From the NCBI GenBank assembly GCA_029204225.1, contig CM055108.1:11255782-11319781 (forward strand): a stretch of 64,000 nucleotides of DNA. Reading direction: 5' to 3'. Shown piece by piece: positions 1-64,000 of the stretch (its first letter is position 1; the number at the start of each line of letters is the position of its first letter). The translations under genes and the position numbers were made by a program. Below the pieces are notes generated by a model. That model did no database searches and was not told the origin of the DNA. It saw nothing but the letters and a program-made list of their open reading frames with translations. The DNA is from Diphasiastrum complanatum (Eukaryota > Streptophyta > Lycopodiopsida > Lycopodiales > Lycopodiaceae).

Positions 1-9
1 CTCTCTCCC

Positions 10-60
10 ACCCTAAACCCTAAACCCCAAACCCAAGCACTCTTAAACCTAAATCCTAAA
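10..60 (+). repeat. Degenerate telomere-type (CCCTAAA) tract
   Basis: About seven imperfect units of CCCTAAA and its variants (CCCCAAA, CCTAAAT, TTAAACC) are visible. This is the plant-type telomere motif on its C-rich strand. The tract is only about 50 bp, decayed, and followed directly by CA/CT microsatellites. It is therefore an interstitial telomere-like sequence, not evidence of a chromosome end. Confidence 0.7.
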
Positions 61-256
61 CTCACACACACACACAGTGCACACACACAATTCCTATCTC
101 TCTCCGTCCCTCTCAGTCTCAGTCTCTTCCTCTCTCTCTCTCTCTCTCTCACACATAGATCACCACACACACAACTGTATGCACACAAATCAACAATGTC
201 TTTTCACACACACACACACACACACACACCTCATCACACACACACACACACAAACA

Positions 257-292
<36 letters not shown>

Positions 293-298
293 GTCTCT

Positions 299-359
<61 letters not shown>

Positions 360-360
360 T
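61..360. repeat. (CA)n and (CT)n microsatellite block
   Basis: Runs of CA and CT dinucleotides fill this stretch, including an uninterrupted CT run of about 50 bases ending near 354. Open frames here read as Ser-Leu or Thr-His repeats and are artefacts of the repeat. Many LINEs in this window end in (CT)n, so this block could be a decayed LINE insertion site. No LINE 3' stem-loop is visible next to it. Confidence 0.85.
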
Positions 361-433
361 TCCGCCCTCTTTCTGCTCTCGGGTTCTGCGGACTGTCCGC
401 AAGGCCCGCGTGCTTTTGTTTTTTTATAAAAAA

Positions 434-594
434 AACGCGTCCGGGGCCCGGACGTGTCTGCGTCCGGACGCTGGACGCGTCCAGCCCAAAAAAACAAAAA
501 ATTAAAAAAAAAGGACGCGTCCGACCCCGCGTCCGGGGGTCGGACGCGGAAGTCAGACGCGGACGCGGGCACTTCGGCCCGGACCCTCATGTCT
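434..594. repeat. GGACGCGTCC palindrome repeat, copy 1
   Basis: A GC-rich patch built of overlapping GGACGCGTCC, GCGTCCGGACGC and related palindromes, split by an A-rich linker near 488-513. Its right half, ending GGACCCTCATGTCT, matches the right half of 44714-44968 almost base for base, so the two are copies of one repeat family. The left ends differ. This copy has no clear target duplication and may be 5' truncated against the upstream CT repeat. It is probably the terminal part of a non-autonomous DNA element. Confidence 0.6.
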
Positions 595-864
595 GATATA
601 GTATATGCTTTGTATGATATACATTTATGCTATAAACAGTATATACAATAATAAAAACTGTTTTTTAGCTGATAACAATGTAAAAAAATTTCGTTTTAGG
701 AAATTTTCAACTATAAAAATCCATCAGAACAAAGACAATTAGAACAATATTACTTGACAAAAATAGGGTCTCTACAGTGTTTAAAAAAAATTCGGACAAT
801 CACCATCAGATCCCCCATAAAATTTCCTGTTCTTTGAAACCCATATTGCAAAAAAAAAAAAAAA

Positions 865-940
865 GAGCGTTCCTGGACAGCGTTCCTGGAAAATCCCAGG
901 AATGCGTTCCGGAATGGGGGGTGCATCTCTGGTGCATTCC
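865..940. repeat. GCGTTCC/GGAATGC palindrome patch
   Basis: Four copies of GCGTTCC or its near reverse complement lie within 60 bases. They are followed by GGGTGCATCTCTG, which resembles the right terminus (GTGCATCTATG) of the hAT-like element at 46188-46833. This suggests the right end of a related, decayed element. No left end or target duplication could be paired with it. Confidence 0.35.
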
Positions 941-1260
941 CTCCCTTTAAATTCATGTGTATATGTTAGTCAAATTTAAAATTTCATCACTTATAATACT
1001 CTATATTAATAATTTGTTTGACAATCCTACAAGTACTTAATGGATAAAATTTTATGTTTTAACATGCTAGCCATATGTTATATAGGATCCAAGAAAGTCA
1101 AACCGATTGGTGACAAGAGGAAGAAGCAAGACAATCCTTGGAAGTGTTTCACCTTTGCAAAAGACCATCATGAAGGATGCTTAGACGAGTCAACCAGAAT
1201 CTAGTAAACAAGGGGAAGCAAGGAAATCAATGATTTGGGAAATCTTTCACCACAATGTGA

Positions 1261-1320
1261 TGATGCGTCATCTCCCGTTTCCTAGGGGGTTTGCGTTTCC
1301 CAAGTGGGAAACGTTTCCCA
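1261..1320. repeat. GGGAAACGTTTCCC palindrome patch
   Basis: A perfect 14-bp palindrome GGGAAACGTTTCCC at 1306-1319, with further GTTTCC/GTTTCCC copies just upstream at 1277-1301. The CpG-centred layout matches the subterminal arrays of the hAT-like elements elsewhere in the window. Element ends could not be defined here. Confidence 0.35.
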
Positions 1321-2718
1321 TTAATAATAATATCAACGTCTTTAACTCACTAAATTCTACAAGACATTAAGTTCATGCAAAGGTAGCATCTATAGACTCC
1401 TTTTGATTATTGCATGCAACAAAATTAAGAAACTCTTAGCAATGTGAACACCTCCACAAGTTCTAGCCTGACACGGATCTAAAGTGCATTCAAAATACAC
1501 CGAACGTCTATCTAGACATGCAACTTTCCAACCCAAACCATAGAGCTCAATTGAAGCTCACCCCCAAGCCTATAAGTTGTTTCGTAACAACATCATAGAT
1601 CAATCCCCTAGACAGTGGCTATGATGTTCCATACCACTATAGCCCATCCCACCAGTAGAGATGCCTTGCCTAAGATTTGATGATCTTTGAGCTCATCCCA
1701 TCGTTCAGGCCTCACTTATACAATGTGTAAAAAGATGCCCAAGTATTGTCTTCAATGTCAGTCCATCCCATATTCCAAAGAATGCTTCTGACATTCGTAA
1801 GTCCACAAGCTTGTCTGTTCCATTCACTCCCTTGAGTCCTTGACCCTACTTATAGCCTTATGTGTAAGGGCCCCCCTTAACTTAAGGTCAAGCATTGACC
1901 ATTTCTTGCTGGCAACTAGCCAGCTAACCCTAGTTAGCCATAAGCTACAATCTAATCCCAATCAGTCAAGGATGTACCACCGTCACAAAGCTTACTTTTG
2001 CAGTTTCAAAATCTATTGCATCACATGCATTCATTTTTTGAGATGGTTCGCATTGAGGCAAAGAATTTGAGCTTCAAATCAAACTCCCAGATCATCGGAC
2101 ACTTGCATGATGGCATAAATCACATTTGGCCCTTAAAGTACATAAGTGAATTATACGTCTAGAGGAGCTTCTTGGAATGAACTCTAAAGATTGGCAACTG
2201 ACCCGCATCACGTGAACTATCATCTAAGACCAAGCATAGAAGTCCCCCTATACACAAGTTCTCAATGCCTGTTCTTGTTATTGAAATTGTGAGCTCCTTC
2301 AAGGGAGAACTTATAGGACGGGTTAATTGTGCGCGGGCATGCAAGGCAGTTCAATTTTTATCACTCTTTAGATCTTAGTTGGAGATTGATATTTCAAAGT
2401 TTACTGCTCTGTTGTACTATTGTTTCATGATTCTCTATATACTGTTCATAAGTAGTAAATATGAAGCTGCATTGATGAATGAATCTATTTTACCAGCCAA
2501 CAATGAAAGAAACAGCAGTTTCTTGCAGAAAAACAAAAAGATCCAGAGAGTTAACCATGCATTACATGATGATATGTAAATAAAAAGCCCCCAAGCTATG
2601 CTTTACCATCACCTTAACATTGCAGCTCTTCTTGAGATTACACACTTCAATGTAATAGTGAAGATGAACAGCCGACTTTTTAGTTAGCAACAACCTGTCT
2701 ATTTAAGAAAATACATAC

Positions 2719-2841
2719 TTTGGACCAGTTGGACCATATCCAAGTTCTCCATGCACTGCGGTGCCCCAACTTATACATGATTCCTCTGCAGCAGCTACAG
2801 ACGATGTATTTCCACAATCCATGCTTCTTATCGACCAACCA
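2719..2841 (-). CDS. RCC1-repeat gene, exon K (most 3' seen)
   Basis: A 123-nt exon from acceptor CTTTGTAG to donor GTATGT. It encodes GWSIRSMDCGNTSSVAAAEE and then SCISWGTAVHGELGYGPTGP, the penultimate blade. It ends within a codon (AA/-), so at least one further exon must lie to the left; none was recognised in the window. Confidence 0.88.
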
Positions 2842-5800
2842 CTACAAAGTTCAAAGTACACGAAATGATTAGATTTGAATGAAAAATCACCTAGTATCTA
2901 GGGTGCTTCACAAATCATCTGAAACACAGCATACTATTACCCTCAGAGAAACTGGGCAGGGGCCATCCAGGTATATGCGAATTTTGGCATCCGAACGTTG
3001 GCATCTTCACTAAAATGGAAAGGGTTTGGGACTATGCACACACAGAAAACATTGAAAACAAGAAAACCATAACCAGATACATGAGACGAGACATGAAACA
3101 TTCAAATTGGGTCACAACACGGGTGCTGGTCCTGATATATTGAGGTCAAGCGCAGTAAATTTTCTGCAGCTGCATCACTAGTACTGATACAAGAAAGATT
3201 TCAAATGCACCATAATACGGGGAAAGCAAATCGTATGAAAAGGATAGGCTATGTCTCGATGCCAAAAGGGCAACATCAGACTACCGAAATTATTATATGT
3301 ACTGAATTATGTGTTGATAACTAGCTACTTCTCCTTCACCTGAGATCCAATACTGGCTTTGGATACATCCAGTTGTCTCCGGTAGCTTTTACACGTCCCC
3401 ACATATACAGCTGCCCGCCACCTGAGCACGAAAACTTCCAATTGAGTGCTGCTATTTTATTGTTTAGATCAAAATGCACTTTGGAAGTACTCATCTTGAC
3501 AAAAGAAGTGATGGGCCCAAAAGGAACCTTGTTCATCACAATTCCAATTAGAAGGATATTTAATAAGATTAACCTTGAAGTGAGCTATTATATTTCATTT
3601 CACTTTTCCAAAAAACAGAGAGCTCTTCAAGCAGACTACAGGGGGGAGAGCATGCATTAACTAAAGTCTGTAGCTTAAAAAATACAGACTCTAGTTAGTG
3701 CAAAAGATGGGATTCACCATGGAACTGGGGACAGGTCCTATAGAAGGCAGCCTAGAGGGGGTTAGAGAGAGAATGCAATCAAAAGGGGCAATAGATCAAA
3801 TTGAAAAAAGAAGTGAAAAAAAAACTGCATCAAAATAATCAAAATATATCTAATCTCTGACTTTGCTGAAGTTTTCTTCAGATGCATTATACGATGATGG
3901 ATAAATTGCACAAAAAAGCAGAAAAGCACCATCATCTGCAACCTCATCACCTGCAGTACAGGCGGAGTAGGCAGAACCAGCAGCAACCACTGCTGAGGGA
4001 GGCAGCACATTGTTCCGCTGAAAGGTTTCAATTAATCGTGGAGTCCACTCATCCTTTTGTTCCTTGTGTCCCAGCCTGGAAAGTACCACTCATATTCAGA
4101 TTGGAAGTGAAACCAGCAGCAGTCAAGCAAATGCAAAGCACAGTACAGTAAAGCTTTTGCTCTGCACTCTAACTACACAGCAGCAGGTATTTACAACAAA
4201 TGAGCAGCAGGAAATCCAAGCACCAGAACTTTCGTACCTTCCATGACCTCCAAAGCCCCATCTGCAAAAGCCCAAGAACACTTTATCACAAGACTTCACG
4301 AACTTGCATCACAAAGGTTGAGCAGCTTTAGCCAAATGGCATACATTGATGTCCTTAGATTGCCAGACCACCCTTTATGGGGAAAGAATGTAGTATGGAA
4401 ATTGCCTTGTCTAAAGAAGTTTGAAGATCTGGCACTAAGCTCTATTCACCATTACAGTGAAGCATTATAAGACCTTGCTTTACTTTCTCAAGAAAAGCTT
4501 AACCTGCAAATCTCTCAAACTACCAAAAGCCTTGATAGACCAATAAGATTGGTGCTTGTACAGAGTTAAATTGAACTTCAACATCTAGAAAGAGCAATGC
4601 CCATACGTGTAAACAAAGCCATTTGAGTCCACAGCAACTGCAACCAAAAGTCCCAGATTGTTCAACTCCAAACATGCACATGCAAGAAAGTCCGACAATA
4701 AGAATCAGACACACAATGCAATACATAAATCTAGACCATCATAATGTTGAGCCTGACATTTCATTTAAGCACTAAGAAAAATGCTCATGCTTAAAATTTC
4801 AGAAAGTTCAGAAATTTATGTCGTAGTAAATCCAAATGTCCTAAAAACATAATGCTTCAACTTAACACATTTATTGCATTGATTAAACATCAGAGATCTT
4901 AGAAATTTCAAAACTAGATCGTGGAACAAAGTTAAAACAGCTCAAAACAGTCCAAATATTATGGTGAATAATGGCTATAAGTACAACAACATCATCGACC
5001 TCGGGGAGCACAATCCCTGATTGCCTACATATATTCATTTAGAAAACTGTAGGTAAACTTTCTGATTTTGTATCGAGAAAGCCTCTGACCAGAATGATTG
5101 TTTCCACAGGCAACCTTGGTGACAGTTTTCCCTGTAAATGCAGCAATAGCTCGAGGACGAGGTTGAGCTTCATAAACAAGCCTTACAGAACTTTCTTTTG
5201 CATTATACTGCAGCAAAATCACTTCAGTAAAAATCTCCTAAAAAATCTCCTAAATACTTACTTTGCTGCAGACAGCAATTCCAACGTTCTTTTACCAAAA
5301 ATTACTGAAAAATGTAAAAATACCTCATTATCTGTTCCATGACCAAGCTGGCCATATTGAGGCAATCCAGCGGATCTGAGGAAAAGAAAACAAGAAAATA
5401 ACAGCTTCAATCTGATATGGAAATAAAGATATCATAAATAACACTCCACCTGCACTCACAATTTACATCGATGTTATTGATATTGAAATGAGACCAACCA
5501 ATCCTTGTGTCTACCATGAAGAATATATAGTACATATAACAAGTTACTATGTTCATGGGACATGAATCTCACAGGATGTTTCTTCAGAAATCCAAGCATT
5601 GCTACTTAATATCAATGCCCAGCTAGGTGAAAAGTAGAAAGAACCTACAGAATTGATGCTCCTGAAGCTGAAGATAGCCAGACTGTGAAGTCAGCACCAC
5701 AAACAGCATGAGTGGCTTCTGCTACAAGGCACTTCACAGGCAATTTCTCTGCCTCTGTGGTTTATTTCACAAACAACATCAGAAAGGCTGTTGGGAGAAT

Positions 5801-8800
5801 GCAAAGCAGATTCAAGCTCAAGCAACAAAAGAAATCAACAAAATAGCTAACTAAACCTAAGTTACATTGGAACGACGTTCCATGGGCAGAGCATTCCAGA
5901 ACATCGGAACACTGCGAGGAGAAATTTTGGAATTTTTTTTTGAATTGCTGCTGAACCTAAATGTGGGGCACATTTTGTATTGGAGCTTCTTACATACTTT
6001 GTATTGCACACTTGTTGTGGAGAGAAATGTATGTGTGAGCACTCTATGTCAAGGTAGCGATCTATGGAAGGTTGGAGATGGAGTGAGTGTGTGGAGAGCA
6101 AGCAAGCACCTTCTTGAAGCCCTTTCCCACCATATTCTTTTCTTTGTTTTGTTTGGAGGCTATAGTGCCTCATTTTGAGCAATTATTGTTGCTAGGATTG
6201 GCTGTAGTGTTGCTAGGAGAGAGTGTATGTTTCCAAGCCTCTTTTGGTTATAGGTGGTCAGCACAAGCATTCAAGTGGTTGATGCGCATGAGGCCCTCTT
6301 TGCATACTTGTTTGTAGGTTTAGGGTTTAGGGTGCATCTATTGGCATTACGAGTTAGTGTTTGGCAGCTTAAGAGGAGTGCTAGCTTCTTTTTTTTCCAC
6401 ATACCCACTTTACATTGAGTTTTTGACCTTTCTCTTAGGGTCTCTATAGCCATACCTGTGGTGGGACGAGGCATATGGGCGGACATTTATCTTTTGGAGG
6501 GAGACATAGTGGTTTTTGCAAGGACGGGGGCTCACAAATGGCGGTGTCTCTATTGTGGTGATACCTATTGCAGCACGACGACAAGGATCAAGTTGCATTT
6601 GCTTGGTCTGACTAGGCGCAATGGGAGATCCATGGACATTGCCCAGTGTATGGCAGTTCCTACACCAACGCAAGAGCATCTACTAAGCACATATGGAGGA
6701 GTAATAGCCATCAAGGATTTCATTGGCATAGACAACGCGAGCACAGCCTCCATCAGGAGCAATAGCAAGGCCATCTACAAGAGAGGCATTTCCATCACGG
6801 GTGCCAGTTGGGGGAGGGCCTATCGAGTGTAGTGGCCTAAGTTTAGTAGAGAGGCGATAGCTCTTGGGACAGCTACGGGACGTGCTGGAGAGAGACCACA
6901 GCGTGGAGCAGCATGAGACAGCCACTAGACTTACATGCTGATTTTTTTATACTAGCTACCTTGGCCGACACCACCATCTTCCATGACATGATGGGGAGGA
7001 TTGCAGCTTGTGATGCCACTTGGAAACCCCCAACACCGGAGGCTCTGCGTACTCGCCATTTGAGAGAGAAGCATGCATGCATCACAAGAGCTCCATCCCA
7101 TACAACATGCCTAGGCCACATATGGTTGCTCTGTTCTATCGAATGGGTGGATTAATAATAGGCATAGGCCTATTATCAACATCTTAGTTCCATGCATGTT
7201 AAGCCCTGTATTTCTCGAGGGTGTTGATGCTTCCCAAGCTTGCGTTGTTGAGTCGGGAGAGTTTATTTATGACCATACATGTGTAGAGTTATTGAGGTGG
7301 GGGCACAGCATGTAATTGTGTGGCCATGGGCGAGCTTTTAGAGAGAGACTATCCTGCCATTGTGTGGACCTTATGTGCAACACACTGCATCGATCTTTTG
7401 ATGCACAAAATAGGAGGCCTCCACTAGGTTTCCACCATAATATCCAGTACCATCCTCCTGGTCACATTTGTGATCGAGAAGAAGATGGCCCTTGCCAAGT
7501 TCAAGACATATAGCCCACTGGATCTAAAGAAGCTAGCACCCACATGCTTTGCGTACCACTTTGTTGGGTTGGAGCGATTGATTCGAGTTTGATCTACATT
7601 GCGCCAGATGGTAACCAACCCTAAGTTCACAAAATGGCATCGTAACAGCAAGCCGACTAGACTCAGGTTCTAGAGGATCGTCTTTGGAGATGATTTCTAG
7701 CGACGGACTGAGCAGTTAGTTCAGGTCTTGTAGCCAATGTACCATGTGCTGAGGTTGGTGGATTGAGAGGGTTCTACACTAGACCTCATTTTTATGGACA
7801 AGCCTTAATGACTGGTTTTTTTATGAGTGCAAGTAAGCTCTTTTCTAATCTATTTTGTGTTTTTAATTTGTGAAAGTGATATAGCATTGTTGAGTTATTG
7901 TTCTCTAGAATGAAATGATTACTTTTTTGGTTTTTATACGATGGCAGTTATTTGAGTGAAGTGGCTTGACAGGTGGAATTTCTTCCACAAGCCCATCTAC
8001 GGAGTAGGCTATTGGAGGCATACGCACAAACGCCGAACTTCGCCCTATGTAGGCTATTGGAGGCACACGCACAAACGCCGAGCTTGTGGATGGTTGTAGG
8101 ACATACACGTAGAACGTGGGTTTTTCCCCAACAACGCTATCGAGCCCATCTTGTTTTCTGCACTCATGTAATCTTAAACACTTTTTGTGTGCTTTTGACT
8201 CTTCGTTGCTTTCTAGAATCTAACAATGTCCCTTGTCTTTGTGCCGGTCAATGGCCCCTTGTTGCACAAGATATAGAGACAAATGTTGGATTTTGAGCCC
8301 AGACAAGATATTTCATTCGATCTCAAGGTGAGTATGACGAGTTTTTATAGAACTGCTCACATGGTGGGGTGTAGTGGGTAATCCACTCCATTATCACCCA
8401 GATTCCTATTGTTCGTAGGATCACTGATATGAGGAGACACACTGCATAGACAACCTCTTAGACGACGTCATCAACACACATTACGTCCACCTATAGTCCC
8501 CATTACATCTTTCTTCAGTGGCATGTTTATTTTAGTAGCTACACTTCATATATGTTTTCCTTACTGTTATCGGAAACGTTTTACACGCTCCTAATTGCAC
8601 CACACACTTGATATGTTCTTTTTTGTCTTGTAGGCCTTTTGGCATGGAAAAGACATTAATAAAGCTTTTTGTCTCTCTCTCTTATTGGCAGCATTAGACT
8701 TTTAGACCTACTTTATGTTCATAGTATAGTATATTGGCATTTCATTTCTTTTCTGTTACGGAGACGTTTCATAAGCTCCCATTATACCACGCACTTGAAA

Positions 8801-10120
8801 TGTACTTTTTTTCGTCTTCTATGCCTATTGGCATGAAAAAGACATTAATAAAATCACTGCTCCATGCGCTACAGCCACCATCGCCCTCTAGCCTAGCTGC
8901 TATCCAGATCCCACGTTGCTTGCTGCCTTGCAGAAGGTTCACTAGAGAAGCTATGGCCAAGAACAGGAAAGGGAACAAGTGCATGGATCGGCAGGTATCA
9001 CCTGCCCCCGCTCTTCAACCTTCACTTCAGCTGCACCTTCCGCACCTCCATCTATGACTGGTTCTGATTTGCCTTATGCTATTCCTCTCTCTCCCACCTC
9101 TATTTTGTCTAATATTGAGCCTGCTATTGCTCTTCCCGTTACTCCATCTCAAGAAGCGCTTCCATCAACCTCTTCAATGCTTTTTGCATTCAGTGAAGAG
9201 TTTATAAGGGTCTTCAGAGTTTTTCCAATCACCGGAAAGAAATGGATTCCCATCGAGATGATCCTATCAGTGCAAGCACACCTTCAGCAGGTTGTTTCAT
9301 CCATTACAACTCAAGTAGGAAATTACAGCCATCAAATGTGCAGTACCCTCCCAAGTAGCTACTTCAACTATGATTCAGGACCTCGAAAGTAAAGTGGAGC
9401 AGCATCTTACATCTGTCCAATCTTGGGCAGATATTCTCAAAGGTCCAGGTAAATCGGCAAATGCACCAGTTTATTTCATTTCTGCTACGCAAACTGAGAG
9501 CCAGTTGCGCGAGCAAAAGGCTTCAATGTCCGTGTCAGAGGTATCCCGGATTCTCAAGATGCTCTTACTGAAGCCAAAATTTTTTTGGAAGCTACTCTCC
9601 ATCATCACGACAAAGCTTTGGACTCAGCCTGGCGTACCAAGAAAGATGCTAATACCCTTGTCTTGCGCTTCACCTCCTTGGAATCACGACGGGAGGTACT
9701 GCAACAAAGACACAAACTAAAAGATACCAAGATTTTCCTGGATGAAGACCTCACTTTTGTACAAGTGATGGAAAGAAAAGAGGCTCTGCAAAAAGCGAGA
9801 GACACAGGGACACATCTGATTTATAAGACTGTAAAATCCGTTTTGTTGAAGCTAAGCATTTAGTGGAAACAAAATAGATGATTTTAAAGTTGGAGTTAGA
9901 ATAGAGTTGAGTTTGAGTTTGAGTTTAATATCCAGTTGACCTTGTAAATGGTTGCGTTTTCGCACCATATATTCCTGGACTATTGCATAGTGGTTAGCTA
10001 TAGCTTAGTTTTCTTATCTGGTTGACGATACTGTTCCGTCTTGTTTCCATCATACTTGGATGTATTGTTTTTGTCATATATGCCTTTGGGCATGGAAAAG
10101 ACGTTAATACTTCTTCTTCT

Positions 10121-10189
<69 letters not shown>

Positions 10190-13100
10190 GATCAACACTA
10201 AGTAGGCCGCAACCTCGGAATCGACCACCACCATGATACGGGCGCTTGAGAGTAAAATTGAGCAGCATGAAGATTCATGGGCAGCAATCTTGAAGAAAGG
10301 CACCGCGCCTACCGCCCCCATTTCCTCAGTCATCTCAGCCACCATATTGGAAGAGCGGTCACGGGAGCAGAAGGCCCATAACATTAGGGTTGGCGAGATA
10401 CCGGACACACAAGATGCCATTGCCGAAGCTACGAGATTCCTCGAGACCACTCTAGGACATATGACAGATGGGCTAGATACAGCTTGGAGGACCACCAAAG
10501 ATGCAGCTACATTCATTACCCGTTTCACTTCCCTGAAGAGTCACCGAGATGCTTTGCAATGCAGAGCTAAGCTATGTGGCACCACTATCTATATGGATGA
10601 CGACCTCACATATATCCAGGTAGAGGAGAGGCGTAAGGCCTTTCAGGCAGCCCGTGAGTCTGGCAGACGAGTCATTTATCGAGATGGACGAGTGCGCTTT
10701 CTTGATAGAGCTCCTAGCAGATCACAGTGCTAGGGATTTGGGGTGCCCGGGTCTGGGAGCACCTCGGGGCCCCATCCACACCACCTTCGGATTGGAGTGT
10801 GGAATTGTGCTGGCATACACTCATCTTCTACGGCAGGAGATCTTGTTGATTTTATCACAGGCAGAGACATATTATTCTTTATGGAGACACACGAGAGCCC
10901 GAAGCGAGGACTTCCTTCTTTTCCTAGAAATAGATGGGACTCAGTATTCTGACGAGCGACTAGATCTGCCAGTGGCCGTGGTTCAAGTAAGGTCGCCTGC
11001 TTATACAAAGAGACTCTTCATTCGAGTATTGACTTCATCCGCCATGACGAGCAGCCCGCTACATATGGACTCGCATCGTGGGTCAGGATATTGGTTTGGA
11101 TAGCGATCTTTTCATTGCAGCATGTTACTTTCCACCAGAGTCCTTGTCTTTTGCTAAGGGTATTGGATCTCCATATCAAGACCTTTCACCAGATATTATT
11201 AGATTCAAAGCGGGGGCATATTCTCCTCACAAGGGATTTTAATGCCCGGACATCTTCAAGACAGACAGAGTTCTTCGACACCACTGATCAGCTGCGTGTT
11301 CATGCCCTTGATAGTGATACGCTTGGAGTTACCAGGACCTCCGCGGATAGCTTGGGACCTACTACTTCATATGGTGAGCACTTACTACAGTTTGGAGAGG
11401 CACACACAGTTATACATGCCACCCTCACAGTGGAGGACATAGTGTCATTGACTATCTCATGGGGTCACCATCCTTTATACCCACACTCTGACTTCCACGT
11501 TTCCCCCACCACCCTTTCTGATCACTCATTTCTCTCCTTCGATATTGGCCACCTTCCACCCACTCATTCCCATCATCCTGGTGCACTAACATTATCCACC
11601 CCATCCATAAGAATGGTGACCCCATGATTCCAAGTAACTACCGCAACATCATGATTGGGCATGTCCTGACGAAACTATATGGTACTATACTACAGCCTGT
11701 TGTGAGCACAGAGGCGGACACTAGGAGACTACATGCCATGGGTCAGGTAGGTTTTCGAGCCCACTACTCTATTGAAGACCACATCTTCACATTGCGAGCC
11801 TTGATTGAGTAGGCTACGCACAGGAGAGAGAGGGTTTACTGTTGTTGTGATTGCACTTTATGAGCGTTACCTGGGATGTTTCCGGCATAGCAGTGGCATA
11901 TCCGATCACATTTGGAGCACTATTGGGGTGAAGCACCGTTGCTCCCTCTCACCAGTCCACTTTGGCTTGTATATTGATGAGTTGGAGCGAGTCATTACAC
12001 AGTGTGGTGGTGCTGGTTGCAGGCTTGGGGACATCTTGATTGTTATCCTCCTTTATGTCGATGATGTGGTATTGGTCTCACATACCAGAGAGGGTCTACA
12101 ACGACAGTTGGACTGCTTGCATGAGTTTTGCACCAGATGGGGCCTAGGGGTGGAATTGGGAAGACCAAGGTTATGGTCTTCAACACTTCACGAGCATTCA
12201 TGCAGCGACAGGAACTTACTTTGGGTGGACAGGTTTTAGAGGTGGTCCCTTCCTACACATACATGGGGATCCTTTTCTCAGGTCCTATTTTTAGCATGAG
12301 ACAGTCTGCCACCACTCGACTGGGGAGGGGCATGCCTCCCTTGTTTAGCTAGAGCGATTTTGTTTCCGGAAGTCCATCCAAGATGCTCGCAGTAAGTGTC
12401 GCCTCTTTGATACTATTGTCACCCCCATGGCTCTATTAACAGCTTCAGAATTCCGAATCACTGATTACAATTTACGATCACCAGCCTGTGGGCGAATGAT
12501 GACCCTCTGAGATAGCCGTAGATGGAGCTACAGGTATCATCAATGAGTCAGGTGCTCGCGCACAACCTGCGATCCCAAAACCACGTAGACACAATAGGTG
12601 TGCCTTTATTCTAGTGGGGCCACCTGTGTAGTCCTTGCCACAATACTTGCAAGCCCACCTCTTAGTGCCTGAGGTGCCATAATTAAAAGCAACTGTCACA
12701 TGATCCCACAAGGGATCCTTCTCTCTCGGCATGGTATCTACTATCTAGATTCTAGTCTCTCTCCCCCTCCTAAATTCTGATTTTTCACTCACACACACCT
12801 AAAGGCTAACTCTCCCTCGGACCTCCCTCCACACACACACACACCCCTAAGTCTACCTCCCTCTCTCTCAAAGACTCAAACACACTCATTTAACTTAAGA
12901 ATCTATTCACACACACACAAAACACACACACACAGTTGAAATTCCGATAGAATCTAGTGCAGTATGCAGATCACATCACACAATCACCATAGCCACTCCT
13001 CACAAGCTCTCATAGATGGCACAACAAAAGTTAATAGATTACAAAGAAACACTGTACATATAGAGTATTCACAATCTGCATGAAAAGGCAGGTGTCCTAA

Positions 13101-16100
13101 AATTGGCCTACCACCTGTCAAACTAAGGTCGGGCCCAATATGGCCAATTCGACCGACAAACTTGGGACATGCCCCCAAGTATAGCAAGTACTGTAAATAG
13201 CTCAGTACAGGCTAATTCTTCCTATGTGTGGCTACCCGGCTAACCCAAGTAGCCGTCTATGGGATCAGTGCCCGATCAATATATCCTAACGGGTCACGTC
13301 CCGAACACAACTGAATATAGCAAATCTAATTAACTATACACTAATTACAGTATCACATTTAGAGCTTACATAAAATGTATATCAGATTAACTTTGATTTC
13401 TAACTCTCTCCCTTAAGCTCAAATGTGATAGGGGTAAAAAACAATATATTGCAGCAGAGTCTGGAGTGTCCAAAGGATGTTATGCATATCCCTACTACCA
13501 TGTACATGACTCACACTCAAGCACACCGACAAACTACCAGGTTTGACTCACAAAGTATCATGTAAACACAATGCTCATACAGAGAGTCTACCATACTCTC
13601 GACCAACTGACTCGTCCCCAATCCGACTTGAACACAAGTAGACCACATGAGCGACATGGCTCAAACTGAGGAAATCCCACTGCCACCATGAGACTTACAT
13701 CCTCCGTCTAGCCAAAGCAATTATTCCCATGTATTAGAGATCTTAGAGATTAGCCCGAGTATGCGATAATTCTCGACTACTTGGTCGGGTCTATCTTTAC
13801 ATCCTATTAGGCACTTACAAGCACAAACCTGTAAAGCTGACATAAATGAGCGACTGAGGCTCAACCTGAGGAAATCTTACTGCCACCATAAGACTATACC
13901 CTCACCGGATAAACAGGTAGTAGACAATAACAAGTCAATGAGCATAAAATGACTACTTTGTTTCAAATGTAGCAAATGCACAACCACATACAACTCTGAC
14001 TCAGATCTAGACTCCCGTGACAAGGCAACATGCAAGCCCACACACACTCATGCAAACCAGCACAAATGATAAAGCGTCAAATACATGACCAAGGCCTGCC
14101 CATAAGTTGGTATCCTGTCGTACCAACACCTGTGCCACCTGTAGATCCGCTGCTAGGTCAAACAAATCAGGACCTCAACCATGGCCCGCACCTGTAACCA
14201 AGATGCCCTCACGTCCAAGCATATACATCTATCCAATAGGTCCTGAAAGCTGATCCCCATTCATTCCCCATGCTCCAAGCACAAGAGTCTACCAAGGACT
14301 CAACGAATGAATGTACACAAACCTCACCATAGGCTATACCTGAGTAGCTCGCCCACCTCCCAGAGATACTGATGATGATCTGCCTGTCCTACATCCCATG
14401 TAGGTTCAACTTTCCATGCTTGACGTTGCCAACTCTGATTTGACCAGTATATAGGCCTCCCACCAAGGAGCCTATCTCACCAACACATCCATCATGTCAA
14501 TCCAAGCCAAAGCAAATGCAAACTAGATCCACTATCGTGATGAACAACTCACCCACGATCCATAGCATATCAAGTAGGATAGCTCCAGAACCATGTACCC
14601 TGTACCATCTGATCTAGACTCCAACTGGATCTAACCAAAAGTTGCATCATGCTTACCAAATAATGATGGATAACAACATCATGTGACGCCAACCTGGAGA
14701 CTACTGTGCATATAACCATGCAGCTCACCTGATCACTCGCCAAAGTATCAGTTGTCACTCCCTGAGCAACCATCTCCATCTCTGCTGGCTCACAACCATG
14801 GGCATGCTGGATCCACATCACCCCGTAATGCTCTCCATGCCCTCAGGATGTGTACCACCACAGGTACGCTCCATGCCACCTACCTCCAAGTAGGCATGAC
14901 CCATCCCTAGGTCATCACACATGATGCACTAGCTGAAGAACATCGTCCATACATCAAATGACATATCATACCTGAGCAACTATAGCATCTCCCTGAGTGC
15001 CACCCCAATGGACTCGTCATCCACATACTATGCTCACCTGATGTCTCCGATCCTGGTCACCATCCTGCTAGACAAGCCGAACTCCAAAGCATCATCTGCT
15101 CCACCTGGCTCCTAGCATCTGCTCGCTCTCCCTGGCTATGTGCCACCCGACACCATGCCAACGCAAGCTTGTCCCTGAGTCGCCGCTCACGGGATCCCGA
15201 GACTATTGTCTCCCTGATCGTACTGAGGTATATGGCTCTGAGTGACTTCCTCTAGGCTTATCCCTGATCTCACCACCTGAGAATCTGCACCATGGAAATT
15301 CCAACACTTGTGCCAAGCCTAGACTCCTGCAAATACAGCCAAATGCATGAAAGCTATAGATAGCTTATCCACACCCGTGATGGTAGATGTCTCCCCATCG
15401 ATGCCAATGTCCAAAACTGCCCCCCTGCTGTATGCCATCCTGTACTCCCAAATGAGCACACCATGAAGTCCTCACCATCAGTGTCCCCTCAAGTAGATCA
15501 CTAGCAAAACACTCACCACAATGTTTGCCCTCCGATCACACCCCGTGCGATCTCCATCAACTCTCCAACCTAGAGCTGGCTCCCAAAGCTTCACGCTTTG
15601 CCCATTTGCGTTTGCAACTTTCTGATTCCATCATGAATCCCACCTATAAGTCCTGTCCATGCCAATGACTCAGGTCCAATATGAAATAGCTGCCCCCTAA
15701 TGATCATCCCATGTCATCCTGCAGTGCTTTCCCTACCAGGTATCTCAATGCCATCCACGATCACAAAGATCTGAGCATCTACCCTATAGTGCCCCACCTG
15801 TATTCCCCCAAGCTAGCTTCAAAGCTGCTCCTGTGAATGATTCCAAACCATTCCCTGAGAATACACTGAGATGTGAACTCCAAAGCCACCATCAAGTCCC
15901 TCACATAACTGTGCATGCCAATATCCCTCCAAGTGAACCTATGAGATCTTCCATGGTCCAAACCAAATGATCTGCACCTTGTCATCACTGAAATCTGCAA
16001 TACTGATATGGCAAATTGACTTGACTTATCCAAACTGGCAGTTGAAGTGTATCTCTTTGATGACAAACCTGATACACTGCTCCACAGCTACAATGGCTTG

Positions 16101-18443
16101 ATTAAAATTGACTTATTGACTGCAAAACCGCAAAATCATCACACTCACCACTCGCCAAGAGCATCCAAAGTGTGATTATTGACCCTTTCGTCATCCTCTG
16201 CGTGTCCCACACACAGCTCGTCCAATGCAAGTCCGCTATCTTGCCCAATGCCAACTGGCACCACCTCGCACTTCCATCACCTGTGACCACCAATATGTGT
16301 GTACCTCCAAGCTAGCCCATATTTCCCTCCAAACGAGAAATTTCCAAGCTACAGATGCATGTGTCAATGCAGCTATCACCTGACTCGACAATGCCATTGC
16401 CGATCATGCCTGTGAGAGCGTTCCCCCAAAACGCCACTTGACGTTGGTTGGTTCGAACCCCAAAAGTTGAACCTGATCACAAGAATTTTTCACCTGTAAC
16501 GGGCATACCATGCCTACCTCTACCTGTGATTGCTTGCCCTCTCAAAATTGTCGCCAATGATGAGTAGTCACGACGCCAAACTGCACTTCTGTTGCCAAAA
16601 TTAGCTTTCTCCACACAATTCCGCTACCATTCGCTCCCATATTGCATTTACCACTTCCAAACACCCTGTTACCCTGTCAGGAGTAAGTAATAATGATTCA
16701 GAAGTGATAATCCCTCATTGTACCGCCCTTTAGCAAGTTTCACAAGCCAAAAATTGCCCCGAATTTGGCCCTACGGTACCCAAATAGCGAATGTAGTCCA
16801 TCACTAGGTCACCCGCACTCCGCTCAACCAATCTACATCCCGAAACACGTTTCTCCCTGCTCTATGACGTCGCTCTGTCCGCTAGCTCTGAGCAGCCAGT
16901 TTCAGGGGTCATTTTGGCCCAAGGATGGCCAAAATAGGTGCCCTCTAGCCCCAATTAGCCCCAATGCTAATTTGCCTTGCAAAAATGAACTGATTCTTCA
17001 TAATGAAGATTTTAAATGAAGTGAAGTCCATTCTGGACTTCGCCATATCCCAATGGCTATCGATGATCCTAGGATATATTGATCGGGCACTGATCCCGTA
17101 GACGGCTACTTGGGTTAGCCGGGTAGCCACACATAGGAAGAATTAGCCTGTACAGAGTTATTTACAGTACTTGCTATACTTGAGGGCATGTCCCAAGTTT
17201 GTCGGTCGATGGCCATATTGGGCCCGACCTTAGTTTGACAGGTGGAAGGCCAATTTTAGGACACCTGCCTTTTCATGCAGTTTGCGAATACTCTATATGT
17301 ACAATGTTTCTTTGTAATCTATTAACTTTTGTTGTGCCATCTTTGAGAGCTTGTGAGGAGTGGCTATGGTGATTGTGTGATGTGATCTGCATACTGCACT
17401 AGATTCTATCGGAATTTCAACTCGGTATCAGAGCTACAGGGTGTTGTAGGTATGCACGATCCGGTGAAGCTATGGGATAGCGTCTTTCACCAGGAGAAAT
17501 AGCACTCAAAGAGCGTCTCATGAGAGGACTCCAGACAGGGTATCGGCAGTCCGGATGGCAAGAGACAGCAAAGTTCCTTCGATCGGAGCTTCGGGGAATA
17601 TCAGAACGATCGTCATAGGTGGATTCTAGGGAGAATTCACGGAAAAACTTGCAGTTTCGGTGGTTTCGAGGAAATCATCGATGGTGGCCTCATAATTCAC
17701 TGTGTAGACAGCCGTTTGGCGCAACGGGGCTTGCATGATTATGCAAAGAGCAGTGACAAAGAGAGCCATAGAAATTTACAGGGTCAGATTTGGTGAGAAA
17801 CTGAGAAATTGAGGAATTTTCCAATTCTATGAGCTATATGCAGATTTCTCAGGAAAGCGGACTGTTTGCAGTCAATTGGATACCAATCGAATAGCTGTAA
17901 ATTTGATCATTGAGCTAGAGGAAGGGCGACCTCAGTCAGATGATGAGCTGCAAGAGAAACCACAAAGAAATGTGGAAACATGCCCAAAATATCCTTCTCT
18001 TCAAAGCTGCTAGGGTTTACAGATGGAAAATCATGGATCTCTCTCTCCACATAACTATTTCTGGAGCTGTAAAAGGCCAGTGGAGGGCGCCCTGGTACTG
18101 TGAAGATGGTTGTAAGAGGCCGTGGGCGGCCATGGAGAGGCAAGGGAGATGGATCGATTTTTAGGTAGCAGCCACCATAGCTTGAGCAAGGAAAAAGCAT
18201 GGAAGGAAGGAGAATGGAGGAGATGAAGGAGGCGCGGGCCTCGCGCGCGCTCACTCAGAAGGAAGCCGTAGCGGTTACAGGGCGTCAGTGTATTGAGGAC
18301 TCCAATTCGACGTGCCAAATCGTGGGCAACCAATGGATCTAGGCCAGATAAAATCAACGGTGTAAAGGAGGAGCATCGAGGGCCTCTTACATAGAATGTA
18401 TATCAGATTAACTCTGATTTCTAACTCACACATTGTCAAGACT

Positions 18444-18475
<32 letters not shown>

Positions 18476-21400
18476 TTATCAAACACACACACACACACCA
18501 ACACTTTAACAAGTAAAAAGGAGAAAGTCCTCCAAATCCAAGGTAGAGCCTCCAAATGTCCTCCAAGCAACCTACAAGCTCCAAGATGCTTCTCCAACTC
18601 CAAGCTAGGATGCCTCCACCTGCAAGTAAGGATCTGCAAGCCTCCAAAGATCTCTCCTCCACCTGAGTCCCTACTCTTAAACACAAAGAAAAAACAAAGC
18701 TGAAAAAGCAAATGTTGTAGAGTCATCCAAGGATGCAGACAGAGGTGACGAAGCTTTCCATAGTTTACTCAAAATCCAAACCCTACTTATGTCCCATACC
18801 ATAAGCAAGATCTAAACCCTTAGCATACTACACACAAGAATTACTCTACACACTAGTAGCCACACTAGAGCATAAGCAAGGTAAGCAAAAGAAATCTCTC
18901 CCCCTCCCAATGGGCGCCCTACTCCTCTTATATAGATGGCATTTAGTTCTTTCCAATACACTATGGAGTTCCATGCACATCCAATGAGGAAGAGAGAGGC
19001 CTAGAGGAGTTCAAGAGCCTTCACAGGCTTATGGAAGGTCATCAGACATCTTCCATAACTTATGACTCTTTGATTACTATTCTTGTGGAACTTGAAACTC
19101 AATGGACCCTTTAGGAGGCCACCCTCCTACTAGACCCATTGCCCAAGTTGTGCTTGTATACTTTGGTCCAAGACCAATAAAGTGATATGGTTCAAGGTTG
19201 AGGCCCAAGGTTTAGAAATATAGTCATCCAATGACTTTCTAAGACCTTTCTAGGTTCCATACCTCCATCCAAGGCATAGACACCTACCTGCCCTTAACCA
19301 AGGACACTAGTACCTTTATCTAAGGCACCTACCCTTATTCCTAAGGGTACCCCTTATCCAAGGGTCACATGACTCCATACCTTTGACTAAGGTATAATCA
19401 CTTGCCTGCCCTTATCCAAGTGTACATACCCTTAATCCTAAGGGTACTTTGCCATGTAACCCCCAACACTGATTGGACAAATAGGGGTCTGAAGTACTGC
19501 TAGTTACATAGGTATGTAACATTCCTTCCCCCCTAAACGAGATCAACCTCCTTTTCCCAGGTATCCTCCTCTTCTGATTTGCCCCTCCACCTGACTAAAA
19601 AGTCCCGAAGCACTCTACTCCGTAGAGTCTTCTGCCGGCTATTAACAATCGCCTCGGCAGGTGGTCCACTCATGGACTCATCAAGAAGAAGTTCCACTAG
19701 ATCTTCCACAGGGAGCAGGGTCTCTCCAACCCCTAACGAGGGTTTTAACTTACTAACGTGAAAAACAGGATGAATTCCAACGTTAACTGGAAGGTCTAGT
19801 TTGATTGCGACCTTGTTTATCACTTGGATAACCTTAAAAGGACCGCAATACCTAGGCGCCAACTTTGCACACTTACCAATTTTCAAGCCCCTAGAGTGAC
19901 TAGGGACTCTCAAAAACACCCAGTCGTTGACCAAGAATACCTTGTGCTTCCGAAATAGATCAGCATAGTGCCTTGCCCTGTCTTGGGCACTTCTTATGCT
20001 ATCTTTAGCCAACTATAACATTTCTTGCATATCCGCAAGGAAATCAGCTGCAGCTTGCACTCATAGGCTTTTCATGTCAACACTGATTGGTGATCGAGGT
20101 TGAAAACCATACATAAGCATGAAAGGGCTGAATTCGGTTGCTGAATGTTTTGCATTGTTATATGCAAATTCCACCAGTGGAAGTACTGCTTGCCAAAAAT
20201 TTCCAGTGAATTTTGGGTCACGGTCACTGACAATATCGCAAGGCAGCCCGTACAATCGAAAAAGCTTCTCAACAAACAGTGAGCTAGTTCTGAAGATTTA
20301 ACAGTAGTTTTCGTAGGGATAAATTGAGCAAACTTTGTAAGTCTGTCAACAATGACCCAAACCAAATCGTGACCCTTCCTTGTACGTGGAAGCCCGACCA
20401 CAAAATCCATAGATATACTTTCCCACTTTCCGATAGGAATATCTAAAGGATGTAATAGGCCAGTAGCTTTTAGCCTCTCTGCTTTATTTAACCGGCACTT
20501 AGTACATTTAAGTACATAGGCCTCTACTTGACTTTTCATTTTAGGCCACCAAAATTGCCTTCGAACTAAGTCAAGTGTTCTTTGTATACCCGGATGTCCT
20601 GCGCATGGACTATCATGACACTCATGCAAGATTTGGGCCCTTACTGTGTCATTCTCCAGTACACACACCTTTCCCTTACGAAACAAAATCTTGTTTCAAA
20701 TTAGGAGATCCGGTTCAGTCTTTCCCTTATTCAAGGAATCTTGCAAACTTGAATTGACCCCTGAAAGTACTTGTTGCCAATACTTTCCAAAATAAGGATC
20801 GGACTCATAAAGTCCTTGAAGAGACTAGAACAACCCCGGTTCTATAATAATAAAGCTCAACTGATTAATAACCGGTAACCTACTCAAAGCATCCGCTAGA
20901 GTATTTTGACTTCCTTTACAGTAACGTATAGAAAAGTCAAAGATTTGCATCAGCTCAGCCCATCTAGCTTGCCTCCCCTTTAAATTTGTAGCATCACAGA
21001 AATATCGAAGAGTCTGATGATCCGTCAAAACTTCAAATCTGGCTCCATATAAATAATGTCGCCAAATTTTCAAGGGATGAACAATTGGTTCAAGGTTGAG
21101 GCCCAAGGTTAAGAAATATAGTCATCCAATGACTTTCTAAGACCTTTCTAGGTTCCATACCTCCATCCAAGGCATAGACACCTACCTGCCCTTAACCAAG
21201 GACACTACTACCTTTATCTAAGGAACCTACCCTTATTCCTAAAAGTACCCCTTATCCAAGGGTCACATGACTCCATACCTCTGACTAAGATTTAGTCACT
21301 TGCCTGCCCTTATCCAAGTGTACATACCCTTAATCCTAAGGGTACCTTGCCATGTAGCCCCCAACACTAAATGGACTAATAGGGGTCTGAAGTACTGGTA

Positions 21401-21534
21401 GTTACATAGGTATGTAACAAACACACACACACACACACATTTGTCAACAGTCACACACAGTGAACACACACGTCAACAGCCACACACAACTCCACCCCTC
21501 TCTCTCTCTCTCGGATTTCTCTCGGAACTGTCTC

Positions 21535-21595
<61 letters not shown>

Positions 21596-24427
21596 GTCCT
21601 TGATTCACGAGAAGAACATGCTGCAGTCCAAAGTTGCATCACTCGAACAATCCATCGGGACCAAACAGGCTGCGGTTTCGGCGTCTACCACCAATATGAT
21701 ACGAGAACTAGAGACAAACATGGAAAAGTAGCAAGAAGAGGCCCTTTCTTGGGCATCAGTTTTGAAAAAAGGCACCAAACCAAGCACCCCTATCTCTTCG
21801 GTTATCTCAGCCACCATCTCGGAAGAGAAAACACGAGACCAAAAAGCAAACAACATTAGGGTTCGTGGGATTCCGGATACACAGGATGCCTTGGCTGAAG
21901 CCAAACGCTTTCTTGACACCACTCTCGGGCACAGGACGGACGGGCTAGATACCACAGTTAGGACCACCAGAGATGCAGCCACACTCATCATCCGCTTCAC
22001 TTCCCTCGCGAGTCGCCGAGATGCTTTGCGGTGCAGAGCTAAGCTACGTGGTACCACTATCTACATGGATGACGACCTCACGTATATCCAGGTAAAGGAG
22101 AGGCACAAGGCCTTTCAGGCAGCCCGTGAGTCTGGCAGACGAGTCATTTATCGGGATGGACGAGTGCGCTTTCTTGAGAGCGCTCCTAGCAGCCCCCCGT
22201 GCTAGGGATTTGGGGTGCCTGGGGTTGGGAGCACCCCGGGGCCCCATCCACACCACCTTCGGATGGGAGTGTGGAATTGTGCCGGCATACATTCATCTTC
22301 CACGGCAGGGGACCTGGTTGACTTCATCACAGGCAGAGATATATTATTCATCATGGAGACACACGAGAGCCCAGAGCGAGGACTTCCTTCCTTTCCTGGA
22401 TATAGATGGGACTCAGTATTCCGACGAGAGACTAGATCTACGAGTGGCCGAGGTTCAGGTGGGGTCGCGTGTCTGTACAGAGATACTCTCTATTCGAGTA
22501 TTGACTTCATCCGACATGACGAGCAGGCCCACTACATATGGACTCGCATTGTGGGTCAGGATATTGGTTTGGATAGAGATCTTTTCATTGCAGCATGTTA
22601 CTTTCCACCAAAGTCCTCATCTTTTGCGGAGGGTATTGGGTCTCCATATCAGGACCTCTCACCAGATATTATCAGATTCTCAGAGCAGGGGCATATTCTC
22701 CTCACAGGGGACTTTAATGCCCGAACATCTTCGAGACAGACAGAGTTCTTCGACACCTCCGATTAGCTGCGTGTTCGTGCCCTTGACAACGATATGCTTG
22801 GGGTTACCAGGACCTCCGCGGACAATTTGGGACCTATTACTTCATATGGTGAGCACTTACTATGGTTTGGAGAGGCGCATGAGCTAGCCATTTATAATGG
22901 CTTACCCTGCTGGCTTCATTCAGACAGCTATACATGCCATCCTCATAGTGGAGGACATAGTGTCGTTGACTATCTCATGGGGTCACCATCCTTTGTACCC
23001 ATAGTCTCTGACTTCCGCGTTTCTCCCACCACCCTTTCTGATCACTCATTTCTCTCCTTCGATATCGGCCACCTCCCACCCACTCATTTCTCTACACTAC
23101 CCATGATTACCCGAGCACCCACGTACACATTTGATCCCATTTACATGCCACTGTACCGGCAGTCCTTGGCTTCACTTTTACACTCCTTTCCTCATGACGG
23201 TCTAGTTGACACCTAGGCTGCTTTTCTCACCACCTCTCTCCACACAGCTGCCTCACTAACTCTTCCCACGAAACCCCATTCCCAAAAGACTCGACCTGGC
23301 AGCGCGAAAGATTTTCTTTCGTTTCGTTCGTTTCGTGTCGTGTCTTTGTCTTTCTGGTCATGGAGGCATGTTTGACTTTCGCGAATCATTCGACGTTCGA
23401 GTTTCGCTTCGCTTCGTGTCTTAGGGTTTTCAAGATCCGTTGACTTTCGTGAATTGTTCGCCATTTGACCTTCACTTCGTTTTCGCGTTGCGGCAAAGTT
23501 GCAGGAGTTCACCATTTCTGACAGTGGGTCCTCATAGACTATGAGGGAGCGTAGAGTGGTAGGCATGTCTCCAATGTTTCATGGGCTCGTTTCGTACGTC
23601 GTTTCGAAACGCGTTTGAAACTTGTATGAAACCAATGTTGTGTCGAACCGCGATTCGTTGAAAGAACCGCGATTCGAAAGTCCTTATTTCGTGCATCTCC
23701 TTGTCCTCCGCTGTCTTGATTGCTAGAATGAAATCTGTTCTGTGATCTGTAGTCGCGTGTCTAGGTTCCTGTGAGCTTCCGCACAAAAGAAAATTCAAAG
23801 AAACAAAATCGTTTGCGACAACGAAACAAACCCGTTCGCGACACCCACGGTGTGTCGCTATGATTGGTACGCGAGATGTCCATATTGCGGAGAGATGTAT
23901 ACGGGACATCCTAGCATTTTACCTCTCGGCCATTGACTTCCTTCTTTACTAGACAGAGACTGCGTGATATAGTGCCTGCGGATGATGATGACGACGACGA
24001 CGAGGATATCCGATTACATCCTCATAGAGATCAGAGAAAGTGTACTTCCCATCATCACGTCACTTCCAGGATCACCAGGCATTCTACACAGAGACGTACT
24101 ACTACACATGCACATGCTCATGCTCATAGACAACGCCAGCAAGCTCCAGTGCTTTCTCATGTTGCGGCTTGCATTACATCTTTCTACAGCATCAGCATAA
24201 CAGCAGCATCAGCACAACAGCGACATCAGCACAATCTTGACATCTTGACATGGATACATATGACTATTATGCACACACACTCTCGCTTATGTGTCTATTT
24301 AGTTTGTACTAGATGTTTTCTTTATTACAGCTTTGGAGATGTTTTATGCGCTCCCATGGTTACCACATACTTGACATGTACTTCATTAGTCTTATATGCC
24401 TTTTGGCATGGCAAAGACATTGATAAA

Positions 24428-24495
<68 letters not shown>

Positions 24496-27400
24496 GCAGC
24501 GATGGTGCCCCTCTCTTTGGCAGCGATGGTAGCTCCATCAATGGCTCGTGATGGGTGCACTCAGACAGCACTCATAGGTTTTCTCTCCATCGCATTTCAG
24601 GAAGGAGGATTTTCTCTCCAGCGCACTTCAAGAAGGAAGCTTTTTTCAAATCATTGCTGCTCTAAAGGGGCAGAATCTGAACATAGGAGGGTAGCGAACT
24701 ATTGGAGCGCATTTCTGATCATAGAAGTGCCCCCCTTGGTGCTGCCTTCCAGCGATCGCTGATCCGACCCCTGTCCATTCCTGTTCACACCCACATCTGA
24801 CCCCTGTCCACACCCTGTCCTCTCTGCATATGGCCTCTACCAAACGTGATGGGGCCTCTTCACCCCCCTCTTCTCATGCTTTTCTTGACCAGGCTTCTGA
24901 TGGCCAGTCAACCATCGCCGGCTCTTCCCCTTCGTTTACCGGTCTGTCTTTCTCATCACCTCATTCTCCTTTGCAGGGCATTGCCAATACGCCGGTTCCA
25001 ATATTATCTCATACAGATTCCTACCTTGCTTATCATATCCATGTTGAACAATTACAACCTAGCAACTTATCCGACTTTGAATCTCTCAACGGCTACTTAC
25101 AACACCAGTTCAAAGAAGTGTTTCAATTTATCGGAAAATTGCAGCTACAAAATCAGACACTTCATGGACTTACCATATCGACATGATGAAAGAGAAAGGG
25201 ATACAGAGGATACTGATTCACAACAAGATGTGGAAAGTAAAATCTCATCTTTGGCAAAGGAAGTGGAAGACACTCGTACTTGGGCTTCAGTTCTTAAGCA
25301 AGCTGGTAATTCCTCTAACCAAGTTCAGCCTTCGTTAGTGAATTCTACCTTAGAGAATGTTTTTACAGAAGGGCCAAGAAGGCTCTTAATATACGAGTTA
25401 GGGGTATCCCTAATGGAAACAAGGCACTTGATGAGGCGAAAGACCTTGTATCTAAACTTGCACATAATATGGAGGGATTTGACACTGCTTGGGGGAGCAA
25501 ATTTGATGAAAAAGGTCTCATTCATAAAGTTTCACTCCATTGAACAACGCAATGCTACTTTACGCCTTCGAGCTAAGCTCAAAGGATCTTTTATTTTTAT
25601 GGATGAAGATCTAACACACACACAATGGCAAGCGCGGAAATTGGTCATTCAGGAGGCCAATGCTAGAAATCAAAGAGTGGTCTTTATTGAAGGCAAGCCT
25701 AAATTCTACGATAAGATTTCACAATAGGAAATCGGGGATCCCGGGCACAACAACCCGAGATACCCCTCAGCCATTACGAATTGGTTTTGGAATTGTAACG
25801 GTGTGCTCTCATCTTCTTCGGCAGGGGATTTTCACTCCTTTTTACAGAAAGGTGATACTTTGCTCTTAGCAGAGACTCATGAATCACTGTATCGACCTCT
25901 TCCAGCCATTCAGCATTACTCATGGTATTCAAGTACAGGCCTTTCTTAAGAGGAAAAACCACATGTGGCTCTGGTGGTGTTGCATGTCTTACCGAGGAAG
26001 TTTTTCGTACTCATTTCAAGCTACTCAAAAGTGATCCATTTGCACGATTTATTTGGTTACAGTTTTTTGGTCATTTCTTAGGGCTACCTCAAGATCTCTT
26101 TATAGCAGTTTGTTATTTTGCACCTCAGACATCAGCTTTTGCAGATTATGGTGGTGACCCCTTCCAGGCTCTTTCCGATGATATAGCCAGCTTTTCACAG
26201 CAGGGCCTTATTTTATTAGCAAGCCATTTTAATGCTCGCACCAACACCCAGCAGACAGAGTTTCATGCAGATGGTGATTTCCTACATATTCAGGTTTTGG
26301 ATGTGGGTTTGGTCAGGACCTCTCAGGATGCAGATACCCCAGCTACACACTTTGGAGAACAGTTGATTGGACTTGCAGAAGCTCACTCTTTAGCCATTCT
26401 GAATGGCCTTTCTCGATGGCCATCCTCATCAGTTTTTACCTGCCATCCGCACGGTGGTGGACACAGCGTTGTTGACTACTTCAATGGCTCACCAGCCTTA
26501 ATTCCATTTCTTCATACTTTTCATATTATGCACCCTACCATCTCTTATCACTCTCTATTGCTCCTGTCTCTTGGCCATGCTACTCTTGGTACTGTTACGA
26601 CTCCGCATTCCACACGTCGCCATCGTCCTCCTTTCTCTCCAATTGGTCGTCCTACTTACACTTCCTCTCTGGCCACAATGCTCGACGATTTCCCCTTCTC
26701 ATCTTCAGTAGACCAACAAGCCGCCTTTTTATCCCGGTCGCTTCTTTGTTCAACCAATATTGCATACCCTCCAAAAACTTTTTCATCTCATAAACGCACT
26801 TACAATAGATGGTATGATGATGAGTGCCTCTCTCTACACAAGCAGATTGTTCACGCCCAATATCACTCTCCCGACACCTTAGCATCTAAACAAAGAGAAT
26901 ACCATAGAATGACTTTGTGGAAGAAGACCACGTACTTTCAGTCTCTGGCACAAAAACTCATTGATTCCTTGGACTCTTCTTCTTCCACCTTCTTTTGGGA
27001 TGTTCTCTAAAAACTCTTGCATGCCAGCTCCTATTGCCATTGAATCGTGGATTGACTATGCTGCAAAACTTTATACAGTTGACTCTCCTTCCATCTCTCT
27101 CTCACCACGACCATTAAAATTCACCCTTTTCACTCCGTCCATGATTGAAAACGCCATAAAAAATGGCCAAAACCATAAAGTTGTTGACGTTGACTCCCTA
27201 AGTATGGACTTTCTAAAACCTATCGCCCATATTGTTGCTCCATACATCTCTTACGTTTTTAACCAATCTGTTATTTTTGGCCTTCCCACACCTTGGTGTA
27301 CTAACCTTTTGCACCCTATACTTAAGCCCGTGCTCCACCTCTGCTCCTTGACGACTTGCGCATTTGGACTAAGTATGCCACTGCTTTATATACCATCGAT

Positions 27401-30336
27401 ACCGATACACCTATTACCATTTCCCCTAGACCTCCCGAGTTTACCTTCTTCACTTCTGATATGGTCCACAATGCTATCAAGAAAATGAACACCAATAAAG
27501 CTAGGGATATTGATGACCTTGATTCCGAGCTTTTAATCCATGCTGCGGATTTACTATCACCTCTCCTAGCCACTCTACTCAATCAAGCCATTGTCTACGG
27601 TTTTCCTTCTTCTTGGCACCAACATCATCCATCCCATACACAAAAATGGTGAACCCAAGAATCCTAGTAACTATCGGACTCTTATGATTGGGCACGTTAT
27701 CACGAAGCTGTATGGCACTATTCTTCAGTCAGCTGTCAGTACCGAGTCAGAGACCAGGAGATTGCATGCTATGGGCCAGGCTGGATTTAGAGCTCACTAT
27801 TCTACCACAAATCATATCTTTACTCTCAGAGCCATTATTGAGGAAGCTCGACACCGGCGAGAGTGAGTCTATTGCTGCTTCGTTGACTTCAGGAAAGCCT
27901 TTGACTCTGTCCCACGCTCCTTACTCATCCAGCGGATACGAGACCTTGGTTTTTCTGATGACACAGTCCTAGCAGTGATGGCACTTTACGAGAGTTTTGG
28001 GATGTTTCCGGAGTGACAGAGGTATCTCAGAGCATATCATAAGCACTATTTGGGTGAAACGGGGATGTTCCCTCTCCCATACACTTTTTGGATTATATAT
28101 TGATGAGTTGGAGAGAGTTATTAGGCAGTGCGGTGGTTCTGGTTGCAGACTTGGTGACATCTTGATCGCTATTCTTCTTTATGCAGATGATGTGGTTCTA
28201 CTTTCACCTACTCGAGAGGGGTTACAGAGACAGATTGATTGTCTTCATGATTTGTTCCAAATGGGGCCTAGGGGTGAACATTGTGAAGACCAAAGTGATG
28301 GCCTTCAACACTTCCAGGAGCTTTATGTTGAGACAGGAGCTCCTTTTTGACAGTCGGCCATTAGAGATTGTTCCACCCTACACTTACTTGAGCACACTTT
28401 TTACTGGTCCTATATTTAGTATGAGACAAAAAGCTTCTAGTAGACTAGGGAAAGGCCATGCTTCCCTTGCCCAAATGGAGGGATTTTGCTTCCGTAAGTC
28501 TATTCGAGATGCCTCAAGTAAGTGTCGGCTTTTTGACACCATCGTTTCTCCTACAGCACCATATGCATCAGCTGCATGGTGTACGGGCCAGTATCTCGCG
28601 ATTACAGATTCCTATGCTTTCATGCATGATTCGGGCTAAGCCTTCAGTACCACACCAGATCACCCTTGCTGAGTTTGCAGTTCCGCCTATGTACCTTGAT
28701 GCCTTACTCCAACACATCACATATATTCAGCGCGTCAATGCGTTCCAGTCCTCTGAGCAGAGATTTACTCAGGTTGCTCTCATTTCATCTCAGCATCTTC
28801 ACATTCAGGGCTACCATGTGGCCTGGTTCTCTCAGGCCTCCAGACTTCTTAGCACACTCGATATCTCTATCACTGCTCTTCCTTCTGGTACCCATGACTA
28901 AATTAGACGATTCATAAACTACAAGTTGTTTATGCTATGATTCCGCTCTCCTCACACCTTAGCCTTGATACAAAAGGAATATCACAAAGTGACTCTGAAA
29001 AAAAGACAGCCTATCTACAGTCCTTGGGACAAAAACTTGTTGATGCTATTGCCTCCCCATCCTCCTCTTTCTTTTGGCAGATGTTCTCTAAAAACCCTTA
29101 TAAACCCGCTCCTATTGCTATAGAGTCATGGATAAACTATGCTACCAAGCTTTATACAGTAGACTCTCTTTCCATTTCTCTTTCCCCACGCCCTTCAGAA
29201 TTCACCCTCTTCACCCCATCCATGGTTGAAAACGCCATCAAAATGGTCAAACCCATAAAGCCACTGATGTTGACCTCTTAAGCATGGACTTCCTAAAACC
29301 AGTTCCTCACATTATTGCGCCATACATTTCCCATATCTTTAACAAATCCGTCATCTTCGGCCTCCCCACATCATGGTGCACCAACCTTTTACACCCTATC
29401 CTCAAAGTCGGGGATCCTTTGAATGTAGACAACTACCACACTATTATGATCAGTCATACTATGGTCAAGCTATATGGATCAATTTTGCAATCTATTATCA
29501 GCTCTCAGGCAGAGACAAAGGGGTTACATGCTATGGGACAGGCAGGTTTTCGCACTGGCTACTCCACGGCTAACCAGATATTCATCTTGAGATGTATTAT
29601 TGAGGAGGCTAAGTTCAGGAAGCGGAGGGTTTATTGTTGCTTTGTGGACTTCTGCAAAGCCTTTGATTTTGTTCCGAGACACCTTTTACTCCAGCGCCTA
29701 ACATCGCTTGGCTTTTCTCAGGAGATCATTGCTGCTATCATCATATTGTACGAGAGAGTGTTGGCCCGTTTTCGAGATGGTGATGGATGGTCCTCTTATG
29801 TTCATACTTACACTTGGTTCTTTCCTTGCCTACTCAGATGCGAGATGTGTTGGTTTGTTCATATGCAAGATGTGTTGGTTTGTTCTTACGAGAAATTTTT
29901 ACTCTAAGATCTTCTCTTTTATTCGATGCTTCTGATGTGGATCATAGCCAGTCACACATTACGCACTTTCCCAGAAGAGGGATAGAGATGAGACTTCTAA
30001 CAATGAGATAGACACTCCGGTACAACGGTCAAAGCTCCAGCAGGCTCTTCACCAGAGGCCAACGCCTGCTTCCCACCATATCACGCCGTTTTTTATATCC
30101 ACTTAGCTAGTTAGTTAACTTATATCAGTTTTATCTTTCCCTCTGAGTAGCTGGTGGTTAAGCTACTGATATTGTACCCTCGACAGAGCTAGAGGTTAAA
30201 CTTTGTTTGTCTCTCTGTTTTCTTGTTCCGGTTTAGCTTACAGGAATAAGTCCTACATGGACAATGCTCCTTTTTGGATGTACTTTTTACTTGTCTTATG
30301 TGCCCACGGGCACTTGATAGACATTAATATAATTCT

Positions 30337-30404
<68 letters not shown>

Positions 30405-33400
30405 CTAACCATTGCATGTTGGCACCGATTTGTGGTGGCGGTCTTGGTAACGGCATTATATAGCATGAACACTGTTTGATCAAATGTCTACTGTAATCAA
30501 TGAAATTTCCCGAATGGGCAGTACCCACTTTATGGAGTCTTATGACATGCTTCATGTGATGTGTGCTTCATTAGGCTTTCATCTCGTGGATAATGAATTG
30601 CTATAGTTCATGTGCAACAAATTTGTTATGTTATATGTTCTTAGTTCGTCTTTGGCAGGCAGGTTACTTGGTTGACAATTAGCGTTCTTTGTAAAAGATT
30701 GGTTACAAAAATGACATGCACATGCAACTATTGTGCAGTCCACCACCCTAGAACATGTCATCCCTTCAGTTTACTTCAGATTAAGGCCTTATTTGTACAT
30801 AACACCTCTTTGCAGAAATTCTTCCAGCTCATCTAGATAGAGACTTCTCGGGAAATTGAAAACAGATGCCATCAAAACCTTCGTATGACCACAATAACCT
30901 AGCTGGCATCCTAAATCTAATGGCAGCTCCTAACTGGTTTTCATTGACACCTATTTTACAAGCAATCAGAAGTGTTTAGCAAGTGCTTGGAACAACAGCA
31001 AACCTAAACTCCTCATTTATGATGACATTGATATGCTTTCCCTAGCTTCAGTTTTTTATACATAATTTGTGCCACAGCTACTTTTCAGGATTTTAAAAAA
31101 TTCATCATCATATCGATGCCATTTAGTTTTACGTTTCTCCAATGGTATCAAATTTTAAATGTTGAAGGATAAAAATTAATCCACCTGAATACAAGGACAC
31201 TTCAGTTCTCCTATATAATGAGAGGCGTTCACATGCAAATAGTCATGCTTTGATAGAACGGTCTTACATCACTGGAAAATAACAAGCTGAAAAGCTAGAC
31301 CTTGAATTTGACAATTTCATAAGCTGCCACAAAAAGGTCATATCATGAGCAGCAGACAACAAGGATGAGTCATTATTATCATTGCATGTTGAAAATAGGG
31401 CAATAGCAGTATAAGAACATAAGCTTTTGAATATCTCCAGATTCCAGACTGGAAGGTGCCACAGAAACAAGAAAAATGTTGAATGGCAGTCAACAAAATT
31501 ATATTTGTTTGAAAAGCCCAACGAATGTTGCCAAATATTTGGAGTAACTCATTATTGCTACACAAATCTTTTCGTAAGCTATACACAAACAGTTGATCAT
31601 TCAGAAAACTTTGTTTCCATAATCTCTTTGGGCATAATAGTTACTAACCAAAACCTAACAATGGAGAATAGACTCAGCAGTCAAAAACCATAAGTCAAAG
31701 CTCATTAACTCAAGCAAAGAGTTCCACAAACTTTCTTAAGGGTTTCTTAACTATCTACAGCTTAGGGGACAGAACAGCATGCATCAAGTCTTCACCAAAT
31801 CAGGCAATGAAGAAACTTTTAGCATGTAAATAGGAACTTACATCTTTGCATATTAATAGACTAATTGTGAGCATTTCTAGCACATATAAATTGATACCTT
31901 CTAGGAATCATGCCTGCATTGCAGTGGTTAAGCTTTATCAGAAACTAAAATGCTTCTCATATAAGAAGCATCTTCACCCCTCCCCAGCTTATCTCTCTTA
32001 GCCTCTCTAGCAGATACAAGAAATGAAACAAGCTTATAAAACAAACATTTCCAATATGTCAAATTCTGACTTATAAAGACCACTCCTTCATAATGATTTA
32101 TGACTCAACATAGGTTGTGCTTATGACTTAAAAAGTCGGACCTCTGTCTCAACTAAATAATATGCTGAGTATTAAAGTGCACTTCGGCAATGCCCCAGGG
32201 GCCAAGCATACTTGCCTTCCTTGACAAATCCAGCACCAAGTTGTCCATGTTTGTTGAAACCAAATGCCAAAGAATGGCCATCATCAGTCACTACAACGGT
32301 GTGCTGCCGGCCAGATCCTGCTTTTACTATTTTGAACCTGCATGCAATGATTATTGGTTTATTACTTGGATGTGTACAGCATTACTCAACTGAAGACTTC
32401 ACTCAACAGCAAATGGTGTAATCAAGAACTTGCATGAATGTGTCATGATAAGAATCCATAACCAGAACATGGTCAAGTTTCATCCCAAATGATTATTTCG
32501 GCAATGATCATAGCCAAGCCAATAAGGTCAAGAAGACCACAATGTAGATTCCTTATGATAACAAAAGAACAACGTCCAAGTCAACAATATCACAAAAAAC
32601 AAAGCACCTTCCAGTCATCTACATGTTAGGTTACAATGAACAGTTAGAGCAAAATTCCCCATTGGACCACTTACCTATGTACTGGCAGAATAGAGGCCAT
32701 TAACTAACTACCAGAAGAGTCCAAGTGAAATATAAGCCATCGTATAGTTTAATTGTTACAGATCTCTGATAACTTAAGCAATACCTACTCAGCATTCAAT
32801 TTTCAATGTACCCGCATTAAACAATCAGTCATACAACACATATTTTCTGATCAGCAAGTACCACGTAAGGACTCATCCTTCCCAGACATAAGAGGCTTCA
32901 GATCATTTTGAGTACAACAAAGAATACAAATAATTTAACATTACCAACAAGTCAAAATGACAAACAAGTATGAAAAGAAAATTGAACATACCACACATTC
33001 TTATGGATTTCACATCTTTAATCCTTGTATACTTTTAATTCATAGGAAAATAACTTTTGGAAAATAAAAATCAAGGCAGGCATACCCCAAGAATCAAGAT
33101 AATGGCAGATTACTGAGAAACCTGATAAAAATAAAAGATGTCTTCAATGCACCGAGTACAAAATCAGAACAATGTGCAGCTTACACGCATATTAAACATA
33201 ACAGAAGGACATGCATAGCGTCTGGCAGCCACAATAGCTAACTTCATTATCAACCAAGAGATTAGCTGCGTAATATCGCATGTATAAAAATTTGTCACAT
33301 CAGCTTTTGTAAAGTGATGGACAAATCCTCTTAATGCACAACTCTTTACCAGAGGCCACAATCAAAGCCAGAACTAAAGAGCGACGGCAATCAAATGAAG

Positions 33401-36400
33401 TCCCTGTGCCCTCATCTGGATGGAGCAATTCATTACTTTAGGAGCTTTATGGAAAATTTTACAAAAGTTAGCTGGTGAGAAAAATGCACCATTAAAGAAA
33501 GTAAAAAATCAGAAAAAAAAATTAGCTAGCTACATCATCCACAAAGATCTGACAAAATTGGATGCAATTTATCAATCATACATCTAGAGTAGAGTAGAGT
33601 AGACTTACTCCAACCACAGTTTCTCTTGCCTTCCATCACAAACAGCATGGTCTATTTGCAATAAATATCAAAGCATGATCAAAACAAAGAGTACCTAGTT
33701 ATTTCAATCGCAAAGAATGAACAACAAAAGTAGTCAATTCACATCACTACTAGTTCATAGAAAAAATATTTCGACAATCTTTGATTAAACAAGATTCTTT
33801 ACTAGTGATTGGCACAAAGAGTGATAGAGATCATTAACATACATGATGAGCACTACATTATTTAGCATTGTTTACGCTCGGGTCATTTTAAAGAATATTC
33901 ATTTCAAAAGAGTAGTGTCTGAAGCTATTTCATCAAGTTATATTTTCAATAAGCCTTACTTGGATAAGGCTGACACAATAGTTGGCATATCTCGTTGATG
34001 CAAGTCTCCAAGACCAAGCTGGCCTTTCTGTCCACACAATTTCAAGTAAGAACAATAATTTCAATCATAAATTATAACCATGAGTACAAAAATCAAAATC
34101 CAGCATAAAAACATGAAACTTTTGCAATTTACTATTAAAAAATCACATCAGTCCCATCGATAGAATCTCCAAACTCACCTGTTGTCAAGGAAGAATGGAT
34201 ATTGTTACAGTTCCAGAAACATATCTATAGATGGTGTGGATGGGACCTTGGGGCAGGGCACCGCGTTGCCCAGAGGCCGTAACTCCCTATGCTTGTTAAC
34301 TGCTACGAACTGATTGCATGTCCATGAAGCATGCACGCATTTAAGCTTCCCTTGCATCTATACCATCCATGTTTGCAGCTCTTCTATTTGTTTCAACACT
34401 TTTTGCTTTCCTATCTGCAGTTGCATGACTATTTCCATTTCTAAAACTATTGCAATCAACAGTAGAGAGCTGAGATATCCATCTTCTGCAAGGCCAGTGA
34501 CTTTGTAGGCCATTTTTGGTGTTGTTAGGATAGCTTTAGGAGACCTTTGCCCCTCAATTGTTGTTGCTTCGAGAGGGACTTCAGAAGTTGTAAATGGTAT
34601 CAAATTTCCATAAGGTAAACTTGGACCCAACTTTAGGCAATCAAAGGTAGCAGACATTGATTAAAGGCAACCAGATAGCAATAGTAGCCAACAGAACTAT
34701 AACAGCGAGATATGGCATCCAACAATACCCCTTGGAGTGAGTGAGCGACTTGGCGCAAGCAAGAGTAACAATCAACTAGCATCATCCTAACGCATCTACT
34801 ACTAGCAAAATCCAAAACCTTTATTGCTCCCAAGAGGAATAACTACCATCGGTGGCAAATTATTGGTGCTACTTATCTAGCCTTCATTTTTAGCCATTAG
34901 AAGTGTGAACTTTGAAGAGAAAGAGTATTCTGAATCAGCCAAAGATGAAGATCTCAAAGGAGTTAAGAGAATTTTGTTTATTGAATGGAATTCACCATCA
35001 TTTACTACCAAATATTCTCCTCAGTCAAATGGGGTAGCGGAAAGGAAGAATAGGACATTGGCAGAAAGGTGCATGTTAACACATGCTGGGTTACTGCTGT
35101 AAAGCTGACTCAGGTGCACCAAGGTGCCCTGTAAGACTCTAAGGGGTGACACTCCTTACATGTCCCAGAGCAAGTTAGGAAGTCAAGGACTGAGCCTCCG
35201 ATCTGTGGTGAGCCAGCCAAGTAGTCACAAGTCATGAGCTAGCTCTGGAGCTCGAGTCATGGCCTAGTCATGAGCCAAGTTGATTCTACCGCCAGGACGG
35301 CTCCCGAGACCCATGTCTGGGAGCTTGACTAATTCTGCCAGGCTTAATCAGCAAAATAAAAACTAAGTCCAAAAAAGCGTGCTTTACCAGAAAGCACTAT
35401 ATTCCAAGACAGAGGGGGGGCGCCGAAGCACACCAGAACTATAGGGGGAGTCCGTTGGCAGACAGAGACTTGGGCAGCTCAACCAGCGCCAGGAATCCAG
35501 TCGCCAAGTCTCAGCTCCCTCTACCAGTGCGAGCCAGGCACAATGCCCAACACGTGTTGGTGGCTCCAAGACCACTCAGTCTATGTATGAATGTAACCTC
35601 TTCCATATTTAATAAAGTTGATCCTTGGGGATGATTACCACTTCGGTTTCACCTCCGAGACTGGTCCAAGTGGAAGGACCCTTACTACAACTTTTTTGCG
35701 TCGCTGGCGCCTAAGGGTCCACATGGCTCGCCGCTATGCCATTTGGTCAGTTTGGCAACCACTATGGCTTGGGTTTCATGTGTGGCTTGTCTTTGCCTCT
35801 GGTGACCTTTTGGGAACGGATTCTAAGTTGGCTTTCGGGTTGGTTGGGACTCCAGTTTTCTTAAGTCTGAATGGTTAAGCTTGTTACGTTTTCTAAGTTG
35901 GCTTTTACGTAAGTGCATGATGGATGAATGGCGCGTGTTGGGATAACCCCTCAAGTCCCAGTGCCCTTTGAGGCGCCGGCGCAATAGTTACCTAAGAACT
36001 TTTGGGCTAAAGCAGTCACTACAACCGGATGGATTCAAAATAGATGTTGCACAAGACGTCTTCAAGATAAGACAACCTACAAGCTATGGATAGGGACAAA
36101 GCCTTCTTTGAAGAACTTGAAGGTAGGAAAAAGTCAAGGATACAAGTTCGAAATGTATATTCATTGGATATCCATCAGATTATAAAAGATATAAGATTTA
36201 TGATCCAATATCATCAAAGACATTTGTGAGCAGAGATGTGGCCTTTGTTGAAGATCAGTTCTATGATTTCAAGACAAAAGGCAAAGTACCTGACTCAACT
36301 CTTTCAGTTACTATTTTTGACCTTATTATAGGAATAACTCTAGAGATCCAACAAGGTGCAAATGGGAACCAGGCCCTTAAAAGAAGTTACCTGATCATAC

Positions 36401-39400
36401 AGATGAAGATGAGAGGCTTTGGCAAAAATTTGTGAGGAGGTCTTCAAGATTGTTTCAATCACCTAGGAGGCTTATCAATGAGATGGCCTCTTGTTCTTTT
36501 GTTGAAGAACTTATATCTGTAAGTGAAGCTACAACGCATCCAGATGCAGATAAGTCGAAGTGGGCATTGGACAAAGAGTACAACTCCTTAATAAAGAATC
36601 AAACTTGGTCAATTGTTAAGTTCCTGGAGGATAGACATATTATTTCATGCAAATGGATTTTCAAAGACAAAGCAAATGGATCAATTGACAGGTGGAAAGC
36701 AAGACTAGTTGCCAAAGATACAGGTGAGGCTGGACATGATGATATCAGAAGATCAACTTTTGGGTATCTATTCTTGTTGAACAATGGACCAATCTCTTGG
36801 AATAGCAAGAAACAAACTTTAGAGGCCTTGTCCTCAATTGAAGCCGAGTACATAGCAACTACACATGCAACAAAGGAAGTTGTTTAGTTGAGGCAATTAT
36901 TATTTGATGTCAATCTAACATAGGGATATCTGTGTGTGAGAACTTGAATTGCATAGCCCTGACCTTGAATCCCATATTCCATTCAAGAAGCAAGCACATA
37001 GAGATTGAGTATCATTATGTCAGGGACAAAGAGCTGAGCAAAGGGATTGAGCTAGAGCATTGCAGGACATAATATATGACGAAGGCACTGGCAAAGGACA
37101 ATTGTAAAAGATTTAACACATAAAAGACACAAGTATTTGTAGATCCTCATTAAGGGGGAGTATTGTTAGATTTTTAAGCAAGAACCAAAAATTCAGTGTA
37201 TAGGTCAAGTAACTGTCAATAAAATTAAAAGTTTAGGACAAAGTTTGAAAATAGGCCTAATATAGTATGGTCTATCATGAGCTACAACCTACATTAGTTT
37301 CATTGAGTTTGAGAAGCCTCAATCATTGTGATGTTATGCAGGCTCATCAATGAGTTTGTAGTTTGTGTTTTACCAATAATAAATGCTAGTTCTATCTTGT
37401 GTATACAAGGTTCAATGGAGAATGATGTCTTTTATACTTTTTGTTTGTGCTGTTCATTTGTGATAGTACTATACTTATTTATATGACATAGGTGTGTACT
37501 TGTCTAGAAACTTCTAGACTTGATTATTTCCATTCGATATAATGTTTTCTTAGCTCAAGATCCTATCCAATCTTATTTTCATTGATTTTGTTCACGCAAG
37601 GCAATGGAACGCTTGGAAGCGTGGTTCATGCAATTACATTTTGTTTTTAGACTAAGAAACTAGAAAATAAAGCAAGAAACATAAAAACTTTCAAGTAATT
37701 TACATATTTTATCTATATATCAATGCCCTTGCATAAACAGAATATTCATCCTCTATTTTGTTTATATAATGTGTACTTTCAAAAGAAAAGACAAACTACC
37801 ATGAAATTCGGATATCAAGTGTATGAATATCTTGTTATTATATATCACTATGATGACATGGCATTCTCATTCCCATTCATGTTCCTATGTAGAAGCTGCT
37901 AATTCATTAGTAGCCATGAGAACTAGGGTCTAGGAAAGGAAGGCAATTCATTGCCTTCATCTACTCCAACTGTCTACAAACCTAATATCATTAGTAAGAG
38001 ACAATGTGTTAAAGCAAAGAAGAAAACCAACGACTACCCTTTGACACATATTCTCCACTAGCTCCTAGTGAAACCTTCTACATATGAGTTAGTGAAAGGA
38101 GAGTGATCCCCTGGCTCTTGTCTCCTTTTATGCACCCATTCATGACTTTCTAGCTCAAGAAGCAACAAAGAATTACCTGATTCTTGTGTCTATGCCCTTG
38201 ATATGTAGAAGATTAAGAGGAATGATGGGACTAGTTGATTATGACGTTACGAGTGGTCTATGCCTAACAATATTTCAAGGTACAATTTGAATTGGATGTT
38301 TTGTACAAATTCAAATCAGCCCTCAAGTCTTTGAATCTTAGAATGAGTTATATGGCTATTTAAAAATTCTGGGCATATGTCTAGTTGATGCTATAACAAA
38401 AAGCAAGTGTTGGTTTAGGGTTTAGACTACAAACTATATTATCATATTGCAATCATAGTCTATAGTGTACAAAGTGAGGACTCACTAGTTCAAAGTCCAA
38501 ACTTTGACCTGTAACCTAAAATCTAAGAAGACTCGTACCTACTTAGTACTAAATCAATGAGATTTTGTAATAAGTTGTAACTAACATTCTAGCCTAAAAT
38601 GAACATGAAAAGTAAATCATAAGATTAAAAAAAAATTCCAAAATCCTAAGTACACAATGTATATTGCATAAGGCCAAAATTCAACCTCAAATGTAGCTCC
38701 AAGTTCCAACTATTATACTACTCATAAGTCGAATGTAATCAAATGTAAAATGTCATCCTATTAGGCCATTTGCTCCATAGGTATCAGATGATAGAATCTA
38801 GAATCTAGGTGTTTGATGAATGATTAATAAATGGTACTATTGTTTAGATGCTACATATTATTGTCTATATCCACAATCTTCGATAGCCTCCTAGTCCTCC
38901 TTGGAATCTCTTGTGCAACCACGGTCTTCCCCTCCTTAGCATCATTGTTATCCCCATCCTCATGCTCCTCTTCCTTCTCAATGCTTTCCTCAATTACTCC
39001 TTAGCACTATGATTTTTTAATTTTTCTAATTGATTTTCAACTAGATTCTTGAATTTTACAAAATAATGAAAGGCCTATGATTTGTGTTTATACCCAAGTC
39101 TTCCTTGAGTAATCATCAAGGAAAGTGATAGAATAAGATGCACATTCAATAGAATGGATTTGTGTTGGTCTCACTGTGTACAACTTTCAAGGTGCCTTTC
39201 ATGCTTGCCCATTGCATAGGTTGTACAAACTTTCAATCATCAAACCAATCACAGTAATCTGAGAGCAATTATCCACAAAGCTTGATTCGCAATATAGAAA
39301 AACTCATACACATAATAAACATTACTCAATAGAATCTCTTTATCATGCAGGTGTTTAAGATTTGAATGATCACATCTTTCTTGGCAAAGATGACTGATTA

Positions 39401-42400
39401 TCTTCAAATGTCTATGTTATTGTCCTATATCTCTTTCATTTTTCAAGAAACAACTATGCATGGCCTTTATTCCTTGGCTAATGTAGCAACTCTAGTTTTC
39501 CTTTTCTTGTCCTCTCTTTGTTGCTTTCATATATTAGATACTACTTGTGCAAACTATTGGTATGGCAAGAAGGTGGTCTATATTGGTTGTAGAGCAAGTT
39601 TTTTGTAAATAGGAAGTAGAACTTTCGAGGAAGAAGCGCAAATTACATGTCATAAAGGATTCGAAGTCACCCAAATGCACAAGGGCAGTTGCTATAGAAC
39701 CACTGATGCAGTTGAGAATTGACTGCATAAGTGGAAGAAAGCATTTTATATGTGTGGCATAGTTGATGAACAAGAGAAGATTGCAAAAGCTACATATTGT
39801 TTACAAGAGTCAGCTCAAAGGTGGTAGAAAAAAGTTGAGAAAGAGAACTTAGTTCTGATCATATGGGATGCAATTTGGTAGTTGCTCACTTCAAATTGAG
39901 TGCTTATGGTTGAGAAGAATTTAGCGACACAACAATGGACATGTTCAAAGCAAGGCAACTTCCCAACAACCTTCTAGATTGAATACATGAGTAATAAGGG
40001 CAATCTAAATGGTCTTGTACTATGAAGATTGAAATAAGGCCTAGGATTTCGATGCAATAACAATGGGTGGCAACCAGTCTTGGGGAAAAGTCAAGCGGAA
40101 CCAAACAAGAAAGTCCATAGTCAATTGCAATGCTTCATTGACTGTACTTTCAACTAGTTCAAATGACACAGTTCAAATAAAAAAGAAAATCAAGGCCATT
40201 ATTTTTGGTTTTTTGTTCAATACGTTATTCTTCTAAAATCTGATTCGTTTCAGATATAAGCTTCAATGCGCAAACCTCTCATGTCCAATACAAAAATAGT
40301 ATCGATTTGAAAAGAACCTTGAGTTTATCTAAGCGAAGGTGGTAAAATTATCTTCGATCTTATTCTATCACTGGTCAATTACCTGCTACTATGTTTTGAC
40401 ACAATTTTGAAAGGCTCTTCAAATTTCAATCTTCTTAAATGATAATATTTATAAAATTGGGCATTCAAATCAACAATCACTAGACAAGACCCGATTGCTT
40501 ATAGTTCACATTATACAATCACTAGACAAGACTCGATTGATTATAGTCCACTTATACAAAGCTTTAATTTCAACCTAAACCCTAAACTAGCACTTCTTTT
40601 TGTTATAGGAAAAGGACACATGTAGTGCCAACAAAAAAAAAGCCCTAAAATGATTCTTTAGTTTGATCATGGAGGTGATTCTTTCTTGATCGGATCGGCA
40701 GGTTTAAACCGTTGGTTCAAACTACCCCCAAAAACATCTCTCAATTGAGTCAATGGCATATTCGAGGTGATTTCAAAGGTAAAGGAGTTATTGTTATCAA
40801 TTTATTTTTTATTAAGAAGTATAATGAAACCATCAGGAATTGTTACACACTGGACACTGGAGATGGCTGGTGGAAGCAAAGCAGAGGTGGTGGGTATTCC
40901 ATTAACTTTAAATTTATTAGGAAGAATTGAATTTTGAAATTACTTGTCTGGTGCAGTTTGACGTGGTGTTGGGCATTTGTGGGAGTGCGATGCAAAAGTC
41001 CTACATTGGTTGGGATCATAGTTGCAGCGCGATTCTGAATCGCAAATCGCGATCAGAATCGCGATTCCGATTCACAATTCGGGATTTTCCCATAATCGTG
41101 TAGAATTGATTTTTTTTTTTTTTGAAATTTAATTAGGCAAAATGGGTATCAGATGAAAGCTCTGATCGAGGGGATCATGATTGTGTAGTTTGCTGACTGT
41201 TTCGGGTGCGAAACACCAAAAAGTGTGTTTTCACTCGGGGAGTTGGAAGGCCAAATCATGAAGAGGCCTTACCGTCGGGGCCGGTAGCCCCCGGACCCCG
41301 CCGTTGGGGGGCGTTGCCCCTCAAACCCCCCACCAGGGGGCTACCGCCCCCCGAACCCCCCGTTTCCCAGGGGGCTACTCCCCCCCGAACCCCCTAGAGC
41401 TTCCTGCTATATAGATACTGTAGATAAAAATGCCACCGCCCCCCTGTAGATAAAAATGGGGTCCAAATGTGCGCCGAGAATGGCCCAATATTTATGCCCC
41501 CAACTGTATGTACATTGCACTCACATCTCCAGTGAACCAATTGCAAAAGTGATCATCATCCATACAGTTGATAGTCCAAACTGTAGCATTAACATTTACT
41601 AAAAACCAGAGCAAATGACAACCGGATAGCTACTAAAAATAAGATCTGTTTGTGCCTCATCTATTGCACTTCTGAGAGGCAAAACGTTGGTTTGACCATT
41701 GATCCCCTAAAAAAATTTCAGCAATAATCTTGGTCGCGAATCACGATTCGCAGAATCGCGACCCGCGAATCGCAGACCTAGCGAATCGCGATTCGCTGCA
41801 ACTATGGTTAGGATAGTTATTTGTATGAGTTTCATTGCAATGATAGACTGCATTCCATTTGCGGTGAGTTGCATGTGCCTCTAGGACCAGTAGATTGTAG
41901 GTATTGGCCAACGTTTCTTCTATGTTTGATCCATTCAGTGCCAAAATATAATTGGATTTGAATAGAACCTTCATTGAATTAATGCACGAGATGTAGAGCT
42001 CTCATATGTATGATCCATGTGAATTATCCCAGCATATTGGCACTTGCTTGTTGGCATAATTATAGTGTCATAGGGCCAAATCAGGGCTGATAGTTAAGCT
42101 TGACCCTCGACTTGTCTTGCTATTGGGTAGCTACTACCCACTACCTACTACCATGTTTGAAATTTCAAAAAAATTTGCAAAGCTCTTCAATCTTCTTCAG
42201 TTATTGTTTGTAAAATTGAGCATTGAAGCCATTAATTTGATTCTAAGGTTCTAACTCTAGGTGTCTTGCTGTCATTGACAAGACACCTATTACTGTGTTG
42301 CGAGTTGGGACTATGTCTCAGTCCCATTGTGGCTGATCATCTGAAAGACTAGCTAAGCATCATTGGTTTGGTCAGCCTTTACCCAACCAACTACCTAATA

Positions 42401-45400
42401 CTAAGTAGGCTCATCACACAACGCTTTTTAGCTTTCGTTTATGTAGGATTTGGCCCAAATGGTTTGGCAGATTCCCACGCATTATGCAGCCGTTTACCAC
42501 TTCCTTTTGAATTGTTCCCATCATCAGGTATTTCAATCCTCCATTTGACAAGCAAATAGAGGCCGCATCCATAGGCGTAGCTAGTGGAGCAGCTTAGAGA
42601 GGAATGAAACAATCTTTATTCTCTCCCGAATGCCCTATGCATCGTTCGACAACCTTCAACACTTGAGGACAAAAACAACGTTTGACTTGCATGTGTACGA
42701 TTTCGAAGAGCTCTTCAAGTTTCAATCTTCTTAAGTTGTGACATCCATGACAAGATTCATAGTAGATTCTAGTGAAAGAAGCATTCCAAAATCTTGATCC
42801 AAAATCAATCAACAATTTTTGATGTTGTAGGGAAAAATGGTCTCTTTTGGTGGTTTGGATTGTTTGTTTTGAATTTTTCAACTATTTTTGGTTTCCAGGT
42901 TTGATAAGTCAAACTTGGTAAACTTGCTTAGACTTCTTTGCCAGCGAATTAGAAAGATGTTCCTTCTTTTTTAAGAATTTTGGATACATTTCTTTTCTTT
43001 TTTTAAATATTTCCAATAAATTGAGGAAATTGCCATTCCAAGTTTGCAGTTTTTTACATGGTTGATCACCATGCATCTATTGCGAAGTGCCCTAGATTTC
43101 TTATGAATGGTCAAATTGTTTTGTTACTAGGAACATTGGAACACTATCGTGAAGATCTCCAATTGGTTAACATTGGTCGTTCAATGCATGTTTAACTTGT
43201 ACAATTTTACTCTATAGCCTTTGAGGATTGAAGAAAATCTGATCAAAATTGGATAAGGGTACAATTTTACTCTATAGCCTTTGAGGATTGAAGAAAATTT
43301 GATCAAAATTGGATAAGTAGAACTCTTGTAGCAATTGATCAAAGCTACCATAATGTTGTAGTGACTAGGCACTTGTTTCATGGAATAAGTTTTTATAGAA
43401 GGTTGAAATCATTTGTTGATCATACAAATGGTTTGACTTTGTCACACCACTCAAAAAGATCACTTGGCACCTTAGGTCACCTTGATAAATGCGCTATTGC
43501 TACAATACACGTACGGAGGTCAAGTCGTATGTACAACATGTGAATGTGTACACATCCTAAAAATATTGATGCAGCTACCTAAGACGCACATCTTTTGAAT
43601 TAAGCACATGAGAATAGAACAAATATGTGAGGCACAGTCTTCCATGCCATTTCATATGCTCTACCACAGTCCACGCTATATGGTTATGAAGTGAATAGTG
43701 TTCAAATTGTTGTTAATCATTACCTCCAAGGTTTTATCATATTTCTAGAAACCATATCAATTTCAAGCATAGAATTTGAGAACCGTGAATGGTTCACCAT
43801 GGTTCTCAGAACCGTACAGTGAACTGTACGTACGGTTCACCAAAAATTAATTAATTTTCTTTTTTAGTTTCTCACACCCAAAAATAGCCCAAAAATATGC
43901 AAAAAAAAAAGGCCAATAAAATCTGTGAAATTTGTGAAATTATTTGAATCTGTGAAATCATTTGAATCTGTGAAATCTGTGTGATGCCAAAAATCTGTGA
44001 AATCAAAATCATTTGAATCTGTGAAATCTGTGTAATGCCAAAAATCTGTGACATCTGAGGACCATTTGTGAAATCTGTGAAATGAGAACCAAAAATGCCT
44101 TGGGAGGGGTTTTGGGGGGAAAATGGAAATTAATTAGTTAATTAATTAGAGGAACCATACCACGGTTCGTGAACCGTGGTACGGTTCACCCCACGGTTCT
44201 GAGAACCGTGGGTTCTATGATTTCAAGGTACACGTAGTACAATCTTAGGTGTATTTTAAATACACGTTGGCCAAGATTCCAAAAAAATTATAAAAATTGA
44301 ATCATAACCCAAAAAATTGCCGTAATAATTGCTCCACCCAAAACCGATGGTACTGTAGCCAAACAATCTACTAAAATTTACAAGTGTAGCTTCTACTACC
44401 AATTCTCGGAATTTTGTAAAAATAGTAATTTTGTGCAATAATCTAGAAATTACTGTATTTTATCCATAGAACCCACGGTTCCCAGAACCGTTGGTTCTGG
44501 GAACCGTGGAACCGTGACAGGAACCGTACCACGGTTCCTTGAACCGTGGTACGGTTCACCTAAAAAATAAATTAATTAATATCCTAACCCCCCCCCAAAC
44601 CCCTCATAGCTCGTTTTTTGACCCCTTTCTCTGTAAAAAGAAAAAAATTAATTAATTATGCCACGGTTCACACGGTTCCCCCTAAAAAAAATTGTGAACC
44701 GTCCGGTTCACAGCTAAGGAAGCGACCCTTGCGTCCGAACACGCGTCCGGACGCGCATCCGCATCAGCGTCCGGACGCGGGCGTGACAGGGGTGCGTCCG
44801 CATCCCCGGACGCATCCGGTTTTTTTTTTATTTTTTTGATATTTTGCGTGTTATTTAGACAAAAAATAAAAATAAAAATAAAATAAAATAAAAATTGGAC
44901 GCGTCCGACCCCGCGTCCGGGTCCGGACGCAGCCGGACGCGGAATGTCTGGCCCGGACCCTCATGTCTGGTTCACAGTACGGTCTCAGAACCGTACTGAA
45001 CCGTTAACGGTTCATTAATTCTATGACTTTATCATGTACTTGTTGTACTGCAGTTTGATAGTAAACTTCTTGAATTAGGCCAAGAAATCTTTTAAAAAAA
45101 TCGAGAATCGCTAAAAATGCCTGATTGCAATTAATGACTTTTGTACTACAAATCAGTATTGTACAACCCTCTGTATGGACTGTTTCAGTAATACATAAAA
45201 TTCTAAAATAAAAACAGTCCACGGACCACAACCTACAGAAGCAGAAAAAAGTTTGTAAATCTTGGTTTTGATCTGCAGCTGTCGGAACACCTACAAATCT
45301 GCCTCAAAAAGTACTTGTAGTTGATTGGTACCGCGATCTGAAAATCCAGTACAGCACTGTACGAATTTGGAATGGTTCCTAGAACTAATCTCTGTCTGCA

Positions 45401-47587: not shown

Positions 47588-48059
47588 CTGCAAAAAGTAC
47601 ATAACAAAATTTCAGCAACCACAAAAGATGTAGAGCTGAAAGATTAAAAAGCTTGTCCAAATTTTGGCTAATGGGCAAACTTTGGAAGACTATAGGTAGC
47701 AAACTTGCAATCTCTCATCCAAGGAGGGAAAGCACTATTGCTACTGCTTCTTATAGAAAATTAGTATGGATACTATCCAATTGCAGACCTTTTAAGCACA
47801 ACATTTGTCAAATATCAAACCATCAACTCAAAGTAGAAAAATAACATTTTTAATAATGCAAAAATTCATTACAAAATCACATGTGACTACTTGACTTAAA
47901 GGTCAAAAAACTCATCTTAATAATAATTTGGATGTCGCAAAGGTGATTGTTGCCAATATGACCACGAAAAGAACTAAACGGAAAAACTAAAAAAAACACA
48001 ATAAACATATAAAAGCTTTTCGATTGTGGGAATAGAGAGAGCACCAAACAAGTGTTAAT
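47588..48059. other. Intron sequence upstream of exon A
   Basis: Runs from the exon A acceptor to the Copia LTR. The expected N-terminal exon of the RCC1-repeat gene was looked for here and not seen. Confidence 0.45.
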
Positions 48060-48660
48060 AATCACCAATCTTTTGAGGAGACATCAAGTAGGTCAGAATG
48101 ATCGAATGCTTCTCTGTTCTATTGTAATCTGATTACATTCTCTTATAATTTTGTTATATTCTGATACAACAATGTTTATTCTGTTATGTTTGTCTACGAA
48201 ATCAATCTAACAAATTTTGATGATTTCAAAGTTAGAATCACTTAGAATTCGAACGTGGCAATAGTCGCAATAGTTTTGTTCGAATTTGATAGACATAGTC
48301 ATACATTAGGAGAAGGATTATTCCGCAGAGTTTGATAGTGCATCTATCGAGGAATCCATTTCTCTATCGAGCATTCTTTCCTTGTTCCAACATGGTATCA
48401 GAGCAATAATTTCTGGTATCGGATCATTTTCTATTGATTACCAATTAAATCGTTGCTTCCATGCAAGGCTGCACAAAAGCTATGGAAGTGTTACTTCTTT
48501 CATTCTCAATTTACGTAAATCAAAAACCCATAGATTTAACACTTGGAGCTCAAATCCCTTCAAAGGTGAAATGAAATTTCCTTATAGTTCAATATTGAAC
48601 AAACTTCCTACACTTGCAAAACTAGTATAAAAGGAGGTATGCATTTGTAAGTCACGAATG
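48060..48660 (+). mobile_element. Copia 5' LTR, primer-binding site and leader fragment
   Basis: The LTR ends ..TTCCTTGTTCCAACA at 48392 and is followed directly by TGGTATCAGAGC. The LTR start could not be fixed (about 48.06 kb is a guess). After about 260 bp of leader the element stops; no gag or pol follows. Confidence 0.6.
48393..48404 (+). promoter_or_regulatory. Primer-binding site (initiator Met-tRNA)
   Basis: TGGTATCAGAGC, a perfect match to the plant initiator Met-tRNA primer-binding consensus, right after the LTR end CA. Confidence 0.85.
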
Positions 48661-48808
48661 CTTCCATAATGCACCAAATTGGATTGCATTCTCATAAAAT
48701 ATCATCAAATGAAGAACTTAGATTATCCTAATTGAAAAACATGTGGTCATGCTCACATTAAGTTACTGAATAGCTTAATGGCATATTATGGCATTGATAC
48801 AATAGATC

Positions 48809-48895
48809 CTAAGTTGCATCGGAATGGCATTCCGGAAGCATTATGCATAGCATTCCGGAATGTAGCGATCTGGAACATCGGAACTTCAAAAAAAT
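48809..48895. repeat. hAT-like subterminal repeat (CTAAGTTRCATYGGAA type), copy 2
   Basis: CCTAAGTTGCATCGGAATGG, then two GCATTCCGGAATG palindromes and GAACATCGGAAC, in the same order as 5853-5945. GATGCATCTATG near 49029-49040 resembles the right end of element D and might be its partner, but flanking duplications do not match. Confidence 0.5.
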
Positions 48896-49285
48896 ATAAA
48901 AAAATAGAATAGAACAAACCTTCAATTTGTTTTTTACAGCCATTTGAACCCGAGTAGGAGACCCACAAACTAGGAGCAATAATAGGTTTCAAAATCTAGG
49001 GAATTCTATTGTACACAACGCAATGATGCATCTATGCCAAGTTAGTGACTTCTTGTCATGCCTTCTCAGTGATACTGATATCAAAGCCAAAGCTTGCATG
49101 TCAAAAGCATTGAGGAAGGAGTGCCCAAGAATGACATGGTACTCTTGATCTTACCTCTAGAAACTTTTCTCCACATCTTTGATAAGATGGGTGGGATATC
49201 TACCAAAAGTTCACTCTATTTTGAACATGAACATTAAGAAATATCTTTGAAAGGCTCATTTGCAATGTTCCAAAAGAGCACCCTA
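48896..49285. other. No recognised gene
   Basis: Mixed sequence between the hAT-like repeat and a LINE fragment. It may be LINE linker sequence too decayed to recognise. Confidence 0.4.
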
Positions 49286-49289
49286 CTTT

Positions 49290-49800
49290 TTTCGCACCTC
49301 ACTCCATCGTGAGACAACTGAAACCAGGAGACTTATTGACCTTTACTATAGTTCCACAACACGTGCATTCTAGCATGAGTTTATCACACATGCTCATTAA
49401 ATTTGGACAAAATATGCCACTACCTTATACAAGGCCCCTTATACCATTCCCATTACTCTCGCCAATGCCTACAAAGTTTTCTTTATTCAACTCTTTCATG
49501 GTCAGTGAAGCTATTGATAAGCTTATATATAATCGAGCCCGTGCTTGTGAGAACCTTGAATCCGAACTCCATATCCATGCAACTGACATTGTTTCCCCTT
49601 TACTTGTTGACCTCCTCAATAGCATTGTCGTATTCACTCCATTGTGGTGCACGAATATCATCCATTTAGTACATAAGAGTGGTATCCCCATGAAATTGGA
49701 AAGCTATTATACCATCACGATTGGACATATCATAGCCATGCTCTATGAAACTATCCTACAAACACCACTGAGCTGAGAGGATGAGACCAGACGATTTTAT
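49290..49800 (+). mobile_element. LINE 7 RT fragment
   Basis: A 155-codon frame aligning with the RT N-terminus of LINE 5: PTKFSLFNSFMVSEAIDKL, LESELHIHATDIVSPLLVDL, WCTNIIHLVHKSG and ITIGHIIAMLYETILQTPLS, then a stop and decayed RLHAMG. It ends against the LTR of the Copia element at about 49800, which probably truncated it. Confidence 0.75.
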
Positions 49801-49892
49801 ACAATAGTAGAAATAGTAATGGCCCCTATAATAGCACGCAAGCATGGCCATACTCACACTAAGGGGTCTCAAATAAACATTAATTCCTAACA
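49800..49892 (-). repeat. Copia 2 3' LTR, truncated
   Basis: The minus strand begins TGTTAGGAATTAATGTTTA. AGTAATGGCCCCTATAATAG matches the end of the solo LTR (63835-63855). The remainder is missing at the LINE 7 border. Confidence 0.75.
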
Positions 49893-49905
49893 CTCCCCCT
49901 CAATG
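49893..49905 (-). promoter_or_regulatory. Copia 2 polypurine tract
   Basis: CATTGAGGGGGAG on the minus strand, directly before the LTR start TGTTAG. Confidence 0.75.
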
Positions 49906-50033
49906 TTTACTTTGTTATCTATTACTCCTAGAAGTTCTCTAAACTTCTGAAATTTTTCTTTGCCAAGTCCTTTGGTAAAGATATCTGCAACTTGCTCTTC
50001 TGTAGGACAATAGATAAGCTCCATTTCACCACT

Positions 50034-50369
50034 CTAAATCTTCTCTCCGATGAAGTGTTGTAGAATCCTTCGTAACCATATTGCTTCACTTGCCGCACTA
50101 GTAGTAACTCGGTATTCTGCCTCTGTAGATGATAATGTGATAGTAGGCTCCTTCTTTGAACTCAAGGAGATAGCACCAGAACCAAGACAAAAAACATAAC
50201 CTATAGTAGATCTTCGGTCTTCCGCATCTCCAGCCCAATCAGCATCCACATATCCATGTAACTTCAAATCATCATGTCTCCCATAGAGAATACCAAACCT
50301 CAAAGTACCCTGGATATATCTAAGTATCCGCTTAGCAGCTCTCCAATGAATTTGCTTAGGCTTAGCCAT
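50034..50369 (-). pseudogene. Copia 2 RNase H
   Basis: RAAKRILRYIQGTLRFGILY, GYVDADWAGDAEDRRSTIGY, and LSSTEAEYRVTTSAASEAIW with LRRILQ. This is a typical Copia RNase H with D, E and D present. The domain is open, but a stop and frameshift separate it from RT. Confidence 0.88.
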
Positions 50370-50507
50370 AAACTAACTAACCATACTCACAGCATACGCA
50401 ATATTTGGTCTCGGAGTAGTTAGATAGATTCAGCTTCAACAAGCTTTCCATATAGCGTCTCATCTACATCGTGATCCTCCTCAGCTTTAGTAAGCTTACA
50501 TCCACTA

Positions 50508-51499
50508 TCATATGGTGTAGAAATTAGGCTTGCACTCTGACATATTAAACTTTTCAAGAATTTCATGAGCATACTTAGATTGAGAAATAAATAGCCCTTG
50601 TGCTACTCTCCATGCCTCAATCCCAAGAAAATATTGTAGTGAACCAAGATCTTTCATGTCAAACTCCGATGAGAGATCTTTCTTGATACTCTGAATCATA
50701 CTATGATCTGATCTTGTAATAATGAGATCATCCACGTATATCACTACAATTACAATATGACCATCCTTGATCAAAACATAAAGTGTATGCTCTGAACTAC
50801 TCCTCTAAAAGCCATACTCCTCAAAGTATGTTTCAATCCTCGTGTACCATGCCTTGGGTGCCTGCTTAAGTCCATATAATGCCTTGTCCAACTTCCTAAC
50901 CTTATCTTCATGTCCTGCTACTATGTATCCCTCTGGCTGCTCCATGTAGACTTCCTCCTCTAGAAATCCATTCAAGAATGCACTCTTCACATCCATTTGT
51001 TGAATATCCCATCCAAACTAAGCTGCAAATGATAAAGTTGTCCTCATAGTAGTAGACTTGGCAGCTGGTGCAAAAGTTTCTTCATAGTCAATCCCTTCCT
51101 GTTGAGCATAACCTTTTTGCCACCAATCTTGCCCTATTGTTCATCTATAGAACCATCTGATTTGTACTTAGTTATATAGACCCACTTGCATCCAATGGCC
51201 TTTTTACTTATAGGTAACAGAACAGGTATCCAAGTCTTGTTCTTCATGATTGAGTCATACTCCTCATCCATAGCTTTCCTCCAAATATCCTCTTTTTCAG
51301 CCTCTCTAAAAGTAGATGAATCCTTAGTTTCCAACCCCCGTATGTGCAAAATGTACATCCCCATCTTCGTGATTATCTTCATGTCGATCTTGATCTTCAT
51401 GATGATCCTCCTATCGATCCTAATCTTCATGTTGCTTTTCAAGCCTAGCCGATCTCCTAGTTCCATGCGTACTAGACTCTCCATGTTCCCTAATAACAT
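50508..51499 (-). pseudogene. Copia 2 reverse transcriptase, broken
   Basis: In order on the minus strand: EEYDSIMKNKTWIPV with CKWVYITKYKSDGSI (51134-51300), a gap with stops, [20 protein letters not shown] and [12 protein letters not shown] (50805-50996), then a stop. VIYVDDLIITRS with catalytic YVDD and FDMKDLGSLQYFLGIE follow (50508-50774). Three interruptions. Confidence 0.88.
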
Positions 51500-51623
51500 A
51501 CTCTCCCCCTTTGTCTAACAGAGTATCTTGACTTGTCTATCTGTTCCTATCTTAAACCATGTGAAATACTTGAACCCTTCACCCTTATTCTTGAGAAGAT
51601 AGATCCATGTCTTCCTAGAATAG

Positions 51624-51944
51624 TCATCCACCACCATGAAGTAACTTGCTCCCCCATAAGACTGAGCTCTCACACAAATCCATATGAACAAGTTCTAGAA
51701 CATTTTTCGCCCTGAATGTACTAGACAAAAATTTCTTCATATGATGCTTGCCTAAGACACAACCTTCAAAAACGTTGTGATCAAAAAGAACTTGAGGAAA
51801 ACCTGTAACCATGTTGTATTTCCTCAAGACTTGTAGACTTTTGTAATTCAGATGTCCAAACCTTGCGTGCCATAACTTACGCAATGATCCAATATCCGCA
51901 ACACTTGCATGATCATCCACCACCCGAGCCTGAAGTATGTACAA
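51624..51944 (-). pseudogene. Copia 2 pre-integrase and integrase start
   Basis: LWHARFGHLNYKSLQVLRKY with CVLGKHHMKKF is the H..H..C..C pre-integrase finger. The integrase core starts at ELVHMDLCES, but most of the core is missing (51530-51624 is decayed). Confidence 0.82.
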
Positions 51945-51999
51945 CCGTCCTGCAAGTATGCCCTCAGCTACTACTTCATTATCCTTCCTCTTGATGAGA

Positions 52000-52645
52000 C
52001 ACCGCTCTTCATCAAACTAAACCACCATGTGTTGCTTCGTAATAGTTGATACTGAGAGTAAGTTTTACTTGATTCCTGGTACATAAAGCACGTCCTTTAT
52101 GTCTCTAATCTTCCCATAAGGTAGTTGAACCTGTACTTTTCCAACTCCTTTATATTATATGTGTAGTTATCGCCCCAACTTCACATTTGACCCATCATCT
52201 AATTTTTGAAAATTAGATAGCCACTCCCGCGTAGGTGTCATATGCTTCGAAGCTCCTGAATCAATAAACCAACAATCTTCTTCCTTCGAGAAGCCACCAC
52301 CAGAAGATGTTGATGCCGAAAACAACTCATAGTCCTCAAGATCCAAAGCACTTAATTTTGTATTAGATGCTTCTTCTTCTTCAATAAAATTCCCATCCTG
52401 CTTCTTCTTGAACTTGTTGTTCCAGTACTCCTTTGCATAATGCCCTGATTTGCCACAAACAAAGCAGTTTCCCTTTCGAACTACTTTCTTTCCATCTTTT
52501 GATCGATATGATTGATTCTCCTCCGTATCATGCTGCTTCTTCTTCTTTATCCCTAACCCTTCTTGGAACTTTGCTCTTGCTTCTTCGCCAGGAATGCTTG
52601 TTCTTTGACATCGTCCCTGTTGACAATATTTTGTTGTGTCATTTC
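52000..52645 (-). pseudogene. Copia 2 protease and gag zinc knuckle
   Basis: FIDSGASKHMTPT (near 52233-52275) is the Copia aspartic protease active site. Upstream, NCFVCGKSGHYAK (near 52430-52470) is a CX2CX4H knuckle whose last Cys is replaced by Tyr. Several stops. Confidence 0.75.
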
Positions 52646-52648
52646 TTC

Positions 52649-52984
52649 CTATAGTAAGACGGCATTCAACTCATCAAAAGAAGGCCTCCTCTCTCTTAAT
52701 GATAGCATCATTACAAAGTTCTGACAAGCCAAAGGTAGACTATTAAGTACAATGGATACTAAGACTGAATCTTGAACACTTTCTCCAACCGCAATAAGTT
52801 GTCCTCTCAGATCTTTCACCCGAGTAAAGTAGTTTGTTACTGATTCACCCGTACCCATCTTCAATGTGTGTAGCTTATTAGTCAAGAACAAGATTCGTGA
52901 CTGATTTACCGTCTCACACAAGTTCTTCAGTATATTCCAAGCCTCCTTGAGTCCAGCAGCAAATCTGATGTGAGGAATGATCAT
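52649..52984 (-). pseudogene. Copia 2 gag (UBN2-type)
   Basis: AWNILKNLCETVNQSRILFL, YFTRVKDLRGQLIAVGESVQ and VLNSLPLACQNFVMML match the Copia gag pattern. The N-terminal part is frameshifted beyond 52984. Confidence 0.8.
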
Positions 52985-52999
52985 ATCTCTAACTGAGAA

Positions 53000-53457
53000 G
53001 TTAATGATATGATGAGCTTTTCTTCTAAGTCTTTGATACTCTCACAACTCTGTCAGTATTAGGAGGTACTTCGACACCTGTGACAATTTCCCAATATTCT
53101 CGATCCTGGCGAATATTCTACATCTTGAACTTCCGTATACTGTAGTTTGTTCCATCTAGCTTGCTAGACTCCGGCAACACAGCGTCGTTCAATCCTGCCA
53201 TTGTCAAATAGTAATACCGATTTGTAATGACTTTCAATAACCTGAATTGCACCAATCACTTGCAACTCAACCAGCAAACAGATTCAGCTTAGCAAAAAGA
53301 TGCAGGTCAGTCTAGCGAACAGGTTGAGGTTCACTCCAACAAACAATTGCAGTCACAAGTCTATAGTTCAATGATCCAACGTACAGATTCAGAAGGCAGC
53401 GAACAAACCTTCAGTACAGTGATCAAACAGCCAGCTAACAGATCTGTAGACAGCAGT
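53000..53457 (-). other. Copia 2 gag start and leader
   Basis: Decayed gag N-terminus, then a leader with a recurring AACAGATTCAGC/GCGAACAGG motif every 20-40 bases. The same motif continues beyond Gypsy B at 58105-58250, which proves the two parts were once contiguous. Confidence 0.55.
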
Positions 53458-53462
53458 GAACA

Positions 53463-53916
53463 TGTTAGAGTCCAGTTACGACTCTATCATGACCTTGGCA
53501 CGGCCGGTCACCTGAGGGCCTGAGGCCAAGTATTGGCAAGGGCCAGTGATCGAGGAGGACATCAGTCCCAAGTTGGGACCGGTGCATCACGAGCAGTGAC
53601 CCAGTGTGGCCGCCTGACAAGTTGTCAGAGATGCGGTGTGTCTTGACCATCGGGACCCTAGCCGTCAGTGACGAGATGCTAGCCGGCAAGTAGTCCGGGT
53701 GACCAAGAGGGTCACAAGTCTTTGGCGGGGCACGGGGGTGGTACCCTATGAGTCACTCAGTATTCACAGGTCACAGGGGCTAGGCATGCCAAGTGGACTG
53801 ATCACCCACAGGTGGATGCCATGTGCCAGTTGACGGGAATAGCAGGAAGAACGACTCAAGGAGGGCGTGCCTATGGTTGGGAGGTTGATTCTACACACCG
53901 GCTTCTAGGATTCACG
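53463..53916 (+). repeat. Gypsy B 5' LTR, end deleted
   Basis: Near identical to 57628-58081. Similarity stops at GGATTCACG, after which gag-like sequence begins. U5 end and primer-binding site are lost. Confidence 0.85.
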
Positions 53917-54310
53917 TTGCTCTTCCATCACCACCACCCAACCCTGTGCTTAGTCCTGTCCATAATCCACCTACAATGGTTGTGCGTTCGCCTGCTGGTA
54001 CTTCCCCTTCTGTGCAAGCTCGCATGGATAGTGTGGAAAAGACCGTCGCAGAGATGCGAGCAATGATGGTAGCTGGTGGTTATGCGTCATTCTCGCAGTA
54101 TGCTCCACCTTATCCGTCTTCTGTTGTTCGTCCTATGTTACCTCCACCCTATCCAGAAGACAGATATTAAACCTACCCGTTTCGCTGGAAACACTCCCCA
54201 ACGCAAAACTGATATCGTAGATCAGTGGTTGCATAAGTGGGAGAAGTATTTTGATTTGAAACGGTCCCCAACTGATGATCTGATTACCGGTATACTGTTG
54301 AGATGCTAGA
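53917..54310 (+). pseudogene. Gypsy B gag remnant
   Basis: A Pro/Ser-rich stretch then MDSVEKTVAEMRAMMVAGGY and, in another frame, FAGNTPQRKTDIVDQWLHKW with EKYFDL, a Retrotrans_gag start. Most of gag is deleted between here and protease. Confidence 0.65.
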
Positions 54311-54560
54311 TGGTAAGGGAACAGAGGTTTGGGATGAAAGAATCTCTCGAGCGTCTTTGTCTATTTAGATGTATACCGAGAAGTTAGATTTTGAAATCAC
54401 TAAACTAGCTAAGTTTGATATTGTACTTGGTAAGCGGTGGCATGCAAGTAAGCAGCCCGCTATAGATTTTAAATCACATGTGTATAAGTTCGGGCATGAG
54501 GGTATGTCTCATGTCTTAAAGGGGGAGAGACCATCTGTTGAGGGTCCTCTTGTTACCTAT
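54300..54560 (+). pseudogene. Gypsy B protease C-terminal part
   Basis: GKGTEVWDERI, then [20 protein letters not shown] and [12 protein letters not shown], align with the protease end in Gypsy C ([20 protein letters not shown]). The DTGS active site is missing. Confidence 0.7.
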
Positions 54561-56035
54561 ATGCAAATAAAGAGAATGGAGATTCAGTATTTGTGGTTGT
54601 GTTATGTGAATGTTGATTCCAGTTTTGATTCTTATGTTGGTAATAATCAGATAAGCACACTCACTAATAAACCACAAGAAGCTTCATTTACTTTTGCATC
54701 CCTTAGTGCACATGTATTTGCATTACAGTCTAGATGTGACCCAGCAAGTGAGTTGGAGAAGTCCATCCGCACGCAGTTCAAACACGTGCTAATTAGAAAT
54801 ATGCCAGAGGGATTGCCGCCTAGTCGGAACGTTGATCATCGTATTGAGCTTGTTCCAGGGGCAAGTCCGGTATGTAGGCCTCCTTATAGGATGAGCCTAA
54901 AAGAGGAAGAGGAAGTCAGAAAGATGTTGGAGGAGTATCTCAAGTTGGGGTACATCCGTCCAAGTTATTCACCTTTCGCCTCTCCTATTTTACTTGTTAA
55001 GAAAAAGGATGGTAGTTTCTGGATGTGTGTAGATTACAGGGGATTGAATAAGATCATTGTAAAGCACAGGTATCCGATGCCCAGGATTGATGATCTACTG
55101 GATGCGTTGCAAGGTGCAACCATTTTCAGTAAGATAGATCTCAAAAGTGGATACCATCAAATACGGATTCGAGATGAAGACGTCCAGAAGACGGCCTTCC
55201 GAACCCGTTTCGGTCATTATGAATTTTGGGTTATGCCATTTGGGTTAACCAATGCCCCAGCCACGTTCATGATGCTCATGAACGATGTCTTGCGAGACTA
55301 TATGGGCAAGTTTGTCGTCGATTTTATTGACGATATATTGGTTTTAGTAAAGTGGTTGATGAGCATGAGATTCATCTCAAGACCGTTTTGGGCAAGTTAC
55401 AAGCTTCTATCTTGTATGCCAATGCTCAGAAGACAAAGTTGTGTAAGACTCGTGTTGAGTATTTGGGTCACGTAGTGACAGCTGAGGGTATTTCGGTTGA
55501 TCCAGCCAAGGTGGCTGTGGTTAAGAAGTGGCCGAGGCCTACCGATATACGCCAATTACAATCTTTCTTAGGCTTTTGTAAGTTCTACCGGCGGTTCGTT
55601 AGGAATTATTCCTGGATAGCTGCTCCTTTAACGGACCAGTTAAGGAAAAACAACATTGTGGTTCGATGGGATGCTAAAGCTCAGCAACGTTATGAAAACT
55701 TGAAGGAGTCTATGGCCACGGCTCCAGTTCTCAAGATTGTGGATACCCAGAAAGCTTTTGACCTAGAGACGGATGCAAGTGGCATTGCCGTAGGTGCAGT
55801 GTTGGGCCAAGAGAGTACACCAGTAGCCTTTGAAAGTAAGAAGTTGACACCAGCTCAACAGAGATATCCTACGCACGAGCAAGAGCTGTATGCGATTATA
55901 CATGCGCTCAAGGTGTGGAGACATTATTTATATGGCGCCGAGTTTTATGTGTACACAGATCATCATACTTTAAGGTATTTTTGCACTCAGCCAGATTTGA
56001 AGGGCCGCCAAGCTCGGTGGGCCGAGCTGATGTAG
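54560..56035 (+). pseudogene. Gypsy B reverse transcriptase and RNase H
   Basis: [92 protein letters not shown] and VDFIDDILV (catalytic FIDD in place of YIDD). A frameshift near 55345 is followed by the thumb and RNase H: LQSFLGFCKFYRRFVRNYS, FDLETDASGIAVGAVLGQES and TDHHTLRYFCTQPDLKGRQA. A TAG at 56033 stands where Gypsy A and C have Gln (ELMQ). Otherwise well preserved. Confidence 0.9.
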
Positions 56036-57606
56036 GAATTTCATTTGGAAATTCGCTTCCGAAGAGGGAAGGAAAATGTGGTCGCTGATGCACTATCTCG
56101 TATATTGCATCAGATGAGCTTTATTGTGGTTGCCAGTGGTCTCATGGAGGAGATTAAGAAGGCTCAAGAAAAGGACCCGCATTGTCAGCGTGTGTGGCCT
56201 AATGCGCGCAAGGTAGTCGACCAAACGGAAGAGTCAGTCGAGGCTGTCGCTTCCGTAGAGGCACACACCAGTACATATTTAACATACACCGTCAAGGATG
56301 GTATGTTATTGAGAAATGGAAAAGTTTTCGTGCCAGACGTGAAGGATCTTCGTCGTAAGATGCCATGATAGTCCCTGCGCAGGGCACCCTGGTATTGATA
56401 AGACCAGTGAGCTTTTGAGAAGGCATTATTTCTGGCCACGATTGCAACGGGATGTAAGAGAGTATGTCCAACGTTGCACGGCTTGTCAGGTGAACAAGGC
56501 CAAGAGAGTAAGTCCTCCGGGCTTGCTACATCCACTTGAGATACCTGCAGGAAGGTGGGAAAGCATCTCTATGGATTTGTTGGGCTACCCAAGACCCAAA
56601 ATGGATTCAATTCCGTTATGGTAGTGGTAGACAGGTTTTCCAAGATGGCTCATTTCATCGCAACGACCAAGAAGGTCACAGCTCCGCAAGTGGCTGAGTT
56701 GTTTATTCAGAATATTGTCAGGTTCATGGTCTTCCGAAGTCCATAGTTTCTGACAGGGATCCCAAGTTTAAAGGAAATTTCTGGATTGAGGTGTTCGCCA
56801 AGTTGGGAACACAGTTGCGGATGAGTAGCTCTGAGCATCCTCAGACGGATGGCCAGACAGAGCGAGTGAATCAGATCTTGGAAGATATGCTTAGGGCATA
56901 TGTGAGTATTACGCAAACAGACTGGGTAAAGCATTTACCGCTATTGGAGTTCGCGTACAATGATAAGAGACATGCGTCCACTGGATTGAGTCCATTTGAG
57001 CTCAATTATGGTTTCAGGCCACTGAGTCCTGCAATCATAGGGATTCCGCATAGGGTACCTAGTGCTGTAGAGTTTTTGGCTCAGATGCAGCAGAAGCTAG
57101 AGTTGGCACGAGATAACTTGTCCAAAGCTGTAGCTAGGGCAGAGAGTTATGCTTGTGAGAACCGTACCTATCGGGAATTTGAGAATGGAGATTGGGTGTA
57201 TTTACTAGTCCCTTCGAAGTCGAAGGTGCTACGCACAGGAAAGTGCACCAAGTTATCTCCTAGGTATTGTGGACCATGGTTGATTATTAAGAAGGTGAGC
57301 CATGTAGCTTATAAGCTACAGCTACCTGTTGGATGCAAGGTGCATCCAGTATTCCATGTTACCAAACTGAAGAAATGTTTGCACGATGGCGATAGCCTGG
57401 TGGAAGGTCTAATGTCTCTTGAGGAGAAAGACACCACAGGTTATGGGCCAGACAGAATCCTAGATCGAAGGGAGCGACGATTGCGGAATCGTCTCCTTCA
57501 AGAGTATCTAGTAACCTGGAAAGGGCATCCGTTGTCAGATGCTTACTGGGAGACGCGACAGGCGTTGCAGAAGTCTTACCCAAAGTTTGTCAGCGAGGAC
57601 CGATGA
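56036..57606 (+). pseudogene. Gypsy B integrase and chromodomain-like end
   Basis: ENVVADALSRILHQMSF closes RNase H. After frameshifts near 56368, 56600 and 56735 come RRHYFWPRLQRDVREYVQRC (zinc finger), VVVDRFSKMAHFIATTKKV, SEHPQTDGQTERVNQILEDM (catalytic Glu) and LLEFAYNDKRHASTGLSPFE. Then RYCGPWLIIKKVSHVAYKLQ (GPY/F-like), HPVFHVTKLKK and RERRLRNRLLQEYLVTWKGH, a degenerate chromodomain. Stop at 57604 next to the purine tract. Confidence 0.88.
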
Positions 57607-57612
57607 CTTGCC

Positions 57613-57627
57613 AGAGGAGGGAAGGAT
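57613..57627 (+). promoter_or_regulatory. Gypsy B polypurine tract
   Basis: AGAGGAGGGAAGGAT directly before the 3' LTR start TGTTAGAG. Confidence 0.8.
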
Positions 57628-58104
57628 TGTTAGAGTCCAGTTACGACTCTATCATGACCTTGGCACGGCCGGTCACCTGAGGGCCTGAGGCCAAGTATTG
57701 GCAAGGGCCAGTGAGCGAGGAGGACATCAGTCCCAAGTTGGGACCGGTGCGTCACGAGCAGTGACCCGGTGTGGCCGCCTGACAAGTTGTCAGAGATGCG
57801 GTGTGTCTTGACCGTCGGACCTAGCCGTCGGTGACGAGATGCTAGCCGGCAAGTAGTCGGGGTGACCAAGAGGGTCACAGGTCTTCGGCGGAGGACGGGG
57901 GTGGTACCCTATGAGTCACTCAGTATTCACAGGTCACAGGGGCTAGGCATGCCAAGTGGACTGATCACCCACAGGTGGATGCCATGTGCCAATTGACGGG
58001 AATAGCAGGTAGAAGGACTCAAGGAGGGGGTAACTATGGTTGGGAGGTTGATTCTACACACCGGCTTCTAGGATTCACGAGCTTGGAGAAACTGGCTTGT
58101 GACA
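57628..58104 (+). repeat. Gypsy B 3' LTR
   Basis: 477 bp, TGTTAGAG to TTGTGACA, followed by the target duplication GAACA. Contains CCTGACAAGTTGTCAG, a short hairpin, near 57778. Confidence 0.88.
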
Positions 58105-58109
58105 GAACA

Positions 58110-58585
58110 GATCTGCAGTTCAGCAATCAAACAACCAGCGAACAGTTGCAGTAGGCAACTAACGGGTCTGCAGGCAGTAACAGCATCGAACAGGTCTACA
58201 GGCAGTGAACAAGTTCAGTAGACAAGCAGCGAACAGATTCAGCTATTCTCCAGCCTACTACCTATCTTCGACAATCCGATCTCCTCCTAGAAGATCCACG
58301 TTGTAAACATAACAATGTTGACTCCACATGCAGCTTTGGTTCCACCAATTATTCTTCTTGCAACCCTGCAAACAATCTCTCTCTCTCACCTTTGGATCTT
58401 GACAGCTCCACGGTCACATAGAGATTAAGAATTGAGCAAAGCTCTAAAACACCGGAATGCAATTCTAGTGGGGTGCCAGCCTACCTATATACTTTCTCTA
58501 ATCTATGTGAAAAGCTAAAAGCCTAAAGCAAATAGCAAAGAAAAAAGCTAATTGCTCAAAATACTACCTATATTGGGTAAAGACC
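58110..58585 (-). other. Copia 2 leader remainder and partial 5' LTR
   Basis: To about 58250 it repeats the AACAG-rich leader motif. From about 58440 it matches the solo LTR at 63590-63705 (GTGCCAGCCTAC, CTATATTGGGTAAA). It is interrupted at 58586 by Gypsy C. The junction of leader and LTR and a primer-binding site could not be fixed. Confidence 0.6.
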
Positions 58586-59242
58586 TGTCAGACTCCCTCT
58601 CTGATCTTCTCTTCAAACCCTTGCTAATTTCCTGCACATACAAGCATCAAATTACTTCTAACACAAGATGGAGCTGCCTGCCTTGTCTCCTCCCAGCCTT
58701 TGTTGCATAGATTATGATCCTGAGTGCCTCTCTCTAGGCTCGCTTATCCAAAATCCTCAAGCACCCCTTAACCCTGACCCTTCCTAAATCTCGACACATG
58801 GCCAACTCCATGCACAGTCGACACTTGCCACTTGGCAATACTCTGACACATAGGCAAGTGAGTAGGCTGACATGTGTCACTCATCCATTGGACCAAATGT
58901 CCCACTGGGCATGTGACACGTGTCATGTTTGACCGGTCAACCCTGAAATGTGTCACTCATTCACTAAACCAAGTGTCCCAGTGAGCATATGACGTGTCGC
59001 GTTGACTAGTCAACTCTCCTACTTTTTAAGAGGTCAGTCCAGCCACTCCGAATTAATGACCCAGTACCCTATACCCAAGCAACATGCGACTCTGAGGCTC
59101 AGAAACATCATTAACAACTTTATTTACATTTCTGTTACAAAAGTCACCACAGGCCGGTGACTTAGCCATTTATGTATTTACAAGAAGTACATCTATAAGT
59201 AAAAACAGTAAACAACCGGGACAGGGAGTAAAAGCTGTAACA
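58586..59242 (-). repeat. Gypsy C 3' LTR
   Basis: Plus strand TGTCAGAC..GCTGTAACA. Matches 62954 onward for its whole visible length. It also provides the empty site (CCCAAGCAACATGCGA, 59074-59089) for the solo LTR at 63454. Confidence 0.9.
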
Positions 59243-59257
59243 TCCCTTCCCCCCTCA
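59243..59257 (-). promoter_or_regulatory. Gypsy C polypurine tract
   Basis: TGAGGGGGGAAGGGA on the minus strand, immediately inside the 3' LTR. Confidence 0.82.
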
Positions 59258-60175
59258 GGTAACATCGTCCGCGATGGCAAAGCTAGGGTACTGTGCACAC
59301 AGACTGTGCGCGGTCTCCTAGGTAGCATCAGAAAGAGGCCTGCCATGCCAAGCGACCAAGTACTCACGGATCAGACGGTTGCGTAAACGCCTCTCCCGCC
59401 TATCCAATACCCCCGCTGGCCCATGGGTTACTTCTCCCTGCTCCTGGAATGCAAACAAACCATCAGACAACAAGTTATCACCACTATGTGAAACCCGTTT
59501 CAATCTAGAAACATGAAATACAGAATGCACTTCACAAGTTTTAGGATAATCTAGCTTATCTAGCATAAATCCATAAGTAAGCTCGAAAGGACTCATCTTA
59601 GTACTCACATTTTTCTTGTCATTGTAAGCAAACTCCAAGAGTGGCAAGTACTTCTCCCACAGAGTTTGCTTATCCCCAACAAATGCCCTAAGCATATCCT
59701 CTAAGGTCTGGTTGACTCTCTCAGTTTGGCCATCCGTTTCAGGATGCTCCGTACTGCTCATTCTCAATTGGACTTCAAGTTTGGCCATAACTACAGTCCA
59801 AAAGTTTCCAATGAATCGAGTATCCCTATCAGACACTATGGATACGGTAATCCATGAAGTCTGAACACATGCTCGATAAACAAATTAGCTACTCCAACCG
59901 CATCAATCTTTTTACGCGTTGGAATAAAATGAGCCATTTTCATGAGTCTGTCAACTACGACCAAGATAGAATCATGCTGCAACTGCGTGCGAGGCAAGTT
60001 GGTGACAAAATCCATTGGAGATACTCTCCCATCTTCCTTCTGACACGGGTAGTGGGTGTAAAACTCCACAAGGTTTAATCCTTTCAGCTTTAGTGACTTG
60101 GCACTTCAAACAGTGCGTCACGTAATGGTCAACATCTTTTTTAAGCTTAGGCCACCAGAAGTTACGTAAGATCAA
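59258..60175 (-). pseudogene. Gypsy C integrase, broken
   Basis: Minus-strand order: [20 protein letters not shown] (zinc finger), frameshift, [20 protein letters not shown] with [15 protein letters not shown], frameshift at 59836, and SDRDTRFIGNFWTVVMAKLE. Then EHPETDGQTERVNQTLEDML and FAYNDKKNVSTKMSPFELTY. A deletion joins this to CEVHSVFHVSRLKRV and RERRLRNRLIREYLVAWHGR, a chromodomain-like end. Confidence 0.88.
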
Positions 60176-60693
60176 CTCGAAATGAGAAGTTTGTCATTTC
60201 TCCTGATCATACCATCTTCTATGGTATATCTAAGGTAAGTGTGAGTCAAGAGACCATAACTCTCATCCTGAGATTCTACTTGTGCAAGATTTGCCTCCCT
60301 CACAATTCCTTGAAAATGAGGATCCTCTTGTTGAGCTTGTCTAGTCTCAGCAATCAGGTCATTTTCTATGACCACAAAAGACATCTGATACAATATCCGA
60401 GATAATGCATCAGCCACACGATTTTCGGCACCTTTTTTGTACCGAATTTCCATGTGAAATTCTTGCATCAACTCAACCCACCTGGCTTGCCGCCCTCTTA
60501 GGTCCGGCTGGTTGCAAAAATATCTCAAAGTGTTATGGTCGGTGTACACATAGAATTCCGCACCATACAAATAATGCCTCCATGCCTTCAAAGCATGGAT
60601 AATGGCAAACAACTCTTTCTCATGAGTTGGATAATTCTTCTGTGCAGGGTTGAGCTTCTTGCTCTCAAAGGCCACAAGCCTACCCTCTTGCAT
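60172..60693 (-). pseudogene. Gypsy C RNase H
   Basis: RLVAFESKKLNPAQKNYPTH, LKAWRHYLYGAEFYVYTDHN and NRVADALSRILYQMSFVVIE. Open over 173 codons. A frame change at about 60700 separates it from the ETDASDIAVGAV-type start. Confidence 0.88.
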
Positions 60694-60731
60694 CAGAACT
60701 GCCCCAACGGCAATGTCACTTGCATCCGTTT

Positions 60732-61262
60732 CTACAACAATGGTTTTTGAGGGTCAACAATTTTTAAAGTGACAAAGTCAGCCACAGCTTGTTTCAAAGC
60801 ATCGAAACTTCGCTGCTGAACTTCCGTCCACTCTTTCCATTTATTTTTCTGTAACATATCGGTCAATGTTGCAGCTACGTGTGAATTATTCTTCACACCT
60901 TTACGATAAAACACAGCCAACCCTAGAAAGCTTCTTAGTGCCGTCAAGTCTGTAGGAACAGGCTAGGCAAGAAGAACAGCAACTTTTTGTGGATCCGGTT
61001 TTATTCCATCTGCTGACACTATAAAACCCAAATATGTTATTTCTTTTTTAAACAATTCACTTTTTTTATCATTAGCGAACAATGTATTTTCCCTCAAAGT
61101 TGATAACACAGTTCTTCGGTGATTAACATGCATAGCATCACCACAACTGTAAACAAGTATGTCATCAACAAAATTAACCACAAACTTGCCCATAAACGGT
61201 CTAAGCACATCGTTCATTAACATCATAAATGTTGCAGGGGCATTAGTCAATCCAAAGGGCAT
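60732..61262 (-). pseudogene. Gypsy C RT thumb and palm C-terminus
   Basis: [40 protein letters not shown] (catalytic FVDD), ITYLGFIVSADGIKPDPQKV, a TAG near 60963, then ALRSFLGLAVFYRKGVKNNS. A frameshift at 61263 separates it from the N-terminal RT. Confidence 0.88.
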
Positions 61263-61264
61263 AA

Positions 61265-62494
61265 CTAAAATTCATAGTGTCCAAAACGAGTCCGGAAGGC
61301 ACTTTTATGCACATCCTCTTCTCGAACTCTCACCTGGTGATAACCACTCTTTAGGTCAATTTTGCTAAACACTGTAGCACCATGGAGGGCATCCAAAAGA
61401 TCATCTATACGTGGCATAGGATATCGATGCTTAACAGTAATCTTGTTTAAGCCTCGATAGTCCAAACACATTCTCCAAGACCCATCCTTCTTTTTTACCA
61501 GAATGATCGAAGAGGCAAAGGGGGAGAAGCTAGGTCTTACTTGCCCCTTGGCAAGATAGTCCTCAATCATGCTTCTGACCTCTTCCTCCTCTTTCAGACT
61601 CATTCTATAAGGTGGTCTATTAACAAGAGATGATCCAGGAATTAACTCGATTCTATGCTCCACATTTCTCTTAGGAGGTAAAATAGATGGAAGTTCATTC
61701 GTGAACACATCTAGAAACTCCTCCCTAATTTGGCGATTTAGGTTCTTAGTAAGATTAGTTTGTTCTTGACATACATCAAACTCATTAGCAGAAACAGACA
61801 TATCATACAAAAAACAAACATACATGCACTTACACTGAACCTTACACAACTGCGTTGTCGCGATCAAAGGTCCTGGAGGCATATCAGGCTCTCCACGCAG
61901 GGAGTGAATCCTACCATTGTGCTGGAACTCATACACATGAGTATCCCAAGCGATGTAGGGTTTCTTAGCCACAAGCCAACAAATTCCAAGCACCACATCA
62001 AAGCAAGCCAAACGAGTAATCTCAAAATCTAACTCCTCAGTAAAGCTCTCAATGGTTAGAGGCGTACCCACAACCCTAGCATCCCACACTTCCGCACCCT
62101 TTCCATCAGCCATTTCGACTGTGTACTGGTACAGGGATGGTTGTGTGCTCACTCTCAACCGTTTAATCAAAGCGGAGTTAATGACGTTATGTGAGGACCC
62201 AGTGTCAAATAGAATCAAAACATCTCCACCACACAGTTGTCCACGCATAACAATCAAAGAAGTGCAAGGAAACTGATACCCGTGTTGTGCCGCTCTTGAC
62301 AACTGTGGCAAAGGAACTGAGTCCACCTTCCGAATCACCGACACGTTCATTAACCGTGGAACATCAGGAGGTTCTTCTTGTCTCAATTCCTCAATTTTCA
62401 TAGGATCTGCCTCCTCAACTTGCAAACTGTAGGTGGTCCATGAGGGATTGCGAGAACACTCCTTCCACCTATGCCGCCCTAGACACCAAAACAA
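61265..62494 (-). pseudogene. Gypsy C protease and RT N-terminus
   Basis: A 409-codon open frame. [20 protein letters not shown] carries the aspartic protease DTGS near residue 97. The frame continues with [20 protein letters not shown], then [20 protein letters not shown] and [58 protein letters not shown] and [11 protein letters not shown], where the frame breaks. This is the longest intact pol segment in the window. Confidence 0.92.
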
Positions 62495-62540
62495 AGGTTC
62501 TCTTTCTTTGCCCGCTCCAAGTCCTGCGGCGATAGCGTAG
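62460..62540 (-). pseudogene. Gypsy C gag zinc knuckle
   Basis: [16 protein letters not shown] is a CX2CX3HX4C knuckle, one residue shorter than the usual CX2CX4HX4C. It overlaps the start of the protease frame and is read in the same frame upstream of the first Met. Confidence 0.65.
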
Positions 62541-62611
62541 AAAAGCGCTGGCCCCCTTGGGCATTGGACGTCCCATACCGCCGCCCTTTGCCTTTTGAGG
62601 CGCCCGCACCT

Positions 62612-62911
62612 TTACTCTTTTTCGCACTCTGAATTTGCTCTTGTGAGGATTGATCCTTCGTAATATAGGGCCATCTGCAAAGCCCTGTGGAGGCTTGAAG
62701 CCTGCTCCTTCCTTACAAAAAGCCGAAGGCTTTCACGCAAGCCCTCCACAAATTGAAACACTTGTAAAAACATCGGCACCTCCTCAGGTATCCGCATCAA
62801 TGCTTCTCTGTACTTGTCCGCATATTCTTGTACGGACGCATTGCCTTGTTTGAGAACCAAATTTTGAAAAAACACCATAGGACTCCGTTTTCTTGTAGCT
62901 GGTGGGCCCAT
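62612..62911 (-). pseudogene. Gypsy C gag, N-terminus missing
   Basis: VFFQNLVLKQGNASVQEYAD, MRIPEEVPMFLQVFQFVEGL and QASSLHRALQMALYYEG match the second half of Retrotrans_gag. It begins only about 30 bases after the primer-binding site, so the leader and first half of gag are deleted. Confidence 0.8.
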
Positions 62912-62939
62912 AACACACAGGTCCTAGGATCGAAACCTG

Positions 62940-62951
62940 GCTCTGATACCA
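62940..62951 (-). promoter_or_regulatory. Gypsy C primer-binding site (initiator Met-tRNA)
   Basis: TGGTATCAGAGC on the minus strand, perfect, two bases inside the 5' LTR. Confidence 0.9.
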
Positions 62952-62953
62952 AA

Positions 62954-64000
62954 TGTCAGACTCCCTCTCTGATCTTCTCTTTAAACCCTTGCTAATTTCC
63001 TACACATACAAGCATCAATTTACTTCTAACACAAGATGGAGCTGGCTGCCTTGTCTCCTCCCAGCCTTTGCTGCATAGATTATGATCCTGAATGCCTCTC
63101 TCTAGGCTCACTTATCCAAAATCCTCAAGCACCCCTTAACCCTGACCCTTCCTAAATCTCGACACATGGCCAACTCCATGCACAGTCGATACTTGCCACT
63201 TGGCAATACCCTGACACATAGGCAAGTGAGTAGGCTGACATGTGTCACTCATCCATTGGACCAAATGTCCCAGTGGGCATGTGACACATGTCATGTTTCA
63301 CCGGTCAACCCTGACATGTGTCACTCATTCACTGGACCAAGTGTCCCAGTGAGCATATGACATGTGTCACGTTGACTAGTCAACTCTCCTACTTTTTAGG
63401 AGGTCAGTCCAGCCACTCCGAATTAATGACCCAGTACCCTATACCCAAGCAACTGTTAGAAAACCGACTTGATCATACAAGTAACCCAAGACAAGATTCC
63501 TATTGTTGTAAGACAATAGTCATACACATGAGAGAGAACAACAATGATGAAGAGATGTACTCCAACTATGTCCCATTACAATTGAGGTAGGGCGCCAGCC
63601 TGCATATATACTTTCTCTAAACTATGTGTAAGGTAAAAAGCAAAAAGCAAATAGCAAAAGACAAAAAGCTAATTGCTATAATTACTACCTATATTGGGTA
63701 AACACCCGAGATGAGTTTCTAAGTGATAAAAGCAAATCCTATTCTAGTAGTAGTGCGCCCACCTACATGCCTGACTAAAAAACAAATTTATTATAAATAG
63801 TAATGACCCTAAAATACGACTTACTATGAATAGTAATGGCCCCTATCATAGCACGAAGGCCCATGCCAAACTATCACTAATCAATCCTAAATGATAACAC
63901 TAGGGGTACTAAAGTAAACATTAACTCTAACAGCAACATGCGAATCTAAGGCTCAGAAACATCATTAACAACTTTATTTACATTTATGTTACAAAGGTCA
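62954..64000 (-). repeat. Gypsy C 5' LTR, interrupted and cut by window edge
   Basis: Near identical to 58586 onward: 62954-63453, then a 479-bp solo LTR with duplicated GCAAC, then 63938-64000. The outer end lies beyond the window. Confidence 0.9.
63454..63932 (-). mobile_element. Solo Copia LTR (479 bp)
   Basis: Plus strand TGTTAGAAAACC to AACTCTAACA, flanked by perfect 5-bp duplications GCAAC (63449-63453 and 63933-63937). The matching uninterrupted site is in the other Gypsy C LTR at 59079-59083. Orientation is set by similarity to the Copia 2 LTR (49800-49892). No internal sequence, so it arose by LTR-LTR recombination after insertion. Confidence 0.92.

Follow-up and report, generated by a model that had tools for sequence, protein, structure and literature searches.

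In the window (the whole 64,000-nt stretch of Diphasiastrum complanatum DNA that was analysed) four homologous ORF1–ORF2 junctions of LINEs were located, those of LINE 2 (W2), LINE 3 (W3), a divergent LINE (W4) and a heavily decayed copy (W5). Features are listed by position in the window:

10206..10730, + strand: W2, open frame of ORF1
10731..10733, + strand: W2, ORF1 stop UAG in UAG-GGA; same arrangement as in W3
10740..10765, + strand: W2, stem with one G-U pair, GGGGUGC (10740–10746) with GCACCUC (10759–10765)
21732..22202, + strand: W3, C-terminal open frame of ORF1, 157 codons; endonuclease (EN) in the same frame
22203..22205, + strand: W3, ORF1 stop UAG, the proposed readthrough codon
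22206..22211, + strand: W3, 6-nt spacer GGAUUU, giving the type III-like context UAG-GGA; identical in L054 (overall identity 60%)
22206..22766, + strand: W3, start of ORF2, spacer peptide GFGVPG.. and then EN (Pfam PF03372)
22212..22218, + strand: W3, 5' arm of stem 1, GGGGUGC; partner 22231–22237
22231..22237, + strand: W3, 3' arm of stem 1, GCACCCC; partner 22212–22218
22212..22245, + strand: W3, alternative extended stem-loop, 22212–22215 with 22242–22245 and 22218–22225 with 22233–22240
22263..22265, + strand: W3, private ATG; ATT in 39 of the 41 rows of the W3 family, ACT in one
24801..25724, + strand: W4, open frame of ORF1, about 27% amino-acid identity to W3 ORF1
25725..25727, + strand: W4, ORF1 stop UAG in UAG-GAA
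25734..25766, + strand: W4, stem-loop 6 nt past UAG, GGGGAUC (25734–25740) with GAU-A-CCCC (25759–25766); z −2.95
34216..34289, − strand: W5, decayed junction, UAG-GGA with UAG at 34289–34287; EN out of frame

The original prediction was confirmed in its description of the junctions: TAG ends ORF1 of W3 with EN following in the same frame, GGGGTGC pairs with GCACCCC at the positions listed, TGGGG (22220–22224) can pair with CCCCA (22242–22246), and LINE 2 keeps the arrangement with one G-U pair in its stem. W3 is a decayed copy, its ORF2 being stopped at 22764–22766; EN of W3 matches Pfam Exo_endo_phos (PF03372, 1.2e-10), with the W of the WNC motif at 22272. At the place of the W3 ORF1 frame the relatives L021, L026 and L032 have 353–503 open codons. 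The W4 copy of the window is in frame via two compensating indels relative to its siblings; a reading of W4 as homologous in the +1 frame, made from the window copy alone, was dropped, since the siblings show a 63-nt in-frame layout. W5 was detected by nhmmer (region 34310..34147, E 1.1e-9).

The PF03372 match, with one to PF14529 in L019 (2.6e-6), identifies ORF2 as carrying the AP-like endonuclease of APE-type LINEs; ORF2 of L019 gave no match in the PDB. ORF1 of L026 gave no Pfam or PDB match to L1 ORF1p, its weak matches being mostly to coiled-coil families, and an L1-type identity of ORF1 was not supported. Protein relatives were P0001 and P0002 only, without DNA context; P0001 begins with Met at the EN, which could be an AUG in another organism or a truncation by the gene caller. 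A match to RVT_1 (5.1e-7) was obtained in the open frame 29230–29904, possibly part of one element with an EN described here. Of at least 150 RVT_1 matches listed genome-wide, many fall in frames that stay open for about 1600 codons, which looks like a retroelement expansion of young age and no relation to the LINEs treated here. The match of LINE 3 ORF2 to W4 stops at 23294; other-looking sequence follows, and then a LINE-like 3' end near 24440. Long TC/CT repeats adjoin LINE starts or ends (window 21500–21600, 24433–24493 and 10120–10185) and may represent a 3' tail or a target preference.

The W3 family of close LINE 3 relatives was assembled with 22080–22400 as query against the genome of the window (1.74 Gb). 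Of 2272 candidates 40 were scored as matches, at 93–100% identity and with W3 among them; together with W2 they make up the family (41 rows, 26 distinct over 70 columns), in which some rows lie on unplaced contigs and are possible assembly duplicates. The junction codon is TAG in 40 of these 41 rows, the lone CAG belonging to L030, a decayed copy; the base after it is G in 39 rows and C in two (L041 and L043). TAG and the EN tryptophan are separated by 69 nt in 39 of the 41 rows, so the frame is kept. Among the 331 codon columns of the family that of the TAG is the sole one commonly stopped (runner-up, 5/41). The claim that no ATG is conserved before the EN also held: between UAG and the EN tryptophan an in-frame AUG is present in one row of 41, two of which are out of frame, and this row is W3 itself.

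Further junctions were sought in thirteen sampled stretches of 10 kb each, of which four lie next to the window and nine were taken from round-number positions in other places; one was obtained, L054. Its EN protein is 54% identical to that of W3, and from its TAG to EN there are likewise 69 nt, so that the two are in frame. Over 980 aligned nt (60% identity) W3 and L054 share no identical run longer than UAGGGAUUUGGGGU (14 nt), which starts at the stop itself. The junctions of W4 and L054 were then used as queries and gave 40 scored of 670 candidates and 41 matches, respectively; the counts for both groups cover part of these matches only and, as rows within all groups share ancestry, are not independent. 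Junctions were located with a pattern that contains TAG and allows up to 4 errors; this favours TAG, yet two non-TAG rows were returned. TAG stands in 27 of 27 rows of the W4 group, W4 included, and in 29 of 31 rows of the L054 group (71–84% identical to L054 over the matched stretch). The next triplet is GAA (14 rows) or GGA (13) in the W4 group; in the L054 group G follows in 27 of the 29 TAG rows, and the next triplet is GGA in 23/31.

In the W4 group 24 of the 25 measurable rows have EN in frame at a distance of 63 nt. For the L054 group, 19 of the 29 rows that could be measured keep it in frame as judged by spacer length; against one third by chance p = 0.0004, for rows sharing ancestry. 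In-frame distances in this group are 63 (10 rows), 69 (6), 66 (2) and 60 nt (1), one of the two 66-nt rows (L102) being a near-duplicate of the out-of-frame row L098; the ten out-of-frame rows, decayed copies, show 56, 62 (3), 65, 67, 68 (2), 71 and 73 nt. Of the 43 in-frame rows of the W4 and L054 groups together, 3 have an ATG in frame ahead of the EN tryptophan. The EN proteins of the three groups are about 37–54% alike. On contig C2 two blocks of about 40 kb (10005750–10050905 and 26516209–26555770), in opposite orientation and 16.5 Mb apart, carry the same pair of LINE matches, one match pair being 100% identical to L054 and the other pair having equal scores; the blocks are an inverted duplication or an assembly duplicate.

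Constraint on the proteins was assessed from codon positions. Of 167 EN codons compared between W3 and L054, 54 differ at the first position, 40 at the second and 96 at the third, a purifying pattern that on this comparison indicates a working protein kept. The 23 codons after UAG show 7, 6 and 8 differences, without third-position excess, as expected if RNA and protein were both constrained. Within the W3 family (EN counted to near 22731) variants common to at least three rows include fewer amino-acid changes than expected (ORF1, 83:47; EN, 73:41; binomial p about 0.03 each); rare variants in the same family show no such deficit (ORF1, 382:133; EN, 290:105). The purifying pattern in EN together with the deficit in shared variants suggests that ORF2 was probably in use with UAG in front of it. 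Evidence of synonymous constraint in the spacer of the W3 family is suggestive only (third positions 0.018 vs 0.041, permutation p 0.06), and the entire spacer comes 64th among 264 windows for constraint.

RNA folding after the stop was examined in each group. Across 26 distinct rows of the W3 family pairing is kept in 97.3% of the cells of stem 1 and in 75.4% of those of helix 2 of the predicted pseudoknot, the outer U-A pair of this helix being present in 4 of the 26. The extended stem-loop of W3, which starts at the same base (22212) as stem 1, has a folding energy of −25.7 kcal/mol (stem 1, −13.6; second helix alone, −5.4) and is paired across the family in 94.2% of cells vs 88.1% for the pseudoknot model. 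The compact pseudoknot of the murine leukaemia virus (MLV) type was not supported, helix 2 being paired in fewer cells and the extended stem-loop being favoured by energy and pairing. Neither model shows compensatory double changes within the W3 family, and the energy of the 60-nt fold of W3 lies within what its composition leads one to expect (z −0.93; second estimate −1.25).

In the W4 group a stem begins exactly 6 nt past UAG, GGGGAUC with GAUCCCC and then CGGG with CCCG; over 22 distinct rows pairing amounts to 96.8% of cells in the first stem and 89.8% in the second, with no compensatory changes in stem 1 and one such pair in the inner stem. Two rows of this group were folded and gave strong values, z −4.89 (L071) and −3.84; 0 of 300 shuffles were as good. 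Between GGGGUGC/GCACCCC of W3 and GGGGAUC/GAUCCCC of the W4 group 2 of 7 pairs differ on both sides, pairing being kept. The structure is modest or absent in single rows of the L054 group (six rows folded: z −2.31, −1.87, −1.0, −0.7, −0.1 and 0.56), and L054 itself folds otherwise; in ten rows of equal length pairing reaches 84.5% of cells and there is one double change, against 0 to 2 in slid controls. A stem-loop comparable to the extended form of W3 can form in the other two groups, and a GC stem 6 nt after UAG (at +7) is possible in all three, though not in every copy. A stem of some form, at a set distance from UAG, probably belongs to the signal, though support within groups is weak. The expected conservation of UAG, frame, spacer and pairing among copies was borne out for UAG and frame; compensatory changes are nearly absent within families.

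UAG-GGA is a type III readthrough context; UAG-GGR is given for Tombusviridae and UAG-G for gammaretroviruses (PMC3542737, Table 5). Type III features present at these junctions are the UAG, its 3' G/purine-rich context and an ORF2 in frame without its own AUG. Comparison of the copies shows a conserved UAG, context and frame linkage, a rare in-frame AUG and a possible stem at fixed distance; from these we infer that readthrough takes place, how often, by which tRNA and with what help from the stem. One UAG, a fixed short sequence and a frequent hairpin, with the ORFs in one frame, make it probable that the second protein arises by readthrough, and an ORF1–ORF2 fusion through type III-like (UAG-GRA) programmed readthrough is, judged from the sequences, the highly probable reading for these LINEs. 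The original prediction of programmed readthrough was upheld in part: the comparison of three diverged groups of one genome gives good support to a fusion by way of UAG, and the pseudoknot was not retained.

By the proposed mechanism most ribosomes would stop at the ORF1 UAG and release the ORF1 protein; a minority would decode UAG with a near-cognate tRNA, aided by the UAG-GRA context and the GC stem-loop 6 nt downstream, and would continue in frame via a short linker into the endonuclease. ORF2 (endonuclease first) would be expressed in these non-LTR retrotransposons as a C-terminal extension of ORF1. It also appears likely that a whole LINE lineage in this genome has long depended on UAG-GRA and stem for fusion of ORF1 and ORF2 by readthrough; if so, the ORF2 protein would always have ORF1 at its N-terminus and could for this reason be held to its own RNA.

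Termination followed by reinitiation, or a near-cognate start after UAG (e.g., at the AUU a little ahead of WNC) during which the stem keeps the ribosome in place, as a structure does in SART1, would also yield the second protein. Reinitiation that involves a downstream structure has been described in SART1, and an unconventional variety has been proposed in L1 (PMC5972666, in the part available); AUU stands three codons before W in 39 of 41 W3-family rows. Reinitiation does not, however, predict the identity of the codon, the UAG-GRA context or the frame link (spacers are mostly multiples of three), nor would it require a frame-keeping spacer, and it is considered unlikely. Still less likely is the absence of any special mechanism, the UAG being a fossil of the ORF1 stop in dead copies and ORF2 being produced from unseen intact copies or otherwise: no copy is shown intact (1500 bases each side covered) and related copies share history, but codon, context, frame and stem position are the same in groups only about 37–54% alike in EN protein, and EN retains the purifying pattern, with shared variants poor in amino-acid changes. 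Bypass of the UAG at the RNA level, by intron removal or by U-to-C editing of UAG to CAG, is very improbable; U-to-C editing occurs in organelles of some land plants, nuclear editing of such kind is not known to us, and a fixed 6-nt spacer with a stem is not expected from either route.

How LINEs produce ORF2 is an old question, and the documented answers, in the texts available, are forms of reinitiation. SART1 and L1 likewise make the second ORF product from one RNA, SART1 with a need for downstream structure, but termination–reinitiation and not readthrough is used or proposed there (PMC5972666, available part). Readthrough of the kind favoured here was suggested earlier for one group (Group 3) of Paramecium non-LTR retrotransposons (PMC5405496), and among the texts available this one alone names readthrough for ORF2 of a LINE; that report also mentions solo-ORF1 elements, and differs in the ciliate host and, in its available text, in describing no stop context or stem. 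No report of ORF2 readthrough in a plant LINE was recognised in a search that lay mostly outside subscription papers, and no papers on lycophyte LINEs were found in it.

With type III viral readthrough, as described in the accessible part of PMC3542737, the LINEs share UAG, the 3' G/purine-rich context and a downstream RNA structure; viral structures typically begin about 8 nt after the stop, whereas here a LINE carries a stem-loop 6 nt past it, with no pseudoknot or long-distance partner shown. Tca2, an LTR element of Candida albicans, likewise has ORFs split by one stop and a potential 3' pseudoknot, but its stop is UGA; according to the available text (PMC2194720) a yeast reporter gave no readthrough from the Tca2 junction by itself, which calls for caution with the present LINEs too. 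If a LINE used readthrough in the manner of retroviruses, this would be a case of convergence, with recoding setting the ORF1:ORF2 ratio and ORF2 physically tied to ORF1; the signal is short and repeated in many copies.

Elements with ORF1 only were observed in the window (9516–10115) and in L052 (7487 to about 8170). They consist of a W3-related ORF1 (45–56%, amino acids) followed directly by a LINE-like 3' end, without ORF2; the 3' end reads ..TTTGG(G)CATGGAAAAGACGTTAATA.. and then a TC repeat. L052 ends ORF1 with TGA, the window copy with TAG-A or TAG-T depending on a frameshift; the ORF1-only elements (L052; window 9516–9827), likely offshoots of the lineage, are therefore without the UAG-G context.
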